64,000 bases of DNA from Polytrichum commune. Taxonomy: Eukaryota; Streptophyta; Polytrichopsida; Polytrichales; Polytrichaceae. Positions within the stretch are counted from its first letter, which is position 1; every line of letters starts with the position of its first letter. Shown piece by piece: positions 1 through 64,000 of the stretch. The notes beneath the pieces are model-generated. The model worked only from the letters and a program-made list of their open reading frames with translations. It had not been told where the DNA came from and made no database searches. The translations under genes were made by a program, and so were the position numbers. The stretch spans positions 69,914,033-69,978,032 of the forward strand of contig OX485804.1 of NCBI GenBank assembly GCA_950295325.1. The letters run 5' to 3'.

Positions 1-971
1 AGTCCATTTAATGAAGGACTTACTTTGAAAAGTTTCATCCAAGATTCGTGAGTGGATGGAGGTGGAGATCTCATCCAACGTGAAGTTTTTCAAGCTCTAC
101 CCAAGGGCAAGAGAAGCTAGAAATTGGGGCAACATAAGAGCCTTTAGATTTGTCAAATTGCACAACCGAGATCTTCATAGCCCCCAACCACATGGGAGGC
201 GTCACAACGCCGCAGTGACGCGGCTCATTGACGGTTTCTCTCTCCCCGCCAACCATATTTACGGACTTCCTCTACTCCTTGTCTTGTTGTCCTTGACAAG
301 AATACTATGTGCACAATTATGAGATGACGTCAATCTAGCCTCATGTAGATTGGTTGACCCATGTTTATGTTGGAACCAATTCTTAAGGCCGCTTCACTAT
401 GGGTGTCCAAGTTGAGAGGCCATGGAATTGAATGGCCAAACTTTGTTGAGAGTCCAAAGAAATGGGCTGAAAATAACCAATAAAATATAGGGATAGGAGC
501 CTTTGGCCGGGCATAGTGTGAAGCCTCCAAAGGCCAAGCCCAAAGTCCAAACTTCTTCCGAGCATCCCACTTTATTCCCTGTCCAAAACAACCCCTCCAA
601 TTAATGTAATGGCCAAGATCTTGCCAATTTATTTATTTATATTTTTTATATGAAAAAAAATTGACAGCCTCTCGACCATAAATTGGGTTTTCATTCTTGT
701 CCGACCCAAACTTCCTTCGAAAGTCCTTCGCCCTGGTAAAAAATATATTGCCATGTAGGCATTTAATTAGGAGAGTGACAACCTTTGGACATTGGCCTCT
801 ACTGTGAAGGGTTGAGAGGTTGAATTCGTGGTTTCTTGTAATCTGATTGGTGGAAATCAATGGCCTCTTGACCTTTGGCCATAGTGTGAAGCCGCCCTTA
901 GTGTTACACCTACCTTCTCTTGTCAGCAACTTGTGATGAAATATTGTCATGGATGATTGAAATTTGGATGA
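1..971. other. Intergenic DNA, no gene recognised
   Basis: Only short open frames occur on either strand, and none has a recognisable domain, codon pattern or splice structure. Phrases such as 'ggccattgg' and 'ggccaagcc' recur loosely, so the stretch may be old repeat DNA continuous with the repeats to its right. I assign no function. Confidence 0.5.
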
Positions 972-1025
972 AAAAATCACTTGGTGAGTGATAGTAATTG
1001 CAACATTGTAAATCTATAATCCCCC
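972..1025. repeat. Dispersed repeat, copy 1 (partner at 47214-47276)
   Basis: About 54 bases beginning 'aaaaatcactt' and ending 'aaatctataatccccc' recur at 47214-47276 with only a few substitutions. Similarity stops abruptly on both sides, as expected for the end of a dispersed transposable element. The family is not identified. Confidence 0.55.
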
Positions 1026-1254
1026 ATAAAATTGACAAGGAATGACAAACAATGTTGGGTTAACAATTACTGTTGATTACACTATAACTGTGGTTTTACA
1101 ATTAGTATTAAGGAAGATAATTAGAATTGGTGACACTAAATATCATATATACTGTAGTGTGTGCGACATAGAAAACAATTGAGCTTTGCTGAAGACGTGT
1201 GACATACGAGGCTTAAGATCATCTTTAAGTTCGGACTCAAAAGTGGACTAGCGT

Positions 1255-2400
1255 TGGCATTTTGGTTTCTCAAAACTAGGAAAAGTAATTATTGGGCAGG
1301 GGCCACTGGATTTTGGTAGAAAATTGATGGCACAGTTCGCCACTTCATTTTTTCAAACCCTGGGTCCAAGAAGTTTCCCTTGACCAATACATGATTGCTT
1401 GATGTTGACATTTCTTTGGTATTGGACCCTAGTTTAAACCCACCCTGATAAATTTTCAATCCTGTTGAGTAAAAAGAATTGGACCAAGGAGTTTAAACTA
1501 GGTTTTGGATTCAAACTAGGTATGATAAATTGGGTCTAAACTAGGTTTAATCTAGGTATGATGAAACGAAGTGTCGTAAATGTGGCATCACTTTCGTGTC
1601 AACATCTCAGCGGTACCCACTCGAATAATTGCTCCTCGTGGTTTGAAGAACCAATCTTCAAGCTTGGGTCCCACTAACTTGAGTCCATAGGGCAGGTTTA
1701 CATTTGCATCCAGGTTCAAGAAACACGGGGGTCCAAACACACCCTTGAAATGGACCTTGCTTGAAATGAAACCATCCAATGAACCCACCCTAACGATTTA
1801 GATTGTTTTCTCAAAATGAGAGGAATCTTTTATTGACTAGGGACCGTTGAGATTTGAGGAAAAGTGATACAACATTAGTGCCACTCCAATTTTACATACC
1901 TTAGACTTGAACCGTAATGTAAACTCCTTGGGTCCAAGAAAGTTCTCGACCGATAGAATTTCTCGATTTTATAGTTTCTTTGGTTTTGGATCCTAGCGTA
2001 AAGCCACCCTTAATATTAGGTGATCACATGTTGACATGTGGTCCTCGAGGAGTCAAGGGCTAGTTTACATTAGGGACCGAGTCCAAATCACTCATCAATG
2101 ACGCATGATTCTCGGACTCAAGATTGAATCCAAACTTGATGATCGATTTCTCAAACTGAGAGGAGTTTTTATCTTTTGTTTTTTTTGTTTTATTTTTTTG
2201 AATAGAGACCATTGAGGGATTTGGCCAAAAAAGTGATGCCACATTAGCACCACTTCATTTTTTGCGTACCTTGGACCCAAACCCTAGTGTAAACTCCTTG
2301 GGTCCCAAATTGATTCCTCAACCAATAGGATGGCTTGACTTTGGAGATTGTTTGGGCTTGGACCCTAGTGTAAACTCACCCTGAGCTTAATGTAGCTTAA
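1255..2400. repeat. Diverged direct repeats upstream of the CCCH gene
   Basis: Three diverged copies share the same order of phrases: a 'tgatg.cacatt.g..ccactt' segment, then 'accct.gtgtaaactccttgggtcc', then 'ttctttggtattggaccctag.gtaaa'. They lie at roughly 1310-1450, 1860-2010 and 2230-2390. Spacing is uneven (about 540 and 380 bp), so these are old, partly deleted copies rather than a satellite. No coding function is visible. They end about 470 bp before the start codon of the next gene. Confidence 0.5.
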
Positions 2401-2859
2401 ACCCCACCTTAAGTTAGCGTGCGGAGTGGAATAGAGGGGCGGGTGGAGTTACAAGCAGTGGCCTGGACCCCGTTGCGCTGCTGACCATGCAAACCCTAGC
2501 TCAGCTCCTCCCAGATCTCTTCTCTCTCGCTGCAAACCTTGCGTTGATCTAGAATGTTTGGGTCTGTGTGATGCTAGGTCGGCAGGAAGGGCAAATTGGG
2601 AACAGTGTGGCCGGGCGGTGGAGAGATGGAGGACGAGAGCGACGAGTGAGGATCCATGGCGGGGAGAAAGAAAGAAAGGAAGAAAGAGAATGAGGATGAT
2701 GATGATGATGATGAGTGAGGCAAGGAATTGCCGGGGGTTGTGAAAGGCGGTGGACAGATGGGTATCTCGGAGGTTTGTGGCTTTTAGATTGTGGATTTGA
2801 GAGGGAGAGAGAGGGAGAGAGGCAGAGAGGGAGAGAGGGAGAGAGAGAGATTTTCCGGG
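2401..2859 (+). promoter_or_regulatory. Promoter and 5' leader of the CCCH zinc-finger gene
   Basis: A telo-box (AAACCCTAG) at 2491-2499 sits within a pyrimidine-rich stretch, a common arrangement near transcription starts of plant housekeeping genes. The presumed leader is purine-rich: a (GAT)n run near 2696-2715 and a GA-rich run at about 2804-2850 ending ten bases before the ATG. The transcription start is not visible, and assigning these elements to the promoter is inference. Confidence 0.45.
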
Positions 2860-5800
2860 ATGGCGACAGCCTCCTCCTCTTTACCACCGGGTTTCGAAGG
2901 GGTTGCCATGGGGCCTCCTCTGCCTTCACATCATCACGTTGTGCAGACAAACCAACCAAAGCACGCAAGAGAGACTAAGAAAGTGTCGTGGGCACCTGAA
3001 GACATTCTCTGTCAGGTTAAATTCCTAATCCTCCACCTTACTACACTCTCCTCGGGAGCCCTCGGGTCTGTGTGGGTCATCGTGTTAGGTCCGCCATGCA
3101 TGCACCCCCTGTTTTTGTGTGCATGACGAAGAAGAAGAGGTTTTGGGAGCCACAATGCATCATCACGTGCTGGATGTGTGACGATGAGCTAGGGTTGATG
3201 ATGAATTCCTAGTTGAGAGTTTGTACCATGCGGGGACTCTCTGGATCATCACCAACATCAAACATCTCAGAAATCAATTCGTGATGAAGAAGCGAAGAAC
3301 TGGATATTGATTACTACTCTGTTCAGATCAGGGCGATGCGATGAACCCTCTCTCTGTCGGGCAACATACGCGGAGCATTGTGCAAACAAGGAACAAGTTC
3401 ACAAAAACTTTTAAAACCGTGAATTCGAATCTCATTGACACAATCATCGTTAAACATTATATGGTCATTTTTGAACCTCAAAAACGTATCGCCCATAATT
3501 CGGCATGTGGGACAACCCCGCAAAGAACATTCACAAAATGACTTCACATAACTGGTCGAATGCTCTGTTCACAGAGGGAACTGAATCTTTGGGAAGTTAA
3601 GCTGCTATATGGGAGGCTTTTTGATCTTGACCACTGTTGTTCTTCTGAGGATTTCATGCTATTTCAATTCACAGCGCGGTTGACTTACTTGGTCGTCCTT
3701 CTTGACCCCCACTTTTGCGGTTCGATTGTGGTGCCGAACATCGGCTTTCCTTCCTTCTTAATTGTTCAAATTGATGAGGATCCTATATCTGGCATTGGGA
3801 GTGATTTTCACGATCTTCTTCTTATCCTCATGCCCTGGAAATATAGTTGTGGACAAGGTGTCTCTAATGTGGTTTGTTTTTTCTTTTCCTAAATTCCTGT
3901 TTTATTTTTATTTGCCGTAACGATTATTTGCGGCTGAGTGGAGTTGTTTCGCATCAGACATCCTCAGAGGGAGCATAGAACGCATGTCTACCCTATTCAG
4001 GCGCTGTTTCTTCGTTTAGTATAAGTTGGCTAGACGGCTGTAATGTATGCAAATTTATCATTCGGGTGCTGAGGTGTGAGTTGAATGGCTGTTTCTCAAT
4101 GAATCATCTTTGCTTTGTTCAGTCCTGCTGGTACTTGCTTCTGAACCTGGAATCTGTCCCTCAACTGCTTCCTGTGGTATTTTTTGTTAAATGTTACATG
4201 AACCCAACTCGTAGCTTGAACACAGAGTCCTTGCTTGTTCGGACGACCTTAGCTATCAACTAGGTGTGCGTTTTTTACGAGGTTGAGGAACTTTATGAAT
4301 TGCATGAACTCTAGTAGGTAACGCCAACACAAACCATTCTTGAATGACGAAAGGAAGCATGAGAGTCAAGGGCACAAACCTCAATGTATGGATCCATTAT
4401 GCTGGAAAACTTGCAAGTCGTGAAGTCTGAAACCATAGATGAGGTAGACTGGGTCTCAAAAGTGAGAGTACCGCATAGTTTGCACATCAATGACGATTGC
4501 TTTCAAACCCCTAGTTCTCTATCTCAGCAAAGACGATATGCATGAAAATACTCAATGTCCGGAGACGTCAAAAGTGTGAACATGTCCTGATTATACAAGA
4601 CATTTGTCAGGCAATAGTTGAGAAGTGTGAGGGTTGCTGTTGATCCCTCATGAAGTTCTTGAGTGCTGGTTTTGTATATATGTGGATAGGAGATTTTAGT
4701 TGAATGGAAGACCGGACTTGGGTGTGTTTGTCACTTCTGATTGGAGGTTGGAACAGAACTGCGTTTAACCCTCTTTGATGAATGACAACCGTCTTGCTGA
4801 AAGTAGGGACTAAAAGGTAGGTAGAAGGCGTTGATACGATGACATTCTCTTACTCAGTATTTTATAGTTTGAAGTTGTGTCGGAATGTGTTCCAAATTAG
4901 GTGTATACATTCTACATCTGAAACATGGGAGCTTTGTGTCAAAATGGGCAGATCGACTGACAGGCGTGTAGAGATTAATAGTTGGGATGTACAAGAGTAT
5001 ATGGATTTTGTGGATTAGGTAGCTTCAGATTGAGTGGAACTCACTTGTATCAGTTGATTATTTATATCGCAAACCCTGCCTCACAACACCTTCTGTGCAT
5101 GTTAGTTAAAACGGAGAATTCAACTTGAAGTGTCACAAGATTTAGAAATTTACACTAAGGAAGCTCAGGAGGGGAATAGGCAGGAAATGACCTGATCAGT
5201 CAAGGTCTTTGCAAGATCAGCTTCACAATCTGAGGGGCAGACTCTATCACATTTGTACAACATTGATGGCTGTATGTCTTCAATTCTTGATAGATTTGTA
5301 AAGGAAGCCTTCTTCAATGCTATTGTCTTTTGCAGGTACGGCTTTTTGCAGCAGAAGATGCACCCTCTCAGTCAAGCACTGTACGGCAAGATCTTCTTCA
5401 GGCTAAGAAAACCAAGTTCTTGCATCCAGCAAACCTCACAGTCCCTGTAGACATCCCTCCAGGTTTTGGACCCTCTGCTCCAAAAGAAACCGAGCCAGTT
5501 GTTGCAGTCATCATGGCACAAGTTTCATGGCGTAATCCTGAATCTGTAAGTTTCTAATTGCATCAGCTCAGTCTAATAGGGTACTGGGACGGTTTTTGAG
5601 GTCATAATGTTGTGGTGCATCTACAGTCAAGCACTTGCCATGTGACATCAAAGTAGTTGACGTGTTTCTGATTGTAACCTGGGTCACTCTCCAGAAAGCT
5701 CATAACTATCATGTCTGGAGATAATTTGTCATTGGCTTACAGTAGGTGGGAAAAAGAGTCTCAAATCAATCATTTGTTTGATTAGCCCTTTGCCCTGACC

Positions 5801-7971
5801 TTGGAAATTGTGAGCTTCTGGAATATCAGTGACTCCACAGCTGGTGTTGAATTTGTCGTTAGTGACATTGGTGCTACGTTGCAGTTTAGATAAATAGGAT
5901 TGAAATTATTGTGTTGCTTCATTGCTTCGAGTTGTTGATAGTTGGGCTGGAACTTGAAGACTCACAATACCGTCTTACTTTTGGTTGAGTTCCTGTATCT
6001 TATCAGTTCATACTGGATCCCACTTGGAAAGTCATGGCCGGTGGAGCAAGTCAAGAAGTATCTGTTCAAAGGCAGCGGGAAAACAGGATTCTGGAGGCTG
6101 TTTATCCAAGACCCTCGGCCATTCCTGAAAGGTGTGTTCATATATTGTTTACTTTTTGGCATCAGCCTGTTTTCTAGGCTGTTTTTAGGTCCTATTTCAT
6201 CTTTGTGTGATTTATTTGTCATTTGGACCTCTAGTTGCATTAGTATTTGTTTCTTGTCCAGATTTGTGGGGCATGTTCTGTGTTGGCTTGGTTACTACGA
6301 TCAGTGACATCTGCAGTTTGTGAATGTCTTCAGTCCAGCAGAGCCTCTGGAACCTCAATTGCCTTACGATGACACCAAAACCCCCATAATTCCTGTGGTA
6401 CCTTTAGAAGAGGATGATTTGCCTGACCAAGATGATTTCACAACTATTTCAGCTAGCAGTCACGATGCTTTGACTGAATCTGCAACCCCAGGTTAGTTGC
6501 TCTGAAGCTGTGAAGATGACTAGGTTCAGCTGACCTAATTCCTCCAGGTTATGATGGGTTGGGTAGCTTATGTTCTGTTTCGCTCCAGGTTTGATACTCT
6601 GTGCTTTGCTGGATTGTGTATTCTTTCAACTAGTGCTGAAAGCGATTCCTGTTACAAATTGAGTTTAATTCTGGGGTTGGATGTGCAGAAAAGCATCCAC
6701 CATCACCTCCTCCAGGCTTTGGAGCCATGACCAAAACTCTTGAAAAATCACGACACTGGTTTCCAGAAGTTCATGGTGGTTCTACTCTTGGAACTTCCAG
6801 AGGGTCCATCAGTATACCATTGATGACATCTCCGCTGGGACTTCCTCTCTCAACAAGTCGAAACACTCCATTAAATGGCACCCCCGTTGCCATCCCCAAT
6901 GCTCTTAACCCTCTTAAAGGCTCAGTTGGTCACCTTGCTCGATCTAATGAGGCAGAACCAGATGTAGTTGCAGCTGCAGCTGCTGCATACGCTGCGTTGG
7001 CACAATCTAATGATGCAACCATGATAGACCGGGATCTACTGATTCAGTTCCTCACAAATCCCTCCATCCTTCAAACTCTTTCTGACAAGCTGGCTGCAAA
7101 TCCTCCAGCAAATCATGTGGGCGTTGAATGCAGGAGCAATGATAATGTAGAACAGCAAGGAGGTATAGGAGCTCGTGCAAATGGGCGGTCCTGGAATCCT
7201 TCTGATATTGAGCAGGTTAGAGGGGAGGTGAGTGTTAGATGTGCAGACAGTCATTCTGGGGCACTAGCCTTACCGGCAGATGGTACCATAGCTGTAGGAC
7301 ATGATCGACCACCAGGATTTGGACCATCTGCAAGTCTTGGTAGTCTTTCTGGAACCTCGGACTCTCAACTGCCTACTGGACTGGGGCAGGCAGCACAACA
7401 AAGAAGCCAAGGTGGACCTCGTTCTCAGGCAGGGCAGGGATTTCCGATTCCTTCCAGGCCTGTGAATGGGCAGTCAATGACACCCGCTTCTATTCCTTCA
7501 CCTTTATCTGCTGGACAGCTACCTGCATTGGGTTCTGGGCGACCACTCTCACAGCGGGATGAACAATATTACAAAGACCTTATATCCCAGCACGGAAGGA
7601 AGGATGATGATGAGTACTGGGCAGGCACTACTGCAATGGACACTGGGAACAGTTATGCAGGCAGTGGGCGGCCCAGGACAATGAGTTCTGATATTGACCG
7701 AAGGTCGGAGAGATTGGAGGGGTCAGAAAGTGAAGGGAGGTGGTCAGGGAGAGAGGATATGGAGTTTGCTGGGTTGTCTTTACGCCAAGGAGACATGGAT
7801 AGCCGGTCAGGCCAATCTCGAGGAAAGTCCCGCAAGGCTTGCATTTACTTCAGTACATCAAAGGGCTGCCGAAATGGACACAGCTGTGCATTTGTGCACG
7901 AGTCTACCAATGCAGAAAGGGCAAAGAGGCCTAAATTGGAGGGCAAAGAGAGTGGTAAGGGTTATAGATAG
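2860..7971 (+). CDS. CCCH-type zinc-finger protein (plant C3H6-like), five exons
   Basis: Exons 2860-3015, 5336-5545, 6007-6131, 6334-6491 and 6689-7971 join in frame to 1932 nt (643 aa) with GT-AG introns. The N-terminus has a PPGFEG motif and a KKVSWAPEDILCQVRLF segment spanning the first intron, typical of a plant family that includes Arabidopsis zinc finger CCCH domain-containing protein 6. Exon 3 encodes QRQRENRILEAVYPRP, a conserved block of that family. The PPGFG tetrad or close variants recurs in exons 1, 2 and twice in exon 5. Near the C-terminus (about 7835-7905) lies one C-x8-C-x5-C-x3-H finger (CIYFSTSKGCRNGHSCAFVH), expected to bind RNA or DNA. The 2.3-kb first intron is unusually long for the gene. 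A nuclear regulatory or RNA-binding role is family inference. The long last exon could hide a small intron, but it is open throughout. Confidence 0.85.
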
Positions 7972-10177
7972 TCTTATATTGGAGTGCATTTGGACCTACC
8001 AGAGTGCACAACTTGAAGCATTTGGGTCCCAAGAGTTGAGAGTGTCAGGCAGATTGCACGAACGAGTTTCACCATATGTCAAAAGTGTGGTTCCACCAAA
8101 GCGAAGCAGGCATGCAGAAAAGTGATCATATTGGAACAGGGCGCTTGTAACAGGTGGCCCTAGCAGACCTGGATGGACACCTACTCTTTAGTATTTCTTG
8201 AACCGACCAGCTTTCTCTTCATTTGTCTCAACATAGACACCACCACCATGGGCAGGAACAACAGACGTTTTTGGCTGCAATCAAGGGAAAAAGACAAGTA
8301 TCAAATCGATACGTGCATGACTTGGAGATTGAAATCTGCGAGAGTAAGGCAAAACCACATAGTATCATTTTTCATTAACAGAACAGGAAAACCCTGTCCT
8401 GATCACCTTCTCATCTGCGCTGATCTGCAGGGTATGCCCTCTACCAGGAATGAGCCGGTAGCCTGTGAAAAGTTTGAGCTTAAGCTTAATCAGTTGAGTT
8501 TTTGTTACCATCCTGGGGCTAAACAACACCTTGTACACATGGTAGTCTAATCTTTCCAACTTTTGAGGCAAATATGTACATAAATGTGGGTGTTCGAAGT
8601 CCTCGTTAAGTGCATCTGCACATCGACCTTTCAAATCAAGATGAATGGCTACAAAGTGGTTCTAGACCTTACTTTGTGGTGTGCCCTCTCGAATGGATGA
8701 TCCCAAGCACATTGTTCAATAATGAATCGAATATCTTGTCAAGTTCACTATGACCATTGTGGCTTAAGTTTCCAAGGAACATCTGAATTGGACCTCATTT
8801 TGTGCCACCAAATACTGGTAGCCAGTGTCCAACTTCGTGAGCATTTTCTCATGCCTCCATAAATGCGAGTGCTTAAAGATACAAGATGAAGCTGCAATTG
8901 GCACCTCAAAAACAACAAGCAACTTGGATCACGGAATTGTACATAAATAGATTCGATCTATGCATGTGATTCAATGAACTAAGGTATGTGTGCCTGATAA
9001 TGGACAATTGCAAGAGCCCCCATGCTAGTGCCAGACAGAATTATGTCAATAAAAATTTCAGCGATTAGCACATCTGCTAGGCGGCCAATGCAAGTGACTT
9101 AACCCCCCAAGAAGCCAAAAAGTGGTTGCGAGCATTTTTCAAAGATATATTTCTCGCACCTTGACATAATAAAATTCTGCATCTTCTAGAGCAAATTGAT
9201 CAAAATTTTGCAACGATGACTCTAAGATATGGACCTTAATTGGAACCCTTTATTGGTTTTTTTTGGGTTACAAAATTAGTTATTTTGGGGAAGTAACAAT
9301 GTCAGCAACATTAATATTGTTTTTAAAAAAAAAAAAAATTATCACCAAATTATGCAGCTCAAATTTTAAGTCAATCATATGAAAGACTGAGTGTTTGATG
9401 GATTTTGATGGATTTTGTATTTTTATTATTTTGAAGGAAAATGCTTGTAAATTGATAAAGATCCATATTCCAACCACATGGATGTGATTTAAAATCCACT
9501 CCCTAAAACTTTCTTTGGTATGCCAACACAAAATAAAATTTCCAATTCATACTTTATAGTACATCTTTGATTCAAGCTAAAACCCCCATGTTTTTAGGGG
9601 TTAAGGCATGTGCATATTATTTGATTTGTTTTCCATGTTCTTCAACTTCTACCAATTAGATTCAAACAACAAAACTTGTTTTGCAATAGCAAATCTACTG
9701 TGAAGCATAAGCTAATATCCAAGTAAAAATCAAAGCTCCCCTAAATTTGTTATGGTTATTGGAAGTGCATAATCGTTGATTTCTTAATTGAATGCATGGG
9801 TCCTCCCAATAGTGAACAATATTGAGTGCAAATTAGCTAATACATTCTGTAGATGTAGTCCGATCTTTTTTAAACATGTCTCATTGAACAACACACCCAT
9901 CAAATATAGGTGTCTGATTAAAGAAAATAACTAAATTACACCCGCATATCTTAGGGCCCGGTGGCACTCGCTAATTAGTAAACAATTTTAGCTTAGCTTA
10001 CATCCTTGTTAAGAAAAATTATGTCCACACTAGTTATGGCTAGTTAATTCCTACGTTGGTTTACTTACTATTTTATAATTATCTACCGGCCTACCCAACA
10101 TGCGTGATGGCCAAGGAGCTTCTAACTTCTTTTAAAAAAATTCTCTTTCTAAGCCTCCTCTCAGTGATCCGTAGGCC
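7972..10177. other. 3' region of the CCCH gene, then AT-rich intergenic DNA
   Basis: The 3' untranslated region probably begins here. A possible AATAAA signal is at 9049-9054, though polyadenylation could lie earlier. From about 9200 the sequence is AT-rich with short A and T runs, and no reading frame shows protein-like conservation. A run of 14 G (10178-10191) marks the right edge. Confidence 0.5.
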
Positions 10178-10201
10178 GGGGGGGGGGGGGGCAGGGGCAC
10201 T

Positions 10202-10330
10202 CTTCTTTGAGACCATATGTGGGACCATTTATTTGGACCCCTTACATTCAAAATTTTCTTGACCAAAAGAAGATTATACATACATGTCATAGTCTACATA
10301 ATAGTATCATGTATGTGTACAATACCCTGT
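10202..10330. repeat. Diverged direct repeat flanking the Tc1 cluster (partner about 13920-14035)
   Basis: The segment containing 'catagtctacataatagtatcatgta' reappears near 13980 as 'catagactacataacagtctcatgta', with further matching patches on both sides. The two copies bracket both Tc1-like elements in the same orientation. They could be remnants of one older repeat split by insertions, or a segmental duplication. Confidence 0.4.
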
Positions 10331-10640
10331 AACAAGTGTTGCAACACACTTTGTTTTTTTCACTTAAAACATATCTCATGGCCTTATTTAGAATGATGGT
10401 GTTGGCATGATTTCATCACATCTCCATGAGATATTTTGCATCATGCAAGGTGTTCTAGTTACCTTCATACACCATGCATTTTCTAAATATAAAGAGGCAT
10501 CCATTGCCATGTGTCCACCAAAATTGCCATCATGCTTAAAAATCTTGGAAAAGGGTAACCTTCTTCATGTGATCACTTCTTCTTTGGGATATCAGATCAA
10601 ACTTTTTGTGCATGTAAGTGTTGTTTGAGGATTGTGCACC

Positions 10641-11652
10641 ATGACAAGGAGTTATGTATCAAATGATATTCGACACATGATATTTGGTATGCAGAAAGGT
10701 GGCATGTCAGTGAGTGAAATTAGAAACATTGTAGGAAGGCCAAAATCGACTATTTCAAGGATTCTCAAGAGATTTAGAATTAGTGGCTCTGTATTGCCAG
10801 CAAGTAGGTCCGGTGGCCGAAAAACATGAGTGATCGAGATAGGAGAAAGCTCCATAGAGATCTTAGTAGTAATCGTCGTGCTCCTCTTGCAGAATTGTGC
10901 AGCAATGTGACATCTTCCATGGGCATGTCAACTTTACGTAAAGAGCTTCATGAGCTTGGTGTTAACAGTTGCATTGCAGTGAAAAAACCATTCTTGAGTG
11001 ACATACACAAGGCAAAGAGGTTGGCTTTTGCAAAGGAGCACTTGCATCGGACGATTGACGATTGGAGTAATGTGATTTGGACCGATGAGTCATCCTTTGA
11101 AGTTGGAAAACCATCACGCCAAATTCGTGTCTGGCAAAAAGCATATGAACGTTACAACTACAATTGCTTAGCACCTACATTCAAATCCGGAAGGACTTCA
11201 ATTATGGTATGGGGTGCTATCACTGGCTCTTCTAAGTCTTATTTGGTGTTAATTCCTCCTAATAGACGCAGTGCCAAAGACTTTGTAGAGATAGTATCTC
11301 AAGGAGCATTAGAGCATTATTATTGGCACCATGACCACTATGAGCACCTCATTTTAATGGAGGATGGTGCTCCAGTACATGGTAGTAATATACAAAAAGA
11401 GTGGAGAGCGCAACTTGGATTGAAAAAGCTTCAATGGCCACCAAATTCTCCTGACCTTAATCCTATAGAGAATGTCTGGAAGCAAGTTAAAGATCAAGTG
11501 CAATAGAGAAATAGACCACGAAACAAAGACGAAATGTGGACATCGGTCAATCTGGCTTGGGAGGTATACCTCAAGAAAGCATCAAGAAGTTGATTTCAAC
11601 AATGCCAACCCGGATGAAAACTGTAATAGCAGCTCAAGGTGGTAGCACTTGA
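10641..11652 (+). pseudogene. Tc1-like transposase (DD34E), frameshifted relic
   Basis: The sequence reads as one Tc1/mariner transposase of about 337 codons after allowing three defects: a 1-nt loss near 10826 (after GGRKT), an in-frame TAG near 11504 after QVKDQVQ, and a frameshift near 11565. The N-terminal helix-turn-helix is clear (SVSEIRNIVGRPKSTISRIL). The catalytic triad is visible as WTDES, MEDGAPVHG and SPDLNPIENVW, with 34 residues between the second D and the E. The C-terminal STMPTRMKTVIAAQGG matches the usual Tc1 tail. I could not find its terminal repeats. It differs strongly in sequence from the element at 11927-13528, so it belongs to a different subfamily. The defects mean it cannot encode an intact enzyme. 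Confidence 0.85.
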
Positions 11653-11926
11653 TGGTAATAGATGTTCCATTTTACTGAAGACTATTTGTTAGTGAGTAAG
11701 ACATATTGTAAACTTCATATCATATTAGGCTTCTATACTACTATAGCTTTGTAATGATACCTTATTTGACTTTATTTGATCAAATTTTGATTTAATATAT
11801 GAGTTTGATTTCCTTAGCCTAGAATATGAATGAATGGAAACTATGAAAATACTTTAGAGCCACATAGGGGAGAATTTTACCTACATAGTGTGCATCTTTG
11901 GAATACCAAGAATGTGAACAATGATA

Positions 11927-13528
11927 CAGTGACTTCAAGAAATGAGTCTATGAGGGTATTTGATTTAGAAAAGTAACAATGTAGAGAGTATGAAGAATCA
12001 AAGCAATAAATTTTGAGCATGAAAGTTTGAGAGCATGAAGTACCTGACAACCTCAAGAAAATTGAAAAGAAATTGCCACTAGATTAAAAACATACATAGT
12101 GCCAAAGTTGACTATGTACATAGACTCATTTTCTGAGGCGTTATAGAAAGAGTGGTCAAAATCTTGTCCACTTTCCACGAGCAGCCAAAACAGCTGCAAT
12201 TCGATCTGGCATGCTAGCATACAATCTCTCACACTGCTCTGTAGTGATCGTCTTATAAGTCTCCTCCACACGCTCCCATAATTGCAAAAGACCTACAGGA
12301 GGAGTTGGATAGGAATTCAAACGATGTTTGAGAATTGCCCAAACATGTTCTATGGGATTTAGGTCTGGGGATTGAGCTGGCCACTCTAAAATAGTGAATG
12401 GTTGCTCTAAGAACCATTTCTGAACAATCTTTGCCTTATGTATAGGAGCATTATCATGCTGGAAAATGACGTTATCGAGGTTCAAGTATCCTAATCTGTC
12501 TAAACTCAAGTACAAATCTCCATGCAAGATTGTAATATAGTCCTTCGCATTTCTACGCCCATCCACCTTTAGTAAATCACCTACACCTCTTGTTGTCATA
12601 CAACTCCATAGCATCAAAGACCCTCCACCATGCTTCACTGTTTGCTTCACTGCACGATCAGGGAAGTTTTTTTGGTCATTGACCCAACACCAAGTCCTCC
12701 CATCCGCATTGAAACGATTTATCCTCGTTTCATCACTGAATACAACTCTCTTCCAATCCTCTATTGTCCACTCTTCATGAATTCTTGCAAATCGTAGCCT
12801 CTCTCCTACATTTTTATGTGACAAACAAGGCTTAGGAATCTTCTCACAGGCACTCAATCCAACATCTCTCAAAGCAGACCGCAAAGTGTTATCACAGAAA
12901 CCCACTTCTCTACCCTCTCTCAACACTTTTGTTGCCTATACTGCCATTTCCAGCCCTCCAACTGTGACCAAACGCACAACACGTCGTCTCTCTGAAATGC
13001 TAAGAATCTTTGGAACACCTCGTTTTGGCAATTCTAAGTTACTACAATGTTTCTTCCTCACTCTATTCACCGTACTCTGTGAGAAACCCAATGACTTCGC
13101 AACCACTCTTGTACTCTTACCTTTCATCAAAAGAGCAACAATATCTCTCACTTTGTCTCCTGAAATTGGCTTCATCATGCCAATTCTAATTCCTATTCTC
13201 CACAGTATGGTCCACAAGAAGGAAGAGAAGAGAAATCACAAAAAAATTCATCAAAAAACACAAATTTCTCTACACTCAGGTATGTTCTACACTCATGTGA
13301 AGTTGCTCCACAAGCCACCTCAAAAAATGAGTCTATAAGGGTACATGCACATTTGTGATCTTAACTCACAATGTAGATATTATTTAGGCAAAGCGCCATG
13401 TGGCATGTGTTAAGAGTGCATGAGGCACAATAGATTTTTTTGCTCGGCTTCATCCGCCTTAATGTTTCCCGGCTAGCCCCCATCAATGCTCCTTGATAGG
13501 GGCATTGACTCATTTCTTGAAGTCACTG
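11927..13528 (-). mobile_element. Complete Tc1-like DNA transposon, 1602 bp
   Basis: Both ends begin CAGTGACTTCAAGAAATGAG, forming a terminal inverted repeat of 22 bp before divergence, and each end is flanked by a TA dinucleotide (11925-11926, 13529-13530) as expected for Tc1/mariner target duplications. A motif AAATGAGTCTATG occurs at four symmetric sites: 11940-11952 (+), 12119-12131 (-), 13325-13337 (+, one change) and 13503-13515 (-, one change). The inner sites lie about 191-204 bp from each end, as in elements with two transposase-binding sites per end. It carries one transposase gene on the - strand. The length matches the usual 1.3-1.7 kb of the superfamily. Confidence 0.92.
12156..13178 (-). 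pseudogene. Tc1-like transposase (DD34E) with a single internal stop
   Basis: Starting at the ATG at 13178 (MMKPISGDKVRDI), the frame runs 341 codons to the stop at 12156, broken only by one in-frame TAG at 12936-12938. A helix-turn-helix (STRVVAKSLGFSQSTVNRV) is followed by the catalytic domain with FSDETRINRF, QHDNAPIHKAK and SPDLNPIEHVW. Exactly 34 residues separate the second D from the E. The tail ASMPDRIAAVLAARG is typical. The length of about 340 residues is standard for Tc1. The stop lies in a TAGGC context and could derive from CAG by one C-to-T change, a site plants can methylate (CHG). Otherwise the gene looks intact, so the insertion is fairly recent. Readthrough or an intact sister copy elsewhere is possible but unproven. 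Confidence 0.88.
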
Positions 13529-13530
13529 TA

Positions 13531-16450
13531 TATCCTATAAATTGGTGCAATCAAATTTTAAAAATTCATCATATATGTTTCTCAGTTAATTTTTTTTGAA
13601 ATTAAGTGAATAAGATAAAATAATTTACCAAAAATAGAGATTTCGTTTTTTGACATTGACATTTTATGAACACGTGAAGGGTCCGTAACACAAAAGATTT
13701 AATAGGATAAATTTGATAAAATACTTCCATATTGAAAATGAATGAGAGAATTTCAAGAGTTCAGAAAATGGTTGCAAGACATGTTGGAGGGTACTGTACA
13801 TAAACTTAGAAGCTTTAGAGTAAACTGCCTCAATTATGTTTACAAAATATAAGTTGTTGGAAATAAGAAAAGGTATGTGTTATAAATATGCTCATAATTT
13901 TTGATGTATTGACATGCTCCTTTTTGGGAGCACATGCAAGACGCTTCATTAGACCCTTTACATGCAAAATGTTCATGATACAGAATCATAGACTACATAA
14001 CAGTCTCATGTACATATATGACAATTTGGGTACATCACCTTGGATTACGTATATCATATTCCTTGGGCCACTTGAACAAAGTCGGAATGTTTGTTTATTA
14101 TTCATACCGGTGTCGGTTTCTTCTTATTTTCTAAATTTCCTCCCATGAAGGTAAGATAGTGGAGCCCCATGTTAGATTCTAAATAAAAAATGGAACACGA
14201 CCATGCAATTGAATAATGTTATGAACTTCAAAGTAAATTTCCTCAATTAAGTATAAAATTATAAGCTATCATGAAAATTATATATATATAGATATATGAA
14301 ATATGAAATATACTATTTAAAGATTATGGGGAGGTTTTCTTTACAAGCTGAAGCCCAAACCATTTTTCACACACAAACAGACATTGTTCATGTGATATAA
14401 AATGAAAGTTGCAAAGCCATGATGCAAATTAACTATGTGAAGCCATGATGCCATTTTTTGTTTTTTTTGTAATAATAATTATTATACAAAATTAAAGAAT
14501 AATTTGTATTTTTTTAAACAGTGAATTTTATAAATTTTATAAATGTTACTTTAATCATTTATATGTATATTTATAAATTTATAAATTTATAAATTATTTT
14601 TGTTAAATTTTAATACAGATTCAAATTCGAATACATGTGGGTGATGTCTTGGCATAACTTGAATTCCAAGCTATGTATTTTTAGTTTCAAAGTAAATATA
14701 TTTCTCACAAATTGACATTTCATGTTGTTGGGTTGAAACTCTTTTGAGTATTGTGAGCCCAAGTAGATTTATAATGTACAAGAAGATGGGTTTTAATAAT
14801 GACTCTTTATAGGATTTTCAAAATAAATGTTAGCTTGAATGAAAAAAATGATACTAAAGTCATATAATATCATATCATATTAATGAAACGCATTCATAGG
14901 TGATTTATTGTTTGATGTAAATAATTTTGATTCATGCGTATGTGTCAAATAAGCTCATTCGATTACAATTTGATGATTATTCCTTACAAATTACGAGGCT
15001 AGTCTACACATTTATCCATCAAAGGCTCGAAATCATTTAAAATTTCCATGAATATCTTCTATAAAATCTTCTTTGTACAACTTTGATTCTATATGCCATT
15101 TATTGCCACAAAATATTTTGGGTGAAAATGTATTAATTTGCATACCATCCACTTCCATAATTTCTCATATGGACTACAATATTCTAGTTGGACATTAACT
15201 TGAGGGAAAAACAATGCTGCCCAAGAAGAAGAAGAAGAAGCCCTCCCCCCCCCCCCCCCCCAAAAGAAAAAGAAAAAGAAAAAAGATAACCATAACAATT
15301 AGCTATCAAGTCAATTACGTAGGAGCTCAACTGCGGACCCAATTGAGGGATTATTAGGTAACACAATGGTTAGATCGACTCACATGAATATGTGATTTAT
15401 TTTATGAAGATTTGAGGATGAGGTGCCAAGTGTGGATATTGTAGACCATTAAACATGTTGTAAGCAAAGGAGTCATCACCTTTTGAATGATTTCATAAAT
15501 CTATGTTTCCATGATTGTTGCATGACATTGTGGTAGAAGGTCATGCAATCAAATCTCCACAAGTTTGTGCCGTGGAAAGAATCTATTAGGGTTTTCATAT
15601 TTGCATAAGAAAACTCTAGTTTATGAAGGTCACCTGACCCAAAAACATGACATTTATGAATTTGCCCAAGTATGGCGTACATTTTCAAATAAATGTAGAC
15701 TCATTTGACATTTGCCCAACTATGTGTGTATGTACAACTACCAAACTACATTAGAATATTTTATGATCACCTTATTTTATACAATTATAGTTACATCAAC
15801 CCCATTGAATTTTTGAAATTAAGTACTAATCCACTAATTAGAATAGATTTTAAGAAATAGAAGTATCATAGTATCTCTTAAAATGCTTGTATTATAGTTA
15901 AATGCATTCACTAATTTACTATTTTTTATGATTTAAAAATAATAATAATAGTGAACTTGAGACTCACTTGGACTAGTACAAGTTGCACATGGTATTGAGT
16001 GTAGACCGGAGTGTCTGTGCACATGTCATCATCATCGCTACATGGCAAAGAGGTGGAATGCAAGAAGACAATTCCAATATTCTCTCAGCTCAACTTAAAC
16101 TCCCCCCTAACCTAATCAATACCCATTAAAAACATCTACACACATTTGCCACTAGACCATTGACCGCATTGATCATCAACAAACTACAGTTTGACACAAA
16201 AACTCACCCCTCACATTTGTCCCCAAACTCCCAACAAAACCCAAAAACTACAAAAGTTATTGGTGGATGCCACCATTTAGACTCAGTTAAAGGATAACAT
16301 ATTTTGTGCAACATTATCTTCCTATGGAATCTCTTAGGGTTTCAAACCTAGTCTTTCACAAACATCACACCACAACACCCATGAACCAACCTACTTGTGA
16401 GCCCGAAATAGTGCTCACATGGTTTCTTAAGCACTAAAAAGCGCTAACAC
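13531..16450. other. AT-rich intergenic DNA with homopolymer and microsatellite runs
   Basis: No protein-like frame is seen. The stretch includes runs of TTTATAAATTTATAAA near 14570, a GAA repeat near 15225-15240 next to a 17-C run (15245-15261), and many short direct repeats of AT. Apart from the repeat partner near 13920-14035 I see no organised feature. Confidence 0.5.
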
Positions 16451-18100
16451 CTTAATTTTGTGCTTGCATTGAAATACCAAAAAGATAAGAAAGGTGAGGA
16501 GTCAAAGGCCTTAATTGAATTAAGTTAAGAGGTGAATAAGAACTAGGGAGGGCAATAAACCTTGGAGAATTAATGAGGGGTAAAGGTAAGTAGTTAAGTA
16601 TGAGTCTTCTCGGGCGGCCCGAAAAGATGCCGGGCAACCCGGGAAAAAAGGAGAAGCTTGGAGGGGTCTCGGAAGGCAAGGGAGTTGGAGCTCATTAGGC
16701 ATGCATAGGAGAGTAGAGGAGAGAGAGAAGGGGAGAGAGGGCGAAGCCCTGCTCCGTTGGAGATTGAAGCAAGGGGAGAAGGGAGAGAGGCTCTGGCCAT
16801 GACGAGGAAGCCTTGCATCACCTTCTAACGCTCGTGCACCAATGCTTCGGAGTTGGTCGAATGCAACCTTAGTAGCGGCGGGGGGGGGGGGGAACCAATG
16901 CTCACGCAATATGAAGTGAGTTGTGTAGCTAGACAAACGGCCAGCTAGGGAGAATAGAGATGAGAGAGAGAGAGGCATGGAGGGAAGCCTGCTGAACTCT
17001 GTCCCAGCGGGGGTTAGAGCGTGAGAAGCGGGTGAGGAAATGGGAGGTTTCCAGGGTTCTCTCCGATGGGAGAGTGGACATTGCTTCGTTGAGAGCAAGG
17101 GTGAGGCACAAGAGCCAAAGGAAGGGACGTCTTGATCTGAACCGAGGGAAGTCGGTGATGGGCGGAGACGAAGCTTGGATGCACTGCACACGGCGAGCCC
17201 CCCAAGAACTTGCAACCAGTTCGATGTGACTTCATGTCTACTAGATCTCTGTTCAGGAAGTGGATGGAGGGACGATTCGGGGAACCCTTCACAACAATGG
17301 TGGCGAGGAGGCTCTGGATGCAAGTGGTGGCATTGACATGGGAGGGTTGCAGACAATAGCGAGCTTGGGGACAAAGTTTAAGGTGATGCCGATCCTCACC
17401 GATGAAGGCTGGTGTGCAATGGCCGCCGCGGGTCTCGGAGGTGGCGCAACCGAATATCGCGTGGTTGGAGTCCCGGCACGCCAGCAGGGTGCAGGTCATG
17501 GGTTTGAATATTGATGCAATTATGAGGTAGCACTCCCTCCTTCATGTGCACTAGTGTAGATCAGGATTACACATGGTTGTAGTCGGGGGATCGAACACAG
17601 GAATCCAGGTGCTTCCCGAACCTCGTTGTCCGAGATTGAGGTCCCCGGTAGTGTAGCCAATCGCTACGCACTGGTTGCCGAGCGGTCGCCTAGTGATATC
17701 AGGCCCTTGACCAATTCGCCGGCGGTGGAGGGGCAGCTGCAACCAAGCAACAGAGAATTCCCTCTCCTAAGGGATGAAGGTGACCAGGGTGCCGGCTACC
17801 TTTCCACGGTCACAAGCAGTCAGGAGCGTGGGGTTGGTGAATTTTTCGTAGTATCCGCCACAACTCACAGTCTGGAGATGGAATTGCGCTCGAGTGAATG
17901 TTGGGGGTGGTAACTCAAGCTCGTAGCAGCTTGATCGCTCTCGGGAGGGGGATTGTTGGAAGAACTTGTCTCCGCGGCTAAGTATCAGAACTAGTGCACT
18001 GGGGGGGGGGGAGTCTCGGCTACTGTAATACTGCACAGGCTCAAGGGAAGGAGCATTAGCAACCAGGGGCATGCAGTGAGCCGAAGTTACATTAGTCTTA
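16451..18100. other. GC-richer block with long but unrecognised open frames
   Basis: Base composition rises sharply relative to both sides, and long overlapping open frames occur on both strands (for example 16520-17374 on -). Their translations are rich in Ser, Pro, Leu and Arg, lack a domain I recognise, and look like by-products of composition. G runs at 16880-16892 (13) and 18001-18011 (11) are notable. It may be part of a transposable element, perhaps a long terminal repeat or untranslated region, but no terminal repeats or pol-like sequence are visible. Confidence 0.35.
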
Positions 18101-18689
18101 AATTCCTTGCATCATTTGATTTTCTTTGAACTAGTAGCAGCTGAGCTAGGGATGCTGCATTGGGGTATCATGAGAGTAGGAAGCCACTTATGTCGGTGAG
18201 GGAAGAATGGTAAGTGGACTAGGTTACAAGGAAACCTAATTGGCTAAGGATACATTGAAATGGCATTGTAATCAAGCATTTGTAAATGCTCGCATAACTT
18301 AATAAAAAGACAAAGGTGTTATACACACCACTTATTCCAATCATTTTTCCTTGTTTGCACACGTGAATTGTAACTTGAATGTAGCTCATGATCCCTCACC
18401 CGGACTAGGACGCAATTGAAGGGTGAGGGTGATTGGGGCTTACATAAATGATGCGTCCGCCGGGAGCGAAGGGATCGAAATCGTCAGAAGCGGATGTGGT
18501 GGTGGAAGAACGCTTGGATTGGAGTAAGCAACCCTAACTCTACTTGCACATTGTTCATCTTATTTGTTTCCAAGTAAGAGTCATCACAAGTTCAATTAAT
18601 AACAACAATAAATGCAAGAGGAATATGAATGGAAAAGAAGTTGTAATTGCTTCATTAAATGGAGAAGGAATTAGGTAATTGGTTAGTTG

Positions 18690-18845
18690 ACTAAGCGGCC
18701 GATTAACAAGTTAATTAGGGAGTTAAGTAGTTACTTACTTAGTCGTCTAATTAATTATCTAATTAATTAATTACTTAGTTAATTAATTATTCAATTAAGT
18801 AAGAATAATTGGAGTTACTTTTAGTAATTACATTACTCAGTGTTT
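18690..18845. repeat. Low-complexity TTAATTAA-type repeat
   Basis: Short units such as TAATTAAT and TTACTTAG recur in tandem over about 150 bp. They form a low-complexity, potentially self-pairing tract with no coding content. Confidence 0.6.
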
Positions 18846-19053
18846 TACTGCCATTTTTTAACTGCGGCTGTGGAAAGTTACCAGGTAAGTTACTTTACAG
18901 TAACTTTTGTTTTTACTACAATAAATTTTTTTTACTGGGCAACAACGCATTATTTTATTTTATTTTTCCTTTCATTTACTGCTTTAGGATTATAGTGCAA
19001 TTGCTAGCTGCAATCAGGTGGGGAGTTAGGGGGGAGTGTGAGTTCACTCCGAT

Positions 19054-19082
19054 CTCCCAATACTAGCACAAAGTATTGGGAG
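19054..19082. other. Perfect 11-bp stem hairpin
   Basis: CTCCCAATACT (19054-19064) and AGTATTGGGAG (19072-19082) are exact reverse complements around a 7-base loop. No T-run follows and no gene ends nearby, so a terminator role is not supported. It may be a remnant of an inverted-repeat element. Confidence 0.4.
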
Positions 19083-19611
19083 GATCTCCCCTACCTCTTG
19101 TGCTAGGGTCAAACAGGGGGCTTAGAGGTAAAAGGTGGAGGCCGTCCCACAGTTGCTCAACGAGCAACCAATGAGCTTCTAAGCCAAAGGGGAGGGAGCA
19201 TGTGCCCGGGTATGGGACAATGACGCTCCCTCCTTCCCCCCCAAGCTTGATTGACCACCAAGGTAAGAGCGGTGAACTTCATAAATTTGTTTTATTTATT
19301 TTCCGCAATTCTTGCATGCGAAATTGGTATGAAAGAATGAAGGGGTCGAGCGGAAAGAACACGACACTCGGTAACTTTCCCCACCTTCTCGGGATGGCAT
19401 AACGAAGATTATCTTAATATGATGACCAATTAAAGCACTAGAATCTACTGGGGGGGTAATTTGTACTTAGGCCGAAGTAATTTAGGACGCATTCTAAGGT
19501 AAAATTTTGCTGTAATTACCTTTCGGTAATTAAATTAGGTTTTTATCCTATGGTGAATTCCTAAGTTCAGATTGTCTGTATGCTTTAGGTGCTAGGTGTT
19601 GTAGGGTGTCA

Positions 19612-20300
19612 TTCTTCGGTATGAAGTGGGACCTCCCTAGTGTTGAGCCGATTATCGACCATTATATTGGTCGATACCGTGTTCAGATGGATTCTTCCGT
19701 TCATGAGGGGAAGAACTCATGTGATTATGGATTACGGATCGACACTGTCGATATAGTGTTGAAAGGATTTAACGAGGCTCAGTAATTCAGCCATCACTTT
19801 GTGGAGGGTCTTGTCAACAAGATTTACGATATGAAGGGTTTAGGTTAAGTCAATCTGAACCTTAGTATCGACGCGCACATCTCCGGGATTAAGATATACC
19901 AGTAATTGTGTCAAGAGATAATATATATTATCTAACGTCAGATGTTGGATGATATGCCCAACACTGTACGGACGATGAGGACCAGACGAGCTAAATTAAT
20001 GCTTTGATTTTGAGATATGATAGTCTGAGCAGGGCTAAACGTAGTAGTCGACTCGGTGGTATTAGGGTGGAATTCAGTGTTTAGACTGAGAGGGTGATGG
20101 ACTGTTGATATCTTTGTATTTCGTTGAATTTGTTTAGGTTTGAAGGTATCGAGGCTGCCTTAAAGAATGTGTTTGTAACGCGTATTGGTCTCATCGAATG
20201 GTTTATGGATTCGTGCTATAACGAGGTATCCAATTTCGCGGCCGTGTTGCACGGGACAGACGAGCATGTCCCGAGCATTACTGACTGCAGATTAGGATGG
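19612..20300 (+). pseudogene. Broken coding relic, unidentified protein, two fragments
   Basis: One frame from 19612 reads as a protein-like string (for example KWDLPSVEPIIDHYIGRYRV and LRIDTVDIVLKGFNEAQ) with one in-frame TAA near 19785 and a stop near 19847. A second fragment at about 20141-20300 reads EAALKNVFVTRIGLIEWFMD and ends at a stop before KYLQWENDRG. Amino-acid composition is balanced and unlike random frames around it. I do not recognise the family. Its place just upstream of the methyltransferase-like relic suggests it is an earlier part of the same gene or element, which is inference. Confidence 0.4.
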
Positions 20301-20959
20301 TGAAAATATTTGCAATGGGAAAACGACCGCGGTTTTTTTTACCATGTTTTCTATTAGTGTATATTAAACTAACTAGATGATAAAATTTCTTTATAAATTA
20401 GGTTTATGAGTTTAAAATGAGAAATTAATTATAAGTATATGATAATAAGCAGCGTAACAACATCAAATATAATTGTATATCTAATATAAGCCTAGATGAT
20501 ATTCTTTCTTGATTTTCTAGGAATTAAGATTTGTTAGAAGATATATTACGTCATGACCGTCACGACATATTTTGGTGCTACGGATATGAACGGGAGATGT
20601 CAAATTATGTAAATGTATCATCCAATGAAAAGAGAAGCGAAGTTATATATTCTTTCTTTCATGCTCGGGTTTGGTTTTCAAAGTTGCCAAACAAATTCAA
20701 GTTGACCAAGATAATTTGTATCCAGTACAACGGATTCTAAATGATCTAAATGTTCATTTAAAGACCCCTTATGGTAAACAATTGCATGGACATAATTATT
20801 TTAGTTGGCATAAAAATGAAGTACTCCAAGCTCATAGTCAATAAAGAATAATATATTTGTGGAGCCTTCTTAAGATTTTACCAACATCGTGCCCGTGTGT
20901 AAAAACAACTTATTTCAAAAGAATAAGTGTTGGCCGAAAGGAGCGATTTATAGAAAAGG

Positions 20960-21990
20960 TGATAAAAAATGTGAAAACTTATTTGAAACGGTTTTAAAGA
21001 AGTATTGGTTATCTTACAGATAATAATCAGGTGATGTTCGACAATCATATTTTCAATGTCTTATACATTGTACTATGTAGCAAACCATATCGTTCGGGAG
21101 ATTTTGTTGTGGTTAAGCCAGAGGAAGACTATCAAAATCATGACTAGACATGGAAGTATAAGATTTCAAAAAATTTCACACAACAATGTAATGGAAGTAT
21201 TGATGTTTCATTTCAAGGAGAATATTTCTGGTAGATAACACATGGATAAGATGATGCCCTAAAGAAGCATAGCCTAACCAACATGTGTCTGCTGAAACCA
21301 AACCCGAGAAATTGGGTAGGCAATGATGTGCGGTTTGTGAGACAAATTTTATACAAGTTTTTGCCATTCTCAGACATGTCAAGGGAAGGCCTCAGAAATG
21401 ACTATCTAGTAGCATTTGAGTACGAAGATATTTTTTCAAGGCGACATTTATTACAATTGGGGGGACCTGGTTGTTCACCCCCTTACCCACTTGTACATGT
21501 TGTTTTAGCCAGAAGTGTGTATGGTGTAAAGCCAGCTATAGTGAGAGATGTAAAGTTTCCAGCTTATGAAAGAGAATTATTACAGAATATAGAAACCAAT
21601 TCACAAATATCGGGTGAAGAGAGGTCCACAAGTGAAAGTGATACATACATTATTGATATTTCTGAAGTGGTAGAATTTGATTTAATTAGGCGCCAAACAA
21701 TAAGGTCAATGTCCAAGTCTAGTAGGTGCCAACGTCGTGGTCAACAACCAAAAGACACATAGAATTGTGACATTGATTTGCATTCCATTAAGTCGCAAGA
21801 CTCGTAAGTTGGGCAAGTTCTTCTTACTTGGTTGTCTAGTATACGAGGAAGGCCTAATTTGTACAGATCTATAGGATCAACAAAATTATTATCCTGGCAT
21901 TCTCTAGTGAAGATTGCAAATGATGTAGGGGTTATTAAGAAATATAGGAATGGGAGGCCTATAGAGTGGATACTCACATTGTGAGCTTCT
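20960..21990 (+). pseudogene. Relic related to the methyltransferase gene at 48-52 kb
   Basis: With a few stops, one frame from about 21010 runs through LTDNNQVMFDNHIFNVLYIV to SVYGVKPAIVRDVKFPAYER and on to about 21760. Three blocks line up in order with the - strand gene at 48.1-48.8 kb: CLLKPNPRNWVGNDVRFVRQ with CFLKNQEDLGGGHIKNRRVF, LVAFEYEDIF with LLAFEGDNDMF, and KFPAYER...EE with RLPSYAE...EE. The segment that would hold methyltransferase motif I is missing here, consistent with an internal deletion. This is an older, non-functional member of the same family. Similarity was judged by eye, so individual block boundaries are uncertain. Confidence 0.45.
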
Positions 21991-23051
21991 CTGTATTGTT
22001 TCATTTTTCAGTGCAAATAATATTTCTGTGGTATTATTTTCCACTAATATTTTGTATATTAGTTATGAACCACGTATTGTTTGAAATATTATTGAAAGAT
22101 CATATCTCAAAGATCATAGTCATTCTTGTCCATTTCATTAAAATTTCTATCAAAATTTTAGAAACCACGTGAGATAAAACATAAGGTCAATTTAATTCAT
22201 TGAGGGTAAATTTTATAAATTCATTAGATCTACCATAGCATTGGAAATATGTCCTCTACATGATTATATGTAAAATAGGGTGGTGAATAATTCCTTCATT
22301 TTAGTAATCAGTAGGAAAAAAAATAAGGTCATAGATTTTGGATCCCCCCAAATGTGTGTAGTAGGATCAATAGAATAATTATGGGTTTGACTACTTAAAT
22401 GAATATTGTGTAAATTCTATCCAAATTTGAATGAAACGCGTTAGTATGATAGGAAATGTTGTGGATTTTATTGGGGGAAAGAATGTTGTGACTTCCCAAT
22501 AGCCCTTGGGCAAGCACAATGGCGTGAAGGTAGTGAAGCGTTCAGGTAGCAGGTGTTGCGTTGGTAAAGTGTGAAACTGTGAAGCGGCACAAAGGCGGTA
22601 GGTAAGACACATTTTTTGGAGTTTTCTTCATTGCTCCATAGCATTCACATAGGGTGTTTCAAGAGAGCCGAAAGTTTGGCTTGCTCCGCTCTCGTGTAGT
22701 AAGAGTCGATTTCAAACTCCAACTCCTTGATTTTCCCCTTCCACTGACCATTTTCCAACGACATGCTATTGATTTCGGACACCCTCATAAATATGAGATA
22801 TAAAAAGATGAAGAGTTACAAGACCTGAACGTGAGTGTAGAATTATGAGATGTTGATGATTACATCAATGCTTCATTTTCTACAAAATGAATGTTGTTGG
22901 ACCTTGGCATGGATTGTGGAGTGTATTTTATGCAGAGAAATACGACAATTATCTCATCTACAGTTAAATCAATTGCTAGGTTGACTAGGGGAAGACCTTC
23001 CAAAATTTTACAAACTACATGTCTCCATGGTGGAGTTGACTAGGGCACGTC

Positions 23052-23375
23052 GTGTGTATAACAAATTTAGAAAATGAGACGAAAGGTAGTACAAGGTGGA
23101 GAAGTTGCAGGCATCCCATTGACCTTCTTAATCGAAAGGTGAACAATGATAAAAAAAAATTTATTGTCATATCCGGTTTTATGGTTTATCTTAATTATTT
23201 TAGAAAAGTCCTTGGACACTTCAAATTCAAATATGACCACTCAGATTCTATTTGGGTTGATGTAGATAGCGTAATTTGCACAATGACTATGTCATTTGAT
23301 ATACAGAGGGATGTCTTTGAGCTTGATCCGGTTGATGAGAACTCTTTGAATGAGTTTGTTGAAAAATCTATATGA
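23052..23375 (+). CDS. Small ORF, homologue of the ORF at 58925-59188
   Basis: The 107-aa frame shares its C-terminal two thirds with the - strand ORF at 58925-59188: RHPIDLLNR against RDPIDLMDR, then IWVDVDSVICTMTM against LMVDLETIIALAIM, then FELDPVDENSLNEFVEKS against YELHPGDEKVFNEFADES. Both end within a residue or two of the same point. Conservation of a reading frame between two divergent copies argues that this is real protein sequence. No known domain is recognised. The start is uncertain because the first 15 or so residues are not shared and an upstream exon is possible. Context is a transposon relic, so it is probably an element-encoded accessory protein or the last exon of a larger one. 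Confidence 0.5.
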   Translation: MCITNLENETKGSTRWRSCRHPIDLLNRKVNNDKKKFIVISGFMVYLNYFRKVLGHFKFKYDHSDSIWVDVDSVICTMTMSFDIQRDVFELDPVDENSLNEFVEKSI

Positions 23376-26300
23376 AATTAATTGTGATGTAGGATATTGA
23401 TTGTGACCCCATACCCATATCACAAAATGACTAATTATCTCTCTAGTGCACAAATTATGAATAATTGATGTAGAAAATGTAATCTAAGTTAGTAGATGTT
23501 ATTTAATCTATGAAGTTCTCTTGTTTCATTTAAAGATGTTGTTTATTCATGAGCATTGGATGGTTGAAGTGATAAGCATGTATTAGACTTTTCAAATGCA
23601 TGAAGATAATGAATTAATTTTCAATCCAAATTCGGAGGAAGCTAGGTACTATGCTTTCCTAAACCTTAAATTTGCACCTTTGCTTGTTATTTGCTCTTGT
23701 ATAGATTTTTGAATGAGCATGTTCAATTCTTTAAATCTAAAAACCTAGTTTTCAAGTCATGAAATTATAAGAATTAAGGTTGGCTTGTGGTTAATTCTTC
23801 ATCAATTTTTGTTGTTCGCTTACGTGTCTTGCAAGTAGTGTCCAATATGCCCATCTTTTTGCTATAACTACCTTTTGTAGATGATTGATGGTGTGCTACA
23901 ACATTTGGCAACCTCATTGTGGTAGACTCAGAGGATTGCGCTTTGTCTTGGAGGAAGACGTGGTGGAGTTGTTGGAGACTTTAAAGGTTGTCCGCCTCAT
24001 GCCAAGATTTAGTTTTAATTATTCATCATCATTGGTTTTAAACCTCTCGAATTTTTTTAGTCTAATCATGACATTGTAGAGGATATTGACATGGACCTTA
24101 ACATGTAGTACTCGAGAATGCATAGTTATATCCTAATCCTTCACATTGTAAATATTTGGTACAAGGTTGAATGTGTTTGTAAACACAATTAATGTAAATG
24201 TTTTCAATTTTTGTATTTAGCATTCTTTCATTTGAATGCAATCTTTTATTTTTGGAGTAGATAGTTATGTAAAATGTCATATCTTGTGACAATTGATTGT
24301 ATTTCTTGTTTTTTTCTATCCGTGTTTACAACTTGTCTATGTTAGGTTGTACATTTTGTTATCTCCATGTTGATTGGTAACCTTTTAACTAGTATCCAAG
24401 TGCTATTGGTTGTGTCTTAAATAACACATTGAATGGTTTAGCATTAGTATACCTAATTGAGACCGATTGAATGACAAGTTGGATGATATGGAACGTTTGT
24501 TGTTCACATAGTTGATTTTGCAATGCTATAGTATTCCGTTCATTATTTGATACTTGTATGATTTATTAAAAAAATATGGTGCCAAAAATTAACCTCTCTA
24601 AAAAATTACAAATAAATATAGGGTGCTAAAAAATAAGTCAAAGTAGCTTTATATTTACAAACAGGGAGGGAAAAAATATTGAAAGGTGCATAAATATCCC
24701 CACATTAAATACCCCATTATCGCACGTGGTTACAAAATGTAATGGGGGTGTGTTCCCCCTGAGATATAGTGATAACAACTATATAGTGGTATACATTAAT
24801 TCTGAAGTCCTAACTACCTACCCAATCATTTTTTGAGTGATGTATAGAATTGAATTTTGTTTTCTCATCCATCTTGCAGTCTTGCAATAAAAAATTACTA
24901 CAAATTTATATGGCAAGATAGCTTCATCACCTTCATGCATTTGTGATACGATTAGAAAGGACATGATTTGTGAGAATTTTATGCTTCATTTCAACCTTGG
25001 TGTGGTGTAACTGATAACAACTATCAAAATCATTATGAATTTACCATACCAAATACGAATAAAATTCATTCTTCATTAAGATCTTGGGGTGCACTTAGTG
25101 TTAAAAGCCAGGAATAACGTGTTGTGCGTCACCTCCAAATTAATACTCCTATATACAGTAAATAATTCTTGCATTAAAACAAATGATATAGATACGTACA
25201 TACATGCATACATGCATGCATACAACAGAAATTGGGGAATTCCCCAATCAAAGTCAAATTCCCTATGTGATGTAACATTCCCTGACTAGTACCAAGGAAA
25301 TTCAAATTCCGATGTAGACGTCTAACAGGGAAAATTTGAATCCCGTTTACATGACTATTCCTACAAGGGAATTTGCTTGAATCTCCCTTATGTGTATGAG
25401 GGAATTTCGGAGGATCTCCTTGTGAACTTCATTATACAATGCTGCAGGAACTTATGCAATTTGCAGTGATCAATCCACAAAATCCAATTTTCTATGTTGG
25501 AGACCTAACTGTGGGTTAATAGTTTGGACTTGTTCTAACTGCTCTGTTCGTGTCTCTTCATTTTCTTCTGCTGAGACGGTTGTGTGATCAAGTTGCACAG
25601 CGATCCAACTTCTGAATCTTGCCTTCACATATGTATAATCTTCTCAGTAACTCTATAACTCAGTGATTCTATAACTCCAAGGAGTTCTCTCCGCACCTTA
25701 TCAGCTTTCCTGTGACCTGTTCTATGGTGACCAATCTGAACTAATCGGCAAGATCTACCTTTGATTTGGCTTCGGGACTTGCCGGAGATCTAGTATCGAG
25801 AGCTCCGTTATACTTGCAAGAAACCCAGTTTGAGATCTAGTTGTGTTTTCAAGTGCGCGGATGCTCATTTGCGCAAGGTTGTCGATGCTCAGGTACTGTA
25901 CGTGCGCGTCTCTCAGTGGTTGTAGGGATTCTAGAGCTGTGTTGCTTCGGAGGGACGCCTTGCAGCAGCACAAAAACTCTGGATGTCCATCTCTCCAGTA
26001 GCTCTATATATAATGACCAGCTCTCCAACTGCTCTGCGACGTCCAGCTCTCCAGCGGCTCAACAATCAGCTCAGCTGTGACCAGCTCCGAACGGTGGAGT
26101 GCTATCATGTGAGCAGTCACAGCACTGAACAAGAAGATTCCCATGGTTATACATAAAGTACTATCCTATAACTGTGTTATATTCAGTGAAAAGTGTATTT
26201 AGGGGCACAAAATTGGTAGTTTCTTTGGATTTATGAACGAGCGATCCCTTCATATTGTGACATTCAATTGCTATCATAACACAGTGCACACAGAGAAAAA

Positions 26301-28480
26301 TGCATCCAACATTGTTGGATGTGGGCACTTGATTATAGTTATATGTTGTGGTCAAGGAGGATGAAATATGCACACAAAACCATGTTCCACTGAGTGTGGT
26401 TAATTCAAACAAAACAACACAAACACATCAACCAAATCAACAACAACTCAAGTTGAACCAACTTCAAGAACATCATCATTTCTTTCCTATGCATTGTCTA
26501 GCAATGGCTATATTGGGACATATGAGAGCAAGTTGGAATTTGGAGGACGAGCTGCATGACATGTAATGGCCTATTTGTAGCCATATCTTTGCAACCCCAT
26601 GTCTAATTTAGCTAATTGTTTCCTTGGTATGTTTGCATATGTTATCCAAATGATCTCACCAGTCGGAATTGAAGTTGACAAAGATATTTTTTTGACTTGC
26701 ACATTTAGAAGGTGCAATTGCATGAGAAGGCCATAAATGTATAACTCCAGTATAGTGTGTCAAATGACATTCAAACATGTCCCAAATAGTTTAATTTTTT
26801 GGGAGCACATCATGTTGGTATCCATGATTAAGGTGTGGGAAATTTCCCATTCATATTTATTTTTGTGCCACGTGCATAGGGGCACGAGGTGAATATTTTA
26901 ATGTTATTTTCTTTGTTGCCTCCCACAATTGGGCTGTATTCACATTTTGATCTCCTATAGGGGGTGTGATCATATTGGTTTAATTTTCTTACAATTGTTC
27001 ATTTGCTAGTTAGTCAATTGGAAGCTCAACTGTTCATTTGCACACTAATGCCAAGTGTCATGTGTATACAATCTATACCTTTCACACCTACCACTGTGGC
27101 CGAAAGTGAGTGTGGGTAGAAAATACATTTGTCCAATGTATTTTACATGTGGGCAGAAAATTAGAGTGGCTTATATATTAATAAACTATTAAAAGTCAAA
27201 TGTAAAATTTGATTAAATATAGAAATGTTGATAGTTTTGGTGTAATATTGATAATCTCCAATTTACAATGATTCATGTTCTGAAAATTATAACATTGATG
27301 CCATATTGTTGAACAAATGATATTGCAAACCGTGGGCCCAAAATTGGTGTGGGTCAAAAGATGTTACATTGACTTGAATTATCTTGGTAGGTCAAAATTA
27401 TAGTGGGCCGTAATAATAGATATGAAAGGACCTGTAGTGGGCACTGAAGAAAAAATATTGAGCACTATCTAATGACAAGTGACATATGTTTACATTTTGA
27501 TATTAAAAGGGGAAGATATTATGGAGCCATCATGTGGTTTCATGTGGCCCAATGTGGAGGGATTTCATTCCAACATAGACCGAATTGATCTACAAACTGC
27601 CACAATGTGATCAACATGGCACATTGGTACAAACAACCCCCCTAACAACTGAGAACATAATGACTACATGGATGGGTGAAACGTATAATGACATGGGGTA
27701 GAGTAACAACAATGCCCTTATGTATGGTATGGCCTCGAGGATAGAGCATTCCTAAGAGGAAAGAGATCGCCAATTGTCAAGCATATTGTCACACTCCATC
27801 AAGAAAGTGGTATTGGACTTTTGGTCATGGCTGTTTTTCCCAAAATTGGCAAGATGGTAGCCTTAGAATGAGCCTACGACTTTTGCAAGCTGGTGAATTC
27901 AACAATTACCATGAACCAATTAGCAGCCATTGAGTATGGATCCAATGGTTTAAAGTTTGGACAGATCCACAATTAAATGGAGAACATTTGGGCGAATCTA
28001 CTTCCGCTGGTCACTGGAGGTTAGGGTTTAGGGTATTGCATTGTCACATTTGTATTTGTGAATGTTTTAATTCAATACTTTGCTTTATCTTCTTTGTTTT
28101 GTGTATGGCATTCAGTAACTATACTGCTCCCCAAGAATTGCACGTACTTTAACAGTTCCAAACGATCAAACAGCTATAGTTCTTCAAACAAAGTATGGAG
28201 AACAATGTGAAGATGACATCCTTACAAATGCAATCTCCATCAACTACCGGAGAGGGCTCTCTATTCCTACATCAAAAAAGAAGTAATTCTGTCAGTCCTA
28301 CATTGACTGAGACCCACTTGACTCCCGCGTGGGAAAATCTATCTTCTGGCACTAGTAGTAAAGATGTAATAAATAGAGCGCCCCTATGGTACTATCAGGT
28401 GGAGATAACATTATAAACAATTGCATTCATGGCCAGGAACATTGAACATATATAGGTAGTCAAACTCTGACATTTGGACC
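23376..28480. other. Intergenic DNA, no gene recognised
   Basis: Open frames are short and lack recognisable motifs. Small local features are a 'catacatgcatgcatac' microsatellite at about 25197-25223 and a short 'ccagctctccag' tandem repeat at about 25989-26058. A frame at 28195-28416 shows no domain. The left part may contain further decayed element DNA. Confidence 0.5.
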
Positions 28481-29083
28481 ACATGCTCACATGCTGGCCA
28501 GTTCCTGCTTCATAATGGTCATTGTTTTGATCCCAGTGGAGGAACTCATCAAGTACAGTACTTGTGGGTCACATAGTCTCTGATGCAGTTGTGACGAAGC
28601 TCCTCGGTGCTCCTCAATGTAGTGAGGTTGTAGCCTGTTTGAAGAGACATGCACAGAGCACCGACCTATTGTACAAATAGCATCGACCCCAAATCCCCAG
28701 CAGTCCAAAAAAGGAGATGGATTTGAGAAATATGAAGTCAGAAATTTGTGGGGAAAATTCATACCGAGTTTGCATGGATTGGCAGCACATTGCACGTGAA
28801 AAGAAAGTGTTGAGGCTCCATGGTAGACTGAAGGGAGGTGTAATGGCAGGCATAAACACTAAACCTTAAACCCATACAAACTGGGGTTGTGTGTGTGCAG
28901 CAGAAATCACCCTAGGTTGTGGCTTGCAAGGCGTGGCATGTGAGGCTTGCTTGGGTGAATGAGTGAAGCAGGTGCACCTCCTGCTGGCTGGCAGCATAAT
29001 TTTGTCAAAGGGAAGGGCCATGAAGGGAGATGTGGTATGGATGCAAGCAGCTGAGTTTCCATACTCTGCTGCTACTCTTCCAG

Positions 29084-32000
29084 CTATGGCAGGCGTTGAA
29101 GGCCTGCATTAGTGGCTGATAAGACAAGGGGATGCACAGTCTTAGTGAAGATGGTGGCATCCAGCCTTTCGATGAGCAACCAGACCTCATTGGAGTACTC
29201 ACGAGAGATGGCACGGAGGTAGCCCAGTGTGCACTTGCGCCATTGCATTTCTTCCTGTGCAGTCGTGAACAGGTCCGTGCCATTCGTGACATCACCACCC
29301 TTCTGTGGAACACTTTCGCTTTCCATGGGAGTAGTGTCTTCTTCAACTTCTTCCATTGCGGAAGGACCATCAGCATCCCTTTCCGAAACATCAGCTTGTT
29401 CAGGAGCCTGCGATTCTTCTGGCAGTGGTTTTGCGAGGCGTTCGTTCAATAAATCTGCAAAGCTCTGGTAGACAGCCAGGAACAAGGCCTCCTGTTCTCG
29501 CAGCGCCCTGGCAAGGAGCGCCTCTTTTGCTTCCAGGGAATCCTGTGTGGATGTCTCTTCATCTTGCGCTTTGTCGGCAACCGTCTTCGCCCAATCGACT
29601 TTTGCACTAGCTGGGCTGCGAGCTTCATCGGTTTTTGCTGCCTTGAGCGCCTCAACAGCTGCTTCCCACTTCACATGGGCTTTCGCAGTTGCGGCCACGG
29701 CTAACTTCAATGCCTTCTCTGCAGCCAGGACTTCGCGCCGAAGGTCCACTGTCCGGTTGTTGGTTTTGTTGATGGCATTCCGCAGAATCTCCCACAAATG
29801 GTCTGAGGTGTGGAAATGCTGCACATTGTGGGGGCTGAAGACCCAGGCAACTATGGCCAAATTGGACACCATGCGGTAGCCCATCATGCGGTCGATGACA
29901 ATGGCACTCATCTGCGCAGAATTCCTCCACAGCTGTGACACCGAGGTGATCATGGCCACCTGTGACACCTGGTCAGGTGCTATTTTCCTGAAGATCTGGC
30001 CATACTTCTCCAGGACAGTAATTGTGTGTGTGAAGCTCTTGGCGCCAATATACAGTAAGGTCTGCACAACGATCTGAATCGATGCCTGCTGCCCTTGGGT
30101 GGGCAGAATGTGCTCGTCAATCCACACTTGAATCTCGCGCACCGTTTTCTTGCCCCTAACCAGTCCTGTGAGCTCTGTTGCGAGCGCAAATTCGGCTTCA
30201 GGAACCAACCCTTTTCCCTCTGCTCCGTATGCATACATGGGCGTGTTCTTTGGTGGCAGCAGCTCAGCAAGCTTTGGAGTGGCCACAACACTGTCTTTGA
30301 TCTTATCCCAGTATGCCAACCGCACCTCCTTCTCTAGCACCTCCTTTGCAAACACCCGGCGAGGTGACCACACAGGTTCCTCCAGAATGTGCGCCCACTC
30401 TTCCCACGGCCACACGAACTGGAAATTTGAGAGATGATGGGACAGCCACTGCACCAGCCGCGTCCGGCACTCCACATCCATCTCTGCCACTCTGCTGAAC
30501 AGTGCCCGCACAGCCCCCGCCACCACAGCAGGGAAAGCACCTGGGAGTGCCTTGCAGAGGTCCACCATGACCACCGTGTAGTAGATCAAGCGGAATGGTG
30601 GCTTCGGCAGGAGGAGCAGCTGTGAGAACACCGTCTCTGCCATCAAATATTCATACCGAAAGGGCACTGGGAGACCCACCATGTATGCTGCGCACTCCTT
30701 CCTGCAACCATTGAGGTGGAAGAGCACGTCCAGGAGATACTCTTCCACCACGAACCTGAAACAGTCAATTGCACAAAAAGAATTCAGCACAAAGTTGCCA
30801 ATGCTTTTGGAAGTGGCGCCAGTTCAATGCAACTATGTTTTGTAGCTTATAGCCGACTCCGAAACTTAATTGTGCACTGTTTTTGACATTTGTTACATAT
30901 TGCTGGAGTTTGTCAGGGTTTAAAGCAAACCCTACTACTTAGTCTGCATGTAGAAAGAAGAGCAGGGGTTTGGCAAACAATGTAGCCATGTATGTCGACA
31001 GTGTTTGATTCTGAAGAGTACGGGTTGTGGTCACCAATTCATGCTGTTGCGGCATCAGTGGCATGTAGAAGTTACGATTCATCAATACAACTAAATTCTG
31101 CCATGAACCATAATTCCTACAACTCAATTCTGTCATAACATCGAATTGAGCAAGCATGCGTTGGCAAGTTCTGCCAATTCAATGCAACTAACAAACTGAC
31201 TCCGAAACTTGATTGTGCACTGTTTTTGACACGTTCCATTCTTGTGGACTTTATGAGGGTTTAGGGTAAACCCTAATTCTTAGTCTGCAAGTAGAAAGAC
31301 GAGCAGCGATTGCGCAAACAATGCGGGCAAACAATGTGAGCAGTAATTTGATTCTAAATTGCAGTGGTTGTGGTCACCAATTCCTTTTGAGGCATTTAGA
31401 AGATAATGAACAATTCAATTCCGCCACGAACCTATCGATGGGTGTCATCTTCTCGTCGGTCTTGGCGGCGGGGAAGATGTGGAGGCGCACGAGCCGCCGT
31501 GGGTACATGCGCTGGGCCTCCTGGCGCTGTCGCCCTAGGCTGATGGCAGTGGCGTCCGGGGGAGGTTTGGGAGTTTCGGGCACACTCACTGGGCCGAAGT
31601 CGTGGCTCTGCATGGTGGCCAGGCGCGCTTCGAAGACGAGGTGGGGACGAGGCACGCTGTCCACTTTCCAAGCGCCAGCCATGAGCCCCTGCACGCGCGA
31701 CCAGAGATCGTCGAGGTAGTCCTCGCACTTGGTGGTGTCCTTGTCGTCGACTGGCTCAAACACCTGCAGGGACGTGTACGTGAGCGGCTTTCGCAGATTG
31801 AGGTAGGCCTCCACCCCGTTGAGGACTCGGTCGAGCTCCTCGGGGACGCGCTCTGCCAGCTCCATTCCCCCCCACGGCAGAGACGCCAGGATGCAGAAGA
31901 CATAGAAATCGGCCCGCGATTGCCACTCGGGATTGCCGTTCTCCTCATCCACGGTAGTGGCAGCTGATGACACCAGCGCTTCGTACAACTCTATCAGGCT

Positions 32001-32366
32001 GGCCGGCGCCACCACCCCACTGCACATAAGAACTGTGAGAAAGCGGGTGAGAATCCTGAGTTTGTTGCAGTTATCGGTGTCCAAGGCCTCCTGGATTCCA
32101 GCGTGCGTCTGCGCCACCACCTTGGCCACGAACTCCGTGTCCTCCGTGTTGATCAGGCCCACGAGCGCCCCATACAGGGGATCCTTGTGGGGGAGCTCCT
32201 CCACGCATTGCATCAGCAGCGCCAGAATCTCGCTCCCGCTGTGCGGCAAGTCCCTCGCCAGGTAGCTGAAGCACGTCTCCACATGGTCCTCCGCATCCGC
32301 ATGGCCCCCATACTCCTGGCACCTCTCGCCGATCCTCACCAGCAGCGAATGCCAGCTCGCACTCAT
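29084..32366 (-). CDS. CBP80: Nuclear cap-binding protein subunit 1 (CBP80/ABH1), two exons
   Basis: Exon 1 (32366-31432) and exon 2 (30755-29084) join through AG|GT...AG|GT to 2607 nt, 868 aa, close to the roughly 850 aa of plant CBP80. The protein is the large subunit of the nuclear cap-binding complex. With CBP20 it binds the m7G cap of transcripts and supports splicing, export and microRNA processing. Exon 1 carries the N-terminal MIF4G-like region (ETCFSYLARDLPHSGSEILA, SSAATTVDEENGNPEWQ, LASLPWGGMELAERVP). Exon 2 carries the remaining helical domains, including VWPWEEWAHI and EYSNEVWLLIERLD near the C-terminus. The start at MSASWHSLLVRIGERCQEYG matches the family N-terminus, although the frame is open 23 codons further up. 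The exons are much more GC-rich than the neighbouring nardilysin gene. Arabidopsis CBP80 has many introns and this gene only one, suggesting past retroposition or intron loss. Confidence 0.93.
30756..31431 (-). repeat. CBP80 intron built of two tandem repeat units
   Basis: The 676-bp intron holds two diverged copies of one unit of roughly 330 bp. Paired phrases include 'cgaaactt.attgtgcactgttttt' near 30860 and 31205, 'agtctgca.gtagaaaga' near 30941 and 31280, and 'ggttgtggtcaccaattc' near 31023 and 31366. A phrase reading on the - strand as GGTTC.TGG.GGAA occurs three times: at the start of the intron, mid-intron near 31107, and at the start of exon 2. The unit boundary therefore coincides with the splice junctions. 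Confidence 0.75.
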
Positions 32367-32856
32367 CCTTCTGCGCGCGCTCTCAGTTATTCCCTCAGAC
32401 TTTCCACCACCATCTGCACATCCCTCCACACTCAACCTAACAACATCACCCTAACATCAACCTAACATCAACCCACATGACTAACAAAGCCTCTCCGACA
32501 CCTAATCCAGATACCCTCCAACTTACTTTCCTCTCCGACGCAACCCCTAATCCACAAACCCTCCAACTTACTGTCCCCTCCCAACGAAACCCGTCCCCCA
32601 AACCCTAACCCGCAACCTCTCCAACTTACTTCCCAACTCAATGCTCTCCGATGCAACCCCCTACACCCGCTAACTTTTGAAACTTTTTACGCTGCCGGTT
32701 GCCAGCAAGGATTTTGATGTCAAGAAACTAGGGGAGGTGGCAAAAAGCGTGGATTAGGGCTGAGTCAGCCGACCTTTGTTGTTAGGTTAAGGAACAGAAA
32801 ACTGTGATAATCTTAGTAGTGGAGGGGCTGCTGGTCTGGCAAGATTTGTGCGGAGA
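32367..32856. promoter_or_regulatory. Shared divergent promoter of CBP80 and the nardilysin-like gene
   Basis: The two ATGs are 490 bp apart and point away from each other. The interval is C-rich on the + strand and contains a telo-box (AAACCCTAA, 32600-32608), a motif found in plant housekeeping promoters. The phrase CTCCAACTTACT occurs at about 32516, 32570 and 32617 within units of roughly 50 bp that also share 'cctctccgac' and 'aacccctaatcc'. No clear TATA box is seen. Joint regulation is an inference from the spacing. Confidence 0.6.
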
Positions 32857-35800
32857 ATGCCCTCCCTCCCTTTGCTGTCTCTGTCTGGCCAGCTCTGTGC
32901 TGCCAATTTGGGTGCCCCAGTCCGTGAGTTTGCCCTACCACCAGTTCGGAGGGTGAGTGGTGGTATCTTGTCAAAGAGAAGTCGGGGAGCTCCTGTCGCG
33001 TGCCGAAGCTTTCTGGCTATGGGGGCGGAGATGGTAGTAGAGGGGCCTCAGGTCATCAAGGCTGCATCGGATCAGCGGCTTTACGAGGTATTCAAGCTGC
33101 CCAATGGGTTGTCAGCTTTATTGATTCATGACCCGGCCATGGCTAGTTCTCACGCTCATCCTGGGAAACCCAACTCCGGTCATGGCAAAGATAGTGAAGA
33201 TGAGGAGGATGACGACGATGAGAATGACGATGAGTCTGGGAGCGAGGGCGATGATGAGGAGGACGACGAAGATGGGATGGAGGTTGACGGCTGTTGCGAC
33301 CACGAGCATAATCCTAGACATGTGCACCATGCTGGCTGCAATCACGGTGAGTTTCTACTCTATTTCGTTCCTCATTTGGGACAATTGCAGTGTGACATGT
33401 GCTTCAGAGTCATCATTTTACACGTTGTTGGGCAAATGCGACCAATTCAGTAAATTTCCTAAACTAGGATTGCGCCCGCTGAAGTCATATTCCTCTCATC
33501 ATCTCTCGAAGGGATGGGTTGCACTCAACCTAGAAATTTTTACTCTTGGCTCAGAGACAAAGTTCAGCCCTTGAGATTCCTTACTTCCTTGCTCTGTTTT
33601 GGGGATTCTTCGCCTCATAAAGAACATGAGGAGGTTATGCTTCAATGCATTTGATGGTCAAATTAGTGTCACAACCATGCAAACTGTGTGAGTGGGGGCC
33701 TCCTGCTGATGTATGATTTGTCTTTGAATAATCGTAATTGCATGTACAAAACAGATTCTAGTCTGAATGGAATGGAGATTATGAATTTCTTTAGTGTTTC
33801 CAGTTTCACGCACATTGTAAGCCGGAAGCTCAAGGGGAATTGGTAAATCTCCTGGTGAACAATCGTGGAGTCTTATTATCCGATTAGAATTCGATTCAAG
33901 CCGGCACATGTACTTAGGACGAGCAATTGTCCAGATCATATGTGAATTTGATGTGGCCTGCAGATCGTTCCAAATCCAACATGCGGGTAACTTTATCATG
34001 CCAAACAACAGTGATAAAAAACGTTGATTATTACTGTCTTTTAGTTACCTAATCATCCCTTTTACATCTTTGACTTTAAATTCTGAACTAAGATAAGAGT
34101 AAATATTCAGGGTACATCTGCTTTGCTTCTCATTTCTTTGTGCTGGAGGTCTAACCTGGAGGGCTGGAGAGGATTTTCAGGAGTACATGAAGAAGGCAGT
34201 GAAGAGATCAATGGCGAGGAGGATGAAACAGATGAGGACAGTGACAATCCCTCTCATGGTGGTATGCAGACCCCCACAAAAAAGGTATGCTTGGGAAATA
34301 TAAATGTGGACTAAACTGCAGGCTTCTTCTATCAGCTTTGCACCAATGTCATTTCATCTAGGGCACAGGCTTCTTCAATTGCAACTTACAGGAGGTGTTT
34401 TTTATTTGAAGTTATTGCTGTTTTCCATGAGTAGTCAAAGTAGACTCTTTTTTTGAAGCTCAATATACTAAATATATCAATTTTAAAGTTTTCCAATTTT
34501 CATGAGTAGTCATAAAAGATCTGGAGTGACTTGTTGCAGTAAGGCAGATATCATTTGCAGCCCCAAATGAAAAGTTGGCACTGTATGCACTATATCGCAT
34601 TGCAATTCTGCATCAAGATCAGAAATGACTTGTTGCAGCAATGTAAACATTGTTGAGAGGATGAAGTTAACCACCTGATTGTGTGCACTATTGTGCATGA
34701 CCATAATTGGAACTGGTTGTGGGTATAGGCAGCTGCGGCCATGTGTGTGGGTGTTGGGAGTTTTTCTGATCCCCAAGATGCTCAGGGCTTAGCCCATTTT
34801 CTTGGTAAGTGGATGACTCTACTGGCAACTGAATGCTTACATCTGAGGGTTTTTTCCTTATTAAAATCAACTCAGCAATTGATCGTTGTAGTGCAGTGTA
34901 GTATTTTTCTTTTTTGTTTTATATCATAACAGCGAGGAACATGATTTATGACTTATTCAAAACCAGAGCACACTTAAAGTATGGGGTTTAGCACATTTTA
35001 CTCTGTTAGTGTCATACAGCACCTTCATTTTAGTGTGTCATTGCATGACAGCTGATGTTCTTTTAAAATCGATTGAGCCGGTGGTTGGTGTAGGACAAAG
35101 TGCAGTGCCCTGCTGTAGTTTACAAATTTGATGATACATGAATACATGATCATAATCATGATCTATACAAAGCTGGAGCAAACACAAAATATGGGATTTA
35201 GCTCCTTCTGCACTGTATCAATGTTACGCAATGCTGTCATTTTAGTGTGTCATTGCATGATATGTGATGTTCTTCTAAAATCAACTGAGCGGGTGATTGC
35301 CATAGGAATAAGTGCAGTAGTCTGCTGTTGTTTTTAATATGATAACATACCAGGAACATGATTTATGACTTATATAAAGCTGGAGCAAATATAATGTGTG
35401 GTGTAGCTCCTCCTGTACTGCATCAATGTTATTCAATGCCTGCACTTTAGTGTGTCATTGCATGACAGCCTCCTGCATGCAACCCTGATGTTGTACTTTT
35501 GCAGAACATATGCTTTTCATGGGAAGTGAGAAATTTCCAGATGAGAATGAGGTGCTCTTTTACCCACTAATAAGTTGTACAATTTCTTCCTTGTAATATC
35601 TGCTTTTCTTTTCCTTTAGGATCTAAATCGCTTAGTTGGATGGTAACTCAAATTGGGAACTTATATATGTTAAGGATTGTACAGTATATTTTCTGATTTT
35701 TACCCTTATTAATTATAGAAAAGAACATGTCCAGGTGATTTTTGTCGCTTGTGCATCATTGAAAGTCTTACCTTTCTTCTCTAATAGGAACCCACTTGTC

Positions 35801-38800
35801 CAACAATCTTTAACAGGAATTGCCGAATTGTTTTCCTTAATTACTGGCAAGCAGCAGGTTGCTGGAGCCAATGATTGTTCAATTATGAATCATCCCCACA
35901 CTTATGTAATAGTGACTTGTTGTATGTTGCAGTATGACAATTTTTTGTCCAAACATGGTGGTGGCTCTAATGCATTTACGGACACTGAATTCACATGCTA
36001 CCATTTTGAAGTCAGCCCAAATTTCTTGAAACCAGCACTAGACAGGTAAGTAATTTTAAAATAATTGTTCAGATTTCTGGGACATAGGTTATTACAGAAC
36101 TTTCAGTTAACTGGGAATGTTTCTGAGCTGCAGATTCTCACAATTCTTTATAGCACCACTAGCTAAGGCAGAGACAATGGATCGAGAAGTCCAGGCAATT
36201 GACTCAGGTACAAATGTTCTCAACATGATTTTACATGCAGTAAGCAATTCTGTCCTGACTTACATCCCTTACATACACACCCTGTGAAGATGTGATAAGA
36301 GTAACACAACATTCTACAGAGTTTGAGCAGGTTTTGCAAAGTGATGCTTGCCGCCTTTTGCAACTGCAATGCCATACGGCCAAACCAAACCATCCATTTC
36401 GATCATTCTCATGGGGTACGTATCTGCTCAAATATGTTGATGGGTAGCAAGATTATGAAGTCTCTCTTCCCAGCTTTTGACTAATTCTTTACTTCTGCTT
36501 TCAGCAGTCACTGGTCAAAGTATTTGGTGGGCCTCCATGTAATTTAGAGCAGAAGGGACCAGTTGAAATTAGTTTCTACCTTCTACAGGAAACAAGAAGA
36601 GCTTATCTGAGCCAATGGAGAGAGGTGTGGACATGAGAGGAAAGCTTCTCCAGCTTTATAAAGATTACTATTTGGCAAGACGCATGAAACTGACTGTCCT
36701 TGGTGGAGGTGGGTGGTAAGATCACACCAGTCTTTCTGACCAAAATTGCTGTCTTAAGTTATGGTGAAGGCTGTGTAACTGGTTATGTTTATATGATTCC
36801 TGGCATTACTGCACTGTCAAAGTACAATAGATGATCTCAAGTATTCTCTAAAGGTTACAGTTGCTCCTGGAGGGCCTTCATCTTGCTAACAAGTGATTGC
36901 ATGAAAACAGATTCATTGGATACATTAAAGCAGTGGGTTATGGAGTCGTTTGGCAATGTGAGAGAAGGTGGGGAGACCAGTCTGAGGTTCCCTTGGGAAG
37001 GCCCTGTTTGGGAATCAGGCCACATGTATCATGTTGAATCAGTGAAGGACCAGCACTTGATAGCCTTGACCTGGCCCTTTCCCTGCCTTGAATCTGCTTA
37101 TCTGAAGAAGCCTCAAGATTACATCTCCCATCTCCTCGGTCATGGTAACCTAAAGCGTGCATTTTTATATGTTATGACAGACAAGGACATGATAATTTAT
37201 TTATTACCTTCAATGCACTAAATATTGCTGCCAATAGATTTCTGGTGTACATTTGACTCAAGCTGCACCGGAAATGATGTATCATGTTTCTGCCTGATAT
37301 TGTGGATACAGATTGCTCACAATTTATTCTTAACTGCAGAGGGATCGGGAAGTTTGTTATCTCTCTTGAAAAGAAAAGGCTGGGCCACTGGGTTGTCTGC
37401 TGGGGTTGGTGAGGGTGGCTATGATCACAGCTCAGCTGGCTATATGTTTTCTGTCAACATTTCACTAACAGATTCTGGTTACGAAAATGTGAGTGAATTT
37501 ATTTCAATGTATGTGTCAATTTGATGCATTGATTAATCTTGTATATCTTTATAATAAGTTACACTTGTCAGTATATGGGACTTCAGTTACCCAGTACCAA
37601 TATGTGCTATCTAGTTCCAAATCAGCTTCTTGGTGTTTCAACCTGTTACTATTGTTTTCAGCATAGAGTAAGGAATAATACAAATTGACGTGCTTACAAT
37701 CTGCCATTTCAGAAAGTTATGTCTCTGAGCTGATGCTTCCCTGAATATAGTGTTTAAATCCTGTTCTTAGCTCTTGGAGCATAAGTTTTGTGATATATCA
37801 ACAGTCAAATCATGTTCACCCACATGTGACATGGAGGTTACTTGATGTCTTACATTGCTCTCCTACTACTGATATGTGTAATTGAATACTGGCAGGTGTT
37901 GAAGGTTATTGAGCTATTGTACCAGTATGTAAAAATGCTTCGTATTAGTGGACCTCAAGAGTGGGTGTTCCAGGAGCTACAAGCCATGGGCATGATGGAA
38001 TTTCGATTTGCTGAGGAAGAATCTGCGGATCAATATGTTGTACGCCTTGCTTGTGCGTGTCCCCCTATCCTCTCTAAAGTGCATTTGGTCTCAGGTTTAG
38101 GTTGGAGATCCAATTCTCTTGTTTGTTTAGTGAATTTGTGAAAAGCTTGCAAGACTGTATTTTTGATGGTGCTCGATGAGAACTTCTGCAAAGCCCCTGT
38201 ATGCTTCCTATTTATTCTTGACTCAGTTGGGCCATCCCAAGTTCTAACATTTTTTACTGAATGTTGTGTAGCAAATATGCACCTGTACTCCGAGCAGCAT
38301 ATTATATATGGAGATTATGCATTCCAACAATGGGATGCAGAGCTTGTGGCAGATCTTCTAAAGGAAGTCAACCCATACAACATGAGAATTGATCTTGTAT
38401 CAAAGAATTTTGACAAGAATAGGCCTGGTATACATAATTTGTCATTCCTATCCACAGTGTATTGTGTGCACTTCTCTGGTTCCACATGAATTTTTCTAAG
38501 CACAAAGAAGAGGTGGGTAAATATTGTGATGATCCTACCAGCTCAGAGCTTCAGATGTATTCCATGTTCTCATAAAAATAAAATCCCTAGATGTGATTCT
38601 CCAGTTCTTAACTTTAATCCTTTCTTTGTATTTTCCAGATGTTGAATTGGAACCCTGGTTTGAGGTCCCTTTCAGAGTTGAGATTATTCCAGATGATGTA
38701 CTCCAGCAGTGGGCAGATCCAAAACATGTGGATCCTGCCTTGAGTATGCCAGTGGTGAATGCTTTTATTCCTCATGACTTCACGATCCGAACTGGAACAC

Positions 38801-41800
38801 ATAATTCATCTGAAGTTCCCAGAGTGATTTTGGATGAACCGGCCTTGAAAGTCTGGTACAAGCTTGACCAGACCTTCAATACCCCTCGTGCCAACACATA
38901 TTTCTCAGTCACATGCAAGGCCGCAAATGAGAGCATCAGGAATGTGGTTTTGACCGAGATATATGTGAAGCTGCTGGAACATGAACTCAACGAGACCATC
39001 TATCTGGTAGGTAATTGATACATCAAATAGACCTAGCAGTCATTGAGTACCAAGGAATTTCATTCTAAAGCTTTTCATAGCTGTGACATATATAATTATG
39101 TGATTCCCAGATTACAAAGCTGGGCGAAATTTTGCCCAGCTATGACCAGGACTTGGCTAATTATTAGGCATCTGCCCATGGTCAAAAGAATTCTGATTAT
39201 GTCATGTGCTAAGCAAAGGAGCATGACAGTACTGTACTGGACATTACCTTGTTGCAGGCAAATGTTGCAAAGTTGGAGTCGTCACTCACTTTCACAGGTG
39301 ACAAGTTGGATTTCAAGCTATTTGGATTCAATGAGAAATTACCAGTACTTGCAAGCAAGATTGCTGAGTTACTTACATCCCTTGTTCCAAAGGAAGAACG
39401 TTTCCAGGTAATTAAATTTTAATACCACATTGTCTGTCATATTGCATGCATATTGCATGCTTATTGTATGCTTGCAAGAGTTGCCAGATGACTGAACTCA
39501 TGTGTGGTTAGCAGCATTCATTCTTGTAGACTGAAAAGCAATAAAACAGAGAATCTTATTTTAGCTTTATGTGAATATAGATAGTCAGGTAAAATTCTAT
39601 AATCAGCAATTCAGGGAGAGAAGAACCAAGCTAAAAATGGTGTATAAATATTCGGTGCATTACTTGTCTCTGTTTGTCTTTGTAGGTTGTCAATGTCCTG
39701 AACATTACTTGGAAATTTTTTGCAGGTTATTAAGGAGGATTTGGAACGAGGATATAGAAATATGAATATGAAACCCCTGAAGCACTCCGCATATCTCAGA
39801 TTGCAAGCCTTAAAGGAAAGGTTCTGGCATGTTGATGATAAACTTGCGTGTCTTCTCACATTGTCAGTCTCTGATGTTGCTGATCACATCCCAAGACTCT
39901 TCAGTGAGGTAATTGCTCATACTGATCTGCAGTGAATGAACCAAGTATTTTTAAGAATTGACTTTATACTGTGAAACAAAAAGCTATTAATCTATTAAGC
40001 ATCTTATTTCTAAATTCCTATATCTGCCTTCTACTCTTTATTCCTCCATTAATTAGTTCAATTACACCACTTTTCAAACCCTTCCTTGCACTCTGCAGAT
40101 TGGAAAGAATTTACAGCGGATTTACCTAGTATTCTTATAGGGATCGCTTTGGATCCTAGTATTGACAATGTATTTACCTGACAGTAAGGTTCATGCCTAA
40201 GATGTGTTGCAATTGTGGGGTCCTCTTTCAAAAGAGAGTTATTCTGACCTTTGATTGGGTGGCTTTTGCCAGACCCACATCGAAGGACTTTGTCATGGAA
40301 ACCTGTACGAGGATGAGGCATGGGCCATCGCCAATATTTTCAAACAAGCTTTGGTGAAATCTGCATTGCCGCCTGAATTGAGGCCAATAGAACGAGTTGT
40401 CCGACTTGACCCTTCAAGCTCCCTTTTGTACACTGCTCCTGTGAAGAATGAGGCTGAAGAGAATTCAGTTGTTGAGGTATTACTGAATGCTGAATGCATA
40501 AATAGTTGCTTTGGCAGGTTTCCAACACAAGTTTACCTAATAGTCCAGGCTAATTGAAGGTGGGTAAGCTTCCACTGCAAGGAGTGCATAGGATTTGTAA
40601 ATATCTAGCTCATAAGTGTTTGTGTTTTGGGGGCTTGTAGATGTACTTCCAAGTGGAGCAAGACTTTGGGAAGGAGTCTATCAGAATGCGTTGCATTATT
40701 GATTTGTTTGAGCAAATGATCCAAGAGCCGTGCTTCAACCAACTTAGAACAAAGGAGCAGCTTGGATACCGGGTGGATTGTGGTGTGCGCGTCACATATA
40801 AGGTTATTGGGTTCTGCTTTCGAGTGCAGTCTGCCAAACATAGCCCACTATATCTTGAAAACCGCATGAATGCATTCATAGCATCTCTACCACAGATATT
40901 GGTGAGGTTCACATCCTACTTGTGATACTGATTTGACAACATCCCCTGAGCATCATTTATAGCAATCTAATTTGATATGTGCAGTTACAATTTTTGTCTC
41001 TTTGCATTGGCAATTAATTAGTCTATTGGCTCCAACTTGCTTATCTCATTTGTGTTGTTGGCTTGAGTCTTTAATGCATGAGCCAAGGCCAATGGTGACG
41101 TCCAGGAATTGAGGTCTAATTTAATCAATGTTTTCAGAATGACGTGCAAGAGGATGAGTTTGATAACTACAAGGAGGCTTTGATTGAGGAGAAACTAGAG
41201 AGAGACCATTCTCTACTAGATGAGACAGACCGTCATTGGGAACAAATTTGGGACCAAAGGTACCACTATACATTATCTCATAACTTTGTAGAGCAGATAC
41301 TCTTAAAATTTAGTTGTGTCTCCAGTTTATTGGGGGATGAGGCCTTTTCTTATCAATGTCATTACATGGCTCCTAGCTTTGGAACCCTACACAATTATTA
41401 AGTGTTCAGAATTTTTATGTACTGTGATTGGACTCATGTCATAAAGAAGATGAAGTAAATTTACATAGATGAAACATGTGGAGTACCAGTATGATTTGGT
41501 TCCCAATATGATTAATTTCTTTGCCATATGGAATCATGGGTGTCATAATAGGTCCTTGAGTATGTACTCCTATGGTATTGTATGCATTATTACTATGCTG
41601 TGTATATGTCAGTAGGATGTTCAGTTTAAGTTATTGACCAATTTTTTTTTCCCAATGAAGGTACTTGTTTGAATCAAGAAAGTTGGAAGCAGCAGAAATT
41701 TTCTCTGTCCAGAAGAAAGAGATCATTGAATTCTGCAGTAAGTTCTTCAGTAAAACTGCACCAACATGCCGGAAGTTAAGTATCCACGTGTGGGGTAGTA

Positions 41801-41931
41801 ATGCGCAAACCACAAAGAGAACTGGAGAACCGATTGATACAAAGAAGGATCTGAATCGCAAGGAGCTTACTATTATTGACAACTTGACAGCATTTAAAGC
41901 TGGAAAGGAGTTCTATCCTGCATCTCATTGA
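32857..41931 (+). CDS. NRDC: Nardilysin-like zinc metalloprotease (M16 family), 19 exons
   Basis: Exons: 32857-33346, 34181-34284, 34729-34804, 35505-35551, 35933-36045, 36134-36207, 36320-36415, 36589-36708, 36911-37144, 37340-37488, 37896-38052, 38272-38427, 38639-39006, 39258-39407, 39726-39908, 40273-40476, 40641-40901, 41138-41259 and 41661-41931. They join in frame to 3375 nt (1124 aa), near the usual length of plant nardilysins. The family cleaves peptides at dibasic sites. The inverted zinc motif HFLEH is split by intron 3 (HFL in exon 3, EH in exon 4), and the third ligand is expected in the exon 6/7 segment AIDSEFEQ. An acidic Asp/Glu insert in exons 1-2, characteristic of nardilysin rather than insulysin, follows LSALLIHDP. 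Exon 17 carries FNQLRTKEQLGY, conserved in M16A enzymes. The first 60 or so residues are Ser/Arg/Pro-rich and could be an organelle transit peptide; a later Met at MGAEMVVEG is an alternative start. A possible AATAAA is at 42077. Confidence 0.93.
34850..35470 (+). repeat. Three tandem copies of a ~210-bp unit in nardilysin intron 3
   Basis: The phrase TAGTGTGTCATTGCATGA occurs at about 35031, 35243 and 35448. Each is preceded at a similar distance by 'gaacatgatttatgactta' or a variant, and by a 'gcaaca.aa.tatgg.gtttagc' segment. The three units have diverged by substitutions and small indels. They make up most of the intron before exon 4 and have no coding content. Confidence 0.7.
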
Positions 41932-44520
41932 TAGCTGCTATAGGTTTCTTGCAAGCATATCATGGATCTCAGTGACGAATTCAAAGATTGACTATTTACA
42001 TTGCTTTCCCTCCAATCCCTTCTTTTCAGATTCTTTCAACAAACATTTTGCTGTGTTGTTCAGTGCTGCCAATCAAAATAAATGTTATTACTGGGAAAAT
42101 CATCATACAGCATGTTTTTTAATAACATCTTCATGTTCTCATCAAGAGTACTAATAATCTCTAAAGCTAGAGGGCATACATTTGTCACAACAGGGCTGGA
42201 GGTTTGTGGTGATGAGCGAATGGAAGCTGAAAAGAGCAGTGAACTTTTCTGAGCTAATTTGATTCTTGAAAATAGTATCAGAGACACGGAATAGTCTAGT
42301 GAAGCCCAGGAGGGGCTGGTTTTGATTAGAAATGATTTACCAATGCATGATTTACTATTTACTTAATTGACACTGAGCGTTTTCATCAGCCAGATCTATT
42401 CAAGGAATGTCTGTCTGGTTCACACCTCAGGCATTTGAGTGTATGATGGATTATGTGGTCACTAAAGAGGGGAAAGATGCAGCTTATTTCGGAAAGGCCT
42501 CTTGTCAATTGCCTTCCATCTGAAAATTATACCTTTGCAAGTCGGGCGGCAGTTTTTTTGCCACTTTCTTGGGAACCACTCAAGAATGGTCATCAACATG
42601 TAAATCGAACTGCTACATCCTTTCATCAAGGGTTTAGTCCTTCACTTGTGTTTCAAAACAAAAATCAACCCATCAAAATGGGAAGGCAATCATTTTACTA
42701 GACTTTCATAAACTAATGTAGTTCACTTAGAAAGTTCAGAAAATAATTTGGAAACAAATATAAGGTGGCACATATTACATTTGAATTAAATTTTGAAAAA
42801 TATTTATGAAAATAAAGGGTATTCCAAAATGAAAATGAATAAATTATGATTCACATAGGGGTGTGAGTATGTGGGGAAATTATATTTTCCTTAGAAGTAA
42901 TATAGGTTCTCCAATAATGAGTGTCGAAGAAAAACATTATGGTGAGAATATGAATGGGTGAGTTGATATTGAAAGGAGAGCGTTGAGCTTCTATCTATTT
43001 TGGAACTACAAAGGATGGATGATGATGATCTAGACACTAATGTTTTTCCCCTCTCTCATTGTTTCCTAGTGTTTCCAAGTTTCCTCGTCATTGCGGCTGA
43101 GGGTTTTATTTTCGCTAAAGATTGTTGATGTGGTTGTAGGTTTTGTTTAGAGAAATGGTTTTGATTTAGGTTTGGTGTGTCGGAGCAGCTAGAGGTTTTG
43201 GTTTCATTGAGGGCTTCGTTGAGGGTTTGGTTGTTGGCTGAGCGTACTCTTGTGGTTGAAGGTTCTTTTGTGGCTGAAAATTCTTGTTGCGATCAATGTG
43301 ACTACAGTTTGACCTAGAGCTGGAGGGTGGCGCGTTTAGGACTTCAAATTTGTGGAGTTTTGGATGATTGTTATTGCACCGCTGAAGAAGGTGGTGATGA
43401 AGAACAAACTCTCTATTGTTGAAGACGAGGACACAATGCCAACATACTTTGGTATTATGAGCTCTGGACAAGTTGAGACAAGCAAATCTTCATGTTATTC
43501 TCACATCAAAGGGTGTTTTTTGTTGACCCTTTGTTTTTGAGACAAAGATGAGAGTTCTCCCACTAAATAATTGCCGCACATAGTGGTTGGTGTGGCAGTT
43601 TTCATGGAGTTGCATTCCCTCTTCTCTTCAAGGTTTGTCCTATGCTTGAAGGTATTTTTTTTTGTACTTTTTATTGGGTACGTGTTGGGGCCAAAGGAAG
43701 ACTTAGTGGCGATTTTGGAACTTCCAATGTTCTTTAAACACTGTGAAATCAATGCTCCACCATTGTCTTTGTGCATCTTTAAACCCTAAACTCTAGACAA
43801 GCACAATGTACCCATTTTCTAATGACTTTCACATGGAGCTTTGTGTGTTTGGTTTGTGCTCAATTTTGTACTTTGAATGTAGATCAAACCCTCATTTTTT
43901 TTGTTGTGCATATGATCACATTGAGTTTAATCTATGAAACAATAACTTGAGCTTAACAAGGAGGTTTTCCATCTATTTTAGCTTGTATTCTTGCGCATTG
44001 TATATATGTGAATTTTCAATGTTGTCTCATTGTTGTCTTAGATGTGGATTTGGTTGGACCATGTAGTTCTATACTCACTATATTGTACTTTTCCATGATC
44101 AATAAAATAAAATAAAAAATTAAATTAAATTTAAAAAAAATTGGTATTTGTTGTTCTTCAAAAATTTGAATTATAGATTCATTCCTTCAAAGTAAGGGTG
44201 TTGTAATGGAGATGCTAAAAATAGTATAATAATTAATACCTTGATTTTAATTGGTTTGTTTAGTGAACTAGAGAATTAAAGGGTACCAAGAATTGCTTTA
44301 ACACAATAACATAACCGCCTCCCCCCCCTTATAATACAAGGCATTCTCAGGTGGTGCCACTACAATACATGGACTAACCACTCCCACAAGCGGCATGTTG
44401 AAGCACTAAAATCAAGGTTGTAACAAATGAGGGTTTCATAGACAAATCCTAGTACCTACTTAGAAAGTACAGAAGCGGGTAAGTACTAGAAGGGAGTGGC
44501 AAAGTTTTGTAGTGTATGAT
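41932..44520. other. 3' region of the nardilysin gene and intergenic DNA
   Basis: After the nardilysin stop there are AT-rich sequences without a recognisable gene. On the - strand at 43166-43471 and 43501-43776 two open frames look mildly protein-like; one ends in a Gln/Lys/Pro/Thr-rich repeat containing KPSTKPSMKPKP. They have no known domain, and I treat them as possible fragments of a decayed element. Confidence 0.4.
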
Positions 44521-44529
44521 CTTGCTAAT

Positions 44530-45850
44530 GAATGGATAGTTAACTAAATGGGTAGTTATTTAGCTAACTAAAAGCTCCAACTAGCTAAAGCTATGCAAGA
44601 ATTCCGTGCCTCAAAAGAATAGCTAGCTAAAACTAAGTGCACGGGTAGGTCACTTAGTGCATTTTAAAAACGACGTGCGGCATAATATAGAGAGGATTAA
44701 AATCATTTGAAATAAAAATTATAAAGGAATTCCAAATAATGAAGGGCCCATTAAATGTAGACAATCCCATTATAAGTAAGTTAGATGGACATAAAATGTG
44801 GGCCATTATTTTTTTGTAAAATTAATATAGGGGCTGAAGATAAGGATCCTAGAAGGTATGTTTAGTATGTTTGCTATGGTCTCCTATGTGTTTTCTTCAT
44901 AACTTTGTTTGCAATGATATTATTGTTTGCACCCTTCTTTGTTTCCATGGTTTCCCTTAACACTCGTCAATGCATTAGGAAGTAGATTAGCTTTTATTAC
45001 TTAAAAGGAATATAGAGTACAAAAAATTGCAGTGACTTGGACAATATAAGTAATGGAAGGGTGCAAACAAATGGGCCATTTTTGAAATTTAAGTAATTAT
45101 AGGGAGGCTTTAATTCAGCCCTTGAAGGTAAATAACCCCAAAACAAAAAAACCCCAGCTGCACGTGGTGCACAAAAATGCCTTAGAGTGACTTACCCATG
45201 ACTAAGTGCCATAATCCGAGTGAGGAAAGTTAGCTAGCTCAAGTTAGCTAATAGCTAGATGGAATTTGAATGTAATCTCGGTGGAATAAATGATGTCTTT
45301 GCACCCAAACGGTCATCTCTTTGACCCAAACTTGTTGAAGCAATGATATTTTTGAAATTGAACATGAGCCCAAATCCTAATAATCTAGTAGATGTCGCAA
45401 AATCTCCGATTAGGAACACCTTGATTCCATCTTGTCCTAAACTGCCAGGTGACGTTGACGATTCCAATGATAATGAAAATGAAGAAGATGACGATGATGA
45501 TGATGATGAAGATGATGATCTATCACTAGTGCCAGTCGAAAGTGAGGAAGCGACTATACGTGTTGATTTTAAGCATTTCAATATCCTTGTGCAACAACAT
45601 GAAAATTCAAAGCCAACCAAGAGCAATACAACTAAATTGTTTGTTTTCGTTTGAACGAATTTCTCTCTCGTTTAGAATGAATATGCATGTCACACAACTT
45701 TTTAGCTAGTTGAAGCTGAGTGAGAATGAGAGTTTCGGAAAAGTTAGCTAGCTAAAGCTAAATTAGAATCCTAGGTTCAGTGAACCTAGCTAGCTAAAAG
45801 CTAAGTGACAAATAGGGGCGTTGAAAATGTAGCTAGGTGATGCTAGTTGG
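44530..45850. repeat. AGCTA-rich repeat region, possible non-autonomous element
   Basis: TAGCTAGCTAA and close variants cluster on both sides: about 44560-44640 on the left, and 45230-45250 plus 45700-45840 on the right, with a stretch of several hundred bases poor in the motif between. Motif clusters concentrated toward two ends resemble subterminal transposase-binding repeats. No exact terminal inverted repeat or target duplication was found, so the element status is tentative. Confidence 0.4.
45343..45654 (+). CDS. Hypothetical 103-aa acidic ORF
   Basis: This frame begins MIFLKLNMSPNPNNLVDVAK, has a long Glu/Asp run in the middle (about residues 43-61) and ends PTKSNTTKLFVFV. No family is recognised. 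It lies inside the AGCTA-rich repeat region, so if it is real it is probably element-encoded or a captured gene fragment. The acidic run comes from a GAT/GAA microsatellite and would lengthen an open frame by chance. Confidence 0.2.
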   Translation: MIFLKLNMSPNPNNLVDVAKSPIRNTLIPSCPKLPGDVDDSNDNENEEDDDDDDDEDDDLSLVPVESEEATIRVDFKHFNILVQQHENSKPTKSNTTKLFVFV

Positions 45851-45859
45851 CCAGCTGTC

Positions 45860-47899
45860 CAAGGTCTGGAATATTTGTAATTGGATTTGAAGGGATTCCT
45901 AATCTGTTTGTGGTTGTAGTATAGCTTGCCATTGTGAAAGCAATTAGTTTCAAAAAGTCTTGGAGAGATGAGACTTATATATGTCTTACCTTCATTTTTC
46001 CTAATATAAAAAAGTATATATTGCATTAGTGTTAAAATCAAGAGGACTATGTTGGTCAATGCCTCAATATCACTACCAGCTAGGAACCCATCCTTTTACA
46101 GTATACTGCAATAATTTTGGTCATTATAGACTATGTAAGGAAGGTAGAAGTAAACATGGTAGATCAATAAGGACAAAAGTGTATAATCACAAGTTCCAGG
46201 GTTATAACACTCCCAGTATTACCTAAGTGACATAAAATATCATATTTAGTGTAGTACAGTGATATGGTTATGAGTGGGTCAAATTATAAGGTAGTACAAC
46301 TATGAGTCTCAACAAATAACAGGGGTGAGCAATACCGGTACAACCTTCAAGAATAGTATCACTAATACCATGGTAGTAATAAGGTCTAGGTTTAGGATGG
46401 ACTAAATTGGGATATTCAATAATTGATCCCAAAATTTTAAACTCTACCCCTAAACCCAATAATTGATGCATTGACTAAAATAGGATCTATTATTGATGCT
46501 TATCCATCTACATGTGCATTTTAAAAAATGTAACTGTGGATTTTAAACATTGACTATATCTATATGTCTTTGTGGATGGCACTTGCATTTATTCATTTGT
46601 ATTGGCGTAGTAGCGCTACTTGATTGCATTCCAAAGAGACTTTGCCATATTCAATGTCCTCTGAGCACCATCATACTCTAATCTATCCTCAACTCATAAT
46701 GGTAGCTTAATGGCAAAGATGATCTCCCTTGATGATGATGAGGAACCTAATCATAAAAGTTTTCATGAAATCTTGATGGAATATGTAAGTTTGCCATTTG
46801 TTTAATTTTTTTAAAGTCATTCAACATGTTATTGTCCAATAATGAATGCTAACCATTTGAATTCTGTACATTTTTAATTAAAAAATATGATGCCCCCTCC
46901 CATTTGCATAATTATCTCCTTACATGCAAAGGCAATCACAAAGGTTGTGAATCCAACCTCAACACCATCAAATTGTAATAGGTCATCGGGCCATAATCTT
47001 CACATCCTATCATTTGTAGATCTTGAGGCAAAGGAGTATATTGAACATATTAGTGACAAAGATGAGAAGGAGGGACAAAAAGACAATAGGGGTAGTTATG
47101 GAGCTTTTATGCAAGGTTCCACATCAACTACATTGAATGTGCTCATTACTTTGTGACATTGATATGTGTGAGTAATTTCCTCTTGAACTTCCATCAATGC
47201 TCAAGTTTGTAAGGAAATCACTTTGTAAGTGATAGTAATTGCAACACTATAAATCTATAATCTCCCGAGAACATGAATAGTACCATCACAAAGAACCACT
47301 CCTCACCTCCATTATTCTCATATTTCATGCACCAGCGACTTATACACACATTCATACAATCACTAGCCACCACCCTCACTACTAAATGTTAGCACTACAT
47401 ACCCTGCCAATTCTCTCCCACACACACATACACACATCACCAAAACCCCAAAAAATGGCACATGGCACCACCCCAACACCCAACCCAACACGCACCCCTT
47501 CCTCCATAACTCACCACCATTCTCCCCCTAAGGTACCCCTCGCCCAAATCATACTACACTGACGAATCATCCACACCACCCAACACACAAAGCAATGGAA
47601 GCAGTGTATGCCTCTGGAGTATTTAACGGACCTCTAAACATCAACATTGCCCCCAAACTACTTGGATATTCAAACATACTTAGAATTATATGCATTACAT
47701 GTAATTGTTGTAGAGGCTAGATTGTGTTGTGGGACCAATCATCATGTGTGACAATGAGTATAGTGTGGGAATTGGGATTAGTTTGGGATGCTAAACGAAC
47801 CCATTTTATGGCTTTTGGGAGGATGGATGGTTTGGATGTGTGGGCTAGGCCTTGCCAAATGATGGAGAAAGCTGGTCCTAGTGAGCCAAAGATTTTGCC
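45860..47899. other. Intergenic DNA left of the large element
   Basis: No recognisable gene. A short frame at 46887-47156 has no domain. From 47400 to 47580 the sequence is strongly C- and A-rich on the + strand with repeated 'ccacac' and 'caccac' phrases. Confidence 0.4.
47214..47276. repeat. Dispersed repeat, copy 2 (partner at 972-1025)
   Basis: It shares 'gtgatagtaattgcaaca' and 'aaatctataat' with the copy at 972-1025 in the same orientation, with a few substitutions. Similarity ends abruptly on both sides. Confidence 0.55.
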
Positions 47900-47918
47900 C
47901 CTTTCCTGTGGGGGAGTG

Positions 47919-47981
47919 CTATCTTATGAGCGGTGAGCAATGAGCGGTGAGCGATGAGCGGTAACTTATGAGCAGTGAGGA
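47919..47981 (+). repeat. Left terminal repeat: heptamer array RTGAGCR
   Basis: After CTATCTT the sequence divides into 7-base steps: ATGAGCG, GTGAGCA, ATGAGCG, GTGAGCG, ATGAGCG, GTAACTT, ATGAGCA, GTGAGGA. The right end carries the inverted equivalent. The regular 7-base phase and the matching variant GTAACNN at both ends argue against chance. Confidence 0.75.
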
Positions 47982-48106
47982 AGATGAAAATTTTGGTAAT
48001 AGGGCCACCAATATCCTATAACCGTGGAATTGTGGCCTTAAAAATGATGATTTTAGGGTTTAGTAATAAGAGGGTTGAAAGGATAAACAACATGAAGTCC
48101 AAAAAT

Positions 48107-51100
48107 TTATTCATCAGTAGTAGCACTAGACATGAAACTATCTTTTGCCTCGTCATCTATATATATTCGAGCACCTTTGCATTGCGAATTGATTTTGGAA
48201 CTATAGCAAGATTCTTCATTTGGATCCGAATCTTCGAGATTCAACATTGCAATTGCAACATTTTCGGCATATGATGGGAGACGCGGGCTACGGTTTGGAC
48301 TTCGTAGGAATTGTCTATGTGCCCAAAACGGGAGACATGTCCTCTTTCCAATCGTATTCCTGAAATCAAATCGATGAAACATGTAAATAATGTGAAGAAA
48401 TAAAAATGAACCAATGAATTGAATGAAACGAATAAATTGAATAAAAATTTATTGTATTAAAACTTACTCACACTCAAATTCAAGCATCTCCTCATCTGAG
48501 AGGTTATCATCTTCTTTTGTGAGATCTTGTATATTCTCCTTAGATGACCCCTCTTTCAAAACGTTTTCCAAAAGCGGTTTCAATATGTGCTCAAACATGT
48601 CATTATCACCCTCAAATGCAAGAAGATGTCTGCCACATGCGAGTGTTGCTAGGATAGAAGCTCCAGTGGAACATGTCAAATCAACAACGCGTCCATTCGA
48701 TGGTGTAAACAATTCAATAAGATCTTGAAAAAAAACGCGGCGATTTTTTATATGGCCCCCTCCAAGGTCTTCTTGATTTTTTAAGAAGCATGTTTTTGTC
48801 ATCCACAAAATTGAAAAGCAAGTTTTTGCTTTTCAATCCAGTGCCAAAAAAAATGGAGTTTGGTTGTTTCGTGGATTTTGTGGTAGTAAAATCCCTTACC
48901 AAGACATGAGCCATAAATGCCGGAGTCTACAAAAAAATGTAAATTGTGTTAAAACTATATACAATGCAAATAACACCAAAATAATTAAATAAAAACAATT
49001 GTGATGTGTTATACTTACGGTGTAGGTTGGAGACTCCAGATCCTTGAACACCATGTACGAATTGAGGCAAATAAAAGTCCTAAGAACTTTCATGTTGCCG
49101 TTGTGTAAGGTTGAATTCAAAACCTTCTTGGTTTGCATATCGATAGCAGAAAATACTATGAGGACGTCATCATCAAACAAGATGGACTTGCACAAGGACA
49201 TTGTTGTAACCATCCAGTTCTTGTCATATTTATTCCAAAGAGGAATTTCAACAGGTCTATTGGAGAGGTTGAAGTCAAGACCGTCGGGAAATTGCAAAAA
49301 ACCCAAATCAACGGCAAATGGAGTCGGACTTCCCATGACATGAAATTCGCGATTGTCTTTGAACTGAAATACCACAACATATTACAATATAAGACACAAA
49401 ATAAAATCCAAATGAAAGTAAGAACATTACAGAAAATACCAAAACAATAATACTTACGTTTTCAAGAAATGCCCGCCATTGGATCCACTCAGGAGGGCCT
49501 ACTTCAACCCCTTCAGACTTGTTCTTGACAGTAGTAGATCGAGCAAAAAAGAGCGTGAGAAAGTTCTTCAGTATGAATAATTTTTTTCTCAAAACATTCG
49601 TTGGCGCACGATGAATAGCGTCATAGGTGCTCGAGTAATGAAATTCCAATACATCGCACCCCGACTTTGAACTTTCGCCTCCAAGTGGATTCTTATCCAA
49701 ATCATTAGAAAGAACAAGCTATTCTTCATGTTGTGAAATTTCCGATTGATCTTGTATTTTGGTTTCAGGAACATTTTTCCTCTTACGACGTTTTGTCTCT
49801 TTTGGTTCTGGCTCTCTAAGTTTAAGCTAATTGCAGTATCACGAGGATCCACATTTTTAGCATCATTTATCTGACGGATTGTCTTCTCACTTGACGGACA
49901 TGCATCCTTAGGACAATCAAGATACCAACCATAATCCTCATAGTGTGGAAGCGACCAATCCAAACAAATCTCAGTAGTGAACATGCATGAATCTCCTGCA
50001 CCAGTGTCACGCCAATTTGGGAAAAAAACGAGGTTCCCCTATAACGCATTTATGTGTAATAAAAACATATCGAAAATACCTACACACAAAAATATTGTAA
50101 GTCAAATATTCCATGACAATTTGATAAATGAAATAAAAAAAATCAAAAAAATAATAAGATTAGGTTGTACCTGTATAATACACGTTTCATAGCAAGATCA
50201 ATATTAGGTTGCTCATCCCAACCGTTGCGTTTTTTAACTTTTTCCGCTTTGGAATTCACGATAGAATATTGAATTGAAAGCCGCAAACTTCCAGGTTTGG
50301 ATATACTCGGAGAGAGTAGGCACATCTGCAGGCAACTGAAGAGGAGATGAAAGAATACTTTGAAGGTCTTCGATAGCATTTTTTTCCAACTGTGCCCAAT
50401 ATGTAGACTTTGATAACCAATCATCAAGTGTAGAATCAGAGAGGCGCGATTTCGGGAAATGCAATGCATCTTTGTCAAATCTATTGTCATTCCAAAGCTT
50501 GAGCCATCCAACTTTGACTTCTGCATCCACATTACTGACAGCAACACGATGAAGTTTCTCTTATAGCATTTCAGGCACCGAAAATGAACCCCAATGGTGC
50601 TTAACTTCTTCAAGGAAAGCAGAGGTAAAGTTGATATCGGCTACCGCTAGTTGTTTCGTAAAACTAGAAGATAACATTGCACGTTTTTTGTTGACAGCTG
50701 CGGACATTGCTTTTGAAACTCCGTCTGATGTCCGTTGAAGAGGATGAGTTTCATTGTACTGGTTGAGAACAATATCGCTAGCCTCAGCAAGTTGTTGCTC
50801 AAAAATCAAACAAAAATCAATATTTATAAGTACATATAGATGTAATGTAAAATGAAAATGAATAAACATAAGACACATATTAGCAATAGTAGAAGAATTT
50901 ACACTGTACATGTAATCCAAAAAAATTGGTCGTGTCAAAGAATACCAAGTTTCGACGGACTTCTCCTCATATCGTTTATAACTCTTCGGATCCAGTTGCT
51001 TTCTGAAGGAAATCAAATGCATGGTGCCAATACTTTGCATCCGATATAAAGTATGCACCAAATTGGTGGATACGTGAGAATTTTCGGTTGACTTGAAAAG

Positions 51101-51910
51101 AACATTAAATTGATTAGATTCATGATGATATAATTTGGAAAACAAAATATAAACTAGAAATAAGTGTAAAAAATAGATAAGAACATTACTTGTTGATGTC
51201 ATGCATAGCAGTCAACAAACTTGGAATGTCGTGAGGCTCGGGCGCCAAAATGATAGAATCCACAAAGACATGATGTTCATAATCTTCGGTATATACGCGG
51301 TCAATATAATTTTTCCAAGCAAAAAATCTGTGATTTCCATCCCATATAAAAAACATCTTGTTCTTGTATGACGTCAATGACAAATCTGTATCCAATTGAT
51401 ATTCAAATAGGGCATTGGCTTGAGCCCAATTTGGGCTCCAAGATGCATGAACCTTATCATCCACGAATTGAAAGTTTCCCTTATAATCGGTGGCCGATAT
51501 ATAAAACACACGGTCACCATCACGATAACCATTGAAAAAATCAGCCTCCAATTTAGTAATGTCACCCTTCAAAGCAGGACACACAATCGGCATAGGAACC
51601 ATGTGACATAAGGGTACACGCAAGCGAGCATTAGGTCCAGCACGGATTGAGGAAATTGTGGAAGTGGAATTGACCTTTCGTTTCTTCGTAAGCTCCCACA
51701 CTTCCTCTTGATAAATTTTATTGTCACCATCATTATCTTCATCCGAGTCAAAATCATCAAGGCATTCATTTTTTTCTTTTTCTTTTTCTTATTATGAAGA
51801 TTTGACGATATGTCCTGATGATGATGAACTTGTTGAGATGGACGATCTTGAGTTGAATGCATTGTGGAATCATCATCAGTAGAAAAATGAGTCGTTCTTT
51901 CCAAATCCAT
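48107..51910 (-). pseudogene. ParB-like plus N6A/N4C DNA methyltransferase-like gene, decayed
   Basis: Exons inferred on the - strand: 51910-51190, 51091-50903, 50797-about 50170, about 50030-49458, 49363-49019, 48926-48900 with an uncertain junction, to 48468, and 48359-48107. Several introns (about 80-105 nt) have GTAAGT donors and TTTCAG or TTGTAG acceptors. The N-terminus has a poly-Lys tract, then FFIWDGNHRFFAWKNYI (DGNHR at about 51341-51327), resembling the ParB-like DG-R-A motif. The C-terminal part shows the permuted beta-class order: a degenerate motif IV (GSPTPFAVDLGFLQF, about 49330), ILFDDDVLIVFSA, then FFQDLIELFTPSNGRVVDL (motif I region, about 48727-48676, where DPFCGSG is usual) and CGRHLLAFEGDNDMF. 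Damage includes a shift in the A-run near 51785, TAA at 50561-50563, TAG at 49719-49721, and frameshifts near 50250 and 49820. The methyltransferase call is moderate and the ParB-like call weaker. Confidence 0.5.
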
Positions 51911-52128
51911 TGATTGGTCCTAAAACAAATGAAATAAGTTTCATAAATATTTCAAAACCAGTAGCAACACATTACAAATAACATTACAAAAACAACAGCA
52001 ATAGCAACAACAATAACAACAGAATACCACGAACACAGGGAAGAATGACAAAAACTATTCTACACTGCCATTTGCACCTTTAAATATTGTACGATTATGG
52101 TGGCCGCTCACCCCAAAACTACAAGGGC

Positions 52129-52156
52129 AGACCCTGTGCGTTAACGCACAGGGTCT
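52129..52156. repeat. Perfect 28-bp palindrome, central region
   Basis: The half-site AGACCCTGTGCGTT is followed directly by AACGCACAGGGTCT, with no spacer. The core matches the repeat unit of the 53.3-54.0 kb array. It lies between the two divergent genes, just upstream of the presumed 5' end of the methyltransferase-like gene. Confidence 0.85.
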
Positions 52157-52194
52157 CTGTGTCCAACTACAGGTCCACCAAAGTTCGATGCGAG

Positions 52195-52442
52195 GTTTGG
52201 GTCGAATGACCCAAACTAGGCACACAGTTTGGGTCGTTCGACCCAAACTAGGCAGACAGTGTGGGTCCTTCGACCCAAACTAGGTAGACAGTTTGGGTCG
52301 AACGACCCAAACCATGCTCAGTGTTTGGGTCGTTCGACCCAAACCATGGAAACAATTTGGATCGAACGACCCAAACTAGGCACACAGTTTGGGTCGAACA
52401 ACCCAAACCATGCTCAGTGTTTGGATCGTTTGACCCAAACTG
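52195..52442. repeat. Eight 32-bp units, each with a 10-bp inverted repeat
   Basis: Units start exactly every 32 bp at 52195, 52227, 52259, 52291, 52323, 52355, 52387 and 52419. Each contains GTTTGGGTCG-NN-CGACCCAAAC, with TT or AA usual at the centre, followed by a 10-base linker such as 'taggcacaca' or 'catgctcagt'. Most copies have zero to two changes, and some are compensating or symmetric. The same unit occurs at 57195-57312. It could act as a dimeric protein-binding site, but no function is shown. Confidence 0.9.
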
Positions 52443-52671
52443 TCCGCAATTTACGCCTGATTATGCGCAATTACCCAGTCATCACGAAAGTGCAAACAAA
52501 CCTTGTACTGCACGTGTAGATGAGAGAGCTTGCAGCGATAAGCTCAGGTCCGACAAAGGAGAGAAAAAAGACTGAATGCTTTGGGGGTGTGGCAATTTAT
52601 ACTATTCGTCCCTGCAGCCATATTTAGCGTGGCTCTTCGTGGCCCCGCATAGCCGCTAGAAAGTTGCGAGC

Positions 52672-52703
52672 GTAGACCCTGTGCGTTAACGCACAGGGTC
52701 TAC
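52672..52703. repeat. Perfect 32-bp palindrome plus imperfect copies
   Basis: The half-site GTAGACCCTGTGCGTT is followed by its exact reverse complement. An imperfect copy lies at about 52739-52766, and weaker GTGCGTTAGCGCA forms at about 52790-52830. All share the TGTGCGTTAACGCACA core with the array further right. Confidence 0.85.
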
Positions 52704-53281
52704 TTGCCCAATTTTGCGAAACCTCTAGCTAGGCAAGTAGACCCTGTGCGTTAACTCACAAGGTCTGCGCTGGCAACTTTCTAGCCACTATGCGTTAGCG
52801 CATAAAGCCTGTGCGTTAGCGCATAGACCGAGACATGAATTTGAAAAAAATCTTTTTTTTTTTGGTTTTTTTTTTTTTTTAAAGTCTGGAATTCGTAAAT
52901 TTGGCAAAACTTATAAAATCTGGAAAAATGTCTAATGGGGTCCAAAATAAAATAAAATATGCTATATTATCTAAATCTCCGTAGCTATAAATTCTTCTTA
53001 TATTTTGTTTTGGTTTGAAATGATTTTCTTTTCTCATTCTTCTATCTATTTCCTTGTTTTGGGCCACCTCGTAGATTTTGGGTTTCAGGGCAAAAAAAAA
53101 ATTATGCTATTTTGTGTCATTTACTAATTCCTGTAACGTATTGTATGAGTACTTGAGTAGTCATATTTCTCATTTCTTGCATTCTAACCCCGTTTTCAAT
53201 AGTTTTTTTGCTCCTACGTTCTGAACATCAATTTAAATTCATACAATAGATATTTGTTTTAGTTTTAGGCTCTCCTAGTCG

Positions 53282-54045
53282 TTTTACCTCCCAACTTTGG
53301 CCTTCCTAAGTTGCGCTTACAAACCCTGTGTGTTAACGCACAGGGTTTCTCCTCCCAACTTTAGGCTTCCTAAGTTGCGCTTACAAACCCTATGTGTTAA
53401 CGCACAGGGTTTCTCCTCCCAACTTTGGCCTTCCTAAGTTGCGCTTATAAACCCTGTACGTTAACGCACAGGGTTTCTCCTCCCAACTTTGGCCTTCTTA
53501 AGTTGCGCTTATAAACCCTGTACGTTAACGCACAGGGTTTCTCCTCCCAACTTTGGCCTTCCTAAGTTGCTCTTACAAACCCTGTGCGTTAACGCACAGG
53601 GTTTCGCCTCCCAACTTTTGGCCTTCCTAAGTTGCTATTACAAACCATGTGCGTTAACGCACAGAGTTTCACCTCCCAACTTTTGGCCTTCCTAAGTTGC
53701 TATTACAAACCATGTGCGTTAACGCACAGAGTTTCACCTCCCAAATTTTTGCCTGCTAAGTTGCTCTTATAAACCCTGTGCGTGAACGTACAGGGTTTCC
53801 CCTCCCAACTTCTCGCCTCCTAAGTTGCTCTTATAAACCCTGTTCGTGAACGTACAGGGTTTCACCTCCCAACTTCTCGCCTCCTAAGTTGCTCTTATAA
53901 ACCCTGTGCGTTCTTCTTCTGACTTCTAGCCTTCCTAAATTTCTGTTATATACCATGTGCATTAACGTATAGGGTTTCTCCTTTCCAATTTATAACCTCT
54001 ATGAATTGCTACTACATGACATGTGAGTGAACGTATAAGGTTCTC
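53282..54045. repeat. About twelve 64-bp tandem units centred on a 28-bp palindrome
   Basis: The palindrome centre (TTAACG or TGAACG) recurs at 53333, 53397, 53461, 53525, 53589, 53654, 53719, 53783 and 53847, then in a truncated unit near 53911 and in degraded units near 53962 and 54028. Each palindrome has the half-site AAACCCTGTGCGTT and its complement. Between them lies the linker CTCCCAACTTTGGCCTTCCT-AAGTTGC with small changes. The left copies are most uniform and the right ones progressively degraded. The open frame at 53489-53695 is a by-product of the repeat. No gene is seen in the array. Confidence 0.9.
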
Positions 54046-54122
54046 CGTCCTAACTTACAACTTATGCACTATCAAATTATGTGAACGTTGAACTGACTTA
54101 CCTTTTTGTTTGTTGTCTTTTT

Positions 54123-54383
54123 TTAACCTGTCTTCAATTCGGACTTTGATATACGATCGTCTACATCTTCTTTGTTCTTTGCACCTTCATCATCCTCCAT
54201 CGCATCAAAATCCAGTGTCTTCACAGTTTCTTCTACCGTACTCAATAAGTTTTTTTTCCCTTCTTTATTTGCATCATTTTTTCCCACACTGAGTCTGAAC
54301 CTCTTTTTCTCAGAAGTGAAATACAAAGCTTTCCTACGTTTTCTCTTCGGCCTCACGGGTGTTTTCTCTACATCGTCCACCAT
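54123..54383 (-). CDS. Small basic/acidic ORF with a nuclear localisation-like motif
   Basis: The 86-aa frame starts at an ATG (MVDDVEKTPVRPKRKRRKAL). It has a strong basic cluster RPKRKRRK at residues 11-18 and an acidic C-terminal half (FDAMEDDEGAKNKEDVDDRI). No domain is recognised. It reads toward the palindrome array and away from the transposase gene, on the strand of the methyltransferase-like gene. A GTAAGT donor-like site follows shortly after, so it could be a first exon spliced across the arrays, but the phases I could test did not join. Mixed acidic/basic tails like this are common in chromatin or DNA-binding proteins, but that role is speculative. Confidence 0.35.
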   Translation of the reverse strand: MVDDVEKTPVRPKRKRRKALYFTSEKKRFRLSVGKNDANKEGKKNLLSTVEETVKTLDFDAMEDDEGAKNKEDVDDRISKSELKTG

Positions 54384-54905
54384 CGTTGGTGTCTATGATA
54401 TGTTTTTTATCAGGTACTATCATTTATTCTTCCAATGTATCTATCTTACAAAATCCGGCGTATATTACGATCACATGTTGTAATTGGCGTTCAATGAACG
54501 AGATATTTCGACGCGTTTGTCATTATGTGTTTATTTGTGTTATATCCGCCAAAATTTTCTGACTCCTACTTTGTTCTATTTATAATGATCAATAATTTAT
54601 TTTTCCAACCAATTTTAATTCTTTCAACATCTACGTTAGTCCACACATATATATTTTAAATTTCTACCAATACTTTTAGTATTTAACGTCATTTTGTGTA
54701 TATCTTGCTCGTAAATATTCTCTGACTATTATTGTATTATTTCCACTTCTGTATTATTAGATGCTATGTATCACACGTTTTCATCTTCATCCATTATTGT
54801 ATCACAGGTTTTCATTTCCATTCATTTCCTCACACAACTCTATACAAAAGCAACAATCACCCCATATTTTTGTGATGTGTTGTTCATATGTTCTTTTGAT
54901 TTTCT

Positions 54906-57900
54906 ATGGCTACCATTAGAGCTCATGGATCTTTTGTTCCCTTCATCTTGCCACTCCAAGATGATGGTCATGTGAGTGTTTCAGAGGATTTACTTAGTTT
55001 GAGATTCAACCTTCAGATAGGAACCATGTATTTAGAGCATGAAATGTACTCTGCAGATGGAGAGGTGTATGAAACGATTTTGGTTCCAAAAAATAGAACT
55101 GATGTTGGTTTATGTGGATCTTAGGACCTGGTTCATTTAGGGTGATAGGACTTTCTGAGTCTCAGATGCAAGCTTCAACTGTCATTTTGACAAACGAATC
55201 CGGTACATCCACAGTTCAAATTCCCTCTATCACACCTGTTAAGGTGGAACCCCTTGATGATAGTGTGTTTGTGCTATTAGATTCAAAAGATGACATTTGT
55301 GCATCTGTTGATCTTTCAAACACATCGCCATTTCCATTTAGAAGTGTTTATTCTACTCCTTCCCAACTTCCTATACATGTAGCCAAATCCCCTTGCGGTC
55401 TTATGTACAAGAAGGTGGTTCCCCAAATCTCACCTTCTCAACGTCCTCCACTACACCCTTCACCTTCATCTACAGGGTTGACTATGGTTGATGCCTTGAA
55501 GCTGACAAAATCAAGAAAAAAATCAAAGTCCGATCTTGCATCCATTGATTTTGACAGTATAGATGTTCGTGAAGTCAAGTACTTACCATCTTCTTTTAAT
55601 GGTGATGTTTTATTTATGTTGCCTCCAGTGGCACTCAAAGCTCCAAGTACGTATAATCGCTCAATGGACGGCATGGACAAGATGTGCGACGGTCACCCTT
55701 GGTGCACCACCAAAACCACAAATGTCCAAAATGACTTTGGACTGTCCTTTCGGCGCTCTACTTGTGTTGTTCATCTCCAATGTCATAATGACTACTGTGA
55801 TTACGTGAATCGCAATGGGGGCCTCCGGAACAACACTGAATGGGTCTGTTCAACTCCTATCCCATTTGCTGTGGGTATTGTTCCTCCTACTAAGTCCACT
55901 GTCGAGTGTAAGGTATGTCGTTCCACACCTGTATTCATTGCTTTGTGTAATGCTCGAATCATATACATCCACTCCACATCCGTTGGAATGTCCAGGGCTT
56001 ACATTCATCTTGGTGTACATGATCACCCTATGGCCAATGGCACATGCCGTGAATCATTGGACATGGCATACCAATGCGTTGCAAATGAAGTAATGAAAAC
56101 ATCCCCATCAAAAAATTCATCCATAGTTATGGCGGCGAGCAAACAATTCTTGGCCGATTACCTTCTCAAATCTCCCGCAAATGTCGAAGGTCATCACTTG
56201 GTTGGTTCATCCCTAGAGGTCATCATGGACAAATTCAGCATTCTTGCGTCTCCAAATTGTCGTAACTTTGTATCTGGATCAAAGCGTTTTTTGCGTAGTG
56301 GAATGAGAACTATGGATAGTATTATGGCGCTCAAAGACCACTCTGCTTTCAAATTCGTCCATGGTAGTCGGTTCCCATAGCAGTCAAAGGACAAAGTGTT
56401 TGTTTTCAAGATGTCTGTAGACCTTCCAGGTAGTGGTATGGAGCTTGTGAAGAGGATGCAAGTCGGTGGGGATATGGAGAATTCATAGATTATGTTTGAC
56501 CATGTCAAACGTTTGAAGGACTGGACGACCATGGCTTGCCATGTGTACGACAGGCGATACTGTAAAGTGTTGACTATTGCGTGTTGTGACATGCAATCTG
56601 AAGATGGTGCAGCACAAATTCTCTTTGGGAAAAATTTGAATATTGTCATGACAAAAAATGGTGTACCAAACGTAAACTTCAAAGGGTTTATGGCTGATAG
56701 TGCTCAAGTTAATTGGAATGCGATGAGGGCGATTTACGGGGATGGTGATCCAAGTCTATCCATGGTTGCACGTGAGCGTACATGTCTTTTCCATTGGTCC
56801 GCAAGCTTAGATAAGGTGACCCAAAAGTATATCAAACCATCCTTGCAATTTCAACACAAACAAATATGCAAGGATTACAAAGACGCGAAAACAATGGACG
56901 ACGCTGAGAGCAAGTACCATGTGATTCGTTCTTGGTGGTTGTTATCTGGAGCTGCCTCCGAAGAAGGCATCCTTGCCTTTCAGAGTGGTTGGGATTTTGG
57001 CACTTTCGTTATAGACAATGGGGTGGCCATATGCTACTTGTAAGTACATATCAAACTTCATTAGTCAATGTAACATATCTTATGTTTTTCTTATCTTTGT
57101 CTTTCTGTGTTGTTCATAGGATATGATAATAAAAAAGCGTGTGGGAATGCCAACATGCAACCTTGTAGAGACTGTACACAACAAACAACAAACAGTTTGG
57201 GTCGTTCGACCCAAACCTTGTATGCAGTTTGGGTCGAACGACCCAAACCTTGTAGGCAGTTTGGGTTGTTCGATCCAAACGTGGCAGCCATTTTGGGTTG
57301 AACGACCCAAACCTAGATATATAATCTATCTTATGTTTGTCTTATCCTTATATTTGTGTGTTGTTCATAGGATATGACAATAGAAGAGCGTGCGGAAATG
57401 CCAACATGCAACCTTGCAGAGACTGTAGACAACAAATGGCTCCAACAGTCCGGCAACAAAATGACTTGTTTATATGAAGATACAGTGGACGACATGATCC
57501 GTGCCTTCATGCAAATTGCAAATTACCGGACATGGTTGAAAGGGGGGTCTGATGGTAAAGGTCCTGATTCGGCCTCCTTGAAACTCAAAGCAGCTGTCAG
57601 GTGTGGAGATCCAAAAATGTTGGCCGATGCCATGAAGTCTTATCCAGGGGCAGAAGATGTCAACACGAGATATTGTGCATTGGAAGGGTCAGAGCTCTTT
57701 GGTTCCACCAAACGCAAACTCAACCTACCACCGGGTGCTGATTGTGACTCTCATCAACCCGACAAAGTGAACTATTCCATTCCTCGTCCCAACACCCGAG
57801 CAACTCGTCAACGCATAGAGGAATCGTTGAGTTCTGCAATTCATGGTGTGGCTCATACTACATCCGTGTTAGAGACTAATTGTCTTGCTTCTAAGTGGCA

Positions 57901-58712
57901 CATTATAAGATTGCCACCCAATTCAGCCAAACGTTGTTGGGCACTGCATGTCATTACAGGGACTATGTGCAATGCCAAAGTCGGGACTGGAAAACATGGC
58001 ACACCTGCTCCAACATACAAAGGGCTCAGGAAGGAATTTCGCTCTCCCACAATGTGGAGTATGAATTTTGGTTTTGTCCTGACGACATCAAACGTTGTGT
58101 GAGTGGCAGTAAGAAGAAATATGTGTTGGATTGGCCTATAGTATCCAACACGTGGCCAGTGAAGATAGGTACCAATCTATCGAGAGAGGAGGTTTTGGCA
58201 CTTGAAGATGCTGGATTTCAACTACAGCAGAGGAGGCATTGTCTCCTCGTCGTAGGCTTTCAACAATCGCAACTCTTCCCATCCCTCGCTCGCATTTTTC
58301 TATGCCACCAAACCCAGACGCCCACCCTACATTCAGATTTGGGAAGACAGTGCGTCGTAATCCAACAACACCTCTGGCGGATCACAAAAACAAATGGGAG
58401 AGCGCCGGACTCATGGAAGGTTACTATGTGGTTGGGGTCACTGCCATTCCATATCCGGGCTTTGGAGTGATAATTAACATTGTCTCCAATCAAGATATCA
58501 CCTACCATGTCACAATTGGCGATATCCCGCATTGCACATGTCCAGATTTCACGAAAATGTCCTCTCATGCATTGGAAAAGAAAGGAAAATGGGTGTATTG
58601 TAAACATCTTTATTATGTGTTTAGATTTTTGTGCAAGGTGGATTACGAGAGTGACAAGTTCATTCATGCACCTACATATACCCTCGGGGGGTGCACTTTC
58701 ATTAAAACCTAG
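54906..58712 (+). pseudogene. MULE-type transposase with SWIM zinc finger, decayed
   Basis: The gene begins MATIRAHGSFVPFILPLQDD and continues after a frameshift near 55112. A Cys/His-rich N-terminal region (CDGHPWC ... VVHLQCHNDYCDYVNRNGG) precedes the catalytic core, which shows KGFMADSAQVNWNAM (second catalytic D) and RTCLFHW, the C-x2-H block diagnostic of Mutator-like transposases. A frameshift near 56975 leads to FWHFRYRQWGGHM, followed by an intron from 57041 to 57370. Downstream, NKWLQQSGNKMTCLYEDTVD and further frameshifts lead to a SWIM finger CTC-x19-CKH (58533-58607). In-frame TAG codons lie at 56378-56380 and 56486-56488. The gene is therefore inactive in this copy. It would have supplied the DNA-cutting activity of the element. 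Upstream non-coding DNA is shared with the palindrome arrays. Confidence 0.75.
57195..57312. repeat. Second 32-bp array (four units) inside the transposase intron
   Basis: Units begin at 57195, 57227, 57259 and about 57291, the same 32-bp phase and the same 10-bp arms as at 52195-52442, again with TT or AA centres. The array interrupts a tandem duplication: the segment starting at the intron 3' end (gttcatagGATATGA) and running to ACTGTA-ACAACAAA occurs before the array (57112-57190) and again after it (57364-57440). Confidence 0.88.
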
Positions 58713-58924
58713 AATCACGTGCGTTCACTGCATACTCTAAAAACCCCCTATATACAAGTTATTTTTTGTGAAATGAAGTAATACACATACAATTGCAACA
58801 ATAAATATACAAGTGACAATATGTATACACAAAAAAACATCCATTCATATATAGTCATTAACATAAGTATACAAATATACTTTTGAACAATAATCAACCC
58901 CTATAATATGTATAACAAAATATC

Positions 58925-59188
58925 CTAGCTTTCATCAGCAAATTCATTGAAAACTTTTTCATCTCCCGGATGTAACTCATAAACATTTGATTCACCAATA
59001 TATGTCATTATAGCCAATGCAATTATTGTCTCTAAGTCTACCATCAAATGATCAGTAAGATCATATGTCCACTTGTTGTTAGCCCCTTTTTGATACCAAC
59101 ATAAACCAATCTCCACGTTTGATGGACGGTCCATCAAGTCAATTGGATCCCTATACTCCACCCAACGATTACAAAACTTCCTCCGCAT
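58925..59188 (-). CDS. Small conserved ORF of the element (homologue at 23052-23375)
   Basis: The 87-aa frame runs MRRKFCNRWVEYRDPIDLMD to KVFNEFADES. The frame is open a little further upstream, so it may be the last exon of a longer gene. It matches the + strand ORF at 23052-23375 over most of its length (RW--R-PIDL, VD--, -EL-P-DE---NEF--), and both end at the same place. It lies tail to tail with the transposase, about 210 bp after its end. No known domain is recognised. It is likely an element-encoded accessory protein, but its role is unknown. Confidence 0.5.
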   Translation of the reverse strand: MRRKFCNRWVEYRDPIDLMDRPSNVEIGLCWYQKGANNKWTYDLTDHLMVDLETIIALAIMTYIGESNVYELHPGDEKVFNEFADES

Positions 59189-59410
59189 CCAATATGAAAA
59201 CTTATGATATGTAGTATAGTAACAATACCATACAAGTACAATTATTGTATACTTTTTAAAGGCCTTCCATATATGTACGTAACTATAAATTATAACATGT
59301 ATACCATATGTATATGTAATACGGCAAGGTCCAAATCAATACCCCTCCTGTGCACTCACGTATACTCGTACATGTTTAGTATAGTGCACCCCCCGAGCAT
59401 ATACCTATAA

Positions 59411-60145
59411 TGAGGTCATGCGACTACTTGAACTTGTTGGTATTGTAGAATGTGAGTAGTATTGCAAGTGTTCTATTAAGTAACATATATTTGAATGTCA
59501 ATAAATGACATGTTTTGGTTTGGATTATTATAATAAAAATTAGCAGTGGACTGAAAGTATTTCAAATGATTCAGTAACTTCATTTTTATTTAGACTGCGA
59601 CCCAACCATGTGTGGTTTGATTGATTCATACGGATAAATAATAACACGTTTCTAAAAATAAAAAATAATTAGGAAGATTCTACGCATATTCGCGTAGTAA
59701 CGTCTTCTTGGTATCCGCCTATAGATTATTTCTGCTTTATCACTAGCTCAATTTGGGATAGCACCAGTCAATGTAACCAACCGGATTCGAACCCGGGTTG
59801 ATCCAGACCTAATACCAGTCTCTTACACAACTCGCATCCACAGGCGGATGTCTCAAAACCTAGTAGCTACCTACATATTCATTATTTCTAATATCTAATT
59901 TTCTTTCTTTTGTAGATTCTGGGCCTTTATTCAACCTGTGGGCAGTTTGAGTGGCTCACAATTATGGCACCGACATATATGTATAATGCGGTTATGCACC
60001 TACTTGAATTTGCTGGTGTTGTAGAATGTGAGTAGTTGTACAAGTGCTAGTTGTAGCTATATGTATAAGGATGTCAATAAATGACAAGTATTGGTTTGAA
60101 TTATTATAATAAAAATCAGCAATGGATTGAAAGTGTTCTAAATGA
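59411..60145. repeat. Direct duplication of ~165 bp near the right end of the element
   Basis: 59411-59575 and about 59980-60145 share 'gtagaatgtgagtagt', 'gtcaataaatgaca' and 'attattataataaaaat.agca' in the same order. The intervening 400 bp include a tRNA-like segment, so an insertion or tandem duplication within the subterminal region is likely. Confidence 0.7.
59757..59860 (-). other. tRNA-like (SINE-type) promoter segment, low confidence
   Basis: On the - strand a B-box-like GGGTTCGAATCC follows about 40 bases after an A-box-like GCGAGTTGTGTAAGAGAC. The T-stem pairs imperfectly and no matching acceptor stem was found, so this is not an intact tRNA. A tRNA-derived SINE or degraded tRNA is the best reading. 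Confidence 0.35.
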
Positions 60146-60263
60146 TCTATGGAAATAGGGCCCTTTCACTTGTGCTTCATTTAAAATATTGGCAATTTAC
60201 AATTGAAAATATGCAATTAATTTGTCAAAAATTTGGTTGTAAACCCTAAACCCGTGTGTATTT

Positions 60264-60343
60264 ACTAAATTTGGATTCATTGCTCATATGTTACTGCTCA
60301 TTGCTCATGTGTTACTGCTCACTGCTCATCGCTCATAAGATAG
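60264..60343 (-). repeat. Right terminal repeat: inverted heptamer array
   Basis: Read on the - strand it gives CTATCTT, ATGAGCG, ATGAGCA, GTGAGCA, GTAACAC, ATGAGCA, ATGAGCA, GTAACAT, ATGAGCA. This matches the left end in motif, phase and first 13 bases. Confidence 0.75.
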
Positions 60344-60368
60344 CTTCCCTCCTTTCCTGTGGGGAGTG

Positions 60369-62228
60369 GTTGGGTGAATTCAATGGGACATGTGAGGGGG
60401 CTAGAGAAGTAGGAGTGTATGGGATGGAAAGTGTTGACGAGGTTGTGTAGTGTTGGTTGTGGTAGGATGTGATGATTATTGGGGGTAGGAAGGATAGTAG
60501 TGGGGTTATGGTGCTGGAGGGGGTTGGTGTATCTATTGACGAGTGGGAGGACCTCTGTTGCAAAGATTTGCGATCGTGGGGATGTTGTTGATGATTGTGT
60601 GTTGTATGGGTTGTGTATCTTTCCCACAAACATGTTAGATTTTCCATTGAGATGTATGATTGGAATTGTCCTTAATTATTGTGGATTTTGTGCAAGGGGA
60701 GGATGGATTTGTATTGTGGGGTAGTTTATGATAATATCTTATTTTGGGTTGCATTCTTGGGTTTGTAATGTGAGGTGGGGAATGGAGAGTCAAGGGCAGA
60801 TATAGCGTATGTCTTTTGATTGCGGTGTAATGTTGATGTCGTGGAGCTTTTGACAGATGGAGTTATGTTTTAATTGTTGTGACTGTTTGGTGATTGTGAG
60901 CCAAAATATTAGGCTGATAGTTTCACTATAGATATTTTAGTGATATGCAGATAGAAAATGTACTTCAATGGATGAAAGTAGTGAATTATGGACGAAGTTA
61001 GGTGGTTAGAATTGTAATCATGGGCTTAGGAGCCCCTGGTTGGTTAGAATTGTCATCTTCCTCTCCTCCCCATAAGGAGACAAGGTGAGGTGGAGAGCGC
61101 AAGCTTTTCTTGAATTTTTTGAGCACAAAGAGAAAACTATAGACTTGCCTCCCTCGGCATATTAGCTACTTGTGAGGTTATCTTATTAACTTTCATTTTG
61201 TACTCACATTACTTGTCTTGTAGTCATTGCGCAACAATTACAGACGATGTCATATGACATGCCATGTCATATAATATATTCAATCAAGAATACCATGCTA
61301 ATCAACATGGCACTCCGATTTCAACCCCACACAACATAAAAACTTGTTTATTGGTATACCCAATTTAAAACGAGACCATCTAAAACAAGAGGAGAAACAT
61401 CTTTCGACATACATCAACCTACAAAGTTGGGCCTACAATCCCATCTTGGATTTGCACAAGCTTGAATTTAATATTTTTATTAGCTTATATTAGCCAAATT
61501 TTGGGCTTGAGTAGGTTGTTTTCAACTATGATTTCAATATACTCGAACATGTTTTTATGGACTTTGCATCTTTGAGAATTTGAACACATTTGACAAATTT
61601 GTCCATAAGTTGGGTGTACTCTAAGTCAAAAACACACGGGATTAGATAATGACATCTTCAACATTGGGCTCAAATAGTAAACGATCCCACCCCCAAATGG
61701 AATGGTGAATGTTGTATTTCAACTTGGAGAACGGTATTGTAAGTTACACCATAACTTGCATTGACATTCGAAACTCATTCACCTAGGGAATTTCTTAGGG
61801 TCGCTTCACATGAGGAATCAAGGCCAATTTGGGCCTATGACATGCGTAAATCTTTGTATGTAGTTGGTCTAATCCATTAAATAAGCCACAAAGGTCTCTA
61901 CATGATGAAGTCAAGGTCATTCCCCCAAACTAATATTCAAACCATGTGAAATTATATTTAATGCTCTAAATACAAATTTTGGCACAACCTAAAGAAAGAA
62001 ATTGGGTGGGCCCAAATGGTCAGCCAATTTGCTACCTTGGGGCCATGTCGGGGCTCCCTGTATTCTTGGACGGAGTCAATATTTTGTGTGAATTGGCTTC
62101 ATATTCCAAGGCCTCAATAACTCATGTAAAGCACCCCTTATCAAAAATGCTTTGGGTTCATAACATTGTTCAATGTCATGTTGAAGTTCAGTGGGCCCAG
62201 TGTACTCCAAGAAAAACTCCGGACATGG
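60369..62228. other. Intergenic DNA right of the large element
   Basis: The first 200 bases are G-rich with GTGG phrases. The remainder is AT-rich. No recognisable gene, RNA or repeat array is seen. Confidence 0.45.
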
Positions 62229-62230
62229 TA

Positions 62231-62643
62231 CCTAAGTACGCATTATTTTCCTGAAAAAATAGGGTTCGAATTTATTTAGTTCAACATGTCATGGATTGTC
62301 AGTTGGCGCAAGTTTTGAAGATTCTTGCGTTTGGCTTTCAAGGTGACAGCCCGGACCTTACTTTGAAACGATTCAAACAACTTTCTAAGATCATCGAATG
62401 TTTCCTCAGCCTCTTCTCGAACTTTGGAGCATAGCAACTGACCCTCTATATCAACCACTTGCTTATAAAGTGACTCAAATCCCTTAAATACAACGGTGTT
62501 TCCTAATCGACTCATTGAGGCGTTTCCCATTCGGTTTCTTCGACATTGCAACCAAATCAAGCGATTAGGAACCCTAAACCCTACAGTGCGCACCTACCGG
62601 CTAAGTACACACAATCCTCTCAGGTTCAAGTTGCGTACTTAGG
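62231..62643. repeat. 413-bp segment bounded by 12-bp inverted repeats
   Basis: CCTAAGTACGCA (62231-62242) and TGCGTACTTAGG (62632-62643) are exact inverted copies. Between them, on the - strand, an open frame to 62276 encodes about 80-105 residues ending AKRKNLQNLRQLTIHDMLN, predicted helical and charged, with no known domain. No target duplication is obvious. It may be a small non-autonomous element, possibly carrying a gene fragment. Confidence 0.4.
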
Positions 62644-64000
62644 CGGGAGGCTATTGTATTGTATATGCCCAATGACAACTAGATTCATATCGGAATTGCA
62701 TCGAGTCACAAAAGTTTAGGGTTGGCAACATGGCCATGGTTTTATCTATCCATCCATGTTATAGTTGATTGTGTGTTTGCGGTCATGGAAGTTCAACATG
62801 AATCACTATATTCGTTAATTAGAGACTTTTGAAAGTCTCAAAATAAATGCAAACGGTTTAATATCTGGTCCAATTTCTTATTGTGATGACATGTATTTGT
62901 GCCACGTGAATTGCTTTATGAAGTCACATCGAGTATATTTTTGTGTTGTTCTTATTCTTTATTTGAAAATGATGTCCTTAAATAGTCTCAAGATCATGAA
63001 AAAGTCTTCAATTACCGATTATCGTGATATGAATATGAACACTGTCATGTTTGTCTTTGATTACATAATGAATGAAAATTAAACAACATTTTTTTTTTAA
63101 GCTTTTTTTTTGTAGGAACCACAATTCTTAGGTTCTGATGAAAGAGATAGCGAGCTCCCACAAGGTAATAGGACTTTGATGTTTTTAGACATGCATACAA
63201 TTCAAGAAATAGGTAATCATTCACATTTTTATTTTTTTATGTATTGCACAAACAATTCGAGACTATGTGGAATTCTTGCAAAACATTGTCGTCAACAACT
63301 TCTTCAAAGCTCAATTTGCACATAGAAGGTGAACTACTTTTGAGTTGTGTCCAACTAAAAAGAGTTAGTGATTGAGCAATTGTCCTTTTTCAAGAGAGTT
63401 CAAAATTTCCGTTGCTATTGCAGATGTAAGATCCAGCTTTGTCCAACAAAACATTGTTTGTGCAATACATAATACACGCAATATACAACAATATTGGATT
63501 TTTGTAAGAGTGCAAATGAATTGCATGGAAATGTTTGTGGACATCACATCTAAAATAAAAGCTTCCATTTGTCGGTCAATGCATATTTTTGGCTCATCTT
63601 GGATGGCTGGGGCAAACCGACCCGTACACTGGTTCCTTGGAGGCAAGGGTTTAGGCATCCAACAAGGAACGTGTGGGAGGTGGATAGGGGCCGGGGTATG
63701 TGATCCGCCACCTCCGAGCAGCCATCACCCCCAAAAAATAAAAATAAAAATAAAATCAATAAGATCCCGACCAAAAGTTGTTGGCCGCTCCGCCCGACTT
63801 CAAAAAATAAAATTGCTCCTTGCATCCTTGAAGGCCGCTTGTCCATATAACCCAAATAGAGTGCACATCATTTTCAAGGTCCAAAATCTAATATATGTAT
63901 TCACTTCCATTGAGTAAATTAGCAATTGACTAGGATTTCCGTTTTGAAGCGGAACCGTCAATAATTAAAAGCCACTTAATTAACTTGGAAGTCAAAAACA
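62644..64000. other. Intergenic DNA to the window end
   Basis: AT-rich sequence with T runs near 63090-63110 and a C-rich patch near 63710. Open frames at 63365-63917 on both strands lack recognisable motifs. No gene is called. Confidence 0.45.

Follow-up and report, generated by a model that had tools for sequence, protein, structure and literature searches.

The stretch of Polytrichum commune DNA analyzed here (the window, 64,000 nucleotides) contains what is most likely a DNA transposon of the Mutator type, in which the transposase gene is joined by a divergent gene for a methyltransferase-like protein that lacks motif IV. With close to even confidence, we read this second protein as a predicted binder of palindromes that likely counteracts silencing of the element. 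The element runs from 47911 (GGGGAGTGCTATCTTATGAG) to 60351 (GATAGCTTCCCTC), making it 12.4 kb long, and holds its two divergent genes between inverted termini. It is flanked by a perfect 10-bp target-site duplication, CTTTCCTGTG, at 47901-47910 on the left and at 60352-60361 on the right, and duplications of 10 bp, each of another sequence, are found at the same offsets in two further copies. The duplication thus measures 10 bp in all three copies for which both ends were in hand, within the 9-11 bp typical of MULEs. The aligned terminal inverted repeats (47911-47980, with ATGAGCGG-type short repeats, and 60280-60351) are around 70 bp long and composed of short repeats, as is likewise expected for MULEs. 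A first-pass annotation had already noticed that the termini are inverted and that a direct repeat flanks them; both features have in this way obtained exact bounds. The element family is abundant in the genome; the left terminal repeat gave 645 candidates at first look, and the 40 genome matches that were scored are 99-100% identical. The copy in the window is broken, with frameshifts or stops in both genes and an insert of 715 bp (58683-59397) in the 3' end of the transposase gene.

The transposase gene lies on the + strand. Its first exon (54906-57039, ends approximate; MATIRAHGSF...) has frameshifts and stops here, and the second (57371-58682), recognized from Pfam and from other copies, encodes a SWIM-like finger and is broken off at 58683. 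In two other copies that were read, and in many further rows of the alignment, exon 2 constitutes an open frame of 455 amino acids, and the N-terminus of the transposase is conserved in a second subfamily (B, around 43% identity). The C-x2-H and the SWIM-like finger reported earlier were recovered, the former by eye as part of a D, D, C-x2-H series and the latter in Pfam at E 0.016 and 0.041, both under the cut-off. The catalytic core itself gave no Pfam match at E 10.

The second gene, on the - strand, is real: its exons are separated by GT-AG introns and it is intact in another copy (L061), where seven exons encode a protein of 1076 amino acids. In the window, exon 1 (51190-51910) carries the putative ParB-like DGNHR domain and a frameshift in its poly-K stretch, followed by exon 2 (50903-51092) and exon 4 (49459-50079), both mapped from L061, with exon 3 (50171-50797; a stop and a frameshift) in between. 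Exon 5 (49019-49363) encodes methyltransferase motifs IV to VI, exon 6 (48468-48926; a 1-bp frameshift) motifs X, I and II, and exon 7 (48107-48359; mapped from L061 at 98.4% identity) the C-terminal tail. Exons 1 to 3 are under purifying selection, with dN/dS values against the intact copy of 0.16, 0.06 and 0.16 (29, 29 and 26 distinct copies, respectively).

With an E-value limit of 1, a profile of exons 1 and 2 retrieved 694 database proteins (120 of these listed), and the DGNH residues are invariant in 106 aligned sequences. The DGNHR motif, the order of the secondary-structure elements and weak fold matches suggest that the domain may adopt the ParB/sulfiredoxin fold. The earlier label 'ParB-like' holds for the motif, which is present, but less so for the fold: Pfam scans returned no ParB family and only sub-threshold rows for NTR2, MRC1 and lipocalin, comparison of the profile with the PDB gave rows at E ~1 or worse with no ParB among them, and a viral fold library gave no match at E 0.001. 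Exon 1 of the window, folded alone, reached a pLDDT of 31.

The pairing of the two genes is general across the genome and conserved in two diverged subfamilies. A divergent transposase gene was found within 15 kb in 88 of the 129 close copies of the second gene (random expectation 0.33) and in 55 of the 128 copies of subfamily B (0.45), so that the association proposed in the first-pass annotation is far above chance. The transposase occurred in the other orientation in 0 and 1 cases, and on the 3' side of the second gene in 1 and 4 cases, for the close copies and subfamily B, respectively. Nor do the genes reside in separate elements: among 30 loci with a left terminus, 28 contain exons 5 and 6, the two main methyltransferase exons, just inside that terminus, and 29 contain exon 7.

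Between the genes lie two classes of palindromic repeats. The centre of the element contains a class-2 palindrome (CTGTGCGTTAACGCACAG) with a 32-bp-spaced array of class-1 palindromes (TTGGGTCG-NN-CGACCCAA) at 52134-52440, and class-2 palindromes, mostly as 64-bp-spaced tandem repeats, at 52679-53870; further class-1 palindromes lie within the transposase intron (57187-57312). The element has 13 palindromes versus 0.7 in shuffled sequences, and, allowing up to four mismatches, class 1 occurs in 29 and class 2 in all of 30 distinct copies. The exact class-1 sequence GTTTGGGTCG-NN-CGACCCAAAC was found at 9231 sites in the genome and its reversed control at 0. Exact palindromes also adjoin a diverged relative of the element's centre; in subfamily B the repeat spacing is 85 bp. 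Compensatory changes between the palindrome arms were hardly seen.

We propose that the second protein would bind these palindromes, between the genes and in the intron, recognizing them as a dimer through either the DGNHR or the methyltransferase-like domain. The outcome may be a local opening of chromatin or a loss of host methylation, as with VANC for VANDAL elements, and the protein would thereby likely keep the element from silencing. VANDAL elements are themselves Mutator-like. In the descriptions consulted of the Arabidopsis VANC system, its accessory gene adjoins the transposase gene as it does here, and the VANC motifs are repeated in tandem both within introns and in the region upstream of the transposase gene (PMC5735166), iterated in non-coding parts of the element like the palindromes, which are predicted targets only. 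The differences are that these descriptions mention no methyltransferase-like domain, and that VANC21 has a 9-mer motif whose arrayed units all share one orientation, whereas the repeats here are palindromes. On the best reading, the second protein may be likened to the VANC anti-silencing proteins by analogy.

The strict divergent pairing and the iterated palindromes would also suit a protein that assists transposition, loading on the central repeats like ParB on parS and bridging or partitioning the ends for the transposase, with silencing not being its target. Such a helper role has often been ascribed to mudrB, and the spacings of 32, 64 and 85 bp may be close to whole helical turns. We nevertheless regard this explanation as doubtful, given that the repeats are internal and not terminal, that the termini have short repeats of their own which could serve the transposase, and that for 62 of the 150 transposase copies no second gene is listed as partner.

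Judged from profile comparisons, the C-terminal domain is homologous to the N6/N4 DNA methyltransferases, without their catalytic motif IV. It matched PF01555 (E 3.4e-4, below the curated cut-off), phrog_67 (E 2.8e-8) and the PDB profile of DpnA (E 2.3e-6), which bears out the methyltransferase-like domain first suggested from the motifs, and 19 of 20 among the matches listed in a tblastn search of phages were annotated as methylases or methyltransferases. The whole conceptual protein as homologue query gave no match at E 0.001, and a search of the PDB with one sequence yielded nothing. The profile matches and the order of the motifs, IV-VI and then X-I-II, are shared with phage and bacterial enzymes (DpnA, CcrM; phrog_67). 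This order, the retention of motif I (VVDLTCSTGAS, 28 of 31 rows) and motif II (HLLAFEGDNDMFE, 28 of 30 rows; two copies, L007/L061 and L041/L063, are included twice each in this alignment and in the palindrome survey), and the purifying selection favor an active enzyme that would methylate N6 of adenine or N4 of cytosine in the palindromes of its own element, a mark that would guide the transposase or evade silencing. The same proposal is put forward in PMC12477816, in which such proteins of Ectocarpus are described as possibly binding and epigenetically modifying their own transposon.

The motif IV site speaks against an enzyme of this kind. Motif IV of N6/N4 DNA methyltransferases has the family signature [DNS]PP[YFW]. 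The GSPTPF sequence had been taken for a similar motif, wrongly, since motif IV falls around 10 residues further on once the protein is aligned with those of subfamily B and with two phage enzymes. There subfamily A, that of the window copy, has QFPD (QFPDG with the next residue), subfamily B D-x-P-E and the phage enzymes D[VL]PY. None of the 83 relatives covering the site (of 94 database relatives) has the signature; 48 have D-x-P-E-G, 12 QFPDG, one QFPYS and 22 another sequence. Furthermore, the PF01555 and phrog_67 matches both start past this site and the motif I glycines are altered. Given a motif IV without the catalytic signature in both subfamilies, self-methylation is unlikely; of the earlier idea that the element marks its own DNA the domain match stands and the methylation is weakened. 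For the anti-silencing protein that we prefer, the domain would be a non-catalytic, perhaps SAM-binding, module for handling DNA. That the gene is a captured passenger without function for the element is highly improbable: Mutator-like elements often capture genes and many copies are broken (exon 1 open in 11 of 29, exon 6 in 14 of 27), but this is contradicted by the dN/dS of 0.06-0.16 in exons 1-3, and opposed by the orientation kept across subfamilies at 43% identity and the 694 relatives of exons 1-2.

Accessory genes combining ParB and methyltransferase domains have, in published descriptions, already been reported from transposons of brown, green and red algae, so that the module is a variation on a known theme. 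The first-pass annotation knew of no MULE with this gene pair; the module has its precedent in the algae, whereas the closest case, Sola1-1_Ec32 of the brown alga Ectocarpus, uses a Sola and not a Mutator-like transposase. Compared by description, its accessory gene also lies opposite the transposase, encodes ParB-like and N4C/N6A methyltransferase domains and is of similar length (1104 versus 1076 amino acids); the description available mentions neither motif IV nor palindrome arrays, both noted here. In Ceratodon purpureus, the hypothetical protein KC19_5G032000 (P0213; 205 amino acids, PF01555 annotated) shares its methyltransferase-like domain with subfamily B, as judged both by eye and from a profile match, with motif IV outside its span.

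Accessory proteins are one way for transposons to survive host defence. It is possible, though we hold it only tentatively, that a prokaryote-derived ParB-methyltransferase module gave up catalysis and came to serve a Mutator-like lineage of land plants as a sequence-specific factor against silencing, reinventing the VANC strategy independently, with a palindromic operator that was spread to more than 9000 sites and is common to several element families. The system would bring readable targets, namely two palindromes, thousands of sites, many open-frame copies and diverged subfamilies with different repeats, so that one could test directly whether protein and operator have co-evolved. If confirmed, it would be useful as a compact module for targeting DNA, derived from a ParB/methyltransferase module of bacterial type in which the scaffold was retained and the catalytic motif lost, and it would represent a second, unrelated plant route to sequence-specific anti-silencing.

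The element in the window (G000:C2:69914033-69978032) spans positions 47911-60351 (12,441 bp), as delimited by its inverted termini and target-site duplication. The termini measure about 70 bp and are composed of short ATGAGCGG-type repeats. The inverted ends and flanking direct repeat described in the first-pass annotation were both recovered, the latter as a perfect 10-bp target-site duplication, and two additional copies had the same ends with different 10-bp duplications (3/3 copies). A search of the genome (408 Mb, 64 contigs; the matches seen fall on seven contigs of 42 to 78 Mb each) with the left terminus gave 645 first-look candidates and at least 40 scored matches at 99-100% identity. 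The Mutator motifs reported for the transposase were upheld in part: the C-x2-H and a SWIM-like finger are there, but Pfam gave no match to the core and only sub-threshold matches to the SWIM finger. A Mutator-like identity is favoured by the combination of the 10-bp duplication and the termini with the C-x2-H motif and the finger. The transposase 3' end carries a 715-bp insert (58683-59397) with inverted ends CTCGGGGGGTGCAC/GTGCACCCCCCGAG, flanked by an 8-bp duplication CATATACC (58675-58682 and 59398-59405); judged by these features it is another small DNA transposon, absent from both other copies compared. Close to the right terminus, the 3' end of the transposase recurs as a direct repeat of 173 bp (59398-59570 and 59974-60146, 80% alike). 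Elsewhere in the window there are open frames at 10808-11506 (+) and 12156-12935 (-), which we take to resemble Tc1/mariner transposases, and a long one at 29084-30823 (-), presumably resembling an exon of the cap-binding protein CBP80.

The pairing of this transposase with the ParB-like/methyltransferase gene, noted for the window copy, is general. In subfamily A, that of the window element, at least 88 of 129 gene copies had a transposase exon divergent upstream within 15 kb (against 150 transposase rows, and after removal of 5 rows that were second fragments and 16 that belonged to the other subfamily), none had one in another orientation and one had it on the 3' side; random placement gave an expectation of 0.33 and a maximum of 2 in 500. 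In subfamily B, for which 128 of 150 rows were used (22 at 43-44% excluded) with 149 rows of 150 transposase N-terminus matches, the N-terminus lay divergent within 15 kb in at least 55/128 gene copies, in another orientation in 1 and on the 3' side in 4 (random expectation 0.45, maximum 3). These counts are lower bounds, with no more than about 150 candidates scored per search. For 62 of the 150 transposase matches no exon-1 match was found within 15 kb, which counts against full pairing fidelity. Around the left-terminus loci, exons 5 and 6 were nearby in 28/30 and exon 7 in 29/30. One subfamily B copy (G000:C6:18775700-18793699) has 229-234-bp tandem repeats on its transposase side, where there are also frames that we assume to be retrotransposon-like.

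In an intact copy (L061) the second gene encodes 1076 aa in seven exons, with every intron GT-AG, on the strand opposite the transposase. Mapped from this copy, the exons in the window lie at 51910-48107 (-) and are broken by frameshifts and one stop. Pooled dN/dS relative to L061 was 0.16, 0.06 and 0.16 for exons 1-3 (from 30 copies chosen by exon-1 similarity, of which 29, 29 and 26 were distinct and full-length) and 0.37, 0.63 and 0.31 for exons 5-7 (a separate set, 27/29 copies, chosen by terminus identity), two series that are not comparable because the sampling differs and dS in the latter is far lower (0.02-0.05). The open frame was retained in 11/29, 14/29 and 12/26 copies for exons 1-3, and in 23/27, 14/27 and 25/27 for exons 5-7. 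Divergence between copies is mosaic: a C3 copy is 85% identical to the window copy around exons 1-2 and 97-99% at the left end (window 50711-51511 against L061 and another copy, L063), as if segments had been exchanged by gene conversion.

The presence of a methyltransferase-like domain was corroborated by profile matches to PF01555 (spliced exons 5-7, E 3.4e-4, below the curated cut-off), phrog_67 (exons 5-6, E 2.8e-8) and, for a two-subfamily alignment against PDB, DpnA (2.3e-6; CcrM 0.11). A tblastn search against phage matched 53 records (best E 3e-3); among the 20 listed, 19 had an annotated methylase/methyltransferase under the match and one was unannotated. GSPTPF, first taken for motif IV, is ruled out as such: in an alignment with two phage enzymes the site opposite phage IIADVPY and ILTDLPY is VDLVFLQFPDGF in subfamily A and LDLILADIPEGL in subfamily B, which places GSPTPF upstream. 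The aromatic residue of motif IV is replaced by D or E. Among 94 database relatives, 83 cover the site and 11 do not; the 83 comprised D-x-P-E-G (48), QFPDG (12), other variants (22) and a single aromatic QFPYS, and [DNS]PP[YFW] occurred in none of them. Of the relatives listed, just one has an organism name, P0213, a hypothetical protein from the moss Ceratodon purpureus, the others bearing source tags such as jgi and ena; the genome is therefore probably that of a moss, and seven chromosomes would agree with Polytrichaceae. Motif I (VVDLTCSTGAS) was identical in 28/31 and motif II (HLLAFEGDNDMFE) in 28/30 rows of the loci examined. Given that motifs I and II are kept while the motif IV signature is missing, the scaffold is conserved without the catalytic signature. 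The product is METHYLTRANSFERASE-like, yet probably not catalytic, and we infer that the domain is inactive. A comparable gene has been described in Ectocarpus Sola1-1_Ec32: it encodes 1104 aa with ParB-like and N4C/N6A methyltransferase domains and runs on the opposite strand to the transposase, and its authors point to related proteins of green and red algae that may together form a new accessory-protein class (PMC12477816). For a Mutator-like element with a ParB-methyltransferase gene, no case appeared among the papers listed by searches of open-licence PMC.

The element is rich in palindromes, with 13 of 18 bp with at most 1 mismatched pair (0.7 in shuffles), and the window ahead of it (1-47910) has 6 (2.5 in shuffles). 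Class 1 (TTGGGTCG-NN-CGACCCAA, 32-bp spacing) adjoins the second-gene start and recurs in a transposase intron; class 2 (CTGTGCGTTAACGCACAG, 64-bp spacing within its array) occupies the element centre. With a tolerance of 4 mismatches, 29/30 distinct copies (L031-L060) contain class 1 and 30/30 contain class 2; exact units occur in 29/30 and 27/30, respectively. Genome-wide, GTTTGGGTCG-NN-CGACCCAAAC has 9231 exact sites and the reversed control 0. The first 100 sites listed include arrays near family copies and three large class-1 clusters without a listed gene or transposase match (G000 C1:616-626k, 1180-1190k and 2115-2125k; spacings about 36 to 78 bp). Beside one of these, 2.1 kb (L083) contain two stretches ordered as in the element centre (119 bp at 68%, 27 bp at 93%), and over its first 460 bp the sequence shares 96.5% identity with flanking DNA of another copy; L083 is probably a diverged relative carrying the same palindrome. 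One subfamily B copy has 85-bp repeats, with a consensus including GTTAGAATCTAAC, upstream of and inside the second gene. Arm changes were mostly one-sided (178 against 6 compensated, and 143 against 5), and hairpin selection is therefore not indicated.

The targets of VANC are tandem repeats upstream of VANA and also in VANB and VANC introns (PMC5735166, PMC10398659). The element has a conserved accessory protein, iterated motifs that differ between its diverged subfamilies, and a placement of these motifs in a promoter region and an intron. Because these features recall VANC, we favour a reading in which the second-gene protein would bind DNA sequence-specifically, the binding being predicted and the palindromes candidate targets, and in which the proposed outcome of binding would be anti-silencing of the element.
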